From Microbacterium sp. BH-3-3-3 (GTDB taxonomy: Bacteria > Actinomycetota > Actinomycetes > Actinomycetales > Microbacteriaceae): a stretch of 64,000 nucleotides of DNA. A program made the position numbers and the translations under genes. The notes under the pieces are model-generated. The model was not told the DNA's origin. It saw only the letters and a program-made list of their open reading frames with translations, and made no database searches. Positions 1 through 64,000 of this stretch are shown one piece after another. Position 1 is the first letter of the stretch; every line of letters begins with the position of its first letter. The stretch lies in the NCBI RefSeq assembly GCF_001792815.1, contig NZ_CP017674.1, forward strand, positions 3,286,001 to 3,350,000, in the 5' to 3' direction.

Positions 1-210
1 TTCCTGCAGCTGCAGCACTCGATCGTCGACACCGAAGACAAGATCCAGGCCTCGCGCCGGTTCTACAACGGGGGTGTGCGGGAGCTGAACACGAAGATCA
101 AGGTCTTCCCCAACAACCTCTTCGCGCGTCAGCTCGGTTTCCGCGAGCGCGAGTTCTTCGAGGTCGTCGACGGTGCGGCGATCGCGGAACCCCCACGCGT
201 GCAGTTCTGA
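1..210 (+). CDS. LemA family protein, C-terminal end only
   Basis: The frame is open from the first base and stops at 208-210, giving the last 69 residues. The segment RRFYNGGVRELNTKI followed by FPNNLFA and a final aromatic-rich stretch is typical of the LemA fold, a membrane-anchored four-helix protein of unknown function. The N-terminal transmembrane anchor lies outside the window. The next gene converges on it with a 2-base gap. Family assignment is solid; the role is not known. Confidence 0.85.
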   Translation, partial: FLQLQHSIVDTEDKIQASRRFYNGGVRELNTKIKVFPNNLFARQLGFREREFFEVVDGAAIAEPPRVQF

Positions 211-212
211 CC

Positions 213-1487
213 TCACGCGCCCCCTCTCACCGGAGGGGGCGCGTTTACGTTGGCGCGGTCGTCGGGGTGGTCGTGCCGCTCGGCGCGCAACGCCCCCGCG
301 ATGGCGTCCACCGCGTCGCCCCAGCGCGAGACCGTCACGCGCTCCAGGCCCTGCCACCGCGCCGCGGTTCGCAGCTCTTCGGCGACTCGGTCGGCGGCAT
401 CGGGCGGCGCCCCCTGCTCCCACCAGGCCGACTGCACGCGGAGAGTGCTGTTCGCGCGATCGGCTTTGAGGTCGAGGCGGCCCACCACGTCGTCGCCCAC
501 CACGACCGGCAGCGAGTAGTACCCGAACCGCCGCTGCGGCGCGGGCGTGTAGATCTCGATCCGGTAATCGAAGTCGAAGAGTCGCTCGGCACGGTCACGG
601 AACCACACCATCGGATCGAACGGGGTGAGAATGGCCGCGACGTCGAGCTTGCGAGGGCGGGCGGCGTCGCGATGCAGCCAGGCTTTCGCGGGGCGACCCG
701 CCACGAGCCAGCCCTCGACCTCGACGGGAAGCAGCTCGCCGGTGTCGACCAGATCGCGGATCGCGGCGAGGACCACGGGGCGGTCGCGGATGCGCCAGTA
801 ATCGGCCAGGTCGGCCGCGGTGGCGACGCCGTACGCGACGGCGGCGCGGCGCACGAGCTCGGCGATGGCCGCGACGCGGGGGACCGATGTCTGGAGCGCC
901 GCCGCCGGCAGCACATCGGATGCCAGCCCGTAGCGTCTCTCGAACCCCCGGCGTCCGGCGATGGCGACGTCGCCGCTCAGCCACAGTCGCTCCAGCCCGT
1001 TCTTCACGTCGTCCCACCCCCACCACGACCCCCGCGAGCCGCTTCGGGCGTCGTGGTCGATGTCGGCCGGTCGGAGCGGCCCGCGCGCGGCCAGTTCGTC
1101 GCGCAGCCAGTCGAGCAGGGGCCGATTCGCCCGCGCCCACTCGTCGTCGCCGTACTTGGCGCGCATCGCGTCGCGACGGAACTGCAGCAGCGGCCAATCG
1201 TCGACCGAGACGAGCGACGCCACGTGCGCCCACGACTCGACCCAGGTCGGCCGCCGCGAGAACGCGAGCTTGTCGAGCAGCCCGGTGTCGTAGGCGCCGA
1301 GGCGGGCGAACAGCGGCATGTAGTGGGAGCGCGCGAAGACGTTGACCGAGTCGATCTGAAGGATGCGCATGCGATGCAGCGCCCCGGTGATCTGGCGCGT
1401 GCCCACCATCTCGGGACGGGCGCGGGCGAAGCCCTGCGCGGCAAGGGCGATACGGCGCGCGTCGGCGCGACGAAGCGTCGTGGTCAT
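213..1487 (-). CDS. Winged-helix DNA-binding protein, YcaQ/AlkX-like
   Basis: A 424-residue protein resembling the YcaQ (HTH_42) family, whose E. coli member is a DNA glycosylase acting on interstrand crosslinks and alkylated bases. The start QFARARPE-like helix, the segment ILQIDSVNVFARSHYMPLFAR and the later WWGWDDVKNGLERLW are family hallmarks. The frame runs open far upstream, but homology begins at ATG 1485-1487 (MTTTLRRADARR). A TACGGT hexamer 7 nt upstream suggests a leaderless message. It is divergent from the AI-2E transporter gene. Enzymatic activity is inferred from family membership only. Confidence 0.85.
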   Translation of the reverse strand: MTTTLRRADARRIALAAQGFARARPEMVGTRQITGALHRMRILQIDSVNVFARSHYMPLFARLGAYDTGLLDKLAFSRRPTWVESWAHVASLVSVDDWPLLQFRRDAMRAKYGDDEWARANRPLLDWLRDELAARGPLRPADIDHDARSGSRGSWWGWDDVKNGLERLWLSGDVAIAGRRGFERRYGLASDVLPAAALQTSVPRVAAIAELVRRAAVAYGVATAADLADYWRIRDRPVVLAAIRDLVDTGELLPVEVEGWLVAGRPAKAWLHRDAARPRKLDVAAILTPFDPMVWFRDRAERLFDFDYRIEIYTPAPQRRFGYYSLPVVVGDDVVGRLDLKADRANSTLRVQSAWWEQGAPPDAADRVAEELRTAARWQGLERVTVSRWGDAVDAIAGALRAERHDHPDDRANVNAPPPVRGGA

Positions 1488-1494
1488 GCTCCTC

Positions 1495-1500
1495 ACCGTA
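1495..1500 (-). promoter_or_regulatory. -10 hexamer TACGGT, leaderless start of the YcaQ-like gene
   Basis: The sequence TACGGT on the minus strand lies 7 nt before ATG 1487, fitting the TAnnnT pattern of actinobacterial -10 boxes with transcription starting at or near the A of ATG. No spaced Shine-Dalgarno is present. Confidence 0.5.
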
Positions 1501-1544
1501 TCCACCACCGCCGACATCGCAGCGATCGCTGGGGAGAGCGGCGG

Positions 1545-1550
1545 TAGGCT
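1545..1550 (+). promoter_or_regulatory. -10 hexamer TAGGCT, leaderless start of the AI-2E transporter gene
   Basis: TAGGCT is separated by 6 nt from ATG 1557 and there is no Shine-Dalgarno in between. It is back to back with the minus-strand box at 1495-1500, so the 69-bp gap holds two divergent promoters. Confidence 0.55.
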
Positions 1551-1556
1551 GACGGA

Positions 1557-2747
1557 ATGACCGGAACCGATCCCGAACCCCGCGGATCCTTCCTCGACGC
1601 CCTGAAGCGGCGCACCGTCTCGAGCGATCTGCAGCCCCCGGTTCCGCCGGCGTTGCGCCAGGCCACGGCCTACGCGTGGCGGCTGCTCATCATCGCCGCG
1701 GCCCTCGGCGTCGTCATCTTCATCGTCATCCAGTTGAAGCTGCTCGTCATCCCGCTGCTGGTGGCGATCCTCGTCACCGCGCTGGTGTGGCCCGGCTTCT
1801 CGTTCCTGCTGCGACACCGGTGGCCCAAATGGCTCGCCATCGTCGTCACGGTGCTCGCCACCATCGCGATCATCTCGGGCCTGGTCTGGCTCGCGGTCTG
1901 GCAGATCGCCCGAGAATTCGGGTCGGTACGCGAGCGCACGGTCGCCGCGGTCGGGCAGTTCCGGCAGTACCTCATCGACGGCCCGCTGCACCTCAGTGCG
2001 CAGCAGATCGACGACGGCCTGAACCGCGCGGGCACGTTCCTCCAGCAGCAGGCCGAGGTGTTGTGGACCGGGGCCCTCGCCATCGGAACGACGCTCGGGC
2101 ACGTGGGCACCGGACTGCTGCTCACCTTCTTCATCCTCCTGTGCCTGCTCGCCGACGGCGGCGGGATCTGGCGCTGGACCACGCGGCTCTTCCCGCGCGT
2201 CGCCCGCCCCGCGGTCGACGGCGCCGGCCGGGCCGGCTGGCGTACCGTGAAGAGCTACGCCCGTACGCAGTTGCTGGTCGCCACCATCGATGCGATCGGC
2301 ATCGGTCTCGGTGCCTTCCTGCTCGGCGTTCCGCTGTCGATCCCGATCGGCGTGCTGGTGTTCCTCGGCGCGTTCATCCCGTTCGTGGGAGCCGTCGCCA
2401 CCGGCGCTCTCGCGGTGTTCATCGCGCTGGTCTACAACGGACCGCTCATCGCGCTGTTCATGCTGATCGTGGTGCTGGGTGTGCAGCAGGTCGAGAGTCA
2501 CATCCTTCAGCCGATCCTCATGGGCTCGGCCGTCAAGGTGCATCCGCTCGCCGTCGTCCTCGTCGTCGCCGGGGGCGCGATGATCGGCGGGATCGCCGGC
2601 GCGCTGTTCGCCGTGCCCCTCGCCGCTTTCGTCAACGTCGTCGCCGTGTACCTCAGCTCGAAGGCATGGCAGCACGACGGCGAGGCCCTGGCATCCCGAG
2701 ATCTCATCTGGCAGACAGTCCCGCGCGAGCGCGGAAGGAAGACATGA
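1557..2747 (+). CDS. AI-2E family transporter
   Basis: A 396-residue polytopic membrane protein of the AI-2E (TqsA/PF01594) family. Hydrophobic segments occur near residues 40-75, 90-115, 185-215 and several times between 240 and 360; the charged amphipathic central part and the C-terminal stretch LKVHPLAVVLVVAGG-like (here AVKVHPLAVVLVV) are characteristic. Members export small molecules or ions; the substrate here cannot be read from sequence. The stop overlaps the start of the threonine ammonia-lyase gene (ATGA), so the two are translationally coupled although functionally unrelated. Confidence 0.9.
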   Translation: MTGTDPEPRGSFLDALKRRTVSSDLQPPVPPALRQATAYAWRLLIIAAALGVVIFIVIQLKLLVIPLLVAILVTALVWPGFSFLLRHRWPKWLAIVVTVLATIAIISGLVWLAVWQIAREFGSVRERTVAAVGQFRQYLIDGPLHLSAQQIDDGLNRAGTFLQQQAEVLWTGALAIGTTLGHVGTGLLLTFFILLCLLADGGGIWRWTTRLFPRVARPAVDGAGRAGWRTVKSYARTQLLVATIDAIGIGLGAFLLGVPLSIPIGVLVFLGAFIPFVGAVATGALAVFIALVYNGPLIALFMLIVVLGVQQVESHILQPILMGSAVKVHPLAVVLVVAGGAMIGGIAGALFAVPLAAFVNVVAVYLSSKAWQHDGEALASRDLIWQTVPRERGRKT

Positions 2748-3973
2748 ACGACACTCCCACCCTGGCCGAGTTCGAAGATGCCGCGCAGGCTCTGCGCGGC
2801 ATCATCACGCGGACGCCCCTCGACGAATCGCTGCACCTCACCGAACTGCTCGGCGTGCCGGTCAACCTCAAGCTCGAGAACCTTCAGCGCACCGGCTCGT
2901 TCAAGATCCGCGGCGCGACATACCGTCTCTCGCGCCTGACCGCCGAGGAGCGTGCCCGGGGCGTGGTCGCCGCCTCCGCCGGGAACCACGCGCAGGGGGT
3001 CGCCCTCGCCGCGCAGCAGCTCGGCATCGCGGCGACGATCTTCATGCCGCTGGGGGTGCCGCTGCCGAAGCTCCTGGCCACGCGCGGGTACGGCGCCGAG
3101 GTCATCCTCGAGGGCGCCACCGTCGAGACCCCGCTGCGTCTTGCCGCCGAGTTCGCCGAGCGCACCGGCGCGGTGCTGATCCACCCGTTCGACCACCGTG
3201 ACATCGTCGTGGGCCAGGGAACGCTCGGGCTCGAGCTGGTCGAAGACATGCCCGACCTCGAGACGGTGATCGTCGGCATCGGCGGCGGGGGCTTCGCCGC
3301 GGGAGTCGCCACGGCGGTGAAGACGCGCGCTGCCGCCGAGGGGCGCACCGTGCGCGTCATCGGCGTGCAGGCCGAGAACTCCGCGGCGTACCCGTCGTCG
3401 CTGGCCGCCGGGTACCCGATGCAGATCGAGACCACGCCGACCATCGCCGACGGCATCGCCGTGGCGCGGCCCGGCGATCTCCCGTTCGAGCTCGTCCGAC
3501 AGTTCGTCGACGAGGTCGTCACGGTCACCGAAGACGACATCGCCCGGGCCCTGCTCGTGCTGCTCGAGCGCGCCAAGCAGGTCGTGGAGCCCGCGGGTGC
3601 CGTCGGTGTCGCCGCCATCCTGGCCGGAAAGGTCACGGCGACCGGCCCCACGGTGGCGATCCTGTCGGGTGGCAACATCGACCCCCTGCTGCTGCAGCGC
3701 GTCGTGGCGCACGGCCTCGCGGCATCCGGTCGCTACATGTCGCTACGAATTCCGCTTCCCGACCGTCCGGGCCAGCTCGCCCGCGTCTCGGAACTCCTCG
3801 CCCAGGCGGGCGCCAATGTCATCGAGGTGCTCCACACGCGTCACGGTCAGGGCATGCAGATCAGCGAGGTCGTGCTGCAGCTGAGCGTCGAGACCCGCGG
3901 CGAAGAGCACCGGGCCCTCGTCATCCGCACGCTCGAAGACGCTGGATTCGTGGCCACGGTCGTTCCCAACTGA
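2744..3973 (+). CDS. ilvA: Threonine ammonia-lyase with C-terminal ACT domain
   Basis: A 409-residue PLP enzyme converting L-threonine to 2-oxobutanoate and ammonia, the first committed step to isoleucine. The PLP lysine is K54 in GSFKIRGA; the phosphate-binding loop is GIGGGGFAAG (about residue 182). Residues 325-409 form an ACT-like domain beginning RIPLPDRPGQLARV, the usual site of allosteric control. The single ACT domain and length match the tdcB/ilvA-short type. The ATG overlaps the preceding stop (ATGA). Whether it is biosynthetic or catabolic cannot be decided from sequence. Confidence 0.93.
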   Translation: MNDTPTLAEFEDAAQALRGIITRTPLDESLHLTELLGVPVNLKLENLQRTGSFKIRGATYRLSRLTAEERARGVVAASAGNHAQGVALAAQQLGIAATIFMPLGVPLPKLLATRGYGAEVILEGATVETPLRLAAEFAERTGAVLIHPFDHRDIVVGQGTLGLELVEDMPDLETVIVGIGGGGFAAGVATAVKTRAAAEGRTVRVIGVQAENSAAYPSSLAAGYPMQIETTPTIADGIAVARPGDLPFELVRQFVDEVVTVTEDDIARALLVLLERAKQVVEPAGAVGVAAILAGKVTATGPTVAILSGGNIDPLLLQRVVAHGLAASGRYMSLRIPLPDRPGQLARVSELLAQAGANVIEVLHTRHGQGMQISEVVLQLSVETRGEEHRALVIRTLEDAGFVATVVPN

Positions 3974-4003
3974 GGCACTGAGCGCGACACCCGCCGCGAA
4001 CGC

Positions 4004-4040
4004 CGCGAGCCGCCCACCCCGAAGGGGAGAGCGGCTCGCG
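4004..4040. terminator. Bidirectional terminator between ilvA and greA
   Basis: Perfect 10-bp stem CGCGAGCCGC / GCGGCTCGCG (4004-4013 and 4031-4040) in the gap between two convergent genes. No long U-tract, as is common in high-GC actinobacteria. Confidence 0.6.
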
Positions 4041-4051
4041 GACGGTGGGGC

Positions 4052-4543
4052 TTACTGGCCCGAGTAGGTCTCGACCTTGACGATCTCGACCTTGATCTCT
4101 TTGCCGTTCGGCGCCGTGTACGAACCCTTGTCGCCCTCTTTGAGCCCCAGGATCGCCGCGCCCAGCGGCGAGGCCTCGCTGTAGACGTCGAGCTCGGAGT
4201 CGACGGCGATCTCGCGGTTGCCGAGGAGGAAGACCTCTTCGCCGCCGGCGACGATGGCGGTCACGACGGTGCCCGACTCGACGACGCCGTGGCTCTCGGG
4301 CGCTTCGCCGACCTTGGCGTCCTTGAGCAGCTGCTGAAGGGTGCGGATGCGCGCCTCTTGCTTGCCCTGCTCGTCTTTCGCGGCGTGGTAGCCGCCGTTC
4401 TCTTTGAGGTCGCCCTCTTCGCGCGCCGACTCAATACGCTTGGCGATCTCTTCACGGCCCGTGGTCGAGAGGCGCTCGAGCTCGTTGTGCAGGCGGTCGT
4501 AGGCGTCTTGCGTGAGGAACGTCACCTGAGCGTCGTTGGACAC
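4052..4543 (-). CDS. greA: Transcription elongation factor GreA
   Basis: A 163-residue protein with the N-terminal coiled-coil hairpin (ERLSTTGREEIAKRIESARE, residues about 18-37, then EGDLKENGGYHAAKDEQG) and the C-terminal FKBP-like domain ending in a GNREIAVDSELDVYSEASPLG segment. It binds the RNA polymerase secondary channel and stimulates cleavage of backtracked transcripts; the acidic tip residues D and E in the GDLKEN loop are present. The start is GTG 4541-4543, supported by AAGGAG 5 nt upstream; the frame extends further upstream without homology. Monocistronic, convergent with ilvA. Confidence 0.95.
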   Translation of the reverse strand: MSNDAQVTFLTQDAYDRLHNELERLSTTGREEIAKRIESAREEGDLKENGGYHAAKDEQGKQEARIRTLQQLLKDAKVGEAPESHGVVESGTVVTAIVAGGEEVFLLGNREIAVDSELDVYSEASPLGAAILGLKEGDKGSYTAPNGKEIKVEIVKVETYSGQ

Positions 4544-4608
4544 GGTTACTCCTTCGTCGAAACGCAGACGGCGCGGGATCGGAAGCCGTCGGCGGGGGAT
4601 ATGTCGAA

Positions 4609-4631
4609 CGCCCCGGCATCGAGCCGGGGCG
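4609..4631 (-). terminator. Terminator downstream of the DUF4307 gene
   Basis: Perfect 9-bp stem CGCCCCGGC / GCCGGGGCG with a 5-nt loop, lying between the DUF4307 stop (4650) and the greA start (4543), so greA probably has its own promoter in the remaining 65 bp. Confidence 0.6.
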
Positions 4632-4649
4632 CGTCGTGATCCCGCGAGT

Positions 4650-5045
4650 TTACGGCACCCAGCAGGCGTTGACAAAACCTGTCGTCGCCAGCGCGAGCGT
4701 CGGGATCTGCTCGGTGAACGCGCGGGAATGTTCCTCGGATGCCGGGTACTGCACGACCCGCCATCCCACCGTCCCGTGCTCCTCGTCGCGCGCCTCGAGA
4801 GCGCAGGCGACGGGCTCGCCGACCGGGGCGGTGATCTGGAACGTCGTCGAGACCGAGCGCTCGTTCTCGACCGTGAACCCGGTGTCGGTCGCGGTGACCG
4901 AACCGAGGCTGCCGGCCACCGTCGTCCAGCCGAGGTACCCGATCGCGCCGAGGGCGAGCACGGCCACGATCGACCACCCCACGATGCGCCGCCGCGGCGA
5001 ACGCGTGCGTCCGTAGCGGTCGTCGAGTTGGGCCTGCGTCGTCAT
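4650..5045 (-). CDS. DUF4307 domain membrane protein
   Basis: A 131-residue protein starting MTTQAQLDDRYGR, the conserved opening of the actinobacterial DUF4307 family. One transmembrane helix (about residues 22-45, VGWSIVAVLALGAIGYLGW) is followed by an extracytoplasmic domain with two cysteines (VACALEA and NACWVP) that could form a disulfide. ATG 5043-5045 is preceded by GGAGAG. Function unknown. The family often sits next to greA in actinobacteria, as here. Confidence 0.85.
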   Translation of the reverse strand: MTTQAQLDDRYGRTRSPRRRIVGWSIVAVLALGAIGYLGWTTVAGSLGSVTATDTGFTVENERSVSTTFQITAPVGEPVACALEARDEEHGTVGWRVVQYPASEEHSRAFTEQIPTLALATTGFVNACWVP

Positions 5046-5108
5046 GGTCTCTCCGGGCTTTAGGCTGGACATCCAGGCTACGCGCTTCCGCCCGGACCGA
5101 AGGACTCC

Positions 5109-5369
5109 ATGCTCCCCGTGCTCGTCGCTCTCGCGACAACGCCCACCCCGGCCGTCACTCCCGACCCCGCGATCGTCACGCCGGGTCCGCTCGGCTTCGC
5201 CGCCATCGCGTTCATCGGCGTCGCCGTGTTCCTGCTCGTCTGGGACATGCTGCGTCGCATCCGCCGCGGTCGGTACCGCGAAGAGGTCAACGCGGAGCTC
5301 GACGCCGAAGAAGCGCGGGCACGCGAGGCGTCGGCCGACGACGCCGACCCCACCGCCCCGCGCATCTGA
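5109..5369 (+). CDS. Small single-pass membrane protein, unknown function
   Basis: 86 residues: a Pro/Thr-rich N-terminus (TTPTPAVTPDPAIVTPGP), one strong transmembrane segment (about residues 28-46, LGFAAIAFIGVAVFLLVW), then a basic stretch RRIRRGRYREE and an acidic, Ala-rich tail. AAGGAC lies 6 nt before the ATG. Divergent from the DUF4307 gene. The charge pattern suggests the tail is cytoplasmic. No function can be assigned. Confidence 0.7.
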   Translation: MLPVLVALATTPTPAVTPDPAIVTPGPLGFAAIAFIGVAVFLLVWDMLRRIRRGRYREEVNAELDAEEARAREASADDADPTAPRI

Positions 5370-5397
5370 CTCCTGCCGGAGGTCCCGGCATCCGGGA

Positions 5398-6123
5398 TCA
5401 TCCGCCGTGGTATGCCGGGGCGAGGGCGATCAGCAGGCACGCCGTCCAGTGGCAGAGGAACGCCAGCACGGTGCACACGTGGAAGATCTCGTGGAACCCG
5501 AAGTGCCCGGGCCACGGATTGGGCTTCTTGATCGCGTAGATCACGGCGCCGCCGGTGTAGAGCAGTCCGCCGACCACGACCAGCACCATCATCGCGACGT
5601 TCGCCGCGAGCAGGTCGCCGAGGTACATCACCGCCGCCCACCCGAGGGCGAGGTAGAGCGCGACGTAGAGCCAGCGCGGGGCGTTGATCCAGAACACGCG
5701 GAACAGGATGCCGAGGATCGCACCGCCCCAGACGATCGAGAGCAGCAGCACCGTCTTGGGCGTCGGCAGGGCCAGGACCGCCAGGGGCGTGTACGTGCCC
5801 GCGATCAGCAGCAGGATGTTCGCGTGGTCGATGCGCTTGAGCACCGCGAGCGTCTTGGGCTTCCAGTGGAAGCGGTGGTACAGGGCGGAGTTGCCGAACA
5901 GCAGCATCGAGGTGGCCGTGAACACGGCCGCCGCCCACTTGCCCGGGGTTCCCTGGGCCACAACGATCAGCACGATGCCCGCGATGATCGCGACGGGGAA
6001 CGTTCCGGCGTGGATCCAGCCGCGCCAGGTGGGTTTGACCTCGGCCTGCGCGCCCACCGCCCCGGCATCGAGGAGGGGGAGCTGGGGCATGTCGGGTCCG
6101 TCTGAGGGGGTCGTGCGCGTCAC
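5398..6123 (-). CDS. trhA: Hemolysin III family (PAQR-type) membrane protein
   Basis: About 241 residues with seven predicted transmembrane helices and the family motifs: SALYHRFHW after the second helix, the DHANI segment, and the C-terminal HEIFHVCTVLAFLCHW containing the conserved histidines that bind a metal in this superfamily (PAQR/CREST). E. coli TrhA is linked to membrane-lipid or energy homeostasis; true hemolysis is doubtful. I chose GTG 6121-6123 because a TAGGGT hexamer lies 7 nt upstream; ATG 6088-6090 is an alternative that shortens it by 11 residues. Confidence 0.85.
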   Translation of the reverse strand: MTRTTPSDGPDMPQLPLLDAGAVGAQAEVKPTWRGWIHAGTFPVAIIAGIVLIVVAQGTPGKWAAAVFTATSMLLFGNSALYHRFHWKPKTLAVLKRIDHANILLLIAGTYTPLAVLALPTPKTVLLLSIVWGGAILGILFRVFWINAPRWLYVALYLALGWAAVMYLGDLLAANVAMMVLVVVGGLLYTGGAVIYAIKKPNPWPGHFGFHEIFHVCTVLAFLCHWTACLLIALAPAYHGG

Positions 6124-6130
6124 GTCTTCG

Positions 6131-6136
6131 ACCCTA
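6131..6136 (-). promoter_or_regulatory. -10 hexamer TAGGGT of the hemolysin III gene
   Basis: On the minus strand TAGGGT is 7 nt before GTG 6123, the spacing seen for other leaderless genes in this window. Confidence 0.45.
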
Positions 6137-6202
6137 CGTCCGCCCCCATGCCAGGGTGCGTACATGGGGGCAGGGCTCACCCTTTCCCCAGCGAGGGGCA
6201 CC

Positions 6203-6221
6203 TGAACGTTCACGGTGAACG
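6203..6221. promoter_or_regulatory. Overlapping palindromes, candidate operator
   Basis: TGAACGTTCA (6203-6212) and CGTTCACGGTGAACG (6207-6221) overlap, giving three TGAAC half sites in alternating orientation within 19 bp, 14 bp upstream of the uppS -10 box. A dimeric regulator could bind here; which one is unknown. Confidence 0.4.
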
Positions 6222-6234
6222 GGCCGGGACGCGG

Positions 6235-6240
6235 TAGCGT
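6235..6240 (+). promoter_or_regulatory. -10 hexamer TAGCGT, leaderless start of uppS
   Basis: TAGCGT is followed by 6 nt and GTG 6247. Confidence 0.5.
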
Positions 6241-6246
6241 AGGAAG

Positions 6247-7029
6247 GTGGCGCGCGTGTGGAGGAACGAGGGGCGAGGGCCCCTCTACCGTCTGTACATC
6301 TCGCGCCTGCGTCGCCGCATGCCGGCCACCGTGCCGCACCACGTCGCCATGATGATCGACGGCAACCGCCGCTGGGCACGTCAGCTCGGGTACGACAGCG
6401 CCGCTCACGGGCATCGCGCGGGTGCCGCGAAGATGCACGAGTTCCTGCGGTGGTGCGACGACCTCGGTATCGAGGTGGTCTCGCTCTACCTGCTGTCCAA
6501 CGACAACCTCGTCAAGCGCGACAGCAAAGAGCTGCAAGACCTGCTCGAGATCATCGCCCAGCTCGCCGGCGAGCTGTCGCACGAGCCCGATTGGCGCGTC
6601 AAGCACGTCGGTCGCGCCGAAGGGCTCCCGGCCGAGCTCGCCGAGGTGCTGCACGAGGCCACCGAGCGCACGCGCGGTCACGAGGGTCTGCACGTGAACC
6701 TCGCGGTCGGGTACGGCGGGCGCAGCGAGATCGTGGATGCCGTGCGCTCCATCATCAGCAAGCACGACGCCTCGGGCGGCTCGATGGAGGAGCTGGCCGC
6801 GAGCCTCACCCCCGAGCAGATCGGCGAGCACCTGTACACGGGCGGTCAGGCCGATCCCGACCTCGTCATCCGCACGTCGGGGGAGCAGCGGCTGAGCGAC
6901 TTCCTGCTGTGGCAGTCGGCGCACTCCGAGTTCTACTTCGTCGAGGCGCTGGGGCCGGATCTGCGCGAGGTCGACTTCTTGCGGGCCATCCGCGACTTCT
7001 CGGCGCGCGACCGACGCTACGGGCAGTAG
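6247..7029 (+). CDS. uppS: Isoprenyl (undecaprenyl-type) diphosphate synthase
   Basis: 260-residue cis-prenyltransferase that condenses isopentenyl diphosphate units to make the polyprenyl carrier used for cell-wall synthesis. The catalytic aspartate is in MIDGNRRWAR (about residue 38), with HGHRAGAAKM, the SNDNLVKR segment, and the conserved C-terminal block LVIRTSGEQRLSDFLLWQ that binds the diphosphate. The N-terminal LYRLYISRLRRR is usual for actinobacterial members. GTG 6247 is supported by the leaderless -10 box; an internal ATG at 6319 would remove a conserved part. Chain length (C30-C55) cannot be read from sequence. Confidence 0.94.
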   Translation: MARVWRNEGRGPLYRLYISRLRRRMPATVPHHVAMMIDGNRRWARQLGYDSAAHGHRAGAAKMHEFLRWCDDLGIEVVSLYLLSNDNLVKRDSKELQDLLEIIAQLAGELSHEPDWRVKHVGRAEGLPAELAEVLHEATERTRGHEGLHVNLAVGYGGRSEIVDAVRSIISKHDASGGSMEELAASLTPEQIGEHLYTGGQADPDLVIRTSGEQRLSDFLLWQSAHSEFYFVEALGPDLREVDFLRAIRDFSARDRRYGQ

Positions 7030-7278
7030 CAGGACGACCCGCTCGGGCGCCGAGGGGCGACCTTCGACGCGAGTGATCTCCACCCCGTCGGGCGCCAAAA
7101 CGTGCTGTTCACGAAGTCGTCACATTCGTGGCGTGTTAACGACCCGCGTCGGTGTCGCGGAGACGTACGGTGATCACATCGGGCACGGAGCCCGGTCGGG
7201 TCGACCTTCGGATCGCGACTCGTGACCCACAGGTCGACTCGAGGCAACCGGGTGATTCACCCGGGTCGGGAGTGGGTT
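7030..7278 (+). promoter_or_regulatory. Long leader upstream of phoH
   Basis: This 249-bp gap holds no gene I can support. A 7-bp stem CCGGGTG/CACCCGG (7248-7264, 3-nt loop) ends 4 nt before the GGGAG ribosome site of phoH and could mask it. A small CTCGG/CCGAG hairpin (7042-7054) follows the uppS stop. GTTAAC at 7134-7139 is a possible -10 region. Confidence 0.3.
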
Positions 7279-8640
7279 GTGACTGCACGAGCACCATACG
7301 ACCAGCGTCGCGTCGTCGAGAACACCGGATCCGAAACCGGATCCGACCAGGCCCTGCGCACGTATGTCCTGGATACCTCCGTTCTTCTCAGCGACCCGCG
7401 GGCCTTCTTCCGCTTCGCGGAGCACTCGGTGGTGATCCCCGTCGTGGTGATCACCGAACTCGAGGGCAAACGTCACGACCCCGAGATCGGCTACTTCGCC
7501 CGCCAGGCCCTCCGCCACCTCGACGAACTGCGCGTCGAGCACGGCCGCCTCGATTTCCCCGTCCCCGTGGGCACCGACGGCACCCTACGTGTCGAGCTGA
7601 ACAACACCGACCCCCAGGTGCTGCCCTCGGGCATGCGGATGGGCGGCAACGACAGTCGCATCCTCGCCGTGGCGATGAACATCGCCCAGGACGGCGCCGA
7701 GGTGACCGTCGTGTCGAAGGACCTGCCGATGCGCGTGAAGGCGGCATCGCTGGGCCTGAACACCGAGGAGTACCTCGCCGAGCAGGCGATGGACTCGGGG
7801 TGGACGGGCATCACCTCGCTCGACGTGTCGGGCGATGAGATGACCGACCTGTACGAGAGCGAGGTCGCCGTCAGCGAGTCGGTGGTGGGGCTGCCGGTCA
7901 ACACCGGTCTCATCATCCACTCCGAGCGGGGATCGGCCCTCGGGCGCGTGACCGGGAACGGCGAGTTCCGGCTGGTGCGCGGCGACCGCGACGCCTTCGG
8001 GCTGCACGGTCGCTCGGCCGAGCAGCGCATCGCGCTCGACCTGCTGCTCGACCCCGAGGTCGGCATCGTGTCGCTCGGCGGACGTGCCGGTACCGGAAAG
8101 TCGGCGCTGGCCCTGTGCGCGGCGCTGGAGGCCGTGCTGGAGCGTCAGCAGCAGAAGAAGATCATCGTGTTCCGGCCGCTGTTCGCCGTGGGTGGTCAGG
8201 AGCTCGGCTACCTGCCCGGCGACCAGGCCGAGAAGATGGGCCCCTGGGGTCAGGCGGTCTTCGACACCCTGGGTTCGGTCGTCTCGGGCAACGTGCTGGA
8301 GGAGGTGCTGGCGCGGGGCATGCTCGAGGTGCTGCCGCTCACGCACATCCGCGGTCGGTCGCTGCACGACGCTTTCGTCATCGTCGACGAAGCCCAGTCG
8401 CTCGAACGCAACGTGCTGCTGACGGTGCTGAGCCGCATCGGCCAGAACTCGCGGGTGGTGCTCACCCATGATGTGGGGCAGCGCGACAACCTGCGGGTGG
8501 GTCGGCACGACGGGGTCGCCTCGGTCATCGAGACGCTCAAGGGGCACGCGCTCTTCGGCCACGTCACGCTCACCCGTTCGGAGCGCTCCGCCATCGCCGC
8601 CCTGGTCACCGAGCTGCTGGAGGCCGGCGAACTGTCCTGA
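7279..8640 (+). CDS. PIN domain / PhoH ATPase fusion protein
   Basis: 453 residues. The N-terminal PIN domain opens [13 protein letters not shown] with the first acidic metal ligand, and continues with [12 protein letters not shown] and [11 protein letters not shown], the other PIN acidic motifs. The C-terminal PhoH domain has Walker [11 protein letters not shown] (about residue 273) and Walker [14 protein letters not shown]-PhoH proteins (PhoH2 in mycobacteria) couple RNA unwinding to RNase activity. GTG 7279 was chosen for its GGGAG at 7268-7272; an in-frame GTG at 7222 would add 19 unlikely residues. A strong terminator follows. Confidence 0.9.
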
Positions 8641-8649
8641 TCCGCGGTC

Positions 8650-8690
8650 GAGGAGGGGTCGGGATGCCACGGTGTCCCGACCCTCTTCTC
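8650..8690 (+). terminator. Terminator of phoH
   Basis: A 9-bp core stem GGGTCGGGA/TCCCGACCC extended by GAGGAG pairing with the following CTTCTC, 10-nt loop, ending in a pyrimidine-rich stretch just after the phoH stop. Confidence 0.75.
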
Positions 8691-8699
8691 GTGCTTGCG

Positions 8700-8985
8700 G
8701 GTCCACATGAGAGCTTTCTCATGTCCACCTCCCCGCGCTCTCACTTTGACCCTTCAGGCTGGACACAGAGGCGAGGGAAACCTCGTCACCGCCTCGGCGG
8801 TTCCCCCTGAGGAAACCCGAGATCCGTTCCACCCCTGCCGCCGTCGTTCGGGTACGTCGGCCGGTAGTGAACGTGATCTCCTCGAAACCCCCGGTACACC
8901 ACCGGGGGTTTCGAGTTTCCGCGCACGGTCGCCGCCGGGCTCGGCCGGCCCCGGGGCGGTGGCACCGCACCTCACCCCGTGCGCG
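8700..8985. other. Structured intergenic region, candidate small RNA or relic leader
   Basis: Beyond the phoH terminator there is no credible gene for about 290 bp. It contains ACATGAGA-GCTT-TCTCATGT (8705-8724), a CGAGG-GAAA-CCTCG hairpin with a GNRA tetraloop (8772-8785), ACCGC-CTCG-GCGGT (8788-8801), and the 15-bp terminator at 8881-8915. The order of small hairpins followed by a terminator looks like a structured transcript read on the plus strand. No downstream plus-strand gene exists, so a riboswitch role is hard to argue. Confidence 0.4.
8881..8915. terminator. Very strong hairpin terminator, probably bidirectional
   Basis: Perfect 15-bp stem CTCGAAACCCCCGGT / ACCGGGGGTTTCGAG with a 5-nt ACACC loop, followed by TTTCC on the plus strand. 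It lies 71 bp past the response regulator stop and can end that minus-strand operon, or a plus-strand small RNA. Confidence 0.75.
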
Positions 8986-9642
8986 TCACTCCCAGCGGTA
9001 CCCGGCGCCTCGGACCGTGACGATGTGCGCGGCGCCGAGCTTGGCGCGCAGGTAGCGCACGTACACGTCGACGACGTTCGACGCGGGATCGAAGTCCATG
9101 TTCCACACCCGGCTCAGCAACTGCTCGCGGCTGAGCACCTGGCCCGCGTGGCGCATGAGCTCCTCGGCGAGGGCGAACTCGCGGGCGCTGAGATCGATCG
9201 CGCGGCTGCCGACGGTCGCACGGCGGGCGAGCACGTCGAGCGTCACGTCGCCGTGGGCCACGGTCATCGTGCCCGTCGGGACGGGTTCGCGCAGGCGCGA
9301 TCGGATGCGCGCGAGCAGCTCGTCGAACTTGAACGGCTTCGCGACGTAGTCGTTGGCTCCGGCGTCGAGGCCCTCGACGGTATCGCGCGTGCCGGTACGG
9401 GCCGTCAGCATGATGATGGGCACCGACGAACCCTGCCCCCTCAGGCTGCGGAGCACCTCGAAGCCGTCGATCGAGGGAAGGCCGACGTCGAGGAGCACCA
9501 GGTCGACCTCACCGGACAGCGCCGTGTCGAGCGCCTCGGCGCCGTCGCCGACGGTGACCGTCTGATACCCCGCCGATTCGAGGCCCTTGGCCACGAAAGC
9601 CGAGATGCGTTCTTCGTCCTCGGCGATGAGGATGCGCGTCAT
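8986..9642 (-). CDS. OmpR-family response regulator
   Basis: 218 residues: a receiver domain (residues 1-115) with acidic pocket EDEE (8-11), phospho-acceptor D52 in LLDVGLP, T/S switch at MLTAR and K in VAKPF, then an OmpR/PhoB winged-helix domain (about 125-218) with the recognition region SNVVDVYVRYLRAKLG and the closing GAGYRW motif. Its ATG overlaps the stop of the histidine kinase gene (ATGA), so the kinase-regulator pair is one operon. The target genes are unknown. Confidence 0.94.
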   Translation of the reverse strand: MTRILIAEDEERISAFVAKGLESAGYQTVTVGDGAEALDTALSGEVDLVLLDVGLPSIDGFEVLRSLRGQGSSVPIIMLTARTGTRDTVEGLDAGANDYVAKPFKFDELLARIRSRLREPVPTGTMTVAHGDVTLDVLARRATVGSRAIDLSAREFALAEELMRHAGQVLSREQLLSRVWNMDFDPASNVVDVYVRYLRAKLGAAHIVTVRGAGYRWE

Positions 9643-11054
9643 CCGGTTGCCTCTCTTTGCAGGACCACGTCTCCGGCGCGAACCGGGGTGGGAAGCTCGG
9701 CGGCGGAGCGTCCGCGCACGAGGGGGAGGTGGAGGGTCATCGTGGCGCCGCCGCCCGGGGTGTCGCCCACCGAGCAGTGTCCGTCGTGCGCGCGCACGAT
9801 GGCGTCGACGATGGCGAGGCCGAGACCCGAGCCCTCGATCCCGCGCCCGGGGGAGATCCGATCGAAGCGCCGGAAGACGCGGTGACGGGCGGCGGGCGGA
9901 ATGCCCGGCCCGTGATCGCGCACCCACAGCCGCGCCGTCGTGTCGTCGGCGCTGCTGCCGATCTCGATGGCGGAGCCGGCGGGGGTGTATTTCGCCGCGT
10001 TGTCGGCCAGCTGCAACCACGCCTGCACGAGACGGTCGGCATCACCGTGGACACGGCCCGATGCCCGTGCCTCGATGCTCCAGGTGTGATGGGGAATGGC
10101 CCCGACGAGTTCGGCCACCCGGTCGGTGAGACCCCCCACGTCGATGAGGGATGCCGAGAGGGTGGCCGTCTCGGCATCGGCCAGGGCGTCGATGTCGTCG
10201 ACCAGGCGCGCCAGGCGGTCGAGTTCGGCGATCCCGAGATCACGGGTGTCGGAGGCGTCCTGAGGATCGGACGGGTCCATCATCTCGAGGTGTCCGCGGA
10301 CGATGGTGATGGGCGTCTTCAGCTCGTGCCGCACGTCGTCGAGCAGGTGTCGCTGCGCGTCGACCGACATCGCGAGGCGGTCGAGCATGCCGTTCACCGA
10401 CGTCGTGAGGTCGGAGATCTCGTCGTACCCGTGTGCGCGCAACCGCGTGCCGAGGTCGTCGATCGTGATGGCGTCGGTGGTGTCGCGGAGGCGCTTGAGG
10501 GGCGAGAAGAGGCGGCCCGTCACGAACCACCCCGCGACTCCCACGAGCAGCAGGACTCCCACCGCCGAGAGGGCGTAGGTGGTCGTCGACAGCGCCACCA
10601 GCTCCATGCGCTGGTCGATCGAGATGACCTGCACGGCGGTCGCTCCGCGATCCGCGACGGCGACGTACAGCACGGGACCGTGGGAACTGTCGGCCTGCCC
10701 GCTCAGCTGCTGGTCGGCGAGACGGGCGGTCAGCGAGGACAAGAGCACCGGATCGTCGGCGATGGCCAGACCGGGGGGCGAGGGGGTCGCGGCGAGCACC
10801 TGGTCGCCGTCGAGCGCGAGCGTGCCGTCGGTGCGGCCGGGGATCGTTCCCGCGACCAGGTCGACCGGATCGTCGGAGCTCGACGCCACCGACGAGGCGA
10901 AACCGTCGAGCTGCTTCTGCGCGTTCGCCAGCACACGCTCGCGCTGAGCGGCGAAGGTGATGCCGCCGGCGATCATCATGCCGAGCAGGACGACGCCGAG
11001 GATCGCGCCGAGGATTCGCACCCGCGTCGAGATCGGTCTCGTCGTGGGGCTCAT
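9639..11054 (-). CDS. Sensor histidine kinase with HAMP domain
   Basis: 471 residues: transmembrane helix 1 (about 13-35), an extracytoplasmic sensor loop (36-155), helix 2 (158-180), HAMP (181-232), a HisKA domain with phosphorylated H243 in DVRHELKTPITIV, and an ATPase domain with N box LQLADNAAKYTP, G1 DHGPGIP and G2 GSGLGLAIV. It should phosphorylate the overlapping downstream regulator. The sensor loop has no recognisable ligand motif. A CATAAT hexamer 6 nt before the ATG indicates a promoter of its own rather than read-through from fumC. Confidence 0.93.
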   Translation of the reverse strand: MSPTTRPISTRVRILGAILGVVLLGMMIAGGITFAAQRERVLANAQKQLDGFASSVASSSDDPVDLVAGTIPGRTDGTLALDGDQVLAATPSPPGLAIADDPVLLSSLTARLADQQLSGQADSSHGPVLYVAVADRGATAVQVISIDQRMELVALSTTTYALSAVGVLLLVGVAGWFVTGRLFSPLKRLRDTTDAITIDDLGTRLRAHGYDEISDLTTSVNGMLDRLAMSVDAQRHLLDDVRHELKTPITIVRGHLEMMDPSDPQDASDTRDLGIAELDRLARLVDDIDALADAETATLSASLIDVGGLTDRVAELVGAIPHHTWSIEARASGRVHGDADRLVQAWLQLADNAAKYTPAGSAIEIGSSADDTTARLWVRDHGPGIPPAARHRVFRRFDRISPGRGIEGSGLGLAIVDAIVRAHDGHCSVGDTPGGGATMTLHLPLVRGRSAAELPTPVRAGDVVLQREATG

Positions 11055-11060
11055 CCTCCG

Positions 11061-11066
11061 ATTATG
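11061..11066 (-). promoter_or_regulatory. -10 hexamer CATAAT of the two-component operon
   Basis: CATAAT on the minus strand, 6 nt before ATG 11054; the intervening CGGAGG touches the start codon and is too close for a normal Shine-Dalgarno. Confidence 0.5.
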
Positions 11067-11094
11067 GCGCGCCTCGGCGTCGTCGTCGTGCGGC

Positions 11095-12489
11095 TCAGCC
11101 CGGGTGCGTCATCGACAGCAGGTCGAGCTTGGCGTCGAGCACCTCTTCGGTGATCTCGCCGCGCTCGACGTAGCCGAGATCGATGACGGCCTCGCGCACG
11201 GTGATGCCCTTGGCGACCGAGTGCTTCGCGATCTTGGCGGCGGCCTCGTAGCCGATGACCTTGTTCAGCGGGGTGACGATCGAGGGGGACATGCCGGCGA
11301 ACGCCTCGGCGCGCGCGACGTTGGCCTCGAGGCCGTCGATCGTCTTGTCGGCGAGCACCCGCATGGCGTTGGCGAGCAGGCGGATCGACTCCAGCAGCGC
11401 CGTGCCCATGACGGGGATGGCGACGTTGAGCTCGAACGAGCCCGACGCACCGGCCCAGGCGACCGTGGCGTCGTTACCGATGACGCGGGCGCACACCATG
11501 AGGGTGGCCTCGGGGACGACCGGGTTGACCTTGCCGGGCATGATCGACGATCCGGGCTGCAGGTCGGGGATGTGCAGCTCGCCGAGGCCGGTGTTCGGCC
11601 CCGATCCCATCCAGCGGATGTCGTTGTTTATCTTCGTCAGCGACACGGCGATCGTGCGGAGGGCTCCGGATGCCTCGACGAGACCGTCGCGGTTGGCCTG
11701 GGCCTCGAAGTGATCCTTCGCCTCGGTGATGGGCAGCTCGGTCTCGGCCGCGAGCAGCTCGATGACCTTCTGCGGGAAGCCGAGCGGGGTGTTGATGCCG
11801 GTGCCGACGGCGGTGCCGCCGAGCGGGACCTCGCCGACGCGGGGGAGAACGGCCTGCACGCGCTCGATGCCCAGGCGCATCTGGCGGGCGTAGCCGCCGA
11901 ACTCCTGACCGAGGGTGACGGGGGTGGCATCCATGAGGTGGGTGCGCCCCGACTTCACGATGCCCTTCCACGCGTCGGCCTTGGCCTCGAGCGCCACCGA
12001 GAGGTGGTCGAGGGCGGGGATGAGGTCGGTGATGAGCGCCTGGGTGACGGCGATGTGCACCGAGGTCGGGAAGACGTCGTTCGACGACTGCGACGCGTTG
12101 ACGTGGTCGTTGGGGTGCACGGTCGAGCCGAGGATGCGGGTCGCGAGCGTCGCGAGCACCTCGTTCATGTTCATGTTCGACGAGGTGCCGCTGCCGGTCT
12201 GGTACGTGTCGACGGGGAAGTGCGCGTCGTGCTGACCGGTGACGACCTCGTCGGCGGCCTGCGCGATGGCGTCGGCGATACCGGCATCCAGCGTGCCCAG
12301 CTCCTTGTTGGCCAGGGCGGCGGCTTTCTTGATGCGGGCGAGGGCCGCGATCTGCGTCGACTCGAGGCCCGAGCCCGAGATGGGGAAGTTCTCGACGGCG
12401 CGCTGCGTCTGCGCGGCGTACAGGGCGTCCTTCGGCACGCGCACTTCACCCATGGTGTCGTGTTCGATGCGGTACTCGATGTCGGTCAC
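11095..12489 (-). CDS. fumC: Class II fumarate hydratase
   Basis: 464-residue TCA-cycle enzyme interconverting fumarate and (S)-malate. The superfamily signature [11 protein letters not shown] (about residue 318) and the conserved [27 protein letters not shown] and [16 protein letters not shown] blocks are all intact, covering the active-site His and Ser. GTG 12487-12489 is preceded by GGAGGA at 6 nt. It is the last gene of a minus-strand run starting at xseA, 45 bp after the carbonic anhydrase, so it may be co-transcribed. Confidence 0.96.
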
Positions 12490-12534
12490 GTCGTCGTTCC
12501 TCCAGGTCGGTCGTTCTGCTTCAGTTGGGGCTCA

Positions 12535-13203
12535 TCACGCGGGCGCTTCGACGCGCGAGTCGTCGATGTCGCCCACGATGACGACGGGGAAGGCTTCCCC
12601 TTCGTCGAGTCGGTAGTTCGCGCCCACCACGGCGCAGCGGCCCTCGGCGACGGCTTCGCTGATCAGCTCGGACGCCCGCAGCAGCTCGCCGACGGTGTAG
12701 CGCAGGTGTTCGCGGCCGACCAGCTCGGGATCGACGGCGTCGGGGACTCGGCCCTCGACGGCGCCGGCGCGCTGGACGCGGCGCACCGCGGGGACGATCG
12801 GGGCGATCTGGCGCCAGATGTACGCGGGCAGGGTGGGCGCATCGACCCCGGTGCTCTCGATGGCCGCACCGACGGCGCCGCACGCGTCGTGGGCGAGGAC
12901 CACGATGAGGGGGACCTCGAGCACGCCCACGGCGTATTCGAGGCTGCCGATCACGGAATCGGAGATGACCTGGCCGGCGTTGCGCACGACGAACAGGTCG
13001 CCGAGGCCCTCGTCGAAGATGATCTCGGCGGCGAGGCGCGAGTCGGAGCAGCCGAACAGTGCCGCCGAAGGGTGTTGCGCGGAGGCCAGTTCGGCGCGAC
13101 GCTCGACGTCCTGCCGGGGGTGGGCGGGTGCGCCGGAGATGAAACGACGGTTTCCCTCGACCATCTGCTCCCACACCTGGTGGGGGGTCATGCGCTCGCT
13201 CAC
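12535..13203 (-). CDS. Beta-class carbonic anhydrase
   Basis: 222 residues of the beta family, hydrating CO2 to bicarbonate. The zinc ligands are visible: Cys in LFGCSDSRLA with its paired Asp and Arg, and His/Cys in VLAHDACGAVGAA. Supporting motifs are VVRNAGQ and the GSLEYAV helix. GTG 13201-13203 overlaps the stop of the DUF4245 gene (GTGA) and has GAGAGG upstream; an ATG 12 bp later is possible. Close packing with fumC may only reflect operon convenience. Confidence 0.93.
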   Translation of the reverse strand: MSERMTPHQVWEQMVEGNRRFISGAPAHPRQDVERRAELASAQHPSAALFGCSDSRLAAEIIFDEGLGDLFVVRNAGQVISDSVIGSLEYAVGVLEVPLIVVLAHDACGAVGAAIESTGVDAPTLPAYIWRQIAPIVPAVRRVQRAGAVEGRVPDAVDPELVGREHLRYTVGELLRASELISEAVAEGRCAVVGANYRLDEGEAFPVVIVGDIDDSRVEAPA

Positions 13204-13832
13204 GGGACCTCTCTCAACTGCTCGATCTGGGATGTCACGGAGGCGGCCGCCAGGGCCGCGGTCTCGGGGGCGGCGTCGCCGTACACGAGCACGTAGTCGG
13301 GGCCGGCGGCGGTGGCCAGCGCGTATTCGATGTTGCCGGTGCCCGCGGGGTTCGCCGGGCGGTAGACGTTCCACTCGATGCCGTCGATGGTCGTGGTGTC
13401 GGTGGCCCGGGTTCCGTCGAGCAGCTGTCCGGCCCAGGCCTCGTCGGCGTCGAAGCCCTGCGCGATCCGGAGGAAGCCGGACTCCCCGGAGCGCACGTAG
13501 ACCATGGTCCACGCCTGCGTGCCGCCGCTGCCCTCGATGGTGGCCTGGTTGACGCGCCACCCCTCGCCGAGCGAGGGGGTGAGCACCGGACGCCCGCGAT
13601 CGCTTTCGAGATCAGCCGTGAGGGCGACCACGTCGGGCTCGGGACGGGGGGCGGGTTCGCCACGCGGCACGGCGGCCACGACGACGAGCACCACGGCCAC
13701 GGTCACGAGCAGCGCGGCGATGAGGTTGCGGAAGGTCTTGCTGGAGCGATACCGGCGCGACGACTCGGCCTTGCGGTCGGCCGCCTCTTGCGGGGTCTCG
13801 GGGCGGCCGAGATGGGCGACGACGCGGGCCAT
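13200..13832 (-). CDS. DUF4245 domain membrane-anchored protein
   Basis: 210 residues. A cytoplasmic N-terminus ([21 protein letters not shown]) precedes one transmembrane helix at about 36-54, followed by an extracytoplasmic DUF4245 domain with the conserved GWRVNQATIE and WTMVYV segments. The family is restricted to actinobacteria and has no known function. Its ATG overlaps the stop of xseB by one base (TGATG), and its stop overlaps the carbonic anhydrase start. This xseAB-DUF4245 order is common in actinobacteria, hinting at a conserved but undefined link. Confidence 0.85.
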   Translation of the reverse strand: MARVVAHLGRPETPQEAADRKAESSRRYRSSKTFRNLIAALLVTVAVVLVVVAAVPRGEPAPRPEPDVVALTADLESDRGRPVLTPSLGEGWRVNQATIEGSGGTQAWTMVYVRSGESGFLRIAQGFDADEAWAGQLLDGTRATDTTTIDGIEWNVYRPANPAGTGNIEYALATAAGPDYVLVYGDAAPETAALAAASVTSQIEQLREVP

Positions 13833-14062
13833 CAGTCGTCCCCTGCGTCACCGCGAGCGGCATCGAGCCGGCGCTTCGCGCCCAGGAGCCATTCTTCGCA
13901 GCGCGCGTAGAGCTTCTCGCCGCGTTCCCAGAGCGCCAGCGACTCCTCGAGCGTGGGGGCACCCTGCTCGAGCTCGGCGACCACGCGCACGAGTTCGTCG
14001 CGGGCCTGCTCGAACGAGAGGGTGGCGACGTCGGAGGCGGAGCCCGGGGTCGTCGCGGTCAT
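13832..14062 (-). CDS. xseB: Exodeoxyribonuclease VII small subunit
   Basis: 76 residues with the conserved [19 protein letters not shown] and [20 protein letters not shown] helices that wrap around XseA. Together they form exonuclease VII, which degrades single-stranded DNA to oligonucleotides. Two starts are possible: ATG 14060-14062 with a weak GGAT, or ATG 14069-14071 (three residues longer), which is 2 nt from the xseA stop. Position directly after xseA confirms the call. Confidence 0.92.
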
Positions 14063-14072
14063 GGCATCCATT

Positions 14073-15398
14073 CTAGGCGGGACGCGCGGTCGTGCCGTCG
14101 CCCGGTGCCTCGGCGTCGAGCGGTCGGTCGTCGGGCAGGGCGCCCTCGGATCGCGCGGCGAGCGTGCCCTGTTCGACCGTGATCTTCAGGGCGGCGCCGG
14201 CGGGGGCGTCGCGGGCGTCGCGCACGACGGAGCCGCCGTCGCTCTGCACGATCGCGTATCCGCGGGCGAGGGTGGCGAGCGGGGAGAGCGCGCGCAGGCC
14301 CGCGCTGAGCTCGCGCGTGCGGCGACGTTCGCTCTCGAGCCGACGGTCGACGATGTCGCGGCCCCGATTCGACAGCATCCACAGCTCCTGCGCACGGGAG
14401 GTGAGCATGGAGTGCGGAGTGCGCAGCGCCGGGCGCGAGCGGATCTGCTCGAGCTGCGCGATGTCGTGCAGCACGCGCTGGGTCAGTCGGCCGGTGAGCC
14501 GGGCCCGCAGCTGCGCCACGATCGCCCGCTGCTCGGCCACGTCGGGCACGACGCGCTTGGCGGCGTCGGTGGGGGTCGATGCGCGCACATCGGCGACGTC
14601 GTCGAGCAGGGGGCGGTCGTTCTCGTGCCCGATGGCGCTGACGATGGGGGTGGATGCCGAGGCCACGGCCCGCACGAGTCGTTCGTCGCTGAAGCCCAGC
14701 AGCGTCTGCGGATCGCCCCCGCCGCGGGCGATGACGATGACGTCGACCTCGGGGTCGGCGTCGAGCGCCTTGAGCGCGGCGAGCGTCTCGGGCACGCAGC
14801 GCTCGCCCTGCACGGCGGCGTACTTCGTGCGGAAGTTCACTCGTGGCCAGCGCAGCTCGGCGTTGCGGTGCACGTCTTTCTCGGCATCCGAGTTCTCACC
14901 CGTGATGAGCCCGATGCAGTGGGGGAGGAACGGGAGCTTCTTCTTGCGCACCGGGTCGAACAGACCCTCGGACCGCAACTGCACGCGCAGGCGCTCGAGG
15001 CGCTCGAGCTGTTCGCCGAGCCCCACGTGCCGCATCGCCGACACGGCGAACGAGAAGTCGCCCGTGCGGGGGAAGTAGTCGGCCTTCACGCACGCGACGA
15101 CGCGGTCGCCCACCTTGAGGTCTGCGGGGAGGCGGTTGAGCGTGCTCGACCAGATGCGGAACGCCACGGTCGATTCGGTGCCGAGATCTTTCAGACGGCC
15201 GAACACGTTGCCGCCGCGCCGGTTGAACGAGGTGATCTCGCCCTCGACCCAGACCGAACCCCATCGTTCGATGAAGCCGCGGATGGTGTCGTTCAGCCGC
15301 GACACCGAGGTGGGCGCATCGGTGCTCGACTCGCGGGGGTGCACGGAGTCGGCGGGCGGCGCCTGCCCCGCGATGGTCTCGGGCTGGAACGAGGTCAT
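14073..15398 (-). CDS. xseA: Exodeoxyribonuclease VII large subunit
   Basis: 441 residues: OB-fold DNA-binding domain (about 30-130, with [22 protein letters not shown]) and the Xse catalytic domain carrying [35 protein letters not shown] and the [12 protein letters not shown] motif; a long helical region follows and the C-terminal LARGYAIV segment is typical. I chose ATG 15396-15398 because GGAG lies 5 nt upstream; ATG 15437 is upstream in frame without a ribosome site. Divergent from ispH. Confidence 0.95.
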
Positions 15399-15452
15399 GG
15401 TCTCCGGAAGGGTCGAGGTGGCCGGTTCGGCCGGCATCCAGGGGCGCCCCGA

Positions 15453-15458
15453 TAGAAT
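15453..15458 (+). promoter_or_regulatory. -10 hexamer TAGAAT, leaderless start of ispH
   Basis: TAGAAT is followed by 6 nt and GTG 15465; the gap also contains the xseA upstream region. Confidence 0.55.
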
Positions 15459-15464
15459 CGAGGG

Positions 15465-16526
15465 GTGAGCACACCTGTCGTCCAACTGCCCGTTCCCCGT
15501 ATCCCGGGTCGACGCGGGCGGCTCCAGGATATCCCCGTACAGGGAAAGAAGAAGGTGCTGCTGGCGGCGCCGCGCGGTTATTGCGCGGGCGTCGACCGCG
15601 CGGTCATCGCCGTCGAGAAGGCCCTGGAGCGCTATGGCGCGCCCGTGTACGTGCGCAAGCAGATCGTGCACAACATCCACGTGGTCACCGAGCTCGAGAA
15701 GAAGGGGGCGATCTTCGTCGAAGAGGTCGACGAGGTTCCCCCGGGGTCGCACGTCGTCTTCAGCGCGCACGGGGTGTCGCCCGCCGTCGTGTCGGCGGCA
15801 TCCGATCGGGGTCTGCAGGCGATCGATGCGACCTGCCCCCTCGTGACCAAGGTGCACCGCGAGGCCGTGCGCTTCGCGCGCGACGACTTCGAGATCCTGC
15901 TGATCGGCCACGAAGGCCACGAAGAGGTCGAGGGCACCGCGGGCGAGGCCCCCGAGCACGTGACGGTGGTCAACTCTCCCGAGCACGCCGATGCCATCGA
16001 GGTGCGCGACCCGTCGAAGGTCGTCTGGCTCTCGCAGACCACGCTGTCGGTCGACGAGACGATGGAGACCGTGCGGCGCCTGCGCGAGCGCTTCCCGCAG
16101 CTGCAGGACCCGCCCTCGGACGACATCTGCTACGCCACCCAGAACCGTCAGGTCGCGATCAAGAAGGTCGCCGTCGGCGCCGACCTGGTCATCGTCGTGG
16201 GATCGGCCAACTCCTCGAACAGCGTGCGTCTGGTCGAGGTCGCCCTCGAGTACGGCGCCAAGGCCGCCTATCGCGTCGACTACATCGACGAGGTGAAGCA
16301 GGAGTGGCTCGACGGTGTCGAGACCGTCGGCGTCACCAGCGGCGCTTCGGTGCCCGAGGTGCTCGTGAGCGAGGTGCTCGAAGAGCTCGCCCGCGCCGGC
16401 TACCGCGATGTCGAAGAGGTGCGCACCGCCGAAGAGGACTTGATCTTCTCGCTCCCCAAGGAACTGCGACAGGATGCCAGCGGCAAGCGCGACAGCCGCG
16501 CGCTCGGCGGCCGGAGCAGCGCGTGA
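15465..16526 (+). CDS. ispH: 4-hydroxy-3-methylbut-2-enyl diphosphate reductase
   Basis: 353 residues. The last enzyme of the MEP pathway, reducing HMBPP to isopentenyl and dimethylallyl diphosphate. The three iron-sulfur cysteines are C40 ([11 protein letters not shown]), C124 (DATCPLV) and C222 ([11 protein letters not shown]); the catalytic Glu lies in the conserved region after [16 protein letters not shown] binds the diphosphate. The product feeds uppS in this window. The stop overlaps the following GTG (GTGA). Confidence 0.97.
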
Positions 16527-17116
16527 GCGACGGCGCAGAACGGTCGACCGCCCCGGGCGACGACGCGCGCCCCCGCCCGCAGTACGGCGAGTACGCGACG
16601 CCGGAGGAACAGCGCGCGCGCATCCAGCGTCCCGAGGTGACCGAGGCGCTCGAGGCCGGGGTCGCACCGCAGCCCGAACCCGTCGCGCCGGTGGCCGAGA
16701 AGGCGACCCCGCCGGCCGGCGCCGGGCGCGTGGGCCTGCGCGGCCCGCTCTGGGACCGCATCCTCACGGGCGGTCTGCTCGCGTACGGACTGGTGTCGAC
16801 GGTGTCGACGATCGTGCAGTTGCTCGATTTCCCCACGTACGCCGAGACCGCCGCCAAGATCCTCGGGGTCGACGCGAGCTACACCAACCTGTCGGCCGGA
16901 TACCTCTGGGGTGCGGCGGCCGCCTTCGTCTACGGCATCGGCTGGCTGCTCACCGCGGTGCTCACCTGGCGTCGCCTGCGGCGCGGGCGCGTCGCGTTCT
17001 GGATCCCGCTCGCGGGCTTCGTGGTCACGGCGTTGCTGGCCGGCCTCTGCGTGACGCTGGCCCTGGTCGGTGACCAGCAGTTCATGACGGCGATCATCGG
17101 CAGCGTTCCGAACTGA
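16523..17116 (+). CDS. DUF6264-like membrane protein
   Basis: 197 residues starting at GTG 16523, overlapping the ispH stop. The N-terminal 70 residues are charged and disordered and contain [17 protein letters not shown], a conserved opening of a Microbacteriaceae family annotated DUF6264. Three to four transmembrane helices follow (about 80-100, 122-150, 160-185). Function unknown; translational coupling to ispH suggests co-expression. Confidence 0.75.
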
Positions 17117-17140
17117 ACCGTCGGGCCCGGTATCCCGTGT
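17115..17140 (+). promoter_or_regulatory. Candidate ECF-type promoter upstream of the sigma factor gene
   Basis: GAACC (17115-17119), 16-bp spacer, CGTGT (17136-17140): this matches the AAC...CGT layout of ECF promoters and would place the start about 22 nt before GTG 17169. Autoregulation is usual for ECF operons, so this is a plausible self-recognised promoter. Confidence 0.35.
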
Positions 17141-17168
17141 TCCCCGTGAACGAAGAGAGGGGACCGGC

Positions 17169-17675
17169 GTGGTGCGAGATGAACACGCGCAGCTGACGGC
17201 GTTGTACGACGCCCACGCCGTGCCCGTGTGGCGGTACGTGGTGAGCCTCACGGGTGATCACGCCGGCGCGGACGACGTCGTGCAAGAGACGCTGCTGCGC
17301 GCGTGGCGGACGCCGCGCGTGATGAACGACGAGCCCGCGACCCTTCGTTCGTGGATGTACACCGTGGCGCGCAACCTCGTCATCGACGAAGCGCGCAGCG
17401 CGCGGCGCCGGCACGAGCTGCCGGTCGACGAACTGCCCGAGACGGTGCGCGACGACGACACGGATGCCATGTTCGATGCGCTCCTCGTCGAGGAGGCTCT
17501 CGCGACCCTCACCCCCGACCACCGTGCGGTCATCGTGAGCGCCTATTACGGGGGTCGTAGCGTCGCGCAGGCCGCCGAAGAACTCGGCATCCCGGCCGGA
17601 ACGGTGAAGTCGCGACTGCATTACGCGGTGCGAGCGCTGAGGCTCGCGCTGCAGGAAAGAGGGGTGACCCGATGA
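17169..17675 (+). CDS. ECF-type RNA polymerase sigma factor
   Basis: 168 residues with sigma region 2 (about 8-75: LYDAHAVPVWRYVVSLTGD, ADDVVQETLLRAW, LRSWMYTVARNLVIDEAR) and region 4 (105-160: LTPDHRAVIVSAYYGG, IPAGTVKSRLHYAVRALR). It lacks regions 1 and 3, as expected for group 4. Two adjacent GTG codons (17169 and 17172) follow AGGGGAC. The stop overlaps the anti-sigma ATG (ATGA), forming the usual sigma/anti-sigma pair. The nearest functional types are actinobacterial SigK/SigL-like factors; the signal is unknown. Confidence 0.92.
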   Translation: MVRDEHAQLTALYDAHAVPVWRYVVSLTGDHAGADDVVQETLLRAWRTPRVMNDEPATLRSWMYTVARNLVIDEARSARRRHELPVDELPETVRDDDTDAMFDALLVEEALATLTPDHRAVIVSAYYGGRSVAQAAEELGIPAGTVKSRLHYAVRALRLALQERGVTR

Positions 17676-18376
17676 GCGTCGATCATGAACGTCTGTCGAT
17701 GTGGGACGGCGCCTACGTGCTCGGGGCGTTGAACGCTCCGGACCGAGCCGAGTTCGAAGCGCACCTGTCCGATTGCGCCGAGTGCCGTGCCGCGATCGCC
17801 GACCTCGCGCCCACCGCCGGACTGCTCTCACGTGTGTCCGCCGATCGCGCCCGCGCGGTCGGTGCGACGACGGGGCCGGTGCCGATCGCGGCCCCGGACC
17901 CGTCGCTGCGGGGCCGGGTGGTCGAGGCGGCGCGGCGTCGACGCGCGCGGCGGGCCACGGCCTGGACGCTCGCGGCGTCGATCGCCCTCATCGCGGTCGC
18001 CGTGCCGGCGGGAATCGCGGTGACGAACGCCGTCAGCTCATCGTCGGGCGCGGTCTACGCCCTCGACGACGTCGCGGGGGCGCCCATCGAAGCCTCGGTC
18101 AAGCTCACGTCGGTGCCGTGGGGCACCCGCATCGACCTGGTGTGCGAGTACACCGGGCAGGTCCTCGACGCGCCTCCGGGTGGCTGGCCCTACGCGCTCG
18201 CGATCACCGACGAGACAGGTGCGACGAGCGTGCTGTCGACCTGGCGGGCCGGCCCCGGGGCGACGACCGAGTTGAGTGCGGGCACCGATCTGGCGGCTTC
18301 GAGCATCGGCTCGGTCGAGATCCGCACCGTCGAGGGCGACCGCGTGATCATGCGGCGCGACTTCGCGACGCCCTGA
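17672..18376 (+). CDS. Anti-sigma factor with zinc-binding motif (RskA-like)
   Basis: 234 residues. The N-terminal anti-sigma domain (1-60) contains the HLSDCAECR motif (HxxxCxxC), a zinc-binding ZAS signature that can respond to redox. One transmembrane helix sits at about 96-117 after a basic cluster RRRRARRAT, and the rest is an extracytoplasmic domain resembling the RskA C-terminus. It should hold the overlapping sigma factor at the membrane and release it on proteolysis. Coupled to the sigma gene by ATGA. Confidence 0.9.
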   Translation: MSVDHERLSMWDGAYVLGALNAPDRAEFEAHLSDCAECRAAIADLAPTAGLLSRVSADRARAVGATTGPVPIAAPDPSLRGRVVEAARRRRARRATAWTLAASIALIAVAVPAGIAVTNAVSSSSGAVYALDDVAGAPIEASVKLTSVPWGTRIDLVCEYTGQVLDAPPGGWPYALAITDETGATSVLSTWRAGPGATTELSAGTDLAASSIGSVEIRTVEGDRVIMRRDFATP

Positions 18377-18422
18377 CGCGCGGCGCCACCTCGGCGGGTC
18401 GGCGCGGCGATCGGGACGGCCG

Positions 18423-18428
18423 TAGCAT
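18423..18428 (+). promoter_or_regulatory. -10 hexamer TAGCAT, leaderless start of the MOSC gene
   Basis: TAGCAT, 6 nt, then ATG 18435; no ribosome site. Confidence 0.55.
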
Positions 18429-18434
18429 CGTCGC

Positions 18435-18980
18435 ATGCCTCGTCTCGTCGCCGTCTGCGCCGTTCACCGCCTGCACCCGGATGCCGGGTCGATCGGCGTC
18501 ACCGCGATCGACAAGCGCCCGCTCGACGGGGCGGTGCGTGTCGGCAAGCTCGGCGTCCGCGCCGACGTGCAGGCGAGCCGCAAGCACCACGGCGGCCCCG
18601 ACAAGGCGGTGTACGCCTACGCGCAGGACGACGCCGAGTTCTGGGAGGGGCAACTCGACCGTGAGCTGCCCGCCGGCTGGTTCGGCGAGAACCTGCGCGT
18701 CGAGGGGCTCGACGTCAACGGCGCCCGTATCGGCGAGGTGTGGCGCATCGGCGACACCGTCGAGGTCGAGGTGACGATGCCGCGCACCCCCTGCGCGACG
18801 TTCGCGCGCTGGGTCGGAGGCGCCGCGGCGCGCGGATGGGTGAAGCGGTTCTCCGACGAGGGGCGCCTCGGCGCGTACCTGCGGGTGCGACGCGCGGGGG
18901 AGGTGCGCGCGGGCGATGCGATCGAGATCGTGTCCTCGCCCGAGGGCGCGCCGACGGTGCTCGAGGTGTACCGGGGCTGA
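18435..18980 (+). CDS. MOSC domain protein
   Basis: 181 residues, a stand-alone MOSC (molybdenum cofactor sulfurase C-terminal) domain of the YiiM type. Visible family segments are HHGGPDKAVYAYAQDD, WFGENLRVEG, the RIGEVWRIG strand and the motif TPCATFARW with the conserved cysteine that could carry or transfer sulfur or act in reduction of N-hydroxylated compounds. Encoded alone with its own leaderless promoter. The substrate is not known. Confidence 0.9.
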   Translation: MPRLVAVCAVHRLHPDAGSIGVTAIDKRPLDGAVRVGKLGVRADVQASRKHHGGPDKAVYAYAQDDAEFWEGQLDRELPAGWFGENLRVEGLDVNGARIGEVWRIGDTVEVEVTMPRTPCATFARWVGGAAARGWVKRFSDEGRLGAYLRVRRAGEVRAGDAIEIVSSPEGAPTVLEVYRG

Positions 18981-19020
18981 GACGCGGGGTCTCGGCATCC
19001 GGTCGCCCGAGGCGGGGTGC

Positions 19021-19106
19021 GCGCACAACGGCGGGGCGTTTCGATGCCACGCCGTTCGCGGCGGCGTGAGATCAGCATGTCGCCGGGCTGAGCTGCCGTT
19101 GTGCAC
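19021..19106. repeat. Intergenic stem-loop element (REP-like)
   Basis: GCACAACGGC (19023-19032) is exactly complementary to GCCGTTGTGC (19095-19104). Nested inside is CACGCCG-TTCG-CGGCG followed by GCGTG. The 221-bp gap around it carries no gene. The architecture resembles a bacterial interspersed palindrome; only one copy is in this window, so repetitiveness is untested. Confidence 0.45.
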
Positions 19107-19155
19107 GGCGGGCGAGCGTTGCGGGTCAGGCTCGGGCCGTGGCATCCGGAAACGA

Positions 19156-19185
19156 CGAACGCCCCGGCCGAGGCCGGGGCGTTCG
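19156..19185 (-). terminator. Terminator downstream of fbaA
   Basis: Perfect 14-bp arms CGAACGCCCCGGCC / GGCCGGGGCGTTCG just past the fbaA stop; very stable, without a clear U-tract. Confidence 0.75.
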
Positions 19186-19201
19186 CGGTGATGCGGGTGG
19201 G

Positions 19202-20230
<1,029 letters not shown>

Positions 20231-20263
20231 GGAGGTGCTCCTTGGTGTTGTCGGGACACCGTC

Positions 20264-20269
20264 AGCCTA
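20264..20269 (-). promoter_or_regulatory. -10 hexamer TAGGCT of fbaA
   Basis: Minus-strand TAGGCT gives a short leader of about 26 nt containing AAGGAG. Confidence 0.4.
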
Positions 20270-20366
20270 GCGAAGGCGCCGGATCGTGACGGTGCGACCT
20301 CGGTAGGAACGGTGCACTTCTGCCCATTCGTTAAGAAGAGCGATTCCTTCGCCTTGGCGTCGGTCA

Positions 20367-20378
20367 AATCCCGGGATT
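20367..20378. promoter_or_regulatory. 12-bp palindrome AATCCCGGGATT, candidate operator
   Basis: Perfect palindrome in the fbaA/glpX divergent region, 17 bp before the glpX -10 box, where a regulator could act on glpX. Confidence 0.3.
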
Positions 20379-20395
20379 GTCGCGCTCCCGGTGGA

Positions 20396-20401
20396 TACAG
20401 T
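20396..20401 (+). promoter_or_regulatory. -10 hexamer TACAGT, leaderless start of glpX
   Basis: TACAGT, 6 nt, ATG 20408. Confidence 0.55.
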
Positions 20402-20407
20402 GGCCAC

Positions 20408-21397
20408 ATGGTGAGCCTGACTGCCGACATGAGCCCGTTGCATCCCGACCGAAACCTGGCTCTCGAGTTGGTGAGGGCGACGGAAGCGGCATCCATCCGC
20501 GCCGTTCCCTTCATCGGTCGCGGCGACAAAGAGGCCGCCGACGGCGCCGCGGTCGACGCGATGCGCGCCTTCTTCAGCACCGTCGACTTCGACGGCACGA
20601 TCGTCATCGGTGAGGGCGAGAAGGACAACGCCCCCATGCTCTACAACGGGGAGCGCGTCGGCAGCGGCCGCGGCCCCCGCTGCGACGTGGCCGTGGACCC
20701 GATCGACGGCACCTCGCTGACCGCCGCCGGTCGCCAGAACGCCCTGTCGGTCATCGCGGTCTCGGATCACGGCACGATGCTCGACGCCTCGACCGTGTTC
20801 TACATGGACAAGCTCGTGACCGGTCCCGCGGGCGTCGGTGTCGTCGACATCCGCCTTCCGATCGGCGAGAACATCCGTCTGCTGGCCAAGGCGCTCGGCA
20901 AGCCCGTCGACGAGATCGTCGTGTCGGTGCTGAACCGTCCCCGCCACGAGAAGCTCATCGCCGAGATCCGCGAAGCCGGAGCCGGTACCCGCCTGATGAG
21001 CGACGGCGACGTCGCCGGAGGCATCAACGCGGCCCGCCACAACGCCCGCACCGACATGTGCGTCGGCATCGGCGGCAGCCCCGAGGGCATCGTGACGGCG
21101 TGCGCGATCAAGGCGCTCGGCGGTCACATCCAGGGCATTCTGACCCCGGGCAACGACGACGAGAAGCAGAAGGGCCGCGACGCCGGACTGCAGGTCGACG
21201 GCGAGGTCTACGAGGCCGATGGTCTGGTGAAGGGCAAGAACACGATCTTCGTCGCCACCGGCGTGACCGATGGTCAGCTCGTCGCGGGCGTTCGCCGCGA
21301 AGGCGACTTCCTCTACACCGAGAGTGTCGTGCTGCGCGGCGCGTCGGGAACTCTGCGCCGCATCACGTCGGAGCACCTCACGTCGAAGTGGCTCTGA
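20408..21397 (+). CDS. glpX: Class II fructose-1,6-bisphosphatase
   Basis: 329 residues of the GlpX family, hydrolysing fructose 1,6-bisphosphate to fructose 6-phosphate in gluconeogenesis. Metal-binding motifs are visible: GRGDKEAADGAA, IVIGEGEKDNAPM, VAVDPIDGT (the DPIDGT signature) and GIGGSPEGI. The frame is open upstream for 1.2 kb as an artefact of high GC; homology starts at ATG 20408 (MVSLTADMSPLHPDRN). It is the actinobacterial housekeeping FBPase. Confidence 0.96.
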   Translation: MVSLTADMSPLHPDRNLALELVRATEAASIRAVPFIGRGDKEAADGAAVDAMRAFFSTVDFDGTIVIGEGEKDNAPMLYNGERVGSGRGPRCDVAVDPIDGTSLTAAGRQNALSVIAVSDHGTMLDASTVFYMDKLVTGPAGVGVVDIRLPIGENIRLLAKALGKPVDEIVVSVLNRPRHEKLIAEIREAGAGTRLMSDGDVAGGINAARHNARTDMCVGIGGSPEGIVTACAIKALGGHIQGILTPGNDDEKQKGRDAGLQVDGEVYEADGLVKGKNTIFVATGVTDGQLVAGVRREGDFLYTESVVLRGASGTLRRITSEHLTSKWL

Positions 21398-21609
21398 CCC
21401 CGTCGGGGAGGAGCCGCGGCCTCGGGGCGTGCAGTCTCACCCTGACGCGCCGTGCAGGCCGCCCCGGCACGCCGCGCTCAGCCGATGCGCACCTACAGCC
21501 GGGCGTGTCGTGACGCAAGCGTGACCGGTGTCGGAGAGGCTGTCTGGCAGAATCGTCAGCAGTGTCAACGGTGACGCTGTGACTTCCGAGACCCGAAGGG
21601 GGATCGTCC

Positions 21610-21822
21610 ATGGCAGCAGCTCCGACGAATTCGACCGCACCTCAGACAGGTGCGCACGCGGTGGTGGCCAGCGCGGTGGACCCCGCACGTCGCCCCGATG
21701 TCCTGCTTCGCGTTCGCCGCGACGAGGGGCACGAGATCAGCGCCTGGTGGATGGTCGGCGCCTTCGTGGGCGTCTCGGCTGCGGTGATCAGCCTGCTCAG
21801 CTGGGTTCCGGGCGGCTCCTGA
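21610..21822 (+). CDS. Small tail-anchored membrane protein, unknown
   Basis: 70 residues. A polar N-terminal half (Ala/Thr-rich, then DPARRPDVLLRVRRDEGHEIS) leads to a single hydrophobic C-terminal helix (about 46-66, AWWMVGAFVGVSAAVISLLSW). AAGGGGGGAT precedes the ATG. Ends 19 bp from the convergent rmuC stop. The charge pattern suggests a tail anchor with the N-terminus in the cytoplasm. I do not recognise a family. The 212 bp upstream hold no gene. Confidence 0.6.
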   Translation: MAAAPTNSTAPQTGAHAVVASAVDPARRPDVLLRVRRDEGHEISAWWMVGAFVGVSAAVISLLSWVPGGS

Positions 21823-21841
21823 GCTCGAGGCCCGGCGGGTC

Positions 21842-23203
21842 TCAGCCGTGAAGATTCTCGTCGGACAGTCCGGCGCGTTCGCGCACGCCCCCCAGATCGG
21901 CCGAAACCGCGACGCCGGTCGGTGACCCGAGGGACTCCGCTTCGTGCGGATCGGCTGCGCCGTCGGTCGTCGTCGTGATGCCGTCGAGCTCGATCATCTC
22001 GGGCGCCGTCCACCGGCGCGGGGTCGCGTCGAGCGCGGCGGGTGCGGCGACGGCGTCGAGCTTGGTCTCGTCGATACCCGGGAACTTGCGGGCCGTCACC
22101 AGGACGCGTGACTCGAGCGAGCCCGCGAACCTGTTGTAACTGTCGACGGTCTTCTCGATCGCTCGACGAAGGTCGTTGGCGTGCCCGGCCAGAACGCCGA
22201 CCCGCTCGTACAGCTCGGTGCCGAGTGTGAAGAGGGTGCGCGCCTCGTCGGAGACGTCTTGCTGGGTCCACGTGAACGCGACGGTCTTGAGCACCGCCCA
22301 CAGGTTGACGGGGGACGCGAGCGCCACGCGCCGGGTGAACGCATAGTCGAGCAGGGCCGGGTCTTCGTCGAGGGCCGAGGCGAGCAGCGATTCGCTCGGA
22401 AGGAAGCAGATGACGAACTCGGGGCTCGAGGCGAGACCTGCCCAGTAGGTCTTCTTCGCGAGCGCGTCGACGTGCGCCCGCACCGCCTTGGCATGGCGCG
22501 ACAGCAGGCTCGCCCGGCGCGCGCCCTCGTCGCCCTGGGCGGTCACCGCGATGGCGCTGGCCTGCAGGTACGCCTCGAGGGGGACCTTGGCGTCGACCGC
22601 CAGCGCCTTTCCCCCGGGGAGGCGCACCACCATGTCGGGGCGACCGGCGCCGGCGTCGCTGGACATCGACGCCTGAAGATCGAAGTCGACGTACCGCGTG
22701 AGGCCCGCGGCCTCGACCACGCGCCGCAGCTGGGTCTCGCCCCACACCCCGCGGGTCGTTCCCGAGCGCATCGCCGAGGCCAGGGATTCGGTGGTCGCGC
22801 GCAGGGCTTCGTCGGCCTCGCGCGAGAGCCTCAGCTGCTCACCGAGCGCGGAGTACTGCTCGACGCGGTCGCGCTCGAGGCCGTCGACCTTGCGCTGCAT
22901 CGCGTCGAGGGTCTCGCGCACGGGATCGAGTGCCCGCAGCACCGTCTGCTCGCGCCGCTCCCGCTCTTCGCGCGCCGCCTGGTCGGAGCGGGACTGACCG
23001 ACGAGCTCGCGGTACAACGCGACCTGGTGATCGAGCTGCGCCTGCAGACCGGAGCGGGCGGTCTCGGCCGCCGCCACGCGGGCGCCGAGCGCCTGCTGCT
23101 CGACCGCACCCCGCGCCGCTGCGCGCGCCGAGGCGACAACCCACCCGCCGGCTACGCCGAGGGCGAGCGCGAGGATCACGAGAACGAGGGCGATGGCATC
23201 CAT
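21842..23203 (-). CDS. rmuC: DNA recombination protein RmuC
   Basis: 453 residues: an N-terminal transmembrane helix (about 3-22), a coiled coil (about 35-135, with QALGARVAAAETARSGLQAQ), then the RmuC nuclease-like domain with GVWGETQLRRVVEAAGL, DMVVRLPGGKALAVDAKVPLE-type core (D-x15-DAK) and FLPSE. RmuC limits inversions between short repeats and in some bacteria is a nuclease against foreign DNA. The start is ATG 23201-23203. Confidence 0.92.
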   Translation of the reverse strand: MDAIALVLVILALALGVAGGWVVASARAAARGAVEQQALGARVAAAETARSGLQAQLDHQVALYRELVGQSRSDQAAREERERREQTVLRALDPVRETLDAMQRKVDGLERDRVEQYSALGEQLRLSREADEALRATTESLASAMRSGTTRGVWGETQLRRVVEAAGLTRYVDFDLQASMSSDAGAGRPDMVVRLPGGKALAVDAKVPLEAYLQASAIAVTAQGDEGARRASLLSRHAKAVRAHVDALAKKTYWAGLASSPEFVICFLPSESLLASALDEDPALLDYAFTRRVALASPVNLWAVLKTVAFTWTQQDVSDEARTLFTLGTELYERVGVLAGHANDLRRAIEKTVDSYNRFAGSLESRVLVTARKFPGIDETKLDAVAAPAALDATPRRWTAPEMIELDGITTTTDGAADPHEAESLGSPTGVAVSADLGGVRERAGLSDENLHG

Positions 23204-23255
23204 GGGGTCAGCATGCACCAGACCTCCGACATCGCCCGAGAGACGGGCCGGGAGG

Positions 23256-23849
23256 TCAGGCGACGGCGCGTTCGGCGGACTCGACGGGGACGCGCGAGAT
23301 GCGCACGCCCAGGTGCGAGGCCAAGGCCTGCACGTCGTCGGCCCCCGCGCGGCGGGCGCAGTCGATCGTGATCTCGGCGCACGCGACCGCGTCGGCCAGG
23401 GCGTCGTGGTGCGCGAACGGCGAGCAGCCCGCCTCGGCGGCCACCAGCGGAAGACGGTACGAGTCGAGCGTGTAGGTCTTGCGCGACATCTGCACGCTGC
23501 ACAGGTAGCGGTACGGCGGGCACTCGTCGCCGGTGGCGGCGCAGGCACGGCGCAGCACCGACATGTCGAACCCGGCGTTGTGGGCCACGAGCACGTCGGC
23601 CCCGGCGAAGGCGGTGAGCCGGGCGAGCTGAGCACTCCAGTCGGGGGCGTGTGCGACGTCGGCGGCCTGGATGCCGTGGATGCCCACGTTGATCGGCGCG
23701 AAGTGGTCGTGCCCGCTCGGGGGCTTGATCAGCCACGCCGCGGTCGCGACGACCCGTCCGTTGCGCACCCGGGCGAGCCCCACGGCGCACGCGGAGGCGC
23801 CGCTGGAGTTCGCCGTCTCGAAGTCGATCGCGGTGAAATCCAAAGCCAC
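23256..23849 (-). CDS. 3'-5' exonuclease, DnaQ/epsilon-like
   Basis: 197 residues of the DEDDh exonuclease fold: motif I FTAIDFETAN (D and E), motif II VAHNAGFDMSVL, motif III FAHHDALADAVACAE with the catalytic His and last Asp. It resembles the proofreading subunit of polymerase III or a stand-alone repair nuclease. GTG 23847-23849 is preceded by AAGGTGG. It lies 52 bp upstream of rmuC on the same strand, a plausible DNA-maintenance pair. Confidence 0.9.
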   Translation of the reverse strand: MALDFTAIDFETANSSGASACAVGLARVRNGRVVATAAWLIKPPSGHDHFAPINVGIHGIQAADVAHAPDWSAQLARLTAFAGADVLVAHNAGFDMSVLRRACAATGDECPPYRYLCSVQMSRKTYTLDSYRLPLVAAEAGCSPFAHHDALADAVACAEITIDCARRAGADDVQALASHLGVRISRVPVESAERAVA

Positions 23850-23962
23850 GGAACCACCTTCACCGCCGGTCGACGTCGACGGCGGGAGGCGCGCCGGGAA
23901 GCCCGCGTGTCGCCGGGACCGGTCGCGACGGCGACGCCCGTGGTGGTGTCGGAGGGTCGGCG

Positions 23963-23968
23963 TAGGGT
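23963..23968 (+). promoter_or_regulatory. -10 hexamer TAGGGT, leaderless start of the methyltransferase gene
   Basis: TAGGGT, 6 nt, ATG 23975. Confidence 0.5.
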
Positions 23969-23974
23969 CGGGGC

Positions 23975-24724
23975 ATGACCGATCGCGAGAAGTCGACGTC
24001 GTTCGGACAGGCGGCCTCCGCCTACGAATCCGGGCGTCCCGCGTACCCGTCCGACGCCGTGGCGTGGATGCTCGAGCCCGCGCGCGAACCGGGTCGTGCA
24101 TTGCGCGTCGCCGACGTGGGCGCCGGAACGGGCAAATTCACCCGGACGATCGTGGAGCACGGTGCCGACGTGGTGGCGGTCGATCCGGATGCCGACATGC
24201 TCGCGACCCTGCGGCACAACGTCGGCGGGGTGCCCACGTTCGCCGGAACGGCCGAGGCGCTGCCGCTTCCCGACGGGGCCCTCGACGCCGTGGTCATGGG
24301 GCAGGCCTGGCACTGGGTCGACCCCGACGAAGGGTCCCGCGAGATCGGCCGCGTGCTGCGCCGCGGGGGAGTGCTGGGCCTCGTCTGGAACATCCGCGAC
24401 GAGAGCGTCGACTGGGTGCGTCGGTTGACCTCCGCCATGGGCGGGTCGAACGCCGAGGTCCTGCTCGCGACGACCGGACCCCGGGTCGCCGCGCCGTTCG
24501 GCGAGCTCGAGCATCACGAGTGGCGCTGGGAGCGCACGATCACCCTTCCGCAGCTGCGCGACCTCGTTCTCTCGCGCAGCGACATCATCACCGCCGACCC
24601 CGAGAAGCGCGCGCGTATCGACGCCGCGGTCGACCAGGTGGTGGCATCCGTTCCCGAACTCGCCGCCGGCGGCTCAGTCGCGCTGCCGTACGTCACCCAC
24701 GCGTTCCGCGCGCGGCGACCCTGA
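23975..24724 (+). CDS. Class I SAM-dependent methyltransferase
   Basis: 249 residues. SAM-binding motif I is VADVGAGTGKFTR (about 45), motif II VVAVDPDADML, post-motif LPLPDGALDAVVMGQAWHWVD, and motif III RVLRRGGVLGLVWN. The opening SFGQAASAYESGRPAYP is typical of the methyltransf_11 subgroup annotated as TAM-like. The substrate is not evident. Leaderless promoter; upstream exonuclease gene is divergent. Confidence 0.9.
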   Translation: MTDREKSTSFGQAASAYESGRPAYPSDAVAWMLEPAREPGRALRVADVGAGTGKFTRTIVEHGADVVAVDPDADMLATLRHNVGGVPTFAGTAEALPLPDGALDAVVMGQAWHWVDPDEGSREIGRVLRRGGVLGLVWNIRDESVDWVRRLTSAMGGSNAEVLLATTGPRVAAPFGELEHHEWRWERTITLPQLRDLVLSRSDIITADPEKRARIDAAVDQVVASVPELAAGGSVALPYVTHAFRARRP

Positions 24725-24827
24725 TCGCTCGCGCCGCGCGCATGCCCGGCGTAAGCGTCGGGCGTTCGGACGAGCGGCGCGCGCCCACGTGGAGCAGTGC
24801 GGCGCCGTGTGATCCGTCGCAGCCGGG

Positions 24828-24833
24828 TAATCT
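24828..24833 (+). promoter_or_regulatory. -10 hexamer TAATCT of ychF
   Basis: TAATCT, 8 nt, GTG 24842; consistent with a leaderless or near-leaderless transcript. Confidence 0.5.
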
Positions 24834-24841
24834 GGACTCCC

Positions 24842-25915
24842 GTGGCTCTTACCATCGGAATCGTCGGCCTTCCCAACGTCGGAAAGTCGACCCTCTTCAA
24901 CGCTCTGACCAAGAACTCGGTGCTCGCCGCGAACTACCCGTTCGCGACCATCGAGCCCAACGTCGGGGTCGTCAACCTTCCCGATGTGCGACTGCAGCAG
25001 CTCGCCGACGTCTTCGGCAGCGAGCGCCTCGTGCCCGCCGCGGTGTCGTTCGTCGACATCGCCGGCATCGTGCGCGGCGCGAGCGAGGGCGAAGGGCTCG
25101 GCAACCAGTTCCTCGCGAACATCCGAGAAGCGGATGCCATCGCCCAGGTCGTCCGCGGATTCGCCGACGACGACGTGGTCCACGTCGACGGTGAGGTGAA
25201 CCCCGCCGGTGACATGGAGACCATCAACGCCGAGCTCGCGCTCGCCGACCTCCAGACCCTCGAGAAGGCCATCACGCGCTACGAGAAAGAGGTCAAGGGC
25301 AAGAAGCTCGACCCCTCGGTGCTCGACGCGGCCAAGGCGGCCGAAGACGCGCTTCAGCGCGGGGTGCTGCTCTCGGCATCCAAGATCGACCTCAGCCCCA
25401 TTCGCGAACTGGGACTGCTGACGGCGAAGCCCTTCATCTTCGTCTTCAACGTCGACGAGGCCGTGCTCACCGACCCGGCGCGCAAGGACGAGCTGGCCGC
25501 CCTGGTCGCCCCGGCGAAGGCCGTGTTCCTCGACGCCAAGATCGAGTCCGAGCTGATCGACCTCGACCCCGAAGACGCCGCGGAGCTGCTGGCCTCCACC
25601 GGCCAGGACGAGTCGGGTCTCGACCAGCTCGCGCGTATCGGCTTCGACACCCTCGGACTGCAGACCTACCTCACCGCGGGTCCGAAAGAGGCCCGTGCCT
25701 GGACGATCCCGCAGGGCGCGAAGGCGCCGCAGGCGGCGGGTGTCATCCACACCGACTTCGAGAAGGGCTTCATCAAGGCCGAGGTCATCTCGTTCGCCGA
25801 CCTCGTCGAGCTCGGCTCGGTCGCCGAGGCCCGCGCGAAGGGCAAGGCGCGCCTCGAGGGCAAGGATTATGTGATGCAGGACGGCGACGTGGTGGAGTTC
25901 CGCTTCAACAACTGA
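24842..25915 (+). CDS. ychF: Redox-regulated ATPase YchF
   Basis: 357 residues of the Obg-related YchF/OLA1 group. P-loop GLPNVGKSTLFN (about 8-19), G3 VDIAGIVRGASEGEGLG, a central coiled coil (about 130-165) and a C-terminal TGS domain ending DGDVVEFRFNN. The NxxE-type G4 (FVFNVDE) replaces NKxD and explains its preference for ATP. It associates with ribosomes and affects stress responses. GTG 24842 is chosen because homology begins VALTIGIVGLP. Confidence 0.96.
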   Translation: MALTIGIVGLPNVGKSTLFNALTKNSVLAANYPFATIEPNVGVVNLPDVRLQQLADVFGSERLVPAAVSFVDIAGIVRGASEGEGLGNQFLANIREADAIAQVVRGFADDDVVHVDGEVNPAGDMETINAELALADLQTLEKAITRYEKEVKGKKLDPSVLDAAKAAEDALQRGVLLSASKIDLSPIRELGLLTAKPFIFVFNVDEAVLTDPARKDELAALVAPAKAVFLDAKIESELIDLDPEDAAELLASTGQDESGLDQLARIGFDTLGLQTYLTAGPKEARAWTIPQGAKAPQAAGVIHTDFEKGFIKAEVISFADLVELGSVAEARAKGKARLEGKDYVMQDGDVVEFRFNN

Positions 25916-25919
25916 GGCC

Positions 25920-25935
25920 TTCGTTCGCGAACGAA
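25920..25935. promoter_or_regulatory. 16-bp perfect palindrome after ychF
   Basis: TTCGTTCGCGAACGAA has no loop, so it is a poor hairpin but a good dimer-binding site; it sits 61 bp before the next start codon. Confidence 0.3.
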
Positions 25936-25996
25936 TCGACGTGACGTCCTCGCACGATTCCAGCGACAGGAACCACGACTCCGCTGAGGAGGATCG

Positions 25997-26533
25997 ATGA
26001 CCCCCGACGCGACGGTGGTCGTGCGGTACGACGAGGCCCACAGAACAGTCGTAGAGCAGACCCTCCGCACGCTCGTGCGCATGCGGGGCATCCTGATGCT
26101 CGTTCTCGGGACGTTGCTCGGGGCGCTGGTGCTGGTGCCGCTCGTCGCGGCGGCGAGTGCCGGTATCGATGCGGCCTTCGTCGTCGTCGGGGGCGCGCTC
26201 CTCGTCATTCCCCTCGTGCTGATCGTGCTGGGAGCACGGCAGCTGCAGCGGCGTCCGCGCCTGCCCGAGGTCGCCGTCACGATCACCCCCACCTCCGTGT
26301 TGTTTCCGGCCATCGAGCGGCCGTCGGCGCTGGCGCCTCGCCTTCGTGCGGAGGAGTGGCCGCGAGAGTGGACGAGCGTCGAGGTCTTCCGTGCGTCCGG
26401 TCTGCAGGCGGCGCGCGTCGAGTTCACCCGGCACGACGGAGGCAAGCGACGCCGCCGTTCGATCGCGGCCAACTCCCTCGATGTCGATGCCCGTGTCATC
26501 GAGGACGCGCTCCGGGGGTCGCACACCTCCTAG
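25997..26533 (+). CDS. Two-helix membrane protein, unknown function
   Basis: 178 residues: two adjacent transmembrane helices (about 32-54 and 60-78) with a short loop, then a cytoplasmic-looking domain rich in Arg that resembles YcxB/PH-like membrane proteins (VAVTITPTSVLFPAIE, then EVFRASGLQAARVEF). GGAGGA precedes the ATG by 4 nt. I do not recognise a named family with certainty. It ends with a basic GGKRRRRSI stretch. Confidence 0.65.
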   Translation: MTPDATVVVRYDEAHRTVVEQTLRTLVRMRGILMLVLGTLLGALVLVPLVAAASAGIDAAFVVVGGALLVIPLVLIVLGARQLQRRPRLPEVAVTITPTSVLFPAIERPSALAPRLRAEEWPREWTSVEVFRASGLQAARVEFTRHDGGKRRRRSIAANSLDVDARVIEDALRGSHTS

Positions 26534-26683
26534 ACGCGCCGCGCTGTGCCTCGGGGTTCGTCAGGGCCGCCACCCTCGACACCGCGGTCACACCAAGAGC
26601 AGCCGGACTCGACTCCCTCAGGGCGAGACCTCAGACGGGGACGGCCGCGGCCGCGGACCCCGGATGCCGGAAACCCCGGCCCC

Positions 26684-28009
26684 TCAGCCCAGGTCGCCCG
26701 GGTGGGTCAGCCGCCACCAGAGAGTGGGCTCCTCGATGGTGCCGGAGATCTTCACGTCGGCGCTCGCCGTGTTCGGGCCGGCGGTCCAGGTGACGGTGCC
26801 GACGACCTCGCCGTCGGCGTAGCTGCGCGGAGCGACGGTGACGAGCGAGGCGGCGACGGGGGTGTCCGACCAGGTTCGCAATGCGGCGTTCTTCGCGAGC
26901 ACGATGGTGGCCGTGGACCCCCACGGCGTGGTGATCGTGCCGACCTCATCGCCCAATCGGCCGACGGAGACATCGTGGAACCCGTCTTCGATGCTCTGCA
27001 GCAGCGCGCGCACGTCGGCGTCGGTGCTGTCGTGCGTCGCCCCGCCCATGCGCACTCCCGTGATCTTCAACGGTCCACTGACGCCCACGTCGAGGGTCGA
27101 CGTGAACAGCAGGTTGAACAGGCCGTCGCCGAGGTTGCCGGTCTTCAGCCCGGTGATGCCGAGCGTTCCGAGCAGGTCGTTGGTGTTCGTGACCGTTCCC
27201 GGACCGACGACGCTGATCGAGCGGGTGGCGGTGAGGGTCGCGATCACCGGATCGGCGGCGGCGAGGCGGCCGAGGGCGACGAGGTCACCGGGCGTGCTGC
27301 TGTTGCGTTCGTCGACGCCCGTGGCATCCACGATCCGGGTGTCGTTCAGCCCTTTCGCGCTCAGCCACGACCGGGCCGCCTGCACGAAAGCGCCCTCCGA
27401 GCCAAAGCCCCAGCGGGCCAGGGCCACGGCGTAGTTGCTCGCGGACGGCAGCAGCATCGTCGCCATCGCGTCGCGCTGCGACATCGACGTGCCGTCGGGC
27501 ATGCGGGCGATCGTGACGCCCTGCACGTAGAACTGGTCGTAGAGATCGGTGTCGGCCTCGGTGAACGAGATGGTTGGTCCGGGGTCGTTCGGCCCGTCGA
27601 GCGGGTGCGCATCGAGAACGACCATCGCCGTGATGAGCTTCGTGACGCTCGCGAGGGGGCGCGGATCATTGCCGCCCGACGAGGCGAAGGCGCCGGCGGC
27701 ATCGGGCCCGAGGTAGTCCTCTCCGCCCGCCACGCTCACGAGCATGGCCCCCTCGGAGGGAAGGGCGATCGCCGCGGGCGCGCCGGGTGCGACGGCGGAT
27801 GCCTCCGAGGTGACGGTCGGTGCGGGGAGGGCGGCGGAGGACGCCCACCACACGTATCCGCCGCCGCCGGCGAGCACCATCAGAACCACGACGAGGAAGG
27901 TGACCAGGGCGATGCGACCGCCCCGTCCACTCCCGCGCTGCGCGCCGGGCGACTCGTCGAGAAGGTCGACGAGGTCGTCGAGCGTTCCCGGGTCGGACGA
28001 CGCGCTCAC
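26684..28009 (-). CDS. D-alanyl-D-alanine carboxypeptidase-like (penicillin-binding) protein
   Basis: 441 residues: cytoplasmic N-terminus, transmembrane helix (about 34-55), then a peptidase S11 domain. The nucleophile motif is LASVTKL (SxxK) and the KTG motif is ITGLKTGNLGDG. The second motif, usually SxN (SAN in relatives), reads LLPSASNYA, so the Asn is displaced by one residue. It should trim the terminal D-Ala of peptidoglycan stems, if active. GTG 28007-28009 was chosen as the first start after a TAGGTT box (28060-28065); no clear ribosome site. Confidence 0.85.
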   Translation of the reverse strand: MSASSDPGTLDDLVDLLDESPGAQRGSGRGGRIALVTFLVVVLMVLAGGGGYVWWASSAALPAPTVTSEASAVAPGAPAAIALPSEGAMLVSVAGGEDYLGPDAAGAFASSGGNDPRPLASVTKLITAMVVLDAHPLDGPNDPGPTISFTEADTDLYDQFYVQGVTIARMPDGTSMSQRDAMATMLLPSASNYAVALARWGFGSEGAFVQAARSWLSAKGLNDTRIVDATGVDERNSSTPGDLVALGRLAAADPVIATLTATRSISVVGPGTVTNTNDLLGTLGITGLKTGNLGDGLFNLLFTSTLDVGVSGPLKITGVRMGGATHDSTDADVRALLQSIEDGFHDVSVGRLGDEVGTITTPWGSTATIVLAKNAALRTWSDTPVAASLVTVAPRSYADGEVVGTVTWTAGPNTASADVKISGTIEEPTLWWRLTHPGDLG

Positions 28010-28179
28010 GACGCGACTCGGATCAATGGCGTGATGTGAAGGCCCGGGCGCACGGTTCGAACCTAACCCCGACGCCTTGCTCAGGTCGCGCCGAATTTCA
28101 AGCCCCCCGAGCCCGAAAGGACAGAGATCTACCGTGATGGCAACGGGAATTACCCGCATACCTAATGGGAGGAGCCGAC

Positions 28180-28350
28180 ATGGGACTCGACGACAAGATC
28201 AAGAACGCCGCAGAGGACATCACCGGCAAGGCCAAGGAAGCTTTCGGTAAGGCGACCGACAACGAGCGCCTCGAAGCCGAGGGTCAGGCCGATCAGAGCA
28301 AGGCCAACGTCAAGAAGGCCGGCGAAAACGTCAAGGACGCCTTCAAGTAA
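28180..28350 (+). CDS. CsbD family stress protein
   Basis: 56 residues: MGLDDKIKNAAEDITGKAKEAFG and repeated charged amphipathic helices, matching the CsbD family of small, abundant general-stress proteins of unknown mechanism. GGGAGGAG lies 6 nt before ATG 28180, which excludes the in-frame ATG at 28165. Its own strong terminator follows, so it is a single-gene unit, probably stress-induced. Confidence 0.9.
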   Translation: MGLDDKIKNAAEDITGKAKEAFGKATDNERLEAEGQADQSKANVKKAGENVKDAFK

Positions 28351-28361
28351 GTCGCCCTCCC

Positions 28362-28403
28362 CGAATGCCCCGGTCCCGTGCGGATCGGGGCATTCGTCGT
28401 TTT
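28362..28403 (+). terminator. Terminator of the csbD-like gene
   Basis: Perfect 11-bp stem CGAATGCCCCG / CGGGGCATTCG, 13-nt loop, followed by TCGTTTT. Confidence 0.8.
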
Positions 28404-28432
28404 GCGGTGCGGGAGCCGACGCGGCGGGCCGG

Positions 28433-28438
28433 GATAAT
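28433..28438 (+). promoter_or_regulatory. -10 hexamer GATAAT, leaderless start of the aldose epimerase gene
   Basis: GATAAT, 6 nt (GGCGGG), ATG 28445. Confidence 0.5.
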
Positions 28439-28444
28439 GGCGGG

Positions 28445-29413
28445 ATGACCGATGTCGCTCCCACCGAGACCCCCACCGTCGTCTCGGGCACCCCCGTCGT
28501 CCTGCGCGCCCACGGCTATGAGGCCGCGATCGCCAGCGTCGGCGCCTCGCTGCGCTCCCTCACCCACGAGGGGCGCGATCTCGTCGTGCCGTTCGACGCC
28601 GACGAGTTGCGTCCCGCCTATCGCGGGACGACTCTCGCCCCGTGGCCGAACCGGATCGTCGACGGAATTCATCGCTTCGGAGGAGCCGAGCACCAGCTCG
28701 CCCTCACCGAACCCGATCGCGGTCACGCCCTGCACGGCCTGTTGTCGTGGGTCAGCTGGAACGTCTCGGATGCCACCGCCGACGCCGTCACGCTGACGGC
28801 GGCCGTGCCGGCGCAGGCCGGGTACCCGTGGTGGCTCGTCGTCTCGACCACCTACCGCCTCGGCGCCGACGGCCTGACCCAGACCGTGCGTGCCACGAAC
28901 CTCGCCGACACTCCGGCGCCGTGGGGGACCGGTCCCCACCCCTACCTCGTCGCCGGCTCCGCGCCGCTGGACGCCTGGACCCTGGGACTGCCGGCCGACA
29001 CCGTGCTCGAGGTGACGCCGGACCGACTCGCACCCGTGGCGCTGGCATCCGTCACCGTCGATGCCGAACGCTTCGACTTCCGCGCGCCCCGCGTGCTCGG
29101 CGCGGTCGAGATCGACCACGCCTACACCGACCTGGTGCGGGATGCCGGTTCACGGGCGACGGTGACCCTCACCGATCCGTCGGGCACGGGAGTGGCCATG
29201 AGCTGGGACGCCGCGTGCGCCTGGGTGCAGATCCACACCGCCGACCTGCCCGCCGGCCCTGGAACGCCAGGGCACCGCGCGGGACTCGCCGTCGAGCCGA
29301 TGACCTGCGCGCCCGACGCGTTCAACGACGACGCCTACGACTTCGACACCGGGGTGGTCGCCCTCGCCCCGGGAGCGTCGCACGAGGCGAGCTGGACGAT
29401 CTCGGCGCTCTGA
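28445..29413 (+). CDS. Aldose 1-epimerase family protein
   Basis: 322 residues of the galactose-mutarotase fold. Conserved segments are LAPWPNRI, GHALHGLLSW (catalytic-type His), TGPHPYLV (second His) and AVEPMTCAPDAFN with the catalytic Glu. It interconverts alpha and beta forms of a hexose or hexose phosphate; the subgroup matches actinobacterial YeaD/GalM-like proteins. Single gene with leaderless promoter and a classic terminator. Confidence 0.9.
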   Translation: MTDVAPTETPTVVSGTPVVLRAHGYEAAIASVGASLRSLTHEGRDLVVPFDADELRPAYRGTTLAPWPNRIVDGIHRFGGAEHQLALTEPDRGHALHGLLSWVSWNVSDATADAVTLTAAVPAQAGYPWWLVVSTTYRLGADGLTQTVRATNLADTPAPWGTGPHPYLVAGSAPLDAWTLGLPADTVLEVTPDRLAPVALASVTVDAERFDFRAPRVLGAVEIDHAYTDLVRDAGSRATVTLTDPSGTGVAMSWDAACAWVQIHTADLPAGPGTPGHRAGLAVEPMTCAPDAFNDDAYDFDTGVVALAPGASHEASWTISAL

Positions 29414-29419
29414 CGCACG

Positions 29420-29458
29420 ACCGCCCCGTCGCGGAAGTGGCGGGGCGGTTCGTTTTTT
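29420..29458 (+). terminator. Rho-independent terminator after the epimerase gene
   Basis: 9-bp stem ACCGCCCCG / CGGGGCGGT, 12-nt loop, then TCGTTTTTT, the best U-tract in the window. Confidence 0.9.
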
Positions 29459-29465
29459 GCGAGCG

Positions 29466-29873
29466 TCAGACGACCTGGGCTCCGCACATTCCGCAGTCGC
29501 CGCCGACCGACACCTCGACGAAGCAGTCGGGGCACATCGTGCGCACGGGCCGGTCGGTGATCGGCGTGGGCTTGGAGCTGGGCGTGCGGCGCTCGGCACG
29601 AGGAGCGGCCGCGCGGGTGCGCTTCAGCTCGACGGGCGCCGGGGGCGGAGGAGCAGCGGCCGGCGTGTGCTCCTCGCAGTAGAAGCGGACGAATCCGTCG
29701 TGGTGCTTAGGGTGGCGGTGCTTGACGGCCCACAGCTCGGTGCGCTCGTACAGGCGGCCGTCGGTTCCACAGGCGACGCAGCGGGTGGCGTCGCCGGGGA
29801 CGACGTCGGCGACGAGGACAGGGGCGTCGAAGCGGATGGCATCCCGCCAGTCCTGCGACGAAACGATCTTCAT
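29466..29873 (-). CDS. Putative two-zinc-site protein, unknown function
   Basis: 135 residues with three parts: an N-terminal domain (MKIVSSQDWRDAIRFDAP) with TRCVACGTDGR and a distant FYCEEH (a CxxC...C/H set), a Pro/Ala/Arg-rich linker (about 70-105), and a C-terminal ribbon TMCPDCFVEV...CGMCGAQVV (two CxxC pairs). Such proteins in Microbacteriaceae are sometimes mislabelled glucose-6-phosphate dehydrogenase; nothing here supports that. GAAGGG precedes the ATG. Likely cytoplasmic metal- or nucleic-acid-binding. Confidence 0.7.
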   Translation of the reverse strand: MKIVSSQDWRDAIRFDAPVLVADVVPGDATRCVACGTDGRLYERTELWAVKHRHPKHHDGFVRFYCEEHTPAAAPPPPAPVELKRTRAAAPRAERRTPSSKPTPITDRPVRTMCPDCFVEVSVGGDCGMCGAQVV

Positions 29874-30046
29874 GGGGGACCCTTCTTTCGGCGGTTCGGG
29901 CCGCCTCACCCTCAACGGTACGCTCCTCCCCACCCGGCCGGCGACGGGATTCGTGCGCAGAAGGGGTGGACACCGCCTGCGGCCTCCCGGATAGGTTGGA
30001 GACAATTCCCCCGCGTCGGTCTTTCGGCGCCTGTCGAAGGAGAAGC

Positions 30047-31450
30047 ATGGAACTCGCCGCATTGGGAGCCGTCGGAGTCATCGTCGCCATCGTCGTGGTG
30101 GTGGCGGTCGTCGTCCTCCTGGTCCTCTCGCTCATCATCCGCGGCTGGTACCGCGTCGCCAAGGCCGACGAAGCCCTGGTCATCGTCGGTAAGCGCCAGA
30201 AGAGCTCTGACGGCAACTCGTCGCGGATCACCGTCATCACCGGCGGTGGCGCGATCGTCAACCCGCTCACCCAGCGCGGCGAGATGATCTCGCTCCGTGC
30301 CCGCCAGATCAAGATGGAGCCCACGGCGCAGTCGTCGACGGGCGTCACCGTGAACGTCAGCGGTGTCGCGCTGGTGAAGATCGGCTCCGACCCCGAATCC
30401 GTGCGTCGTGCGGCCGAGCGCTTCGCCTCGCAGGACAAGGCGATCGAGCAGTTCACCACCGAGCAGCTCGAGGGTGCGCTGCGCGGAGTGGTCGCGACCC
30501 TGACCGTCGAAGAGCTCATGCGGGACCGCCAGCGGCTGTCGGACCAGATCGCCGAGGGCATCAAGCAGGACCTCTCGTCGCAGGGGCTCATCCTCGACTC
30601 GTTCCAGATCCAGGGCATCACCGACCTGAACGGTTACATCTCGGCGCTGGGTGCCACCGAGGTCGAGCGCGTCAAGCGCGAGGCCGAGGTCGCCCGCATC
30701 AACGCCGTGCGCGAGATCCGCGCGCGCCAGATCGCCACCGACGAGGCCAACCTGATCGAGCAGACCGCGCTCGACAAGAACAGCGCCGCGGCCAAGGCCG
30801 AGGTCGGCCGTGCCAACGCCGAGGCCGAGCAGGCCGAGGCCCTCGCGCGCGCCGAACGCCGCCAGGCCGTGCTCGAGCAGGAGGCGCAGAACACCGAGGC
30901 GCGCCTGGAGTCCGAGGTCAACCGCGTCGCCGACGCCGACCTGTACCAGCGTCAGAAGAACGCCGACGCCGACTCGTACGCGCAGATCAAGGCCGCGCAG
31001 GCCCGCGCGCAGATCGCCGAGCAAGAGGCCGCGGCCGTGCGCGTGCGCGCCGAGGCCGACGCGCAGTCGGTGCGCCTGGCCGGCGAGGCCCGCGCCGAGG
31101 CGATCCGCGCCGAGGCCGAGGCCCTGGCGCACAACCAGGAGGCTCTGCTCGCGCAGCGTGCCCTCGAGGCGCTCGTGCCGATGATGACCGAGTTCGCGAA
31201 GGGGTTCGACCGCGTCGGCTCCATCACGGTGCTCGGCGGAGAGGGTGCCAGCGGACACCTCGCCGCGGAATCGGCGACGGGCCTGCGCTCGTCGTTCGAG
31301 GCCGTGCGCGCGGCGACCGGCATCGACCTGACGCAGATCATCCAGGGCCGTGCGATGGCCGACGCGTTCGCGAACGCGCAGCACCCGACCACCGCTGCGG
31401 CTGCTCCGGCCCCGGCGACGACGCCCACGGCCCCCGAGCCCGGGGCCTGA
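30047..31450 (+). CDS. Flotillin-like SPFH domain protein
   Basis: 467 residues: N-terminal hydrophobic anchor (about 7-33), SPFH/band-7 domain (about 35-210: WYRVAKADEALVIVGKR, VNVSGVALVKIG), then a long Ala/Glu-rich coiled coil (215-375) with the EA repeats of flotillins, and a disordered Ala/Pro tail. Flotillins organise membrane microdomains and oligomerise through the coil. GAAGGAGAA precedes ATG 30047; the open frame upstream has no homology. The Fpg/Nei gene follows after 15 bp. Confidence 0.92.
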   Translation: MELAALGAVGVIVAIVVVVAVVVLLVLSLIIRGWYRVAKADEALVIVGKRQKSSDGNSSRITVITGGGAIVNPLTQRGEMISLRARQIKMEPTAQSSTGVTVNVSGVALVKIGSDPESVRRAAERFASQDKAIEQFTTEQLEGALRGVVATLTVEELMRDRQRLSDQIAEGIKQDLSSQGLILDSFQIQGITDLNGYISALGATEVERVKREAEVARINAVREIRARQIATDEANLIEQTALDKNSAAAKAEVGRANAEAEQAEALARAERRQAVLEQEAQNTEARLESEVNRVADADLYQRQKNADADSYAQIKAAQARAQIAEQEAAAVRVRAEADAQSVRLAGEARAEAIRAEAEALAHNQEALLAQRALEALVPMMTEFAKGFDRVGSITVLGGEGASGHLAAESATGLRSSFEAVRAATGIDLTQIIQGRAMADAFANAQHPTTAAAAPAPATTPTAPEPGA

Positions 31451-31465
31451 GCGCGGGGTCGTTCC

Positions 31466-32311
31466 ATGCCCGAAGCCCCCGAAGTCGAGGCGCTCACGCT
31501 GTTCCTGCGTGAGCGCCTCGGCGGGCACGTGGTGCGCGACGTCGAGCTCGTCGAGGGGCGTGCGCTCAAGACACGGCCGCGGCCGCTCGACGAGCTCGTG
31601 GGGCGCACCGTGACCGGGGTGACCCGGCACGGCAAGCACCTCGACCTCGACTTCGACGGCGTGCACCTCGGCGTGGGCTTCGGTCGGGCCGGGTGGGCGA
31701 CGTGGACGGACGCGGGCGCCGAGTCCGACGTCGAGCCCGGCTCCGGTTCGGTGGATGCCGTCGCACCGGCGGCGGTGATCGCGCGCCTCGTGCTCGACGA
31801 CGGCATCCTGGGGATCACCGACGCGGGGGACTGGCTTTCGGTGCAGTTGCACGTCGTCGATGCGGCGAACGAGGTTCCGTCGGTCGCGAAGCTCGGACCC
31901 GATGCCATCGACCCCGCGTTCTCACGCGAGGCGCTGGCGCACGCTCTCGGCGGACGGCGCAAACAGCTCAAAGCGCTGCTGCAGGAGCAGGAGTCGCTCG
32001 CCGGCATCGGCAACGCGTACTCCGACGAGATCCTCTTCGCCGCCCGACTGTCGCCCGTCGCGCACGCGTCGAGCCTCTCGAGCGACGACGTCTCGCGGTT
32101 GCACGCGGCGCTGCACGACACGCTGACCGCCGCGGTGCTGGCGCGGCGGGGCGTCCCCATCGCCCAGCAGAAGGCCGCCAAGGTGGCGGCCATGGCGGTG
32201 CACGGGCGCACGGGCGAGCCCTGCCCCGACTGCGGCGGTGTGATCGAGGACATCCCCGGTACGAAGGGCGGCGGGCAGTACTGCCCGTCGTGCCAGGTGC
32301 TGCCGGGCTGA
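31466..32311 (+). CDS. Fpg/Nei family DNA glycosylase
   Basis: 281 residues. The N-terminus MPEAPEVEAL gives the catalytic Pro and Glu after Met removal; the H2TH region contains QEQESLAGIGNAYSDEILF; the C-terminal zinc finger is CPDCGG...YCPSCQ (CxxC-x16-CxxC). These enzymes excise oxidised bases and nick the abasic site. The finger lacks the usual Arg-Thr before the second CxxC (GGGQYCPSC), placing it with the less studied actinobacterial Nei-like group. It may be co-transcribed with the SPFH gene. Confidence 0.9.
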   Translation: MPEAPEVEALTLFLRERLGGHVVRDVELVEGRALKTRPRPLDELVGRTVTGVTRHGKHLDLDFDGVHLGVGFGRAGWATWTDAGAESDVEPGSGSVDAVAPAAVIARLVLDDGILGITDAGDWLSVQLHVVDAANEVPSVAKLGPDAIDPAFSREALAHALGGRRKQLKALLQEQESLAGIGNAYSDEILFAARLSPVAHASSLSSDDVSRLHAALHDTLTAAVLARRGVPIAQQKAAKVAAMAVHGRTGEPCPDCGGVIEDIPGTKGGGQYCPSCQVLPG

Positions 32312-32423
32312 TCGGCCGCTCGTCTCGTGCGGGGGTCGCGTCGGGCGGGCGCGGGACCGAGGGGTGTCCGTGGGAAACCAGTCGGACCATCGCCCCACCA
32401 ACGCCCGCTCGGCCGAAACGACG

Positions 32424-32451
32424 ACGGCCCCGAGCCGAAGCCCGGGGCCGT
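32424..32451. terminator. Terminator between the glycosylase and PfpI genes
   Basis: ACGGCCCCG / CGGGGCCGT stem (9 bp, 10-nt loop) in the 155-bp gap between two convergent genes. Confidence 0.65.
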
Positions 32452-32466
32452 TGCCGACGGAGACGC

Positions 32467-33015
32467 TCAGGCCGTCTGGCCGGGGTGCTTCCCCTCGGCG
32501 ATCTCTTCGACGAGCTTGGCGTTGAACGCGGGCAGGTCGTCGGGGTTGCGGCTCGAGACGAGCCCCTGGTCGACGTGCACTTCCTCGTCGACCCACGTGG
32601 CTCCGGCGTTTCGCAGGTCGGTCTTCAAGGTCGGGTAGCTGGTGAGGGTGCGGCCCTTCAGCACGTCGGCCTCGGTGAGGATCCAGCCCCCGTGGCAGAT
32701 GACGGCGACCGGCTTGTGCTGGTCGAAGAAATCGCGCGTGAAGGACACGGCATCCTGGACGATGCGGATGTCGTCGGCGTTCTGCACGCCGCCGGGCAGC
32801 ACGAGGGCATCGAAGTCGGCTGCCGAGGCCGAGCCCACGGCGAGGTCGACGGGCTGCTGGTGCCCCTTCTCGCCGGTGATGCTGCCGTCGGCGGGCGAGA
32901 CGAGCACGGCTTCGGCGCCCGCGGAGGTGACGGCCTCCCACGGGCTCGTGAGCTCGCTGTCTTCGAATCCGTCGGTGAGCAGGAAGGCGATGCGCTTGCC
33001 GGTGAGATCGGTCAT
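32467..33015 (-). CDS. DJ-1/PfpI family protein
   Basis: 182 residues of the type 1 glutamine-amidotransferase-like fold. The nucleophile elbow is AVICHGGW with Cys at about 112 and a neighbouring His; the Glu of the family is in TDGFEDSELT. Relatives are intracellular proteases, deglycases or chaperones (YhbO/PfpI); the exact activity is uncertain. ATG 33013-33015 is preceded by GAGAGAG. Convergent with the glycosylase. Confidence 0.9.
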   Translation of the reverse strand: MTDLTGKRIAFLLTDGFEDSELTSPWEAVTSAGAEAVLVSPADGSITGEKGHQQPVDLAVGSASAADFDALVLPGGVQNADDIRIVQDAVSFTRDFFDQHKPVAVICHGGWILTEADVLKGRTLTSYPTLKTDLRNAGATWVDEEVHVDQGLVSSRNPDDLPAFNAKLVEEIAEGKHPGQTA

Positions 33016-33171
33016 GGTGCGACTCTCTCTTTCTCGATTAGGAACGCCTTCCACGCTAGAAACCGCCGCGCGGACGGGGGCGGGGGTTGCGGATGCCGCG
33101 CCCCGGCGTTAGCGGTGACGTGCGTCGATCGCCCGGTTCCGTCGGCGGCCCGCCGGAGTCCTGCGCGGGCG

Positions 33172-33177
33172 TAGCAT
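33172..33177 (+). promoter_or_regulatory. -10 hexamer TAGCAT upstream of the Cys-rich peptide
   Basis: TAGCAT, 7 nt, ATG 33185; the same spacing as other leaderless genes supports the small gene being real. Confidence 0.5.
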
Positions 33178-33184
33178 GGAGCGC

Positions 33185-33322
33185 ATGTCCGCTGACACCA
33201 CGTCTGAGACGACTTCTGCATCGAAGCCGCTGATCACGCTTCTGAACGCTCCCGTCGAAGAGAAGGACGAGTCTCGCCCCGCGGCGTCGCAGTGCTGCGG
33301 CGGCGGTTCCTGCTCGCTCTGA
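33185..33322 (+). CDS. 45-residue peptide with C-terminal CCGGGSC motif
   Basis: Reads MSADTTSETTSASKPLI, then TLLNAPVEEKDESRPAASQ and ends CCGGGSCSL. A Thr/Ser-rich N-terminus, a short hydrophobic middle and three clustered cysteines at the end suggest metal or thiol chemistry. No signal peptide. Evidence for a real gene: ATG with a leaderless TAGCAT box, codon use like its neighbours (strong G/C third positions with few rare codons), and no overlap with other genes. I do not recognise a family; it could also be a modified-peptide precursor, but no modification enzymes are adjacent. Confidence 0.6.
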   Translation: MSADTTSETTSASKPLITLLNAPVEEKDESRPAASQCCGGGSCSL

Positions 33323-33382
33323 GCCTGTACCCCCGGCGCACCCGGCCCGTCGTGGTCATGTCGTCCGGCGCACCGTGATCTG

Positions 33383-33410
33383 ACCTGCGCCCCGGGACCT
33401 GCGCCCCGGG
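33383..33410. repeat. 14-bp tandem duplication
   Basis: ACCTGCGCCCCGGG occurs twice in direct succession in the gap between the peptide gene and the MFS gene. The rest of this 164-bp gap holds only a weak GGGGCGC/GCGCCCC hairpin (33463-33486) at the end of the MFS gene. Confidence 0.6.
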
Positions 33411-33486
33411 ACGCGCATCCCGGCGCTGTCGTCGTTGTGCCTCCCCGCGCGTCATCACCGCCGGGGCGCGATCAGCGTTGCGCCCC

Positions 33487-34968
33487 TCAGTGCGCGATCG
33501 GCGCCGCGCCCTCGGGCTGATCGGCGGGCTTGCGAATGAGGAACGCTCCCACGATCAGGGGCACCGAGATGATCGCGGCGACGAGGAACGCGGCCCGCGT
33601 TCCCGCAGCTCCGGCCTCGAGGCCCCCGCCCGCCGCGGCCGAGACCGACGACATCAGCGTGACCAGCAGAGCGATACCGGCGGCGCCGGCGACCTGCTGC
33701 ACGGTTCCCACGACGGCGGAGCCGTACGAGTAGAACCGGGGCTCGAGCGAACCGAGGGATGCCGTGAACAGCGGCGTGAACGACAGCGCGAGACCGATCA
33801 TCATCACGGTCTGCACCGCGATGAGCAGCGCGAACGGGGTGTCGGTGCCGACGGTCGTGTAGAACCACAGCGAGCCGCTGGTGATCACGGCGCCCGGCAC
33901 GAGCAGCACCTGCGTGCCGAAGCGGTCGTAGATGCGCCCGATCACGGGACCCGCGAGGCCCATCGCGAGAGAGCCGGGCAGCACGGCCAGGCCCGTCTCG
34001 AGGGGCGTCTTCTCGAGCACCGTCTGCAGGTAGAGGGGCAGCAGCGTGATCGCGCCGAAGAACGCCATCGACATCACGCCGAGCTGCGCCACCGAGAGGG
34101 TGAAGTTGCGGGAGCGGAACACGCGCAGGTCGAGCAGGGCGCTGTCGCTGCGCTGGAGCCGTGTCTGACGCCAGACGAAGAGGCCCAGTCCGATCACACC
34201 CACCGCGAGCGAGGCGATGAGGGTCACGAGCGAGGTCGACGCGGCATCCGGGTCGGAACCGTGGCCGCCGCCGATCTGGCTGAGGCCGAAAACGAGGCCG
34301 CCGAAGCCGAGCGCCGAGAGCACCACCGACGGGATGTCGATGGGGGCGTTGCGGGTCTCGCCGAGGTTGTGGATCCAGCGGGCGCCCACGAAGAGGGCGA
34401 CCAGGGCGATGGGCAGCACGATGCCGAAGATCCAGTGCCACCCGAGCGACTGCAGCACGAGCCCCGACATGGTCGGACCGATCGCGGGGGCGAGCGCCAT
34501 GACGATGCTGACGCGCCCCATCATGCGTCCGCGCTGCTGCGGCGGCACGATCGTCATGATCGTGGTCATCAGCAGCGGCATCATGATGGCGGTCCCCGAG
34601 GCCTGGATGACGCGGGCGACCACGAGGACCTCGAACCCGGGGGCGAGGAAGGCCACGAGCGTGCCGGTCGAGAACAGCGACATCGCCGCGATGAAGACCT
34701 GACGCGTGGTGAAGCGCTGCAGCAGGAAGCCCGTGATCGGGATGACGACGGCCATCGTCAGCATGAACGCGGTGGTCAGCCACTGCGCGGCGACGGCCGT
34801 GATGCCCAGGTCGCGAATGAGGAACGGGATCGCGACGTTCATCGTCGTCTCGTTGAGGATCGCGACGAACGCGGCGGTGAGCAGCAGCCAGATGACGCGG
34901 CTCTGCTCGGTGGTCACGCCCGAGGCGGTGGCGGGCGGGGAAGCGACGGGGGTGCCGGTGGCAGCCAT
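33487..34968 (-). CDS. MFS transporter, EmrB/QacA (DHA2) type
   Basis: 493 residues with about 14 hydrophobic helices. The opening AAFVAILNETTMNVAIPFL is the DHA2 motif D1; motif A-like and RVIQASGTAIMMPL (motif C region, GPT follows in PAIGPTMSG) are typical of multidrug exporters with 14 helices. Proton-driven drug or metabolite efflux is inferred; no substrate. AAAGGACC precedes ATG 34968. It is divergent from an ABC exporter. Confidence 0.92.
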   Translation of the reverse strand: MAATGTPVASPPATASGVTTEQSRVIWLLLTAAFVAILNETTMNVAIPFLIRDLGITAVAAQWLTTAFMLTMAVVIPITGFLLQRFTTRQVFIAAMSLFSTGTLVAFLAPGFEVLVVARVIQASGTAIMMPLLMTTIMTIVPPQQRGRMMGRVSIVMALAPAIGPTMSGLVLQSLGWHWIFGIVLPIALVALFVGARWIHNLGETRNAPIDIPSVVLSALGFGGLVFGLSQIGGGHGSDPDAASTSLVTLIASLAVGVIGLGLFVWRQTRLQRSDSALLDLRVFRSRNFTLSVAQLGVMSMAFFGAITLLPLYLQTVLEKTPLETGLAVLPGSLAMGLAGPVIGRIYDRFGTQVLLVPGAVITSGSLWFYTTVGTDTPFALLIAVQTVMMIGLALSFTPLFTASLGSLEPRFYSYGSAVVGTVQQVAGAAGIALLVTLMSSVSAAAGGGLEAGAAGTRAAFLVAAIISVPLIVGAFLIRKPADQPEGAAPIAH

Positions 34969-35160
34969 GACGAGGTCCTTTTCGTGCGGGGGGCTTCGTG
35001 GCGCCGGAGAGGCGACGTGCCTCAGACCGAACGGCAGCGGTCGGCGGGATATTCCGACGTCGAGAGAAATTCGCCGGGACGATGTCGGGGAAGCGCGGGT
35101 CGGGGTCTCGCGGCCGCCCTCCGCGGTGCACGGGCGGGAGCCGGTGTCGGCGGTCGGACG

Positions 35161-35166
35161 TAGGCT
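35161..35166 (+). promoter_or_regulatory. -10 hexamer TAGGCT, leaderless start of the ABC exporter
   Basis: TAGGCT, 7 nt, ATG 35174. Confidence 0.5.
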
Positions 35167-35173
35167 GGCCCGC

Positions 35174-37117
35174 ATGACCCCGGGTGGAGTAGGCGGAAGC
35201 ATGTTCCGCGGCGTGGACGCCGCCGAACAGCGCCGACGCAACTCCCAGGCACCGCGCGTCGCGAACCTCGGACGACGGGTCGTCGACCTGTTCCGGCCCT
35301 ATCGCGGTCGCATCGTCATGACGGCGGTGCTCGTGGTGGTGGGGGCGGCGATCGCGGTCATCCCGCCGCTGCTGGTGCAGCGCATCTTCGACGACGCGCT
35401 CTTCCCGATCGACGGGTCGCGCCCCGATCTGCAGCTGCTCGCCGTGCTGGTCAGCATCATGATGGTGCTGTTCCTGGTGTCGGCGGGGCTGAACGTGGGG
35501 CAGACGTGGTTCACGGCGACCGTGGGCAACCGCGTGACGGGCGATCTGCGCACGCGCCTGTTCGATCACCTGCAATCGATGGAGCTCGGGTTCTTCACCC
35601 GCACGAAGACGGGCGTCATCCAGTCGCGTCTGCAGAACGACGTCGGCGGCGTGTCGGGCGTGCTGACCAACACGGTCACCAGCATCCTCGGCAACGCGGT
35701 GACGGTGATCGCCTCGCTCGTGGCGATGATCCTCATCGATTGGCGACTGACCCTCATCGCCGTCGCGCTCATGCCGTTCCTCATCTTCGTGCAGCGCCGG
35801 GTGGGGCAGGTGCGTGCGCGCATCGCGGGCGAGACGCAGGAGTCCCTGTCGGAGCTCTCGGCGATCACTCAAGAGACGTTGAGCGTGTCCGGCATCCTGC
35901 TGTCGAAGTCGTTCAACCGCCAGCGCACCGAGTCGGCACGCTTCGACGCCGAGAACGACAACCAGGTGCACCTGCAGGTGCGGCGCGCGATGAGCGGCCA
36001 GGGCTTCTTCGCGGTGGTGCAGGTCATCATGTCGAGCGTCCCCGCCGTGATCTACCTCGTCGCGGGGTATCTCATCGCCGGTGGGGCGGGTGCCATCACC
36101 GCCGGCACCATCGTGGCCTTCACGACCGTGCAGGCGCGGCTGCTCATGCCGCTGATGGGGCTCATGCGCGTGGCGCTCGACGTGCAGACCTCGTCGGCGC
36201 TGTTCGCCCGCATCTTCGAGTACCTCGACCTGCAGCCGGCCATCGTCGACGTCCCCGACGCCCTACCGGTCTCGGCCGCGCCAGGCCCGGTAGGGCGGGT
36301 CGAGTTCCGCGACGTGGAGTTCCGCTACCCCGACGCACCCGCGAACGCGCGGCCCACGCTCGACGGGGTCTCGTTCACCGTCGAACCCGGGCAGCACGTG
36401 GCGTTCGTGGGCCCCTCGGGGGCGGGCAAGACGACGATCCTGTACCTGACGCCGCGCATGTACGAGGCGTCGGGCGGTGCGTTGCTGTTCTCGGGAGCCG
36501 ACGTGCGCGACCTCGATCGGGCCTCGATCGTCGACGAGATCGGCATCGTGTCGCAAGAGACGTACCTGTTCCACGCGACGGTGCGCGAGAACCTGCGCTA
36601 CGCCCGCCCCGAGGCCTCCGACGACGAGATCGAGGCCGCCTGTCGCGCCGCGAACATCCACCACGTCATCGCCGGCTTCGAAGCCGGATACGACACCGTC
36701 GTCGGTGAGCGCGGATACCGCCTCTCGGGCGGCGAGAAGCAGCGCATCGCGATCGCGCGCGTGCTGCTCAAAGACCCTCCCGTGCTGCTGCTCGACGAGG
36801 CCACGAGTGCTCTCGACACCGTGTCGGAGCGCATCGTTCAAGAGGCCCTCGAGACCGCGTCGCACGGGCGCACGACGCTGTCGATCGCGCACCGCCTGTC
36901 GACGGTCATCAGTGCCGATCAGATCCACGTCGTCGACGCGGGTCGCATCGTGGAGTCGGGTACCCACTCCGAACTGCTCGCCGCGGGAGGGCTGTACTCC
37001 AGCCTCGCCGCCGAGCAGCTCGCCGCCTCGTTCGTCCTCGCCGACGAGCAGCTCGACGCGGCGGGCCTCGCCCGCGCGGCACTGCCCTCCCGCCGGGCGG
37101 ATGAACCGCCGGAGTGA
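35174..37117 (+). CDS. ABC exporter, fused membrane and ATPase domains
   Basis: 647 residues: six transmembrane helices (about 45-320, ABC type-1 fold) then an ATPase domain with Walker A GPSGAGKTT (about 415), Q-loop GIVSQETYL, signature LSGGEKQ, Walker B VLLLDEATSALD and the switch His in SIAHRLS. As a half-transporter it should act as a dimer, MsbA/LmrA-like. The extended C-terminal tail is unremarkable. The upstream in-frame open stretch is excluded by the leaderless start. Confidence 0.93.
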   Translation: MTPGGVGGSMFRGVDAAEQRRRNSQAPRVANLGRRVVDLFRPYRGRIVMTAVLVVVGAAIAVIPPLLVQRIFDDALFPIDGSRPDLQLLAVLVSIMMVLFLVSAGLNVGQTWFTATVGNRVTGDLRTRLFDHLQSMELGFFTRTKTGVIQSRLQNDVGGVSGVLTNTVTSILGNAVTVIASLVAMILIDWRLTLIAVALMPFLIFVQRRVGQVRARIAGETQESLSELSAITQETLSVSGILLSKSFNRQRTESARFDAENDNQVHLQVRRAMSGQGFFAVVQVIMSSVPAVIYLVAGYLIAGGAGAITAGTIVAFTTVQARLLMPLMGLMRVALDVQTSSALFARIFEYLDLQPAIVDVPDALPVSAAPGPVGRVEFRDVEFRYPDAPANARPTLDGVSFTVEPGQHVAFVGPSGAGKTTILYLTPRMYEASGGALLFSGADVRDLDRASIVDEIGIVSQETYLFHATVRENLRYARPEASDDEIEAACRAANIHHVIAGFEAGYDTVVGERGYRLSGGEKQRIAIARVLLKDPPVLLLDEATSALDTVSERIVQEALETASHGRTTLSIAHRLSTVISADQIHVVDAGRIVESGTHSELLAAGGLYSSLAAEQLAASFVLADEQLDAAGLARAALPSRRADEPPE

Positions 37118-37207
37118 ACGATCGTCGTCGTGGGTCGGGATCGGCCGCAGCGATGAGTGAAGGGACGCCCGACGGCTCGACGGGCGGAGTCGCCCGGCGG
37201 CGTGCCC

Positions 37208-38104
37208 TCAGTCCGGCAGCGTCTCGAGGAACGCCTCGAGCGCGATGCGGTACGCCGGGTCGGGGTGCGCCTCGGCGATCCGCAACAGGGGCGGAAGATC
37301 GAGCGTGCGGATGAGCGCTCCACGCTCGCGGACGGCCGCGTCGGCGCCGGCGGCGCGCAGCAGCGCGATGCCCTCGCCCAGGGCGTCGAGGTAGTCGCGC
37401 AGCACGTCCACCTCGGCCAGGCGTTGAGTGATCGATCCGCCATCGCGGCGTTCCCGCCAGTCGACGACGACGTCGGGCACCACGTCGAACGCCGACGCGA
37501 GCGTGTACATGCGCTGCGCGAGCACCTGGTCTTCGTAGTAGCGGCCCTCGGGGAAGCGCAGGTCGTGCGCGCGCCAGAAGGCGGTGCGGCTCAGCTTCGA
37601 CCAGGCGACGATGTTCCCGGATGCCGCCGGGTGCTCCGTCAGCGTGGTGCGCTGCCGCGCCGGGTCGGTGGCGGCGGCGACCCACGGCTGCACGTCGCCG
37701 GCCGTGTAGCCGGGGCCGTCGGCATCCGGGCGCAGGCGCACGTACGCACCCACGACGAAGTCGCTGCCGGTGCGGTCGAGGGTGTCGGCGAGGCGTGCCA
37801 GGGCGTCGGGGCGATAGCGGTCGTCGGCGTCGAGGAAGGCCGTGTAGGGGGTGTCGACCTCGGCGAGGCCGGTGTTGCGGGCGGCGCCGAGGCCGCGCTG
37901 CTCCTCGTGGCGCACGACGCGGAAGCGGGCGTCGGCGGCCGCGGCGTCGGCGAAGATGCGGGTCGTGTCGTCGGTGGAGGCGTCGTCGACGAGGACGGCG
38001 GTCCAGTTCGAGTGCGTCTGGCCGCGGACGGAGTCGAGCGCCTCTTCGGCGAAGTCCGCCACGTCGAAGCCGGGGATGATGACGGTGACGGCGGTGGAAC
38101 TCAC
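37208..38104 (-). CDS. Family 2 glycosyltransferase
   Basis: 298 residues. The GT-A fold opens VTVIIPGFDVADFAEEALDSV, with nucleotide-sugar motif VDDASTDDT and metal-binding FLDADDRYRPDAL (DxD). It transfers a sugar to an unknown acceptor, for example teichoic acid or wall glycan. GTG 38102-38104 overlaps the stop of the cysteine desulfurase (GTGA), so it is the last gene of the NAD operon, although its function looks unrelated. Confidence 0.88.
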   Translation of the reverse strand: MSSTAVTVIIPGFDVADFAEEALDSVRGQTHSNWTAVLVDDASTDDTTRIFADAAAADARFRVVRHEEQRGLGAARNTGLAEVDTPYTAFLDADDRYRPDALARLADTLDRTGSDFVVGAYVRLRPDADGPGYTAGDVQPWVAAATDPARQRTTLTEHPAASGNIVAWSKLSRTAFWRAHDLRFPEGRYYEDQVLAQRMYTLASAFDVVPDVVVDWRERRDGGSITQRLAEVDVLRDYLDALGEGIALLRAAGADAAVRERGALIRTLDLPPLLRIAEAHPDPAYRIALEAFLETLPD

Positions 38105-39231
38105 CCGCGTGATCCTACGGCGGCGACCGCGGCGACGACGGCATTCGCTACGGGGTCGAGAGATCCGGTGAGCCCTCGCGGCAGGGTGAAGCGCACGGCG
38201 GTGCGGGCCTCGTCGTGCGCGATGCCGAGCGCGAGTAGCACGTGCGACGCCTCGTCGCTTCCGGCGGCGCACGCCGATCCGCTCGACGACACGACCCCGC
38301 GCCGTTCGAGCTCGAGCAGCACCGTCTCACCGTTCGTGCCGGGGAACACGAAGCTCGCGGTGCCGGGCAGCCGTCGCTCGGGGTGGCCGGTGAGGCGCGC
38401 GCCCGGAACGAGCGCGAGCACACGGGCGACGAAGGCGTCGCGGAGCGCCGAGACGCGCCGCGCCTCGGCTTCGCGCTCGTCCTCGGCCAGGGTCAAGGCG
38501 GTGGCGATCGCGACGGCCCCCGCGACGTCGGGAGTGCCGGAGCGGCGACCGCGCTCCTGACCGCCGCCGTGCAGGAGCGGCTCGAAAGGGAGCCGGCCGC
38601 GCACGGCGAGGATCCCGGTGCCTTTCGGCGCGCCGATCTTGTGCCCGGCGACGGTGATCGCATCGGCCCCGAGCCCCGCCAGCGGCAGCCACCCGGCGGC
38701 CTGGACGGCGTCGAGGTGCAGGGGGACCCCCCGGGCGTGGGCGACGGCGGCGAGGGCGGCGGCATCCTGGATCGTGCCCACCTCGTTGTTCGCGTAGCCC
38801 ACGCTCACCAGCGCGGTCTCATCGCGCAGCACGTCGGCGAGGGCGTCGGGGGTCAGCGTGCCGACGGCGTCGACGGGGGCGTACGTGATCTCGGTGCCGT
38901 GGAAACGGGCGAGGTAGTCGGCCGAGGCGAGCACCGACTCGTGTTCGATCGCGGTGGTGACGAGGTGCCGGCGCTCCGAGCCCAGCACGAGACCTTTGAG
39001 GGCCGCGTTGTTGGACTCGGTGCCTCCCGAGGTGAACATCACGTCTCCGGCGCGCAGGCCGAGCACCCGGGCGACCCGCGAGCGGGCGTCGTCGAGGGCG
39101 GATGCCGCGGCCTCGCCGATCTCGTGCTGGCTCGACGGGTTGCCGAAGAACCGCGTGAGGTAGGGCGCCATGGCCTCGAGCACCTCGGGGCGCACGGGGG
39201 TGGTGGCGGCGTTGTCGAGGTAGAGGGTCAC
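38101..39231 (-). CDS. Cysteine desulfurase (NifS/IscS-like)
   Basis: 376-residue class V aminotransferase-fold PLP enzyme that removes sulfur from cysteine. The PLP lysine is in VAGHKIGAPKGTG (about 197) and the catalytic cysteine in SSGSACAAG (about 318). The first strand is YLDNAATTPVRPEVL. It is coupled by GTGA overlap to nadC and probably supplies sulfur for the NadA Fe-S cluster, as in other nad operons with nifS. A separate Suf system outside the window is likely. Confidence 0.92.
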   Translation of the reverse strand: MTLYLDNAATTPVRPEVLEAMAPYLTRFFGNPSSQHEIGEAAASALDDARSRVARVLGLRAGDVMFTSGGTESNNAALKGLVLGSERRHLVTTAIEHESVLASADYLARFHGTEITYAPVDAVGTLTPDALADVLRDETALVSVGYANNEVGTIQDAAALAAVAHARGVPLHLDAVQAAGWLPLAGLGADAITVAGHKIGAPKGTGILAVRGRLPFEPLLHGGGQERGRRSGTPDVAGAVAIATALTLAEDEREAEARRVSALRDAFVARVLALVPGARLTGHPERRLPGTASFVFPGTNGETVLLELERRGVVSSSGSACAAGSDEASHVLLALGIAHDEARTAVRFTLPRGLTGSLDPVANAVVAAVAAVGSRG

Positions 39232-40085
39232 GCCGTCTCGATGCGGATGTCCAGCCCGAGGTCGAGCGAGGGCGCGGAGTGGGTGAGGGCGCCGACCGAG
39301 ATGACGTCGACGCCGGTCTCGGCGATGGCCCGCACGGTGTCGAGGCTCACCCCTCCCGACGCCTCGACCTGGGCGGCTCCGGCGATGCGGGCGACGCCGA
39401 CGCGGAGGTCGTCGAGCGAGAAGTTGTCGAGCATGATCGTGCCGACCCCGGCGGCGAGCACGGCGTCGATCTGGTCGAGGCGGTCGACCTCGACCTCGAC
39501 GTGGGTCGTGTGGGGGAGTCGTGCGATCGCGCTCTCGAGGGCCTGCGTCACCGACATCCCGCTGGCGGTGAGCACGGCGAGGTGGTTGTCTTTCGCCATC
39601 ACCGCGTCGGACAGCGAGAAACGGTGGTTGTGGCCTCCGCCGTCACGCACGGCCTGGCGCTCGATCGCGCGCAGGCCCGGGGTGGTCTTGCGGGTGTCCA
39701 CGATGCGCGCGCCGGTGTGCGCGACCTCGTCGACGTAGCGACGGGTGAGGGTGGCGATGCCCGCCATGCGCTGCACGAAGTTGAGGCCGATCCGCTCGGC
39801 CGTCAGCACCGCCCGCGCGGGGCCCGTGACGACGGCGAGCGTGTCGCCGGGCGCGAAGGCGGCGCCGTCGGCCACGCGCATCTCGACGACGACCGAGGGG
39901 TCGGTCAGCGTGAACGCGGCCGTGAACACCGCACCGCCGCTGAAGACGCCGGGCGCCCGGGCGACCAGCTCGGCCCGCGCGGTGGCGTGCTCGGGGATCA
40001 GCGTTTCGCTGGTGAGGTCGCCCCACGGGGCGTCTTCGTCGAGCGCGGCCGAGACCACGCGGTCGATGGCGGTGCGGGTCAGCAT
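39228..40085 (-). CDS. nadC: Quinolinate phosphoribosyltransferase
   Basis: 285 residues. Converts quinolinate and PRPP to nicotinate mononucleotide. Recognisable blocks are EDAPWGDLTSETL, NFVQRMAGIATLTR, RIVDTRKTTPGLR (active-site Arg/Lys), GGGHNHRFSLSDAV and MLDNFSLDDL. ATG 40085 has GGAGG 7 nt upstream and overlaps the end of nadB by 7 bp. Confidence 0.96.
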   Translation of the reverse strand: MLTRTAIDRVVSAALDEDAPWGDLTSETLIPEHATARAELVARAPGVFSGGAVFTAAFTLTDPSVVVEMRVADGAAFAPGDTLAVVTGPARAVLTAERIGLNFVQRMAGIATLTRRYVDEVAHTGARIVDTRKTTPGLRAIERQAVRDGGGHNHRFSLSDAVMAKDNHLAVLTASGMSVTQALESAIARLPHTTHVEVEVDRLDQIDAVLAAGVGTIMLDNFSLDDLRVGVARIAGAAQVEASGGVSLDTVRAIAETGVDVISVGALTHSAPSLDLGLDIRIETA

Positions 40086-41722
40086 GCGGAGACCTCCTGG
40101 GGACGGGGACGGGATGCCGGGGCGGAAGGCGAGACGTCGGGTCGCGGCGGCGAGGCATCCCGCGTGCGGGCGCCCCGCGTGGCCGTGCCCGGTGTCACTG
40201 TGCCCGGTGTCACTGTGCCCGGTGTCACTGTGCCCGGTGTCACCGTGCCCGGTGTTGCGGCGGCCGGGGTCCCGGCATCCGGGGCGTCGGAGCGGAAGTG
40301 CGCTCCGATCGAGCCCGAGCGGGCACGGGCGGCAGCGACGACGTGCGTGGCCACCAGCAGCAGGTTGGCGTCCTCGATCGACCGGGACGCGGTCTCGGCG
40401 CTCCACGCGGCGAGCACGCCGGCGGCGCGAGCGAGGCCGGCGCCGTCGCGCACGAGTCCGGCCTCGGCCCACAGGAGCTTCTGCAGGGCTTCACGTGAGA
40501 ACGGCGGGGCCTCGGTGGGGGCGGACGTCTGCAGCGGCAGCGCGGGGGAGGCCTCGGGCCACGCCTCGTCACGCGCGACGGCGTCTCCGGCGCGGGCGCC
40601 GAACACGGCCCCCTCGAGCAGGGAATTGGATGCCAGGCGGTTCGCGCCGTGCACTCCGGTGCGCGCCGTCTCACCCACCGCGTACAGGCCCGGCACGCTG
40701 CTGCGTCCGTCGAGGTCGGTCACCACACCGCCCATGAGGTAGTGCGCCGCGGGAGTCACGGCGATCGGGTCGCGCGCCCAGTCGAGCCCGCGTTCGCGCA
40801 CGGCGGCGTCGATCGTGGGGAAGCGCTCGGCGAGACGCGCGGCGCCGAGGGCGGTGGCATCCAGCCGCACGGGTCGGCCGTCCTGCGCGGCCATGGCTCG
40901 GGCGTTCGCGCGGGCGACCACGTCGCGCGGAGCGAGCTCGCCGTCGGGGTGCGCGTCGAAAGCGAAGCGCCGACCCGCCTCGTCGACGAGCACGGCCCCC
41001 TCGCCGCGCACGGCCTCGGAGACGAGGAACGGCGCGCCCACCGCGAGCGCGGTGGGGTGGAACTGCACGAACTCGAGGTCGGCGACGGCGGCGCCGGCCC
41101 GGATGGCGGCGGCGATGCCGTCACCGGTCGCGCCGAGGGGGTTGGTCGTGTGGGCGTAGAGCTGGCCCGCGCCGCCGGTCGCGAGGATCACCGCGTCGGC
41201 GGTGAGGCGCTCGCCGTCGGCGAGCTCCACGCCCGTGACGCGACCGTCGTCGAGGATCAGGTCGCGCAGCAGCGCGTGCTCGCGCACCACGACGCCCGCC
41301 GTGCGCACGGCGGCCCCGAGCGCCGCCTGGATCGCGGCTCCGGTGGCGTCGCCGCCGGCGTGCAGCACGCGGGGACGGGCGTGGGCGGCCTCGAGACCGC
41401 GGGCGAAGTCGCCGTCGATGCCCCGGTCGAACGCGACACCGCGCGCGACGAGCTCGACGATGCGCGTCGGCCCCTCGCCCACCAGCACGTCGACCGCGGA
41501 GGGATCGTTCATCCCCACGCCGGCGGTGAGCGTGTCGGCCGCGTGCGAGGCGACGTCATCGAGGGGAGAGGTCACCGCGGCGATGCCGCCCTGGGCCCAG
41601 CGCGTGTTCGTGTCGGCCACCGCGCCCTTGGTCACGACGGTCACCGCGCATCCGTTCTCGGCCGCGTGGAGCGCTGCCGTCAGGCCGGCGATGCCGCTGC
41701 CGACGACGACGACCGTGGTCAT
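40079..41722 (-). CDS. nadB: L-aspartate oxidase with repetitive C-terminal tail
   Basis: 547 residues. FAD-dependent oxidation of L-aspartate to iminoaspartate, the NadA substrate. FAD motif GSGIAGLTAAL (about 8-18), active-site blocks RWAQGGIAA, GRVLHAGGDATG-like (here RPRVLHAGGDATG), EFVQFHPTAL and HGANRLASNSLLEG are intact. The last 55 residues are a low-complexity tail beginning at about 493 with repeated VTPGT, not present in the standard enzyme. Start ATG 41722 overlaps the nadA stop (ATGA). Confidence 0.95.
   Translation of the reverse strand: MTTVVVVGSGIAGLTAALHAAENGCAVTVVTKGAVADTNTRWAQGGIAAVTSPLDDVASHAADTLTAGVGMNDPSAVDVLVGEGPTRIVELVARGVAFDRGIDGDFARGLEAAHARPRVLHAGGDATGAAIQAALGAAVRTAGVVVREHALLRDLILDDGRVTGVELADGERLTADAVILATGGAGQLYAHTTNPLGATGDGIAAAIRAGAAVADLEFVQFHPTALAVGAPFLVSEAVRGEGAVLVDEAGRRFAFDAHPDGELAPRDVVARANARAMAAQDGRPVRLDATALGAARLAERFPTIDAAVRERGLDWARDPIAVTPAAHYLMGGVVTDLDGRSSVPGLYAVGETARTGVHGANRLASNSLLEGAVFGARAGDAVARDEAWPEASPALPLQTSAPTEAPPFSREALQKLLWAEAGLVRDGAGLARAAGVLAAWSAETASRSIEDANLLLVATHVVAAARARSGSIGAHFRSDAPDAGTPAAATPGTVTPGTVTPGTVTPGTVTPGTATRGARTRDASPPRPDVSPSAPASRPRPQEVSAC
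40185..40259 (-). repeat. 15-bp tandem repeat in nadB coding for VTPGT
   Basis: Five 15-bp units, GTGCCCGGTGTCACT on the plus strand; the first three are identical, the fourth has one change and the fifth several. In frame, so copy-number change keeps the protein open. Confidence 0.85.
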
Positions 41723-43050
41723 TTCACGGCGCCGCTGGGCTTGGCCGCGAGCATGCGCTCGAGGGCGACGGTGGCCGGGGCCGCGACCTCGGTCGGCACG
41801 GTGATGCGGTTGACGACCTCGCCCGCGACGAGCGACTCGAGCACCCACGCGAGGTAGCCGGGGTGGATGCGGTACATCGTCGAGCAGGGGCAGACGACCG
41901 GGTCCAGGCAGAAGATCTCGTGCTGCGGATACTGCGCGGCCAGGCGCTGCACGAGGTTGATCTCGGTGCCGATCGCGAAGGTGGTGGGTTCTGTGGCCGC
42001 GGCGATGGCCTTGCGGATGAGGTCGGTCGACCCCGCCTCGTCGGCCGCGTCGACGACGTCCATCGGGCACTCGGGGTGCACGATCACGCGCACTCCGGGG
42101 TGCTCCACGCGGGCGCGCTCGATCTGCTCGACGGTGAAGCGTCGGTGCACCGAGCAGAAGCCGTGCCACAGGATGACGCGGCTGTCGACGATCTGCGCGT
42201 CCGACGACCCGCCGAGGGGCTTGCGAGGGTTCCACATGGGCATCTGCTCGAGGGGCACGCCCATCGCCTTGGCGGTGTTGCGGCCCAGGTGCTGGTCGGG
42301 GAAGAACAGTACGCGGCGCCCGCGCGCGAACGCCCACTCCAGCACCGTCCGGGCGTTGGAGGAGGTGCAGACGATGCCGCCGTGGCGCCCGACGAAGCCC
42401 TTGATGGCGGCGCTGGAGTTCATGTACGTCACCGGGATCACCGGCACGAGGCCCTCCGCATCCGGGGTGTCGAGATCGCCCAGCACGTCGGCGAGCTGCT
42501 CCCAGCACTCCTCGACCTGATCGATGTCGGCCATGTCGGCCATGGAGCACCCGGCGGCGAGGTTCGGCAGGATCACGGCCTGCTCGGGCCGCGAGAGCAG
42601 GTCGGCGGTCTCTGCCATGAAGTGCACGCCGCAGAACACGATGGCCTCGGCCTCGGGCCGGTCCTTCGCGGCGTTCGCCAGCTGGAACGAGTCGCCCACG
42701 TAGTCGGCGTGGCGCACGACCTCTTCGCGCTGGTAGAAGTGCCCGAGCACGACGACCCGGTCGCCGAGCGTCGCTTTCGCCGCGCGGATGCGGGCGTCGA
42801 GCTCGTCGTCGGAGGCGTCGCGGTACGCCTGCGGCAGTTCGCCCTGGCGGGGAGCGCCGGTGGGGATGACGTCTCCCATCGACGAGCCCGGACCGTAGCC
42901 CGGGCGGGTGTCGAAGTCCCAGGGACCGACCGCGAGGTCGGTGGTGCAGGTGGCGTCGATGGAGGCGCCGGAGACGATGGCCTGGATCGCGTGGTCGACG
43001 CTCGGGTCGATCGCGGGACGCGGCTGCAGGGTGAGGGGCGTGGCGGACAT
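41719..43050 (-). CDS. nadA: Quinolinate synthase
   Basis: 443 residues. Condenses iminoaspartate with dihydroxyacetone phosphate; needs a [4Fe-4S] cluster. Cysteine ligand candidates are in the conserved segments GCSMADMAD, VCTSSNA and DPVVCPCSTMYR. The substrate-binding region VVLGHFYQREEVVRHADYVGDS is complete. The long N-terminal 60 residues are variable. ATG 43050 lies 11 bp after the nrtR stop (43062), so they are in one operon. Confidence 0.95.
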   Translation of the reverse strand: MSATPLTLQPRPAIDPSVDHAIQAIVSGASIDATCTTDLAVGPWDFDTRPGYGPGSSMGDVIPTGAPRQGELPQAYRDASDDELDARIRAAKATLGDRVVVLGHFYQREEVVRHADYVGDSFQLANAAKDRPEAEAIVFCGVHFMAETADLLSRPEQAVILPNLAAGCSMADMADIDQVEECWEQLADVLGDLDTPDAEGLVPVIPVTYMNSSAAIKGFVGRHGGIVCTSSNARTVLEWAFARGRRVLFFPDQHLGRNTAKAMGVPLEQMPMWNPRKPLGGSSDAQIVDSRVILWHGFCSVHRRFTVEQIERARVEHPGVRVIVHPECPMDVVDAADEAGSTDLIRKAIAAATEPTTFAIGTEINLVQRLAAQYPQHEIFCLDPVVCPCSTMYRIHPGYLAWVLESLVAGEVVNRITVPTEVAAPATVALERMLAAKPSGAVK

Positions 43051-43061
43051 GGGCGTTCCGA

Positions 43062-43787
43062 TCAGTGACGGGACGGGAGGGGGCCGCGGTCGGCCAGCTC
43101 CACGTCGCGGTTGTAGCGGTACAGGCGGGCGGGGCGGTGGCTTCCGGTGCGGAAGCGCTCGGTGGGAATGAGGGTGTCGGACGTGTCGACCTGGCGGCGG
43201 AAGTTCGCCGGGTCGAGGCGTTTGCCGAGGATGGTCTCGTTGACCTCGCGGAGGTCGGCGAGCGTGAACTCGTCGGGGAGCAGCCCGTGCGCGATGCGGC
43301 TGTAGCCGACCTTGTTGCGCAGGCGCCACAGCGTGTACTCGACGATGTGGTCGTGGTCGAATGCGAGAGCGGGCAGGGCGGTCGCGTCGAACCACTCGAC
43401 GTTCTCGGGGGCGTCGCCCTGGCGGGCGTGGGCGGCGACCTGCGCGTCGACCTCGTCGGAGCGCAGCAGCGCCCAGTACACGATCGACACCACGCGGGTG
43501 GGGGAGCGGTCGACGGCGCCGAACGCGTACAGCTGCTCCAGGTAGCTGGGGGTCAGCCCGGTGGTCTCGGCGAGGGTCCGGGATGCCGCCGTGTCGAGCT
43601 CTTCGGTCGCGTCGAGCCAACCGCCCGGCAGGGCCCACCGCCCGTCGAAGGGGTCGCGGGTGCGGCGCACCAGGGGGAGCGACAGGACGGGTTCGTCGTC
43701 GGCGCCGCGGCGCACGCTGAAGATCACGGTCGACACCGCGACGCGCACGTCGGCGTCGCGGGACTCGGGCTCAGGGGTTCGTGTCAT
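43062..43787 (-). CDS. nrtR: NrtR-like NUDIX transcriptional regulator of NAD synthesis
   Basis: 241 residues: a NUDIX domain (about 10-140) fused to a winged-helix C-terminus with NKVGYSRIAHGLLPDEFTLADL and RTGSHRPARLY. The NUDIX box GGWLDATEELDTAASRTLAET has Thr in place of the second catalytic Glu of REUxEE, as in NrtR repressors that bind ADP-ribose rather than hydrolyse it. It is the first gene of nrtR-nadABC. Two starts, ATG 43787 and ATG 43796 (three residues longer), are close. Confidence 0.85.
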   Translation of the reverse strand: MTRTPEPESRDADVRVAVSTVIFSVRRGADDEPVLSLPLVRRTRDPFDGRWALPGGWLDATEELDTAASRTLAETTGLTPSYLEQLYAFGAVDRSPTRVVSIVYWALLRSDEVDAQVAAHARQGDAPENVEWFDATALPALAFDHDHIVEYTLWRLRNKVGYSRIAHGLLPDEFTLADLREVNETILGKRLDPANFRRQVDTSDTLIPTERFRTGSHRPARLYRYNRDVELADRGPLPSRH

Positions 43788-43822
43788 GGTGACCATATCT
43801 CCGGGATCGATCTTAGTGTCAT
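43781..43822. promoter_or_regulatory. Candidate NrtR operator region
   Basis: The palindrome ATGGTGACCAT (43786-43796) spans both candidate nrtR start codons, and GTGTCAT occurs at 43781-43787 and again at 43816-43822. A site here would allow autorepression of nrtR-nadABC. Which of the elements is the operator is inferred. Confidence 0.35.
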
Positions 43823-43889
43823 CCCGACCCGAAGGGCGAATCGGTGCCCGCCGTCCGCGGTGACGGGGCGGCGGGTCATGGCCGCGTGG

Positions 43890-43962
43890 GCGGTTCGGGG
43901 CACGATTGGCGCACTGGGGCGGGCGATATCCGCCCCGATGCGCCAATCGCGCCCCGAACCGC
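43890..43962. repeat. Long intergenic inverted repeat (33-bp arms)
   Basis: Arms 43890-43922 and 43930-43962 match at 30 of 33 positions, with core GCGGTTCGGGGC / GCCCCGAACCGC and ATTGGCGCA / TGCGCCAAT; loop GCGATAT. It sits in a 293-bp gap without genes between divergent nrtR and marP. It may be a REP-like element or a terminator of uncertain direction. Confidence 0.7.
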
Positions 43963-43982
43963 GGCGACCGCGGGATGGAGGA

Positions 43983-44018
43983 GCGGGCGCGGGTTCTTCG
44001 CCCCGGAACCGCGCCCGC
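43983..44018. repeat. Second intergenic hairpin beside marP
   Basis: GCGGGCGCGGGTTC (43983-43996) pairs with GAACCGCGCCCGC (44006-44018) with one bulged G; 9-nt loop. It follows the larger palindrome by 20 bp. Confidence 0.6.
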
Positions 44019-44089
44019 CCGCAGCGGCCGCGTCGAAAGGGTTCTCCCAGACGCGCGGCTTAGCGTGAGAGTCGGATTGGGGAGGTCGG

Positions 44090-45265
44090 ATGCCGATCAT
44101 CGACATCGTTCTGATCGCCCTTCTGGCGATCGCGCTCATCACGGGCCTCTCGCGAGGTTTCCTCGCCACGATCGGCTTCTTCGCCGGCCTCGCGGTCGGC
44201 GCCGTCGCCGCGTACTGGGTGACGCCGTTCGTCGGCCAGTGGATCACCGAGCCGGCCTGGCGGGGCCCCGCGATGATCGGCGCCGGCATCCTGTTGCTGC
44301 TCATCGGCTCGGGTCTCGGCAGCGCCCTGGGCGGCTTCTTCCGTCGGGGCGCCGACCGCATCAAGCTCCGCGTCCCCGAGCGTCTGCTCGGCGGAGTCGT
44401 CAACGTCGCCGCGGCCGCGCTCGCCGTGTCGTTCGTCGCCGGATCGCTCACCCCGGTCGGGGTTCCCGTCGTGTCGGCAGCGCTGGGCTCGTCGGCCGTC
44501 ATCCGCACGATCGACGACCTCACCCCCGCCCCCGTGCGCGGCGCGCTCGCCGAGTTGCGCGGAACGGTCTTCGCCGAGGGGATCCCCCGCCTCGGCGAGC
44601 TCATCCAGATCGGACCCGTGCCGAGCGCCCCGGCGGTCGCCCTCGACGACCCCGCGCTGACGCAGGCCGCGCAGTCGGTCGCGCGGATCTCGGGCACCGC
44701 CTACGCCTGCGGCATCACCTCGAGCGGCTCGGGCTTCGTCGTGGCGGCCGACCGCATCGTCACCAACGCGCACGTCGTCGCCGGCGTCGACACGCCCCTC
44801 GTCGAGCTGCCCGGCCGCCCGGCGCGCGAGGGGCGGGTGGTCTACTTCGACCCGACCGACGACATCGCCGTGGTCTCGGTCGACGGTCTCGACGCCGCGC
44901 CCCTGCCGATCTCCCCGACCCTCGAGGTGGGGGCTTCCGCCGTGGTGCAGGGATACCCGGGCGGGGGACCGTTCACCTCGGGCAGCGCCCAGGTGCTGTC
45001 GTCGGGCACCGTCCCCGTTCCCGACATCTACGACACCTCCTCGGTGCCGCGCGACATCTACGCGCTGGCCGCGGTGGTCCGGCCGGGGAACTCGGGGGGA
45101 CCCCTGCTGACGACGACGGGTGAGATCGCGGGCATCGTCTTCGCCCGCAGCGACACCGACGACAACGTCGGTTACGCGATGACCCCCGCCGAGCTGCTCC
45201 CGGTGATGGCGCAGATGGACGCCCTGTCGGCGCCCGTCGCCTCGGGAAGCTGCACGCGCCGCTGA
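44090..45265 (+). CDS. marP: MarP family membrane serine protease
   Basis: 391 residues: four N-terminal transmembrane helices with a CvpA (colicin V production) domain (1-130), then a periplasmic trypsin-like domain with triad His in IVTNAHVV, Asp in DDIAVV and Ser in RPGNSGGPL. A Cys pair (YACGIT and SGSCTRR) could form a disulfide. In mycobacteria MarP cleaves RipA hydrolase and sustains acid resistance; a similar wall role is inferred. GGGGAGGT precedes the ATG. Confidence 0.92.
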   Translation: MPIIDIVLIALLAIALITGLSRGFLATIGFFAGLAVGAVAAYWVTPFVGQWITEPAWRGPAMIGAGILLLLIGSGLGSALGGFFRRGADRIKLRVPERLLGGVVNVAAAALAVSFVAGSLTPVGVPVVSAALGSSAVIRTIDDLTPAPVRGALAELRGTVFAEGIPRLGELIQIGPVPSAPAVALDDPALTQAAQSVARISGTAYACGITSSGSGFVVAADRIVTNAHVVAGVDTPLVELPGRPAREGRVVYFDPTDDIAVVSVDGLDAAPLPISPTLEVGASAVVQGYPGGGPFTSGSAQVLSSGTVPVPDIYDTSSVPRDIYALAAVVRPGNSGGPLLTTTGEIAGIVFARSDTDDNVGYAMTPAELLPVMAQMDALSAPVASGSCTRR

Positions 45266-45360
45266 ACGGGGCGCCGGGGCGAGGGCCCCGCGCCGGGGGC
45301 GGACCCTTCCACATCCGGTGCTCGCGGACAACCGGGCAGCCGGCGTCCGCCGCCGTTTCC

Positions 45361-45366
45361 TACCGT
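45361..45366 (+). promoter_or_regulatory. -10 hexamer TACCGT of the lipoprotein gene
   Basis: TACCGT, 6 nt (six G), ATG 45373. Confidence 0.45.
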
Positions 45367-45372
45367 GGGGGG

Positions 45373-46227
45373 ATGAGCCAGAAGACAACGCTTCGCACGG
45401 TGTCCACCGCCCTCGCCGCCTCGACGGTCGTCCTGCTCCTCGCGGGGTGCGTCGGACAGAGCAGCTCCGAACCCTCCGCCTCGACCCCGCCCGCATCTCC
45501 GAGCCGCCCGTCCGTCACGTCTTCGGCCCCGGCTTCGCCCTCCGCCGACGGGGTGAGCGAATCGGAGGCCGTGAGCCTCGTCGAGGACTACCTGACGGCG
45601 TTCCAGGAGGAGCGTTTCGCCGACGCCTACACGCTGCTGTCCGAGGGGGCGCAGTCGATCGCGGGGCCCGCCGAACGGTTCGCCGACACGGCCGTCGGCG
45701 GGTTCGTCCGCGTCGACGACGCCACCGGATATCTCGGAACGGACGGCGTGATCACCGCGGGGCCGGGGCCGGTCGACGGCGTGGTCCTCGTCACGGCCGT
45801 CGCCGACCGCCACGCCGATGCGTGGATCGTGCGGGACACGCCGGAAGGCCCCCGCATCGACGATGCCGGCGTTCCCCTCACCGGACAGAGCCCGTACGAG
45901 TGGGTGAATCCCGCCTCCGGGCCCGAAGACATCCGCGACGTGACGCCCGTGGACCCCACGGCACCCGCCGCGATCGTCTTCGCCGATCGGGGAGACGGCG
46001 CCGAGGACGGTGCCAGCCTCGTGGGTGATCCGGATCAGATCGTCGCCTACATCGGCACGACGGAGGTCACCGCCTCCGCTGCGGCCTCCGAGTCGCAGCG
46101 CCGGTGGGACATCGCCCTCGACAGTGTCGTGCCCTCGGCCGACGTGCAGCCCCTCACCGTCGCCTGGAGGGTCAGCGACGACATCGACGTCTGGCGCACC
46201 AGCACCACGCCCCTGTACACCGGGTGA
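45373..46227 (+). CDS. Lipoprotein, unknown function
   Basis: 284 residues. A signal peptide with lipobox VVLLLAGC (lipidated Cys about residue 27) is followed by a Ser/Pro-rich spacer (to about 60) and then a folded domain starting SEAVSLVEDYLTAFQEERFADAYTLL, an NTF2-like or DUF4878-type opening. The rest contains a second beta-rich region. Exported to the outer face of the membrane. No catalytic motif seen. The family is not recognised with confidence. Confidence 0.75.
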   Translation: MSQKTTLRTVSTALAASTVVLLLAGCVGQSSSEPSASTPPASPSRPSVTSSAPASPSADGVSESEAVSLVEDYLTAFQEERFADAYTLLSEGAQSIAGPAERFADTAVGGFVRVDDATGYLGTDGVITAGPGPVDGVVLVTAVADRHADAWIVRDTPEGPRIDDAGVPLTGQSPYEWVNPASGPEDIRDVTPVDPTAPAAIVFADRGDGAEDGASLVGDPDQIVAYIGTTEVTASAAASESQRRWDIALDSVVPSADVQPLTVAWRVSDDIDVWRTSTTPLYTG

Positions 46228-46305
46228 GGGGAGTCCGGGGCCCGCGGCGGTGAGGGCGACGTGGGCGATCGAGGCCGCGGCATCCGGTGTCGTGAACCGC
46301 GGGGC

Positions 46306-46336
46306 TGGACAGAGCGCAGCGGGCCTCCGCTAGGCT
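46306..46336 (+). promoter_or_regulatory. Promoter of the gcv operon
   Basis: TGGACA (46306-46311), 19-bp spacer, TAGGCT (46331-46336), 35 bp before the first aptamer. The transcript thus starts just upstream of the riboswitch. Confidence 0.5.
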
Positions 46337-46368
46337 GACCCCACAAGTCCACACCGGCCCCATGATCG

Positions 46369-46577
46369 ATGCGGGAGAGCTCCGGCGAACGCAGCCGGGC
46401 ACCGAAGGAGCAAGCCTCCCCGCCAATCTCTCAGGTACGCGTACCGCGTCGATCGGGCCACTCTGGAAAGTGATCCGGGTGCACCGCGCCGGATCCGCCG
46501 ACGGTGAAAGCCCGCCATCCTGTTCATCGAACGGATGCCGTGGCGAAACTCTCAGGCCCATGACAGAGGGGGAGTTC
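46369..46577 (+). ncRNA. Tandem glycine riboswitch (two aptamers)
   Basis: First aptamer from GCGGGAGAGC (46371-46380) through GCACCGAAGGAGCAA, CGCCAATCTCTCAGG and CACTCTGGAAAG; second from CGACGGTGAAAGCCCGCC to GCGAAACTCTCAGGCCC and TGACAGAGGGGG. These are the hallmark blocks of the gcvT riboswitch, here with both aptamers. Glycine binding turns on gcvT-gcvH-gcvP. The 47 nt to the gcvT ATG form the expression platform; no clear terminator there, so control is probably on translation. Confidence 0.95.
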
Positions 46578-46624
46578 TCCAGGCGCCGACCGGCGTCTGT
46601 CCGTCATCGCGAACGGCAGAACTC

Positions 46625-47812
46625 ATGACCGACACCCCCGCACCTCCACGCTCGTCGCCGCTGCACGATCGGCACGAGGCCCTCGGCGCCTCGTTCACCG
46701 ACTTCGGCGGCTGGAACATGCCCGTGCGCTACACCTCCGACCTCGCCGAGCATCACGCGGTGCGCACGGCCGCGGGCCTGTTCGACATCTCGCACATGGC
46801 CGAGTTCTGGGTGCAGGGCGGCCGCGCCGCGGACTTCCTCGACTTCGTGCTCGCCGGCCGCATCTCCACGATGCGCATCGGCAAGGCCAAGTACTCCCTC
46901 GTTCTGGCCGACGACGGCGGAATCGTGGACGACGTCATCGTCTACCGCACCGGTGAGGACTACTTCCTGGTGATCGCCAACGCCGGAAATCGGGATGCCG
47001 TGGCCGCGGCGTTCGACGGTGCCCGCGCCACGTGGTCGTCGGCGCAGGCGTTCCTCGACGGCCCCCTCGAGGGCACCGATTACGCCGTGACGTCCGGTGG
47101 GGCGATCCCGCGGGTCGAAGACGTCACCGATCAGCTCGCGCTCATCGCCCTCCAGGGCCCCGAGGCCCTCGGCATCCTGAGCTCCACCCCGGGGGTCGAG
47201 ATCACCGGCACCGCCCTGGACGAGTTGGGCTACTACGCCTGGACCGACGGCACCTTCCAGGGCGCCTCACTGTTCGTGGCCCGCACCGGGTACACCGGCG
47301 AGGACGGCTACGAGCTGCTCATCCCCACCGCCCAGGCCGGCGCCCTCTGGGACGCCGCGCTCGCCGCGGGCGCCGATCGCGGACTGGTCCCCTGCGGCCT
47401 CGCCGCGCGCGACACGCTGCGCCTCGAGGCGGGGATGCCGCTGTACGGCCACGAGCTCTCGCGCGACATCGTTCCCGCGCAGGCCGGCCTCGGCCGCGTC
47501 GTCGCCGTCGACAAAGAGGCGTTCGTCGGCAAGGACGGCGTGGCGTCGAGCCCCGCCGACGCCCCCGTGCTCGTCGGGCTCGTGTCGGAGGGCCGTCGCG
47601 CGGGCCGCGCCGGTTACTCCGTGCTCCGCGGCGATGACACCGTCGGCGAGATCACCAGCGGTGCCCTGAGCCCCACCCTCGGCCACCCCGTGGCCATGGC
47701 TTTCGTCACGCCGTCGGCGAGCGAGCCCGGAACCGAACTGACCATCGACGTGCGCGGAACCCGCATCCCCGCCATCGTCACCGCCCTTCCCTTCTATCGG
47801 AGAAACGCATGA
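46625..47812 (+). CDS. gcvT: Glycine cleavage system T protein (aminomethyltransferase)
   Basis: 395 residues. Transfers the methylene of the H-protein-bound aminomethyl group to tetrahydrofolate, releasing ammonia. Recognisable: [64 protein letters not shown] (catalytic Asp nearby). Homology begins at ATG 46625; the open frame upstream is inside the riboswitch. Its stop overlaps gcvH (ATGA). Confidence 0.96.
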
Positions 47813-48183
47813 CCGACCTCACCGCCCTCAGCTACACGTCCGAGCACGAGTGGATCTCCCTCGAGGGGGACATCGCGACCGTCGGCATCACCGACTTCGC
47901 CGCCGACAAGCTCGGCGACGTCGTCTTCGTCGAGCTGCCCGGCGCCGACTCCGCGGTCGCCGCGGGCGACGTCTGCGGCGAGATCGAGTCGACCAAGTCG
48001 GTCGGCGAGCTCTACGCCCCTCTCACCGGCACCGTCGTCGAGGTGAACGACGCGGTCGTCGACGACCCCTCGCTCGTCAACGCCGAGCCGTTCGCCGGCG
48101 GGTGGCTCATCAAGATCCGCGTCGAGGGCGATCTGCCCGAGGGCCTCCTCGACCGCGCCGCGTACGAGGAACTCACCGCATGA
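47809..48183 (+). CDS. gcvH: Glycine cleavage system H protein
   Basis: 124 residues. The lipoyl lysine is K63 in [11 protein letters not shown]; the conserved Ser/Glu context and [19 protein letters not shown] are typical. It shuttles the aminomethyl group among P, T and L proteins. The stop overlaps the gcvP start (ATGA). No L-protein gene (lpd) is in this window. Confidence 0.97.
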
Positions 48184-51059
48184 GCACCCTCCTTCCCGCG
48201 CGGACCGATACCGCCGCGCCCGCCGTCTTCGTCGATCGCCACATCGGCATCGACGCCGACGCCCAAGCCCACATGCTCGAGGTCGTCGGGTACGACAGCG
48301 TCGAGGCGCTCGTCGAGACCGCCGTCCCGGCATCCATCCACGTGCAGCAGCGCGCGACCAGCTCGATCCCGACCGCGGCCACCGAGGCCGAGGCGCTGGC
48401 GGAGCTGCGGGAGCTCGCCTCCGCGAACCGCTCGGCGCGCCCGCTGATCGGGCTGGGGTACTACGACACCTTCACCCCCTCGGTGATCGCCCGCAACGTG
48501 CTCGAGAACCCCTCGTGGTACACCGCGTACACGCCCTACCAGCCCGAGATCTCGCAGGGTCGGCTCGAAGCTCTCATCAATTTCCAGACGATGGTGACCG
48601 ACCTGACGGGCCTTGCCACGGCGAACGCCTCGATGCTCGACGAGTCGACCGCGGTCGTCGAGGGCATGCTCGTCGCACGTCGGGCATCGAAGGCGAAGAC
48701 CGACGTCTTCCTCGTCGACGTCGATGCCCTGCCGCAGACCAAGGCGCTGCTGCACCACCGCGCCGCGGCCGTCGGCATCCGCATCGAGGAGACCTCGTTC
48801 GCGGGGGAGCTGCCCGAGGCGTTCGGTGCGTTCGTGCAGTACCCCGGCGCCACGGGGCGCGTGTGGGACTTCTCGGCCGTCGCCGAGACGGTGCACGCCG
48901 CCGGGGGCCTGGTCGTGGCCGCCGCCGACCTGCTCGCCCTGACCCTGCTGCGCTCGCCCGGCGCCCTCGGCGCCGACGTCGCGGTCGGGACGACCCAGCG
49001 CTTCGGTGTTCCGCTCGGCTTCGGCGGGCCGCACGCGGGCTACATGGCCGTGCGGGCGGGCCTCGAACGCCAGCTCCCCGGGCGCCTCGTGGGCGTGTCG
49101 CAGGATGCCGTGGGAGCCCCCGCGTACCGCCTGTCGCTGCAGACGCGCGAACAGCACATCCGTCGCGAGAAGGCGACCTCGAACATCTGCACCGCCCAGG
49201 TGCTGCTGGCCGTGATGGCGGCGATGTACGCGGTGTACCACGGCCCGCAGGGGCTGCGGGGGATCGCGACGCGCGTCGCGCGGAAGGCCGACATCCTGGC
49301 ATCCGCCCTGCGTTCGTACGACCTGACGCTGGCGAGCGATGCGTTCTTCGACACCGTGCGCGTGCACGTGCCGGGGCGCGCCCAAGACGTGGTCGACCGG
49401 GCGCGCGAGCGCGGCTATCAGCTGCTGTGGGTCGACGATGCGACCGTGGGGGTCTCGGTGGACGAGACGACGACGGATGCCGACCTCGCGGCCGTCCTCG
49501 ACGCGTTCGGCCTCGCGAGCGACGACCTGCCCGAGGGCGTGGCGCTCCGCGGCGTGGACGAGGCGCTGCACCGCGACGACGAGTACCTCACGCACCCCGT
49601 CTTCCATACTCACCGCAGCGAGACGGCCATGATGCGGTACCTCAAGAGCCTCGCCGATCGCGACTACGCGCTCGATCGCGGCATGATCCCGCTGGGGTCG
49701 TGCACGATGAAGCTGAACGCGGCGACCGAGATGGCCGCGGTGTCGTGGCCGGAGTTCTCGCGCGTGCACCCGTTCGCCCCCGAGGCCGACGTGCACGGCT
49801 ACCTCGAGATGATCGAGCAGCTCGAGCGCTGGCTCGCCGAGGTCACCGGCTACGACGCCGTCTCGCTGCAGCCGAACGCCGGCTCGCAGGGCGAGCTCGC
49901 GGGACTCCTCGCCATCCGCGGCTACCACCTCGCGAACGGCGACACCGAGCGCACGGTGTGCCTCATCCCCTCGTCGGCGCACGGCACGAACGCGGCCTCG
50001 GCGATCCTGGCGGGCATGAAGGTCGTCGTCGTCGCCTGCGACGAGGCCGGGAACGTCGACCTCGACGATCTGCGGGCCAAGATCGCCCAGCACGCCGAGT
50101 CGCTCTCGGCGCTGATGATCACGTACCCCTCGACCCACGGCGTGTACGAGCACGACGTGCTCGAGATCACCCAGGCCGTGCACGACGCCGGTGGACAGGT
50201 GTACGTCGACGGGGCGAACCTCAACGCGCTGCTCGGCTTCGCCCGCTTCGGCGACCTGGGCGGCGACGTGTCGCACCTGAACCTTCACAAGACGTTCGCG
50301 ATCCCGCACGGCGGTGGGGGCCCGGGCGTCGGCCCGGTCGCCGCGAAGGCGCACCTCGCGCCGTTCCTGCCCTCGCATCCGTTCTCGCAGCGCGCCGACC
50401 ACGCCGGCGGCGTGTTCGACGGGGGACCCGTGTCGGCCGCGCCGCACGGGTCGGCGGGGATCCTGCCCATCTCGTGGGCGTACGTGCGCATGATGGGGGC
50501 CGAGGGGCTTCGCCAGGCCACGGCCGCGGCCGTAGTGTCGGCCAACTACATCGCCGTGCGCCTGCGCGAGCACTACCCGGTGCTGTACGCGGGCGAGGGC
50601 GGTCTGGTCGCGCACGAGTGCATCCTCGACCTGCGTCCCCTCAAGGAGCAGACCGGGGTCACCGTCGACGACGTGGCCAAGCGTCTGATCGACTACGGCT
50701 TCCACGCCCCGACGATGTCGTTCCCGGTCGCCGGCACCCTCATGGTGGAACCGACCGAGAGTGAGGACCTCGCCGAGCTCGACCGGTTCGTGGATGCCAT
50801 GATCGCGATCAAGCACGAGGCCGACGCCGTCGCCGCGGGGGAGTGGCCCGCCGACGACAACCCGCTCGTGAACGCGCCGCACACCGCCGAGACGGTGGTC
50901 GTGGGCGAGTGGGAGCACGCGTACTCGCGCGAGACCGCGGTGTACCCCGTGCGTTCTCTCATCCGCGGCAAGTACTGGCCCCCGGTACGCCGCATCGACC
51001 AGGCGTACGGCGATCGCAACCTCGTGTGCTCGTGCCCTCCGCCGGAGGCGTTCGCCTGA
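48180..51059 (+). CDS. gcvP: Glycine dehydrogenase (decarboxylating), P protein
   Basis: 959 residues, the single-chain type combining P1 and P2. PLP is bound at the lysine in [18 protein letters not shown] (about 704). Supporting blocks are [36 protein letters not shown] and [11 protein letters not shown]. It decarboxylates glycine and loads the H protein. Ends 113 bp before the next gene with its own hairpin. Confidence 0.97.
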
Positions 51060-51074
51060 GCGCCGCGTGAGTGC

Positions 51075-51109
51075 GGCGGCGATCCCGGCCGGGTTCCGGG
51101 ATCGCCGCC
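51075..51109 (+). terminator. Terminator of the gcv operon
   Basis: Perfect 14-bp stem GGCGGCGATCCCGG / CCGGGATCGCCGCC with a 7-nt loop. Confidence 0.8.
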
Positions 51110-51159
51110 GGATCGTTCGCCCACGGCCCGGACGGGGGGTTCGCACAGGAGGCGTTTAG

Positions 51160-51165
51160 TACAGT
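51160..51165 (+). promoter_or_regulatory. -10 hexamer TACAGT, leaderless start of the first binding protein
   Basis: TACAGT, 6 nt, GTG 51172. Confidence 0.5.
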
Positions 51166-51171
51166 TCGGGT

Positions 51172-52914
51172 GTGCACCACGGGCTGACTGACCACTCACG
51201 ACCGACTCGACGACGACGCGGACGGGGGCGGTCGATCGCCCTGCTCGCCGCCTGCGCCATCGTGCTCGCCGGGTGCGCTGCGCCCGACGCGGCTCCCGCG
51301 CCCGAGCCGGAGGCACGCACCAGCCTCACGGTCGGCGTGGTCGGCAGCCTCACGAGCTTCAACGCCGAGAGTCGCACCGGCGACACGGCGGCCAACCGTG
51401 CGGTGTCCGAGCTGCTCGACGAACAACTCGGTTCGCTCGACGGCGACCTGCAGGTCGTTCCGAACGACGGCCTCGGACGCATCACCCGCGTCGAGGGCGA
51501 CCCCCTGAAGGTCAGCTACGAGCTGTTCACCGACCGCACGTGGTCGGACGGCACGCCCGTCACCCTCGACGACCTGCTGTTCGGCTGGGCGGTGTCGTCG
51601 CACTTCTTCGACGACGCCACGTACGACGCCACCGGGCAGATCGTCTCGGGCACGCGGTACTTCGACACCGCAGCCCCCGCCGACCCCAACGCGCGCACGG
51701 CGCGCCCGAGCATCGACCGTGCCGCCGACACCCTGACCCTCACCTATGACGAGCCGTTCGCCGACTGGAACCGCCAGTGGCTGCTCGATCGGCCGGTCCA
51801 CGTCGTCGCGCAGCGCGCAGGGGTCAGCGTGAAGGACCTGCTCACCGCCATCCTCACGGTCCCCGAGGGCGACCCGACGGCGCCCGTCGCCCCCAACCCC
51901 GTGCTGGCGGCCGCCGCGCAGGCCTGGAACACGGGCTTCGACGTGCCCGCGGGAACGGCTCCCGATCCGGCATCCGTCGTCGCCGCCGGCCCCTGGACCG
52001 TCGCTTCGGCCACGACGGACACCCTCACCCTGGCCCGGCGCGACAGCTACCAGGGCGCGCACTTCCCCGGGCTCGAGGGCCTCACGGTCCGTTTCTTCGC
52101 GGATCGTGCGGCGCAGCTCTCGGCGATCGAGGCGGGAATGGTCGACGTGGCGAACATCGGCGACCTCGACGAGGACGGGCTGAAGACGCTCACCGACGCC
52201 GGTCTGCAGGTGGTCACCGGGCCCACCACCGAGACCCTGCAGCTGCGGTTCGCCAACGGCACCGCCCCCGCCCTGCGAGAGGCCACCTCGCGTTCGCTTG
52301 ACCGCTCGGTGATCGTGAAGGACGCGCTGGGCACCGTGCGGCCCGACGCGCAGCCGCTGCAGTCGTTCCTGTCGTCGCCCGCGGCCGGTCAGCTCTATCG
52401 CGACCTCACCTCGGGCAACGGTGCGCCGGGAACGGGGAGCGACGTCGACGGTGCGCGCGAGGCGCTCGACGACCGCGCCGCGGTGCTGCGGGTGGGGTAC
52501 GACGCCACCGACGAGATCTCGGCGCAGGTCTTCGCGCGCATGGTGACGATGGGGGCGACCGCGGGCATCGCCGTGCGCGTCGCGACCGAGACCGAGACTC
52601 CGGATGCCACCCTCGCCTGGGTCGGAGAGGACGAGAGCCTGTATCGCTCGGCCCGCGATCGGATCGCCGAGGGGGTCGACGGGCCCGACACCGCGCGCCT
52701 GTTCGCCGGACTCACGAACGACACCGACCCGGTCGACGTGCTCGCCGCGGCGAAGAAGATCGATCAGTCGCTGTTCACCGCGTACGCCGGTGTGCCCCTG
52801 CTCGAGCGCACGGGCGCGGTCGTGACCGCCGCCGGCGTCGGGGGAGTGGCCTACACGTCGCAACCGAACGGCCTGCCGCCCGCATTCTGGACCTGGACGC
52901 CGCCGCAGCCCTGA
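51172..52914 (+). CDS. Peptide/nickel-type ABC binding lipoprotein (first of two)
   Basis: 580 residues. A 20-residue basic N-terminus precedes a signal peptide with lipobox IVLAGC (Cys about 36); then a cluster 5 (SBP_bac_5) domain with the conserved YELFTDRTWSDGTPVT and FDGWAVSS-like entrance (LLFGWAVSSHFFDDATYD). It is paralogous to the protein at 54089-55885. It is monocistronic and separated from the permeases by an antisense protease. The substrate, most likely an oligopeptide, is inferred. Confidence 0.85.
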   Translation: MHHGLTDHSRPTRRRRGRGRSIALLAACAIVLAGCAAPDAAPAPEPEARTSLTVGVVGSLTSFNAESRTGDTAANRAVSELLDEQLGSLDGDLQVVPNDGLGRITRVEGDPLKVSYELFTDRTWSDGTPVTLDDLLFGWAVSSHFFDDATYDATGQIVSGTRYFDTAAPADPNARTARPSIDRAADTLTLTYDEPFADWNRQWLLDRPVHVVAQRAGVSVKDLLTAILTVPEGDPTAPVAPNPVLAAAAQAWNTGFDVPAGTAPDPASVVAAGPWTVASATTDTLTLARRDSYQGAHFPGLEGLTVRFFADRAAQLSAIEAGMVDVANIGDLDEDGLKTLTDAGLQVVTGPTTETLQLRFANGTAPALREATSRSLDRSVIVKDALGTVRPDAQPLQSFLSSPAAGQLYRDLTSGNGAPGTGSDVDGAREALDDRAAVLRVGYDATDEISAQVFARMVTMGATAGIAVRVATETETPDATLAWVGEDESLYRSARDRIAEGVDGPDTARLFAGLTNDTDPVDVLAAAKKIDQSLFTAYAGVPLLERTGAVVTAAGVGGVAYTSQPNGLPPAFWTWTPPQP

Positions 52915-52980
52915 TCGCGAGGTCGGGCGTGGCGGTCCGACCGTCGCCGATTCAGCGCGATTCGTGCCGCCCGCGGGGCG

Positions 52981-53829
52981 TCACGGGGTGACGGTCGGCG
53001 ACGGTGTGGGCGTGACCGCGGGGGTCGGCGGGGCGAAGATCGCGGGCCACCACGCCGCTGCCAGCGGGTAGCCCACGAAGGCCACGATGTCGATGATCGT
53101 GTGCGCCACGACGAGCGGCATGACGCGGCCCCAGCGCTTGTAGCACCAGCCGAACACGAGTCCCATGACGACGTTGCCCAGCGCCGAGGGCCACCCCTGG
53201 TAGAGGTGATAGCTGCCGCGCAGCAACGCCGTCGACACGATGATCCCCGTCCACGACCAGCCGAGGCGTCGCAGGCGGTCGAAGAGGTACCCGAGGAAGA
53301 TGACCTCCTCGGTGAGCCCCGCCCGAAGGGCCGCGAGCACCAGCAGAGCGATGACCCACCACGACGAGTCCAGGGGGGCCGGAACGACGGCGATGCTCTG
53401 GCCGAGCGCGCGTCCGATCGCGTACACCCCGATCCCCGGAACGCCGATCAGCAAAAGCAGCAGCACCCCGCGCAGAATGTCGCTGCCGAACCGCCGGAAA
53501 TCCAGACCGATCCGGTGCAGCGCATTGTTCGCCGGCTCCCACAAGAGGAAGACGACGAGCGCGACCAGAGCCAGCGAGAAAGCGATGTCCAGGAACTGGT
53601 AGACGGCGTCCCAGAGCGGTTCGGCGCTGCGCGACGGATTCAACTGCGTCTGCTGCTGCGAGATGGGCGCCCGGGTCACGGTGCGCACGAATGACACCAC
53701 CGAGTAGATCGCGGACTGGCCCACGGTGACGAGCAGGACGAGGGCGATCTCCCACATCAGTCGTCGTCGTCGATACGTCGTGTCGCCCTCGCCGAGGGAG
53801 GGCGGGTCGGAGAACGAATGCCGGGTCAC
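52981..53829 (-). CDS. CPBP family intramembrane glutamic protease
   Basis: 282 residues, about seven or eight helices. Motif 1 reads GLTEEVIFLGYLF (the two Glu are present but the usual EExxxR Arg is Leu), motif 2 YHLYQGW has the first His, motif 3 VAHTIIDI the second His and Asp. Relatives process CaaX proteins or confer bacteriocin immunity. The C-terminal TPTPSPTVTP tail is disordered. It lies antisense between two transport genes. GTG 53829 follows TAGATA by 6 nt. Confidence 0.85.
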   Translation of the reverse strand: MTRHSFSDPPSLGEGDTTYRRRRLMWEIALVLLVTVGQSAIYSVVSFVRTVTRAPISQQQTQLNPSRSAEPLWDAVYQFLDIAFSLALVALVVFLLWEPANNALHRIGLDFRRFGSDILRGVLLLLLIGVPGIGVYAIGRALGQSIAVVPAPLDSSWWVIALLVLAALRAGLTEEVIFLGYLFDRLRRLGWSWTGIIVSTALLRGSYHLYQGWPSALGNVVMGLVFGWCYKRWGRVMPLVVAHTIIDIVAFVGYPLAAAWWPAIFAPPTPAVTPTPSPTVTP

Positions 53830-53835
53830 ACCGTG

Positions 53836-53841
53836 TATCTA
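53836..53841 (-). promoter_or_regulatory. -10 hexamer TAGATA of the CPBP gene
   Basis: Minus strand TAGATA then 6 nt to GTG 53829. Confidence 0.35.
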
Positions 53842-53989
53842 ACACCGGCGGGCGATGAGCGATGGGTGCGCGCAGGAGCATCGGCGGGGGATGATCGGCC
53901 GCTTCCGGGGATGACACAGAACGGGGTTGTCAGAATGCTCTACGCAACCGCGCTCAAGTTAAAGGTCTGTAACGAATTGCCCAGGAGTT

Positions 53990-54018
53990 TTGACCATCCG
54001 GAAGCCTTTATCTATCGT
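53990..54018 (+). promoter_or_regulatory. Promoter of the peptide ABC operon
   Basis: TTGACC (53990-53995), 17-bp spacer, TATCGT (54013-54018): the best sigma-70-type match in the window, in a locally AT-rich stretch, giving a leader of about 65 nt. The rest of the 259-bp gap holds no gene. Confidence 0.65.
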
Positions 54019-54088
54019 TTCGGTATCCACGGCTTCCCCCTGCCACTCGCGTGTCGGGGGTGCCCGTCCACTCTGCACTGGAGGCAAA

Positions 54089-55885
54089 GTGTCTGAAAAG
54101 ACTCGGCGCATGCGCGCCCTTACGGCGGGAGCAGGAGTCGCGGTCGCGGCTCTGGCCCTTGCCGGTTGCACCACCACCGCCACCCCCGAGGGCGGTGCGT
54201 CGTCCACCGGCGGCACCGTCACCATCGCCACGACGAACGCGTTCACCTCGTTCAACGGCGACACCCCCGAGGCCAACCTCGACACCAACGGCATGGTCGG
54301 TTACCTGACCGGTGTCAGCGGCGGCCTGGGCCTCGGTGGCTTCCAGCGTCTCGACAAGGACTTCTCGATCCTCGACAACACCGACTTCGGCACGTACGAG
54401 ACGGTCTCCGAGGACCCCCTCACGGTCAAGTACACGATCAACGAGGGTCTCACCTGGTCGGATGGCGAGCCCATCAACGCCGATGACATGCTCGTCAACT
54501 GGGCCATCAACTCGGGCTACTTCGATGACGCCAAGCTCGACCCCGCGACCAGCGAGGTCACCAACGGCGGCACGCAGTACTTCAGCCTCGCCGGCAGCAC
54601 CGCGGGTCTCGACACCACCGCCTTCCCCACGATCAGCGACGACAACATGTCGATGACGCTGGTGTACTCGCAGCCCTTCGTGGACTACGAGCTCGTCAAC
54701 CCGATCGGCAAGCCGGCCCACGTGCTCGCCGAGAAGGCCGGCGTGTCGGAGTCCGAGTTCGTCGACCTGCTCAAGTCGCTGCCCGAGGGCAACCCCGACG
54801 CGCCCGTCGCCCCCAACGCGACGCTCAAGGCCGCGGCCGACTTCTGGAACACCGGCTACGACGTCACCGCCATGCCGACCGACCAGAGCCTGCTCGTCGC
54901 GAGCGGTCCGTTCATCGTGACCGACTTCACGCCCGAGCAGAGCATCACGCTGGGCAAGAACCCCAACTACAAGGGCGAGATGTCCCCCGCGTACGACCAG
55001 CTGATCATCCGCTTCATCGGTGACTCGAACGCTCAGGTCACGGCGCTCCAGAACGGTGAGGTCCAGGCCATCCAGCCGCAGGCCTCCGCCGACACGCTGA
55101 CCGCGCTCGAGAACGCGAACGCCACGGTCCACTCGGGCAGCCAGCTCGCGTACGACCACGTCGACCTGACCTTCGGCGGTGTCTTCGCCGACGCCAACGT
55201 CCGTGAGGCCTTCCTCAAGACGATCCCGCGCCAGCAGATCCTCGACTCGATCATCAAGCCGGTCAACCCCGACGCCAACGTGCTCAACTCGCAGATCTTC
55301 CTGCCCACCGACGGCGACCAGTACACCACCGCCGTCTCCTCGAGCGGATACGACGCGTTCACCGAGCCCGACATCGAGGGCGCCAAGGCGCTGCTCAACG
55401 GTGCCACCCCGACCGTTCGCATCCTCTACAACACCAACAACCCGAACCGTGTCGACAGCTTCCGCGCCATCCAGCAGTCGGCGCAGCAGGCCGGCTTCGT
55501 GATCGAGGACGCCGGTTCGCCCGACTGGAGCAAGCTCCTCGGCAGCGGCAGCTACGACGCGTCGATCTTCGGTTGGGTCTCGCCCGGTGCCGGTAACGCC
55601 GCGCTCCCGCAGATCTTCAAGAGCGGCGGCGGCGGTAACTACAACAACTACAGCAACTCGGCCGTCGACACCCTCGTCGACGAGACCCAGGTCACGGTCG
55701 ACACGACCAAGCTGGCCGACCTCAAGGTGCAGATCGACACGGCCACGGCGAAGGACTTCTACGGTCTGCCGCTGTTCCAGTCGCCCGGTCTGTTCGCTGA
55801 CAACGGTTCCGTGACGGGCGTCGACTACTTCGGCGGCCAGACCGGCATCGTCTGGAACGCACAGGAGTGGACGCTCGCGGGTTGA
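54089..55885 (+). CDS. Peptide ABC transporter binding lipoprotein (second)
   Basis: 598 residues. GTG 54089 has GGAGG 5 nt upstream. Lipobox LALAGC (Cys about 26), then SBP_bac_5 signature region GLTWSDGEPINADDMLVNW and a long peptide-binding domain ending in WNAQEWTLAG. Codon use is strongly biased to frequent codons, suggesting high expression. It heads the operon with the permeases and double ATPase. Probable role: oligopeptide uptake. Confidence 0.92.
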   Translation: MSEKTRRMRALTAGAGVAVAALALAGCTTTATPEGGASSTGGTVTIATTNAFTSFNGDTPEANLDTNGMVGYLTGVSGGLGLGGFQRLDKDFSILDNTDFGTYETVSEDPLTVKYTINEGLTWSDGEPINADDMLVNWAINSGYFDDAKLDPATSEVTNGGTQYFSLAGSTAGLDTTAFPTISDDNMSMTLVYSQPFVDYELVNPIGKPAHVLAEKAGVSESEFVDLLKSLPEGNPDAPVAPNATLKAAADFWNTGYDVTAMPTDQSLLVASGPFIVTDFTPEQSITLGKNPNYKGEMSPAYDQLIIRFIGDSNAQVTALQNGEVQAIQPQASADTLTALENANATVHSGSQLAYDHVDLTFGGVFADANVREAFLKTIPRQQILDSIIKPVNPDANVLNSQIFLPTDGDQYTTAVSSSGYDAFTEPDIEGAKALLNGATPTVRILYNTNNPNRVDSFRAIQQSAQQAGFVIEDAGSPDWSKLLGSGSYDASIFGWVSPGAGNAALPQIFKSGGGGNYNNYSNSAVDTLVDETQVTVDTTKLADLKVQIDTATAKDFYGLPLFQSPGLFADNGSVTGVDYFGGQTGIVWNAQEWTLAG

Positions 55886-55902
55886 TGACCCGTTGATCCC
55901 TC

Positions 55903-55938
55903 GTGAGGCGCCGGAGTCGCTCGGCTCCGGCGCCTCAC
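55903..55938 (+). terminator. Intercistronic hairpin, partial terminator or mRNA stabiliser
   Basis: Perfect 14-bp stem GTGAGGCGCCGGAG / CTCCGGCGCCTCAC with an 8-nt loop, 18 bp after the binding-protein stop and 100 bp before the permease start. Placement is typical of hairpins that keep the binding protein more abundant than the permeases. Confidence 0.7.
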
Positions 55939-56038
55939 TTCGTCTGCGCGCGGCGCGCTCTCTGCGCCGCGCCCGCGACTATCCTTTCCAGGGCGCCGTC
56001 TCCGCGTCCGTCACCCGATCGAAAGAAGACCTCCCGCG

Positions 56039-58663
56039 ATGGTCGGATTCATTCTCAGGCGCATCGCCGTCTCGATCCTGGTTCTGCTTGCAGCATCGTT
56101 CATCATGTACGTGCTCGCCGCCAACGCCGGCGACCCCCTCCAGGACCTCCGCGACAGCACCGCCGCCAACCGCGACCAGCTGATCGCCGCCCGCGTCGCC
56201 GCGCTCGATCTGAACGTGCCCGCGCCGCTGCGTTACTTCCTCTGGCTGGGCGGCGCCGCCGGCTGCCTCATCCCCTTCGCCGGAACCTGCAACCTGGGTC
56301 TGACGATCAGCAATGCCCCCGTCCTCGACATTCTGCCCACCGCGGTCGGCTCCACCCTCCAGCTCGTGACGGCGTCGTTCGTGCTGGCGATCGTGCTGGG
56401 CATCGTGGTCGGTGTCGTCTCGGCTCTGCGCCAGTACAGCGGCTTCGACTTCGGCATCACGCTGCTGAGCTTCTTCCTCTTCTCGCTGCCGTCGTTCCTC
56501 GTGGCGGTGCTGCTGAAGGAGTTCCTGGCCCTCGGCTTCAACAGTTTCCTCGAGTCGGCCACCTCGATCCCGATCTGGGTGATCGTCCTCCTGGCGGTCG
56601 TGTCGGCCGTCGTCTGGCAGGCCATGATCGGCGGCGAGGCGCGTCGTCGCCTGATCGTCGGCGCCACCGCCGCCGCGGCGACCGTGGCGCTGCTGGTGTA
56701 CTTCAACGTCACCGACTGGTTCCGCAACCCCGGCTTCGGTCCCGTGGGCCTGCTGCTGATCATCGCCGGTGTGGTCGTCATCGTCACGGCCCTCATCGCC
56801 GGGCTCACCAACCGTCGCGCCCTCATCGTCGCGGCGCTCAACGGCGCGATCTCGTACCTCTGCTTCTTCCTGCTGCAGGGACTGTTCGACATCTCCACGC
56901 CCGCGACGATCATCATCATCGGCCTGGTCGCCGTGGTCGTCGGTCTCGCCACGGGCTACCTGCTCGGCGCCCCCGACCGCGGCATGACCGCGCGCATCGG
57001 CGGCCTCGTGGCGTTCCTGTCGTTCGCGCTCGTGATCCTCGACCGCTACATGCAGTCGTGGCCGGCATACGTCAACAACCCGCGCATCAACGGTCGCCCC
57101 ATCGCGACGGTCGGCGCCGTCACCCCCGGGTTCAACGGCGACATGTGGATCACGGGCATCGACAGCTTCACGCACCTGCTGCTCCCGACGATCTCGCTGC
57201 TGCTGATCTCGTTCGCGGGATACACGCGCTACGCCCGCGCCGGCATGCTCGAGGTGATGAACCAGGACTTCATCCGCACGGCCCGCGCCAAGGGTCTGCC
57301 GGAGCGGACGGTCATCCTGCGCCACGGCCTGCGCAACATGCTCATCCCGATCGTGACGCTCGTTGCAACCGACGTCGGAGCCCTCCTGGGTGGCGCGGTC
57401 ATCACCGAGAAGGTCTTCGCGATCTCGGGCATGGGTCAGCTGTTCGTGACCTCCATCCAGCGTGTGGACGTGAACCCGGTGATGGGCTACTTCATCGTCA
57501 TCGCGATCACCGCCATCGTCTTCAACTTCCTGGCCGATCTCGCCTACGCGGCGCTCGACCCCGAGTGCGAGTGGTCGCATGATCGCCGCCGTCCGATTCC
57601 CGGAGGTCTCCCGATGACTCAGATGCTTCCCGAACCCGCGAACGTCGATGCGCCGGTCCCGGCCGACGAGCGCGACACCGTCGGGGTGAGCCAGGGACGG
57701 CTCGTCCTGCGTCGCTTCCTGTCGAACAAGATCTCCGTCGTCTCCGGCATCCTGTTCGTGCTGCTGGCGATCTTCTCGATCTCGGCGATCGGCCTGGGGC
57801 CCATCCCCGGCTGGTGGAAATACGACTACACGTCGCTGAACCCGCAGAACGACGGCGGGGCGCCGACGCTGTCGGTCTTCCCCTTCTCGCTGGGCGAGCA
57901 CCCGTTCGGCCAGGACCGCATCGGCATCGACTACTTCGCGATGACCATGCGCGGCATCCAGAACTCGATCCTCGTGATGATCATCATCAGCTTCGTGGGC
58001 ACCACGGTCGGCACCGTCATCGGCGCCCTCGCCGGGTACTACCGCGGCTGGGTGGATGCCGTCCTCATGCGCATCACCGACGTGTTCATCGTCATCCCGA
58101 TCATCGTGATCGGCGCCGTCGTCGGTCGCGCGACGGGCGGTCTCGGTGTGATCCCGCTGGCGTTCTTCCTCGCGATGGTGTCGTGGACGACGATCGCCCG
58201 CCTGGTGCGCGCCGAGTTCCTGTCGCTGCGCGAGCGCGAGTTCGTCGAGGCCGCCCGCGTGGCGGGTGCCAGCGACGCGCGCATCATCTTCAAGCACATT
58301 TTGCCCAACGCCATCGGCGTGGTCATCGTGGCGGCGACGCTCCTCGCCGCCTCGGCGATCCTGCTCGAGACCGCGTTGAGCTACCTGCAGCTCGGCGTGC
58401 GCCCGCCCGACGTGTCGCTGGGCCTGATCATCTCCGACAACCAGTCCGCGTTCTCGACGCGCCCGTGGCTGTTCTGGTGGCCCGCGGTGTTCATCGTGCT
58501 GCTGGCGGTGCTGGTCAACTTCGTCGGCGACGGCCTGCGCGACGCGTTCGACCCGCGTCAGAAGCGCTTCTCGCTGCGTCGCACGAAAGAGACCTCGGCG
58601 TCGTCGACCACCGCTCCCGCGAGCACGCAGGCGCGGGTGCACCCGGAGACCCCGTCGTCATGA
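56039..58663 (+). CDS. Dipeptide-type ABC permease pair read as one 874-codon frame (DppB-like fused to DppC-like)
   Basis: As sequenced, one frame runs through two permeases. Residues 1-514 are DppB-like: helix 1 (FILRRIAVSILVLLAASFI), binding-protein-dependent EAA-loop region with RTARAKGLPERTVILRHGLRN, but with about 170 extra residues forming additional helices (190-365). Residues from 526 are DppC-like (see the entry at 57614). Between them the frame reads LDPECEWSHDRR, whereas one extra C in CCCC (57559-57562) would give LDPRVRVVA then TGA at 57580-57582, the ending typical of DppB/OppB. A true fusion or a 1-base deletion or sequencing error are both possible. Confidence 0.75.
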   Translation: MVGFILRRIAVSILVLLAASFIMYVLAANAGDPLQDLRDSTAANRDQLIAARVAALDLNVPAPLRYFLWLGGAAGCLIPFAGTCNLGLTISNAPVLDILPTAVGSTLQLVTASFVLAIVLGIVVGVVSALRQYSGFDFGITLLSFFLFSLPSFLVAVLLKEFLALGFNSFLESATSIPIWVIVLLAVVSAVVWQAMIGGEARRRLIVGATAAAATVALLVYFNVTDWFRNPGFGPVGLLLIIAGVVVIVTALIAGLTNRRALIVAALNGAISYLCFFLLQGLFDISTPATIIIIGLVAVVVGLATGYLLGAPDRGMTARIGGLVAFLSFALVILDRYMQSWPAYVNNPRINGRPIATVGAVTPGFNGDMWITGIDSFTHLLLPTISLLLISFAGYTRYARAGMLEVMNQDFIRTARAKGLPERTVILRHGLRNMLIPIVTLVATDVGALLGGAVITEKVFAISGMGQLFVTSIQRVDVNPVMGYFIVIAITAIVFNFLADLAYAALDPECEWSHDRRRPIPGGLPMTQMLPEPANVDAPVPADERDTVGVSQGRLVLRRFLSNKISVVSGILFVLLAIFSISAIGLGPIPGWWKYDYTSLNPQNDGGAPTLSVFPFSLGEHPFGQDRIGIDYFAMTMRGIQNSILVMIIISFVGTTVGTVIGALAGYYRGWVDAVLMRITDVFIVIPIIVIGAVVGRATGGLGVIPLAFFLAMVSWTTIARLVRAEFLSLREREFVEAARVAGASDARIIFKHILPNAIGVVIVAATLLAASAILLETALSYLQLGVRPPDVSLGLIISDNQSAFSTRPWLFWWPAVFIVLLAVLVNFVGDGLRDAFDPRQKRFSLRRTKETSASSTTAPASTQARVHPETPSS
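57559..57562 (+). other. C-run where a single-base deletion may have removed the permease stop
   Basis: CCCC sits in the frame GAC-CCC-GAG. Adding one C reads GAC-CCC-CGA-GTG-CGA-GTG-GTC-GCA-TGA, restoring the family ending and a stop 31 bp before the next start codon. Confidence 0.55.
57602..57606 (+). promoter_or_regulatory. Ribosome binding site for the second permease
   Basis: GGAGG 7 nt before ATG 57614. A strong, correctly spaced site inside the fused frame shows that independent initiation of the second permease is expected. Confidence 0.7.
57614..58663 (+). CDS. Peptide ABC permease, DppC/OppC-like
   Basis: 349 residues from MTQMLPEPANVDAP. A cytoplasmic N-terminus (about 40), a first helix (about 45-65), then the typical binding-protein-dependent transport fold with GALAGYYRGWVDAVLMRITDV, the EAA loop REREFVEAARVAGASDARIIFKHILPN and five more helices. 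It forms the membrane pore with the DppB-like partner. It has its own GGAGG. In this sequence it is in frame with the upstream permease. Confidence 0.85.
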   Translation: MTQMLPEPANVDAPVPADERDTVGVSQGRLVLRRFLSNKISVVSGILFVLLAIFSISAIGLGPIPGWWKYDYTSLNPQNDGGAPTLSVFPFSLGEHPFGQDRIGIDYFAMTMRGIQNSILVMIIISFVGTTVGTVIGALAGYYRGWVDAVLMRITDVFIVIPIIVIGAVVGRATGGLGVIPLAFFLAMVSWTTIARLVRAEFLSLREREFVEAARVAGASDARIIFKHILPNAIGVVIVAATLLAASAILLETALSYLQLGVRPPDVSLGLIISDNQSAFSTRPWLFWWPAVFIVLLAVLVNFVGDGLRDAFDPRQKRFSLRRTKETSASSTTAPASTQARVHPETPSS

Positions 58664-58683
58664 CGCTCGCCTTCGCGCGGGTG

Positions 58684-59286
58684 TCAGCCCAGGGCGACCG
58701 CCGCGACGAGACCGGCCGCGCCGGCCACGAGCAGCACGAGGTTGCCCGTGCGGACGCCCACGTGCACACGGACGTTCTCGGCGACGCCCGCCTCGATGCG
58801 TCCGGCTTCGCGCAGCGCGTGCCAGCGGGTGCGCACCATCTCGGCGGCGCGTCCGGAGTCGGTGTTCGGCAGCTCGCCGGGGCGCGTCTGCGGCGTCGAC
58901 GGGCTGTCGCTGCGGCGGTGGGCGCGGGCGGCGCGGAGCGATCCGGTCGCGCCGGGCGCCGGTGCGGCGGTGACGCCGATACGACGACCGGGCGTGTGCA
59001 GCTGCAGCGAGTACCGCGTGTCGACGTGGATGAGCGCAGCCCACGGCACGAAATAGCGCAGGGCGATGTTGTCGACCTGCACGCCGTCGTCGTCGACGGA
59101 CACCGACGGCGACCACAGGATGCCGGTGACCAGGGCGGCCGCTCCCAGCGCGCCCACGATCACGAGGGCGGGCGCCTCGCTCGCCCCGGGCGTGACGAGC
59201 AGACCGATCGCCACGACGGCGATGATCGCCCAGACGATGCCGCACAGGACTCGGGTGAACGTCGAACGGAACGTCTGGCGTGGCAT
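58684..59286 (-). CDS. Bacterial PH domain membrane protein
   Basis: 200 residues: two N-terminal helices (about 13-33 and 38-60), a bacterial PH-like domain starting SVSVDDDGVQVDNIALRYFVPWAALIHVD, a disordered Arg/Ser/Pro linker (about 120-140) and a last hydrophobic helix (about 180-199). It lies antisense between the permease and ATPase genes of the peptide locus, 20 bp from the permease stop. Relatives are of unknown function. Confidence 0.8.
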   Translation of the reverse strand: MPRQTFRSTFTRVLCGIVWAIIAVVAIGLLVTPGASEAPALVIVGALGAAALVTGILWSPSVSVDDDGVQVDNIALRYFVPWAALIHVDTRYSLQLHTPGRRIGVTAAPAPGATGSLRAARAHRRSDSPSTPQTRPGELPNTDSGRAAEMVRTRWHALREAGRIEAGVAENVRVHVGVRTGNLVLLVAGAAGLVAAVALG

Positions 59287-59348
59287 CCTCCGATTCTTTC
59301 ATTCCCCGATCACTCACTCCCGCTCGGCGGGACCGAGAGGACATTCTC

Positions 59349-61103
59349 ATGAGCACGACCGAGAAGGCGGCCATCCCCGCCCTCGAGATGACCGACGTCA
59401 GCGTCGACTTCGCGGTCGACGACGTGTGGGTTCCCGCCGCGAAGCACCTCACCTACTCGATCGCGCGCGGCCAGGTCGTCGCGGTGGTCGGCGAGTCGGG
59501 CTCGGGCAAGAGCGTCAGCTCGATGGCCGTGCTCGACCTGCTGCCGCGCAACAGCCGCGTCACCGGCAGCATCAAGGTCAACGGCCGCGAGGTCACCGGC
59601 CTGTCGGCATCGCAGATGCGGCAGCTGCGCGGTCCCGAGGTCGCGGCGATCTTCCAGGAGCCGATGACGGCCCTGAACCCCGTGCTGACGGTGGGGTCGC
59701 AGATCATCGAGGCGCTGCGCGCGCACACCCCCATCGCTCCCACGCAGGCCAAGGCCCGCGCGATGGAACTGCTCGAGATGGTCGGGCTCCCCGACCCGGC
59801 CAAAGCCTTCGCCTCGTACCCGCACCAGCTGTCGGGCGGCCAGCGCCAGCGCGCCATGATCGCGCAGTCGATCAGCCTGGAGCCGGCGCTGCTCATCGCC
59901 GATGAGCCCACGACCGCGCTCGACGTGACCGTGCAGGCCGAGATCCTCGATCTCATCCGCGACCTGCGCGACCGCCTCGACTCGGCCGTGCTGCTCATCA
60001 CGCACGACATGGGCGTCGTGGCCGACCTCGCGGACTGGATCGTCGTGATGAAGTCCGGCGACATCGTCGAGCAGGGCCCCGCCGCGAAGGTGCTGGGCGA
60101 CCCGCAGGACGCCTACACGAAGGAACTGCTGGCCTCGGTCCCGCGCCTGGGCGAGACCCTCGAGGGCGAAGCCACGGTCGACGTCGTCGAGGCATTGGCC
60201 ACCGCGGTGGCCAGTGGTCCCGCCCGCACCGAGACGATCGCCCTCGCCGTCGCCGCCCCCGAGATCGCCCACCCGGTGCTGCAGCTCGACAACGTCTCGA
60301 TCGAGTACGGCAAGAAAGGACGCGTCGCCGCCTTCCGCGCCGTCGACGACGTCACGCTGGGCATCGCCGAGGGCGAGATCGTCGGACTGGTCGGAGAGTC
60401 GGGATCGGGCAAGTCGACCATCGGCCGCGCCGCCATCGGTCTGCAGCCCATCGCCGACGGTCGTCTGGTGGTCGACGGCGTCGACATCTCGAGCGGCTCG
60501 CGCAAGCTCATCAAGTCGCTGCGCCGCCGCGTGGGCATCGTGTTCCAGGACCCGTCGTCGTCGCTGAACCCGCGCCTGCCGATCGGCGAGTCCATCGGCG
60601 AGCCGCTGTTCCTCGCCGGCGAGGCCAAGGGCGCCGAGCTCGACGCGCGCATCGAGAAGCTGCTCGACGAGGTGCGTCTTCCGCGCAGCTACCGCAACCG
60701 TTACCCGCACGAGCTGTCGGGCGGGCAGAAGCAGCGCGTGGGCATCGCGCGCGCCCTCTCGCTGCAGCCGCGTCTGCTGGTCGCCGACGAGCCCACGAGC
60801 GCGCTCGACGTGTCGGTGCAGGCCCGCGTGCTCGAACTTCTCAGCGAGCTGCAGAAGGAGCACCGTTTCGCGTGCCTGTTCATCAGCCACGACCTCGCCG
60901 TCGTGGATGCCATGGCAGATCGCATCGTGGTGCTCAACCGCGGCAAGATCGCCGAGCAGGGCACCCGCGATCAGATCCTGCGCGCACCGAAGCAGCAGTA
61001 CACGCAGCGACTCATCGCCGCGATCCCGGTGCCCGATGTCGAGGTCCAGGCCGCTCGCCGCGAGCTTCGCCACGAGCTGCTGAAGGACAACCCGGCCTCC
61101 TGA
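59349..61103 (+). CDS. Dipeptide ABC transporter double ATPase (DppD-DppF fusion)
   Basis: 584 residues with two ATPase domains. First: Walker A GESGSGKSVS (about 53), signature LSGGQRQR, Walker B LLIADEPTTALD. Second: Walker A GESGSGKSTI (about 360), signature LSGGQKQR, Walker B LLVADEPTSALD. The cluster is the usual D/F pair joined, so the ATPase dimer is formed within one chain. ATG 59349 follows GAGAGGAC. It completes the peptide importer despite the intervening antisense PH gene. Confidence 0.94.
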   Translation: MSTTEKAAIPALEMTDVSVDFAVDDVWVPAAKHLTYSIARGQVVAVVGESGSGKSVSSMAVLDLLPRNSRVTGSIKVNGREVTGLSASQMRQLRGPEVAAIFQEPMTALNPVLTVGSQIIEALRAHTPIAPTQAKARAMELLEMVGLPDPAKAFASYPHQLSGGQRQRAMIAQSISLEPALLIADEPTTALDVTVQAEILDLIRDLRDRLDSAVLLITHDMGVVADLADWIVVMKSGDIVEQGPAAKVLGDPQDAYTKELLASVPRLGETLEGEATVDVVEALATAVASGPARTETIALAVAAPEIAHPVLQLDNVSIEYGKKGRVAAFRAVDDVTLGIAEGEIVGLVGESGSGKSTIGRAAIGLQPIADGRLVVDGVDISSGSRKLIKSLRRRVGIVFQDPSSSLNPRLPIGESIGEPLFLAGEAKGAELDARIEKLLDEVRLPRSYRNRYPHELSGGQKQRVGIARALSLQPRLLVADEPTSALDVSVQARVLELLSELQKEHRFACLFISHDLAVVDAMADRIVVLNRGKIAEQGTRDQILRAPKQQYTQRLIAAIPVPDVEVQAARRELRHELLKDNPAS

Positions 61104-61110
61104 GGTGTCG

Positions 61111-61146
61111 GAAAGGGGCGGGATTCCGAGGAATCCCGCCCCTTTC
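61111..61146 (+). terminator. Strong terminator of the peptide transport operon
   Basis: Perfect 17-bp stem, GAAAGGGGCGGGATTCC (61111-61127) with its complement (61130-61146) and 2-nt loop. It starts 7 bp after the ATPase stop. Confidence 0.85.
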
Positions 61147-61179
61147 TGCTGTCTGCCAGGCTGCGCGGCGGGCGCCCGG

Positions 61180-61185
61180 TAGACT
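61180..61185 (+). promoter_or_regulatory. -10 hexamer TAGACT of typA
   Basis: TAGACT gives a leader of about 43 nt containing GGAG before ATG 61235. Confidence 0.4.
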
Positions 61186-61234
61186 AGGGGAGCCCGATTC
61201 CGGGCGCCACCCCGAATTTTCCTGGAGACCCTCC

Positions 61235-63145
61235 ATGGCGCACGCCCTTCGTCCTGACCTCCGCAACGTCGCGATCGTCGCGCACGTCGACCACGGCAAG
61301 ACGACTCTCGTCGACGCCATGCTCCGCCAGACCGGCTCGTTCGGCGACCACGCGCACATCGAAGAACGCGCGATGGACTCGAACGACCTCGAGCGCGAAA
61401 AGGGCATCACGATCCTCGCCAAGAACACGGCGATCACCTACAACGGCGTCCACAGCGACGTGCCGGTCACGATCAACGTGATCGACACCCCGGGCCACGC
61501 CGACTTCGGTGGCGAGGTCGAGCGCGGCCTGTCGATGGTCGACGGCGTCGTGCTGCTCGTCGACGCGTCCGAGGGCCCGCTGCCCCAGACCCGCTTCGTG
61601 CTGCGCAAGGCCCTCGAGGCCAAGCTCCCCGTCATCCTGCTGGTGAACAAGACCGACCGACCCGACGCGCGTATCGGCGAGGTCGAAGAAGAGGCGCACG
61701 ACCTGCTGCTCGGTCTCGCGTCCGACCTGGTCGACGACGTTCCCGACCTCGACGTCGACGCCCTGCTCGACGTCCCCGTCGTGTACGCCTCGGGTCGCGC
61801 GGGAGCCGCGTCGCTGAACCGTCCCGCCGACGGCTCCCTGCCCGACAACGACGACCTCGAGCCGCTCTTCGGCGCGATCCTCGAGCACGTTCCGGCCCCG
61901 TCGTACGACGACGAGGCGCCGCTGCAGGCGTGGGTCACCAACCTCGACTCGAGCCCCTTCCTCGGCCGCCTCGCGCTGCTGCGCGTGTTCAACGGCACCC
62001 TGAAGAAGGGTCAGACGGTCGCGTGGGTCCGTGCCGACGGCACCACCAGCAACGCCCGCATCACCGAGCTGCTGAAGACCCGCGCGCTGGAGCGCTACCC
62101 GGCCGACGACGCCGGCCCCGGCGACATCGTCGCCATCGCCGGTTTCCCCGACATCACCATCGGCGAGACCATCGCCGACCCCGAAGACGTGCGGCCCCTC
62201 AAGGCCATCACGGTCGACGACCCGGCCATCTCGATGACCATCGGCACGAACACCTCGCCCCTCATGGGCAAGGTGAAGGGTCACAAGCTCACCGCCCGCA
62301 TGGTCAAGGACCGCCTCGACCGCGAGCTGATCGGTAACGTCTCGCTGAAGGTCGTCGACATCGGACGCCCCGACGCGTGGGAGGTGCAGGGCCGCGGAGA
62401 GCTCGCCCTCGCGATCCTCGTCGAGAACATGCGCCGCGAGGGCTTCGAGCTCACCGTCGGCAAGCCGCAGGTGGTCACGAAGAAGATCGACGGCAAGACC
62501 TACGAGCCGTTCGAGCACCTCACCATCGACTCGCCCGAGGAGTACCTCGGCGCGATCACGCAGCTGCTCGCCGGCCGTAAGGGTCGCATGGACAACATGA
62601 CGAACCACGGCACCGGCTGGGTGCGCATGGAGTTCGTCGTCCCCTCGCGCGGCCTGATCGGCTTCCGCACCGAGTTCCTCACCACCACGCGCGGCACCGG
62701 TATCGCCAACGCGATCTCGCACGGCTACGAGCCCTGGGCCGGTCACATCTCGACCCGTCAGAACGGCTCGATCGTCGCCGACCGCATGGGCGTCGTCACC
62801 CCCTTCGCGATGATCGGTCTGCAGGAGCGCATGTCGTTCTTCGTGCAGCCGACGCAGGAGGTCTACGAGGGCATGGTCATCGGCGAGAACTCGCGCGCCG
62901 ACGACATGGACGTCAACATCACCAAAGAGAAGAAGCTGACCAACATGCGTGCGGCCAGCTCCGACTCGTTCGAGTCGATGACGCCCCCGCGCCTGCTGAC
63001 GCTCGAGGAGAGCCTCGAGTTCGCTCGCGACGACGAATGCGTCGAGGTCACCCCCGAGGCCGTGCGTATCCGCAAGGTCGTGCTCGACGCGACCGAGCGC
63101 GGACGCTCCGCCTCGCGCCTGAAGCGTCAGGATGCCAACGCGTAA
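61235..63145 (+). CDS. typA: Ribosome-associated GTPase TypA/BipA
   Basis: 636-residue translational GTPase. G1 AHVDHGKTT (16-24), G3 DTPGHADF, G4 NKTDRPD, then EF-G-like domains II, III and V and the TypA-specific C-terminal domain. It binds ribosomes and supports subunit assembly and stress growth. GGAG lies 8 nt before ATG 61235; the upstream open frame is non-coding. Codon use is strongly biased. A hairpin terminator and the repeat array follow. Confidence 0.96.
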   Translation: MAHALRPDLRNVAIVAHVDHGKTTLVDAMLRQTGSFGDHAHIEERAMDSNDLEREKGITILAKNTAITYNGVHSDVPVTINVIDTPGHADFGGEVERGLSMVDGVVLLVDASEGPLPQTRFVLRKALEAKLPVILLVNKTDRPDARIGEVEEEAHDLLLGLASDLVDDVPDLDVDALLDVPVVYASGRAGAASLNRPADGSLPDNDDLEPLFGAILEHVPAPSYDDEAPLQAWVTNLDSSPFLGRLALLRVFNGTLKKGQTVAWVRADGTTSNARITELLKTRALERYPADDAGPGDIVAIAGFPDITIGETIADPEDVRPLKAITVDDPAISMTIGTNTSPLMGKVKGHKLTARMVKDRLDRELIGNVSLKVVDIGRPDAWEVQGRGELALAILVENMRREGFELTVGKPQVVTKKIDGKTYEPFEHLTIDSPEEYLGAITQLLAGRKGRMDNMTNHGTGWVRMEFVVPSRGLIGFRTEFLTTTRGTGIANAISHGYEPWAGHISTRQNGSIVADRMGVVTPFAMIGLQERMSFFVQPTQEVYEGMVIGENSRADDMDVNITKEKKLTNMRAASSDSFESMTPPRLLTLEESLEFARDDECVEVTPEAVRIRKVVLDATERGRSASRLKRQDANA

Positions 63146-63160
63146 GCGTCTGCATCCACG

Positions 63161-63199
63161 ACGGCCCCGCACCAGCTCCGGCTGGGCGGGGCCGTTTCG
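63161..63199 (+). terminator. Terminator of typA
   Basis: ACGGCCCCGC (63161-63170) pairs with GCGGGGCCGT (63186-63195), inner CAG/CTG pairs, then TTTCG. Confidence 0.7.
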
Positions 63200-63690
63200 C
63201 GTTTCTGCGGCGTTCGTCCCCCCGGTTGAGTGTCCAGGACACGCCGCTGTGCCTCGGGCGGTGGCGGCGTGTTCTGGACACTCGAGCGGTTGTGGCGCTG
63301 GGGCGGGGCCGGGCAGTGCTCGGCTGGGCTGGGCGCGGATGCGGCCTGAGCGCTGACGCGGGCCCGTTCGCGTTTCCGCGAGGTTGATTCCCCGTTGAGT
63401 GTCCAAGACGCGCCGTGTGTGCCGGTGCGGGGGCGGCGTGTCGTGGACACTCAACGGGGTTGTGGCGCTGGGGGGCTCGGCGTGGTTGCGGCGCTTGCGG
63501 CTCGGCGTGGGTGCGACGCGAGTGGCTGGGCGGTGGCGCGGGGCCGTTTTGCGCGCGCGGCGCTCGTTTCCCGTTGAGTGTCCAAGACGCGCCGCGCGTG
63601 CCCGCGCCGTGGCGGCGTGTCCTGGACACTCAACGGGGTTGTGGCGCTGGGGGCTCGGCGTGGGCGTGGCGCGGGGGGCTCGACGGGTGC
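63181..63690. repeat. Three tandem ~170-bp units, each with a long palindrome
   Basis: The palindromes have arms 63228-63246/63265-63283, 63392-63415/63434-63457 and 63571-63594/63613-63636. Their core is GTTGAGTGTCCA...CGCCG and its complement CGGCGTGTC...TGGACACTC. After each comes GGTTGTGGCGCTGGGG, and before each a GGGCCGTTTCGCGTTT-like stretch. Period 168 and 178 bp. The right arms are better conserved (CGGCGTGT) than the left. No gene can be supported in this 564-bp gap. Confidence 0.85.
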
Positions 63691-63709
63691 TGCGGCGCGA
63701 GCGGTGGGC

Positions 63710-64000
63710 TCAGCGCGACTCGACGACGCAGACGACGCTCATGCCCGGCTCCAGCGCCTCGAACACGTGCGGAGCGTCGCCGGGGTACGAGAGGTAGTCG
63801 CCGGGGGACAGCTCGTAGGGGGCGTCGACCGGGCCGACGAGGCCGCGACCGGTCACGAGCACGACGTGCTCGATCGTGCCGCGGGGGTGGGGCTCCGACA
63901 GGCGTGGCGTGCCGGGTTCGGCGCTGAGCAGGTAGATGTCGCGGCGGGCGTGCGGCGGGCTCGCCGACAGGAGCACGGCGAGATAGTCGGATGCCGAGGA
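63710..64000 (-). CDS. Cupin-domain protein, C-terminal part of a probable XRE-type regulator
   Basis: The frame is open through the right window edge and stops at 63710-63712; 96 residues are visible. They form a cupin barrel (HPRGTIEHVVLVTG, then GPVDAPYELSPGDYLSYPGDAPHVFEAL). Cupin tails of this kind usually follow an N-terminal helix-turn-helix in actinobacterial regulators; that part is outside the window, so the regulator call is inference. Confidence 0.65.
   Translation of the reverse strand, partial: SSASDYLAVLLSASPPHARRDIYLLSAEPGTPRLSEPHPRGTIEHVVLVTGRGLVGPVDAPYELSPGDYLSYPGDAPHVFEALEPGMSVVCVVESR

Follow-up and report, generated by a model that had tools for sequence, protein, structure and literature searches.

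The window, that is, the whole stretch of 64,000 nucleotides that was analysed, corresponds to G000:C1:3286001-3350000 in a single-contig genome (G000) of 3,508,491 bases, whose nearest named relatives are Microbacterium. Positions 56039-58663 constitute a single open frame of 874 codons with an ATG start, encoding 874 amino acids, in which an OppB/DppB-like permease is followed by an OppC/DppC-like permease. As claimed in an earlier note on this DNA, the DppB-like frame runs into the DppC-like gene without a stop. The features of the locus are listed below.

54092..55885, plus strand: substrate-binding protein gene (SBP_bac_5), upstream of the permeases (Pfam); start picked by us, longest open frame from 53990
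56039..58663, plus strand: fused open frame, OppB/DppB-like plus OppC/DppC-like, 874 codons (open-frame listing, Pfam)
56039..57562, plus strand: oppB/dppB-like permease body, in the frame common to relatives until the break (protein, domain and structure matches)
57559..57562, plus strand: C run, site of the frame break, one base shorter than in the three nearest aligned genomes (alignment)
57579..57617, plus strand: putative relay micro-ORF, MIAAVRFPEVSR-stop, whose start (ATG) and the former oppB stop overlap in ATGA, as do its stop (TGA) and the oppC start
57580..57582, plus strand: TGA, the oppB stop in relatives, out of frame in the window (comparison with relatives)
57602..57606, plus strand: GGAGG, Shine-Dalgarno-like site of oppC, within the micro-ORF (sequence)
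57614..58663, plus strand: oppC/dppC-like permease with its ATG at 57614; P0122 is an identical, separate protein of 349 amino acids (Pfam, protein search)
59349..61103, plus strand: transport ATPase, a single chain carrying two ABC domains (Pfam); start picked by us, longest open frame from 59280

Pfam recognized BPD_transp_1 in two stretches of the fused protein (195.4 bits), covering both halves, and one OppC_N domain in the C-terminal half (28.2 bits against a cut-off of 23.9), which is the domain content of an Opp/Dpp-type permease pair. The gene context is also of the Opp/Dpp type, with a peptide-binding protein gene and an ABC ATPase gene adjoining the pair; the downstream ATPase presents two ABC_tran and two oligo_HPY domains. 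A bacterial PH-domain gene (bPH_6) lies on the minus strand, at 58684-59286, between oppC and the transporter ATPase. With the whole fused protein as query, the cut-offs of the named NCBIfam equivalogs (DppB, OppB, NikB, etc.) were not reached among the 25 rows shown, the best match being Opp4C with 253.9 bits against a cut-off of 350. Among solved structures, the closest in sequence are Rv1282c and Rv1283c from M. tuberculosis (8j5q) and the Opp/Dpp pairs from E. coli, including DppB/DppC (8z1v). In particular, the OppC half of the window matches Rv1282c over nearly its full length, and the OppB half matches by its C-terminal region, residues 358 to 510. The matched OppB/DppB chains measure 306 to 339 amino acids, whereas the window OppB, of about 510 amino acids, is some 170 to 200 longer. 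Different from the solved Opp/Dpp permeases (8j5q, 8z1v), which consist of two chains, the window encodes one; in the alignment of this fused chain, the two halves are in register only with a single separate OppC row.

The break between the two genes is at a C run, which reads CCCC in the window and falls within the last eight codons of oppB. In a search with a 500-base junction stretch (58 genomes, G000 included), three relatives cover its whole length with 87 to 88% identity and a single-base gap in the C run. In all three, the run is one base longer and oppB and oppC are separate. Run length is not the sole local difference, because the window has GAG next to the run, compared to GCG in the three nearest genomes. 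This alignment bears out, as more than coincidence, the one missing C that the earlier note had placed in the run at 57559-57562. The LDPRVRVVA-stop ending that the note had derived from it, with the TGA at 57580-57582, is the one carried by relatives, since DPRVRVVA closes the protein in all 18 closest Microbacterium copies (16 distinct records); the GGAGG and ATG that it had assigned to oppC are present as well.

Two observations go beyond that note, namely, a structural reason for the linker being open and a micro-ORF in the gap that overlaps both genes. As for the former, upstream of the oppC ATG no stop occurs in the oppC frame for 114 to 141 nt in any of the 14 close relatives examined; this open stretch extends 59 to 86 nt past the Pro codon of DPR (counted upstream in that frame). 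The reading frame of oppC being open where oppB ends, the loss of one base fuses the genes without further change. In this assembly, the oppB-like gene is one base short in the C run compared to its relatives, so that its frame misses the oppB stop, crosses the stretch that holds the micro-ORF in relatives and enters the oppC frame, encoding one permease chain of 874 residues. With the break in the last eight codons, both domains survive, as is expected of a tolerated mutation and not of errors scattered evenly. The residues of the fusion linker represent only a shifted reading of conserved DNA.

We compared the junction with 173 junctions in relatives, derived from 61 named loci, the three nearest genomes and 109 of the 117 non-own places in a family search; nine are duplicate records, so that 164 are distinct. 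Not one of the 173 is fused. The comparison of the C run in related genomes that the earlier note had proposed returned separate genes throughout, both in the 61 named loci of the related-loci search and in the three nearest genomes. OppB of this type turned up at 118 places in the family search, distributed over 115 of 299 genomes (G000 among them). The open frame has 918 codons in G000; the next, of 744 codons, belongs to a separate pair, and the others do not exceed 622. A stable fusion, selected to work as one chain, would agree with the presence of both permease domains, with a partner ATPase that is already a two-domain chain and with tight OppB/OppC coupling being the rule among the pairs examined. 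However, the same in-frame join with a conserved linker, which the earlier note had indicated as the sign of such a fusion, occurs at none of the 173 junctions (164 distinct), the near-identical protein P0002 is unfused, and the linker is a shifted reading of conserved DNA; we thus regard a stable fusion as very unlikely.

P0002, of 509 amino acids, is the best protein match of the fused frame, being 98 to 99% identical over its length and ending in DPRVRVVA; it is encoded on a contig of 7,663 bases. Judging by this sequence, a normally ending oppB copy close to this strain exists. Compared to the window, five internal residues (ALLVY) are absent in frame from P0002, which for this reason is not the same sequence as the window oppB. 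A search with oppC only retrieved P0122, a separate protein on a contig of 392,692 bases, identical to the window OppC over 349 amino acids. The best 120 of 2553 matches to the fused frame include neither a near-identical OppB other than P0002, such as a partner of P0122, nor any protein longer than 545 amino acids; an annotated oppB pseudogene on the P0122 contig would explain the missing OppB match. No identical protein is present among the matches listed for the binding protein, the best of which reaches 96%.

The lack of long proteins also touches on programmed +1 frameshifting at CCC-C, by which the fusion would be produced in relatives too and the window would have fixed the outcome of the slippage. 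According to our reading of the sequences, the same junction would arise in relatives if ribosomes slipped by +1 at CCC-C, and the oppC frame is open upstream in all 14 relatives checked. However, the shift-prone site is not conserved, occurring at 34 of 173 junctions (22 of the 47 with a wide gap that are described below and 12 of the 126 others), and nothing above 545 residues appears among the best 120 matches, even though a slippage product would go unannotated anyway. This mechanism seems to us extremely improbable. Of the four options listed in the earlier note, the stable fusion and the programmed frameshift are not supported, and a recent one-base loss and a sequencing error remain.

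Compared to either of the discarded options, a one-base loss that is specific to this genome record is very probable; by itself, the fusion is nothing more unusual than a private frame break or error. We screened 422 kb of the 3.5 Mb of G000, around the window, for frame breaks against the collinear stretches of two other genomes, G006 and G007. The comparison with G006 (196 open frames, 214,915 nt) flagged 10 uncompensated frame-changing indels in G000, and that with G007 (194 open frames, 224,690 nt) flagged 13. Using best-hit open frames, the oppB break is the only one flagged from both references over the 422 kb; of the other flags, nine were raised with G006 only and twelve with G007 only, and these reference-specific flags, some of which were checked, partly concern 5' ends, regions of poor alignment and frame breaks in the reference. 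The G000 assembly looks clean where tested, because the oppB break is the sole one seen from both references. With G000 open frames as queries, 31 flags were obtained for G007 (the oppB one included) versus 13 for G006, and G007 looks like a frameshift-rich, error-rich assembly. At G007:C1:583085-586120 (segment 394084-397120), an open frame of 1012 codons spans two genes that G000 and G006 both keep apart. Counting of indels in C/G runs was set aside, as real gaps were mixed with alignment gaps.

If the C run instead contains a leftover error of base calling or assembly, the one-base difference would be the same but its cause another, and the living strain would have two genes and an intact relay. 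Such an error would fit a join found in this assembly only (0 of 173 relatives), the normal end of the near-identical P0002, the homopolymer site and the occurrence of a similar fusion elsewhere in G007, which is rich in frame breaks. Moreover, singleton frameshifts are often errors, and for BLAST-validated ones the expected cause is sequencing error, not indel mutation (PMC3711429). On the other hand, the C run is short, no other break in the screened 422 kb of G000 is supported by two references, and the break sits in the last eight codons. A real deletion is favoured, since the screened part of G000 looks clean and the break lies in these mutation-tolerant codons, whereas errors would fall anywhere. 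We therefore lean, moderately, towards a real deletion, and consider an error a tangible possibility, although a somewhat doubtful one.

The second observation concerns the gap between the two genes. Junctions were classified by possible in-frame start codons and independently of annotation, so that a chance start near the stop is counted as direct; on this basis, a direct overlap is seen at 92 of the 173 junctions, a start no more than 8 nt away at 31, a gap of 17 nt at 3 and a gap of at least 30 nt between the oppB stop and the first possible oppC start at 47. In all 47 of the last class (39 of 39 distinct), the gap is bridged by a micro-ORF of 12 to 30 codons, which begins on the oppB stop and ends on the oppC start. 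The micro-ORF starts with NTGA in 44 of 47 loci and with TRATG in the remaining three (L157, L158 and L161). In 44 of 47, the micro-ORF runs into the earliest possible oppC start, and in L051 and L160, which are the same record, and in L157 it runs into a later one; the oppC start concerned is preceded by a Shine-Dalgarno-like match of at least 4 bases in 41 of 47 (counted by eye). The stop/start overlap or very short distance by which termination-reinitiation coupling is recognized is thus present in the relatives, judged by possible start codons, at all junctions but the three with a 17-nt gap; in the window itself, the first overlap is bypassed. The three junctions with a 17-nt gap (L246, L247 and L250) share one spacer sequence and have no bridging micro-ORF.

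The 47 loci fall into 22 spacer groups, all of which are bridged, compared to a bridge probability of 0.22 on average in length-blind shuffles of the spacers; products of such probabilities overstate the case, because the loci are related. In a tree comprising 165 distinct rows, presence of the relay requires 4 changes, at least 3 of which are forced. Among the 40 relay rows on this tree, the number of micro-ORF codons has changed at least 13 times, and the frame has always been kept; free changes in length would have broken it repeatedly, as far as these sequences tell. A conserved peptide was considered and rejected, in that the micro-ORF product differs among spacer groups, the frame being kept and the sequence varying. 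Chance or shared ancestry, with no relay at work, could account for the pattern, since the 4 changes on the tree correspond to far fewer events than 47 loci. However, the bridging of 22 distinct groups against 0.22 each by shuffling, the at least 13 codon-number changes, all in frame, and control gene pairs that stay at chance make this account unlikely.

The controls consisted of codirectional pairs of open frames whose first possible start lies 30 to 150 nt away. These open frames were obtained by a simple composition filter with unannotated starts, and the control is accordingly rough. A relay was found in 1 of 47 pairs in G000, 1 of 39 in G006 and 2 of 39 in G007, compared to shuffle expectations of 2.0, 0.85 and 2.4, respectively; the single match in G006 is oppBC itself, as is one of the two in G007. 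A genome-wide relay property was thereby rejected, with control pairs at chance level in all three genomes. A property of the whole operon was rejected, too, as the junction between the substrate-binding protein gene and oppB presents a relay in 0 of 53 cases (61 named loci, 8 of which lack the pair). At the junction between oppC and the ATPase, 53 of the 61 loci have no usable start, 2 have no pair, 4 have a near start and 2 have a gap above 200 nt. In a sample of 26 OppC loci from G000 and five genomes, a possible oppC start lies within 5 nt of the oppB stop in 20; the other six are the window fusion, one locus without an upstream OppB tail and four relay pairs already counted. Close OppB/OppC coupling is thus the rule in the sample, with the micro-ORF appearing where a gap would break it.

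The role of the micro-ORF is likely that of a relay for translational coupling, as its architecture suggests. In relatives, a ribosome that has finished oppB would begin again on the micro-ORF, terminate at the oppC start and initiate once more there; such a termination-reinitiation relay would maintain the coupling between the permease halves where direct reinitiation could not span the gap. The window would lack the first of these handovers, since its oppB has no stop at that point, and the relay would be bypassed; OppB and OppC are predicted to be made mainly as one chain, maybe with some separate OppC from its own GGAGG and ATG. It is possible to hypothesize that Microbacteriaceae have a selected oppB-oppC relay micro-ORF that is free in sequence and forms two stop/start overlaps where direct reinitiation could not reach across the gap, and that the one-base loss has here swapped this coupling for a covalent fusion, a proposal to which we assign an even chance of being right. 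If true, the locus would serve as a naturally occurring test of why OppB and OppC need to be produced jointly. The 22 groups of bridging micro-ORFs, sharing only frame and overlaps, represent natural variation at one junction, and the relay idea is directly testable with simple reporters, because every gap of at least 30 nt that was read is bridged. Furthermore, the overlap signature provides a way to find micro-ORFs missed by the annotation cut-offs for short open frames.

Coupling of this kind has known counterparts. Translational coupling has been described within ABC-transporter gene clusters (PMC3711429), and gene overlaps are enriched among subunits of complexes (PMC10666635). In gene pairs from E. 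coli and Haloferax, a distance of about 20 nt almost abolishes reinitiation coupling (PMC10666635), it being debated whether reinitiation can act over a distance or requires contact. As in ATGA/TGATG termination-reinitiation coupling (PMC10666635, PMC12548453), both junctions of the relatives' micro-ORF are of the ATGA type or TRATG, and the products are subunits of one complex; different from it, the relatives have two overlaps in series, which bridge a gap of about 34 to 88 nt that direct reinitiation reportedly crosses poorly. Among the open-licence papers listed, we recognized no report of a micro-ORF or relay overlapping on both sides between oppB and oppC; the architecture is well supported at the sequence level, and it would represent a new form of translational coupling with a putative function.

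Short open frames that deliver ribosomes, among them MIRUs with -4 nt coupling, have been reviewed (PMC12548453). Like the micro-ORF, the MIRU has a short open frame that adjoins a gene start with -4 nt coupling; however, MIRUs are described as repeats that are apparently mobile, whereas the oppBC spacers differ between groups and no second genomic copy was found. A MIRU-like repeat was in fact rejected, given that a 401-base junction stretch has three matches in G000 (E value of at most 0.001), only one of which, the junction itself, covers the spacer. Minigenes ahead of txe (PMC8708949) and a leader open frame that ends on the iraD start (PMC5574718) are also on record. In the iraD leader and in bicistronic design (PMC12548453), the stop of a short open frame falls on the start of the gene that it assists, as is the case for the micro-ORF; different from these, the oppBC micro-ORF additionally begins on the stop of the preceding gene.
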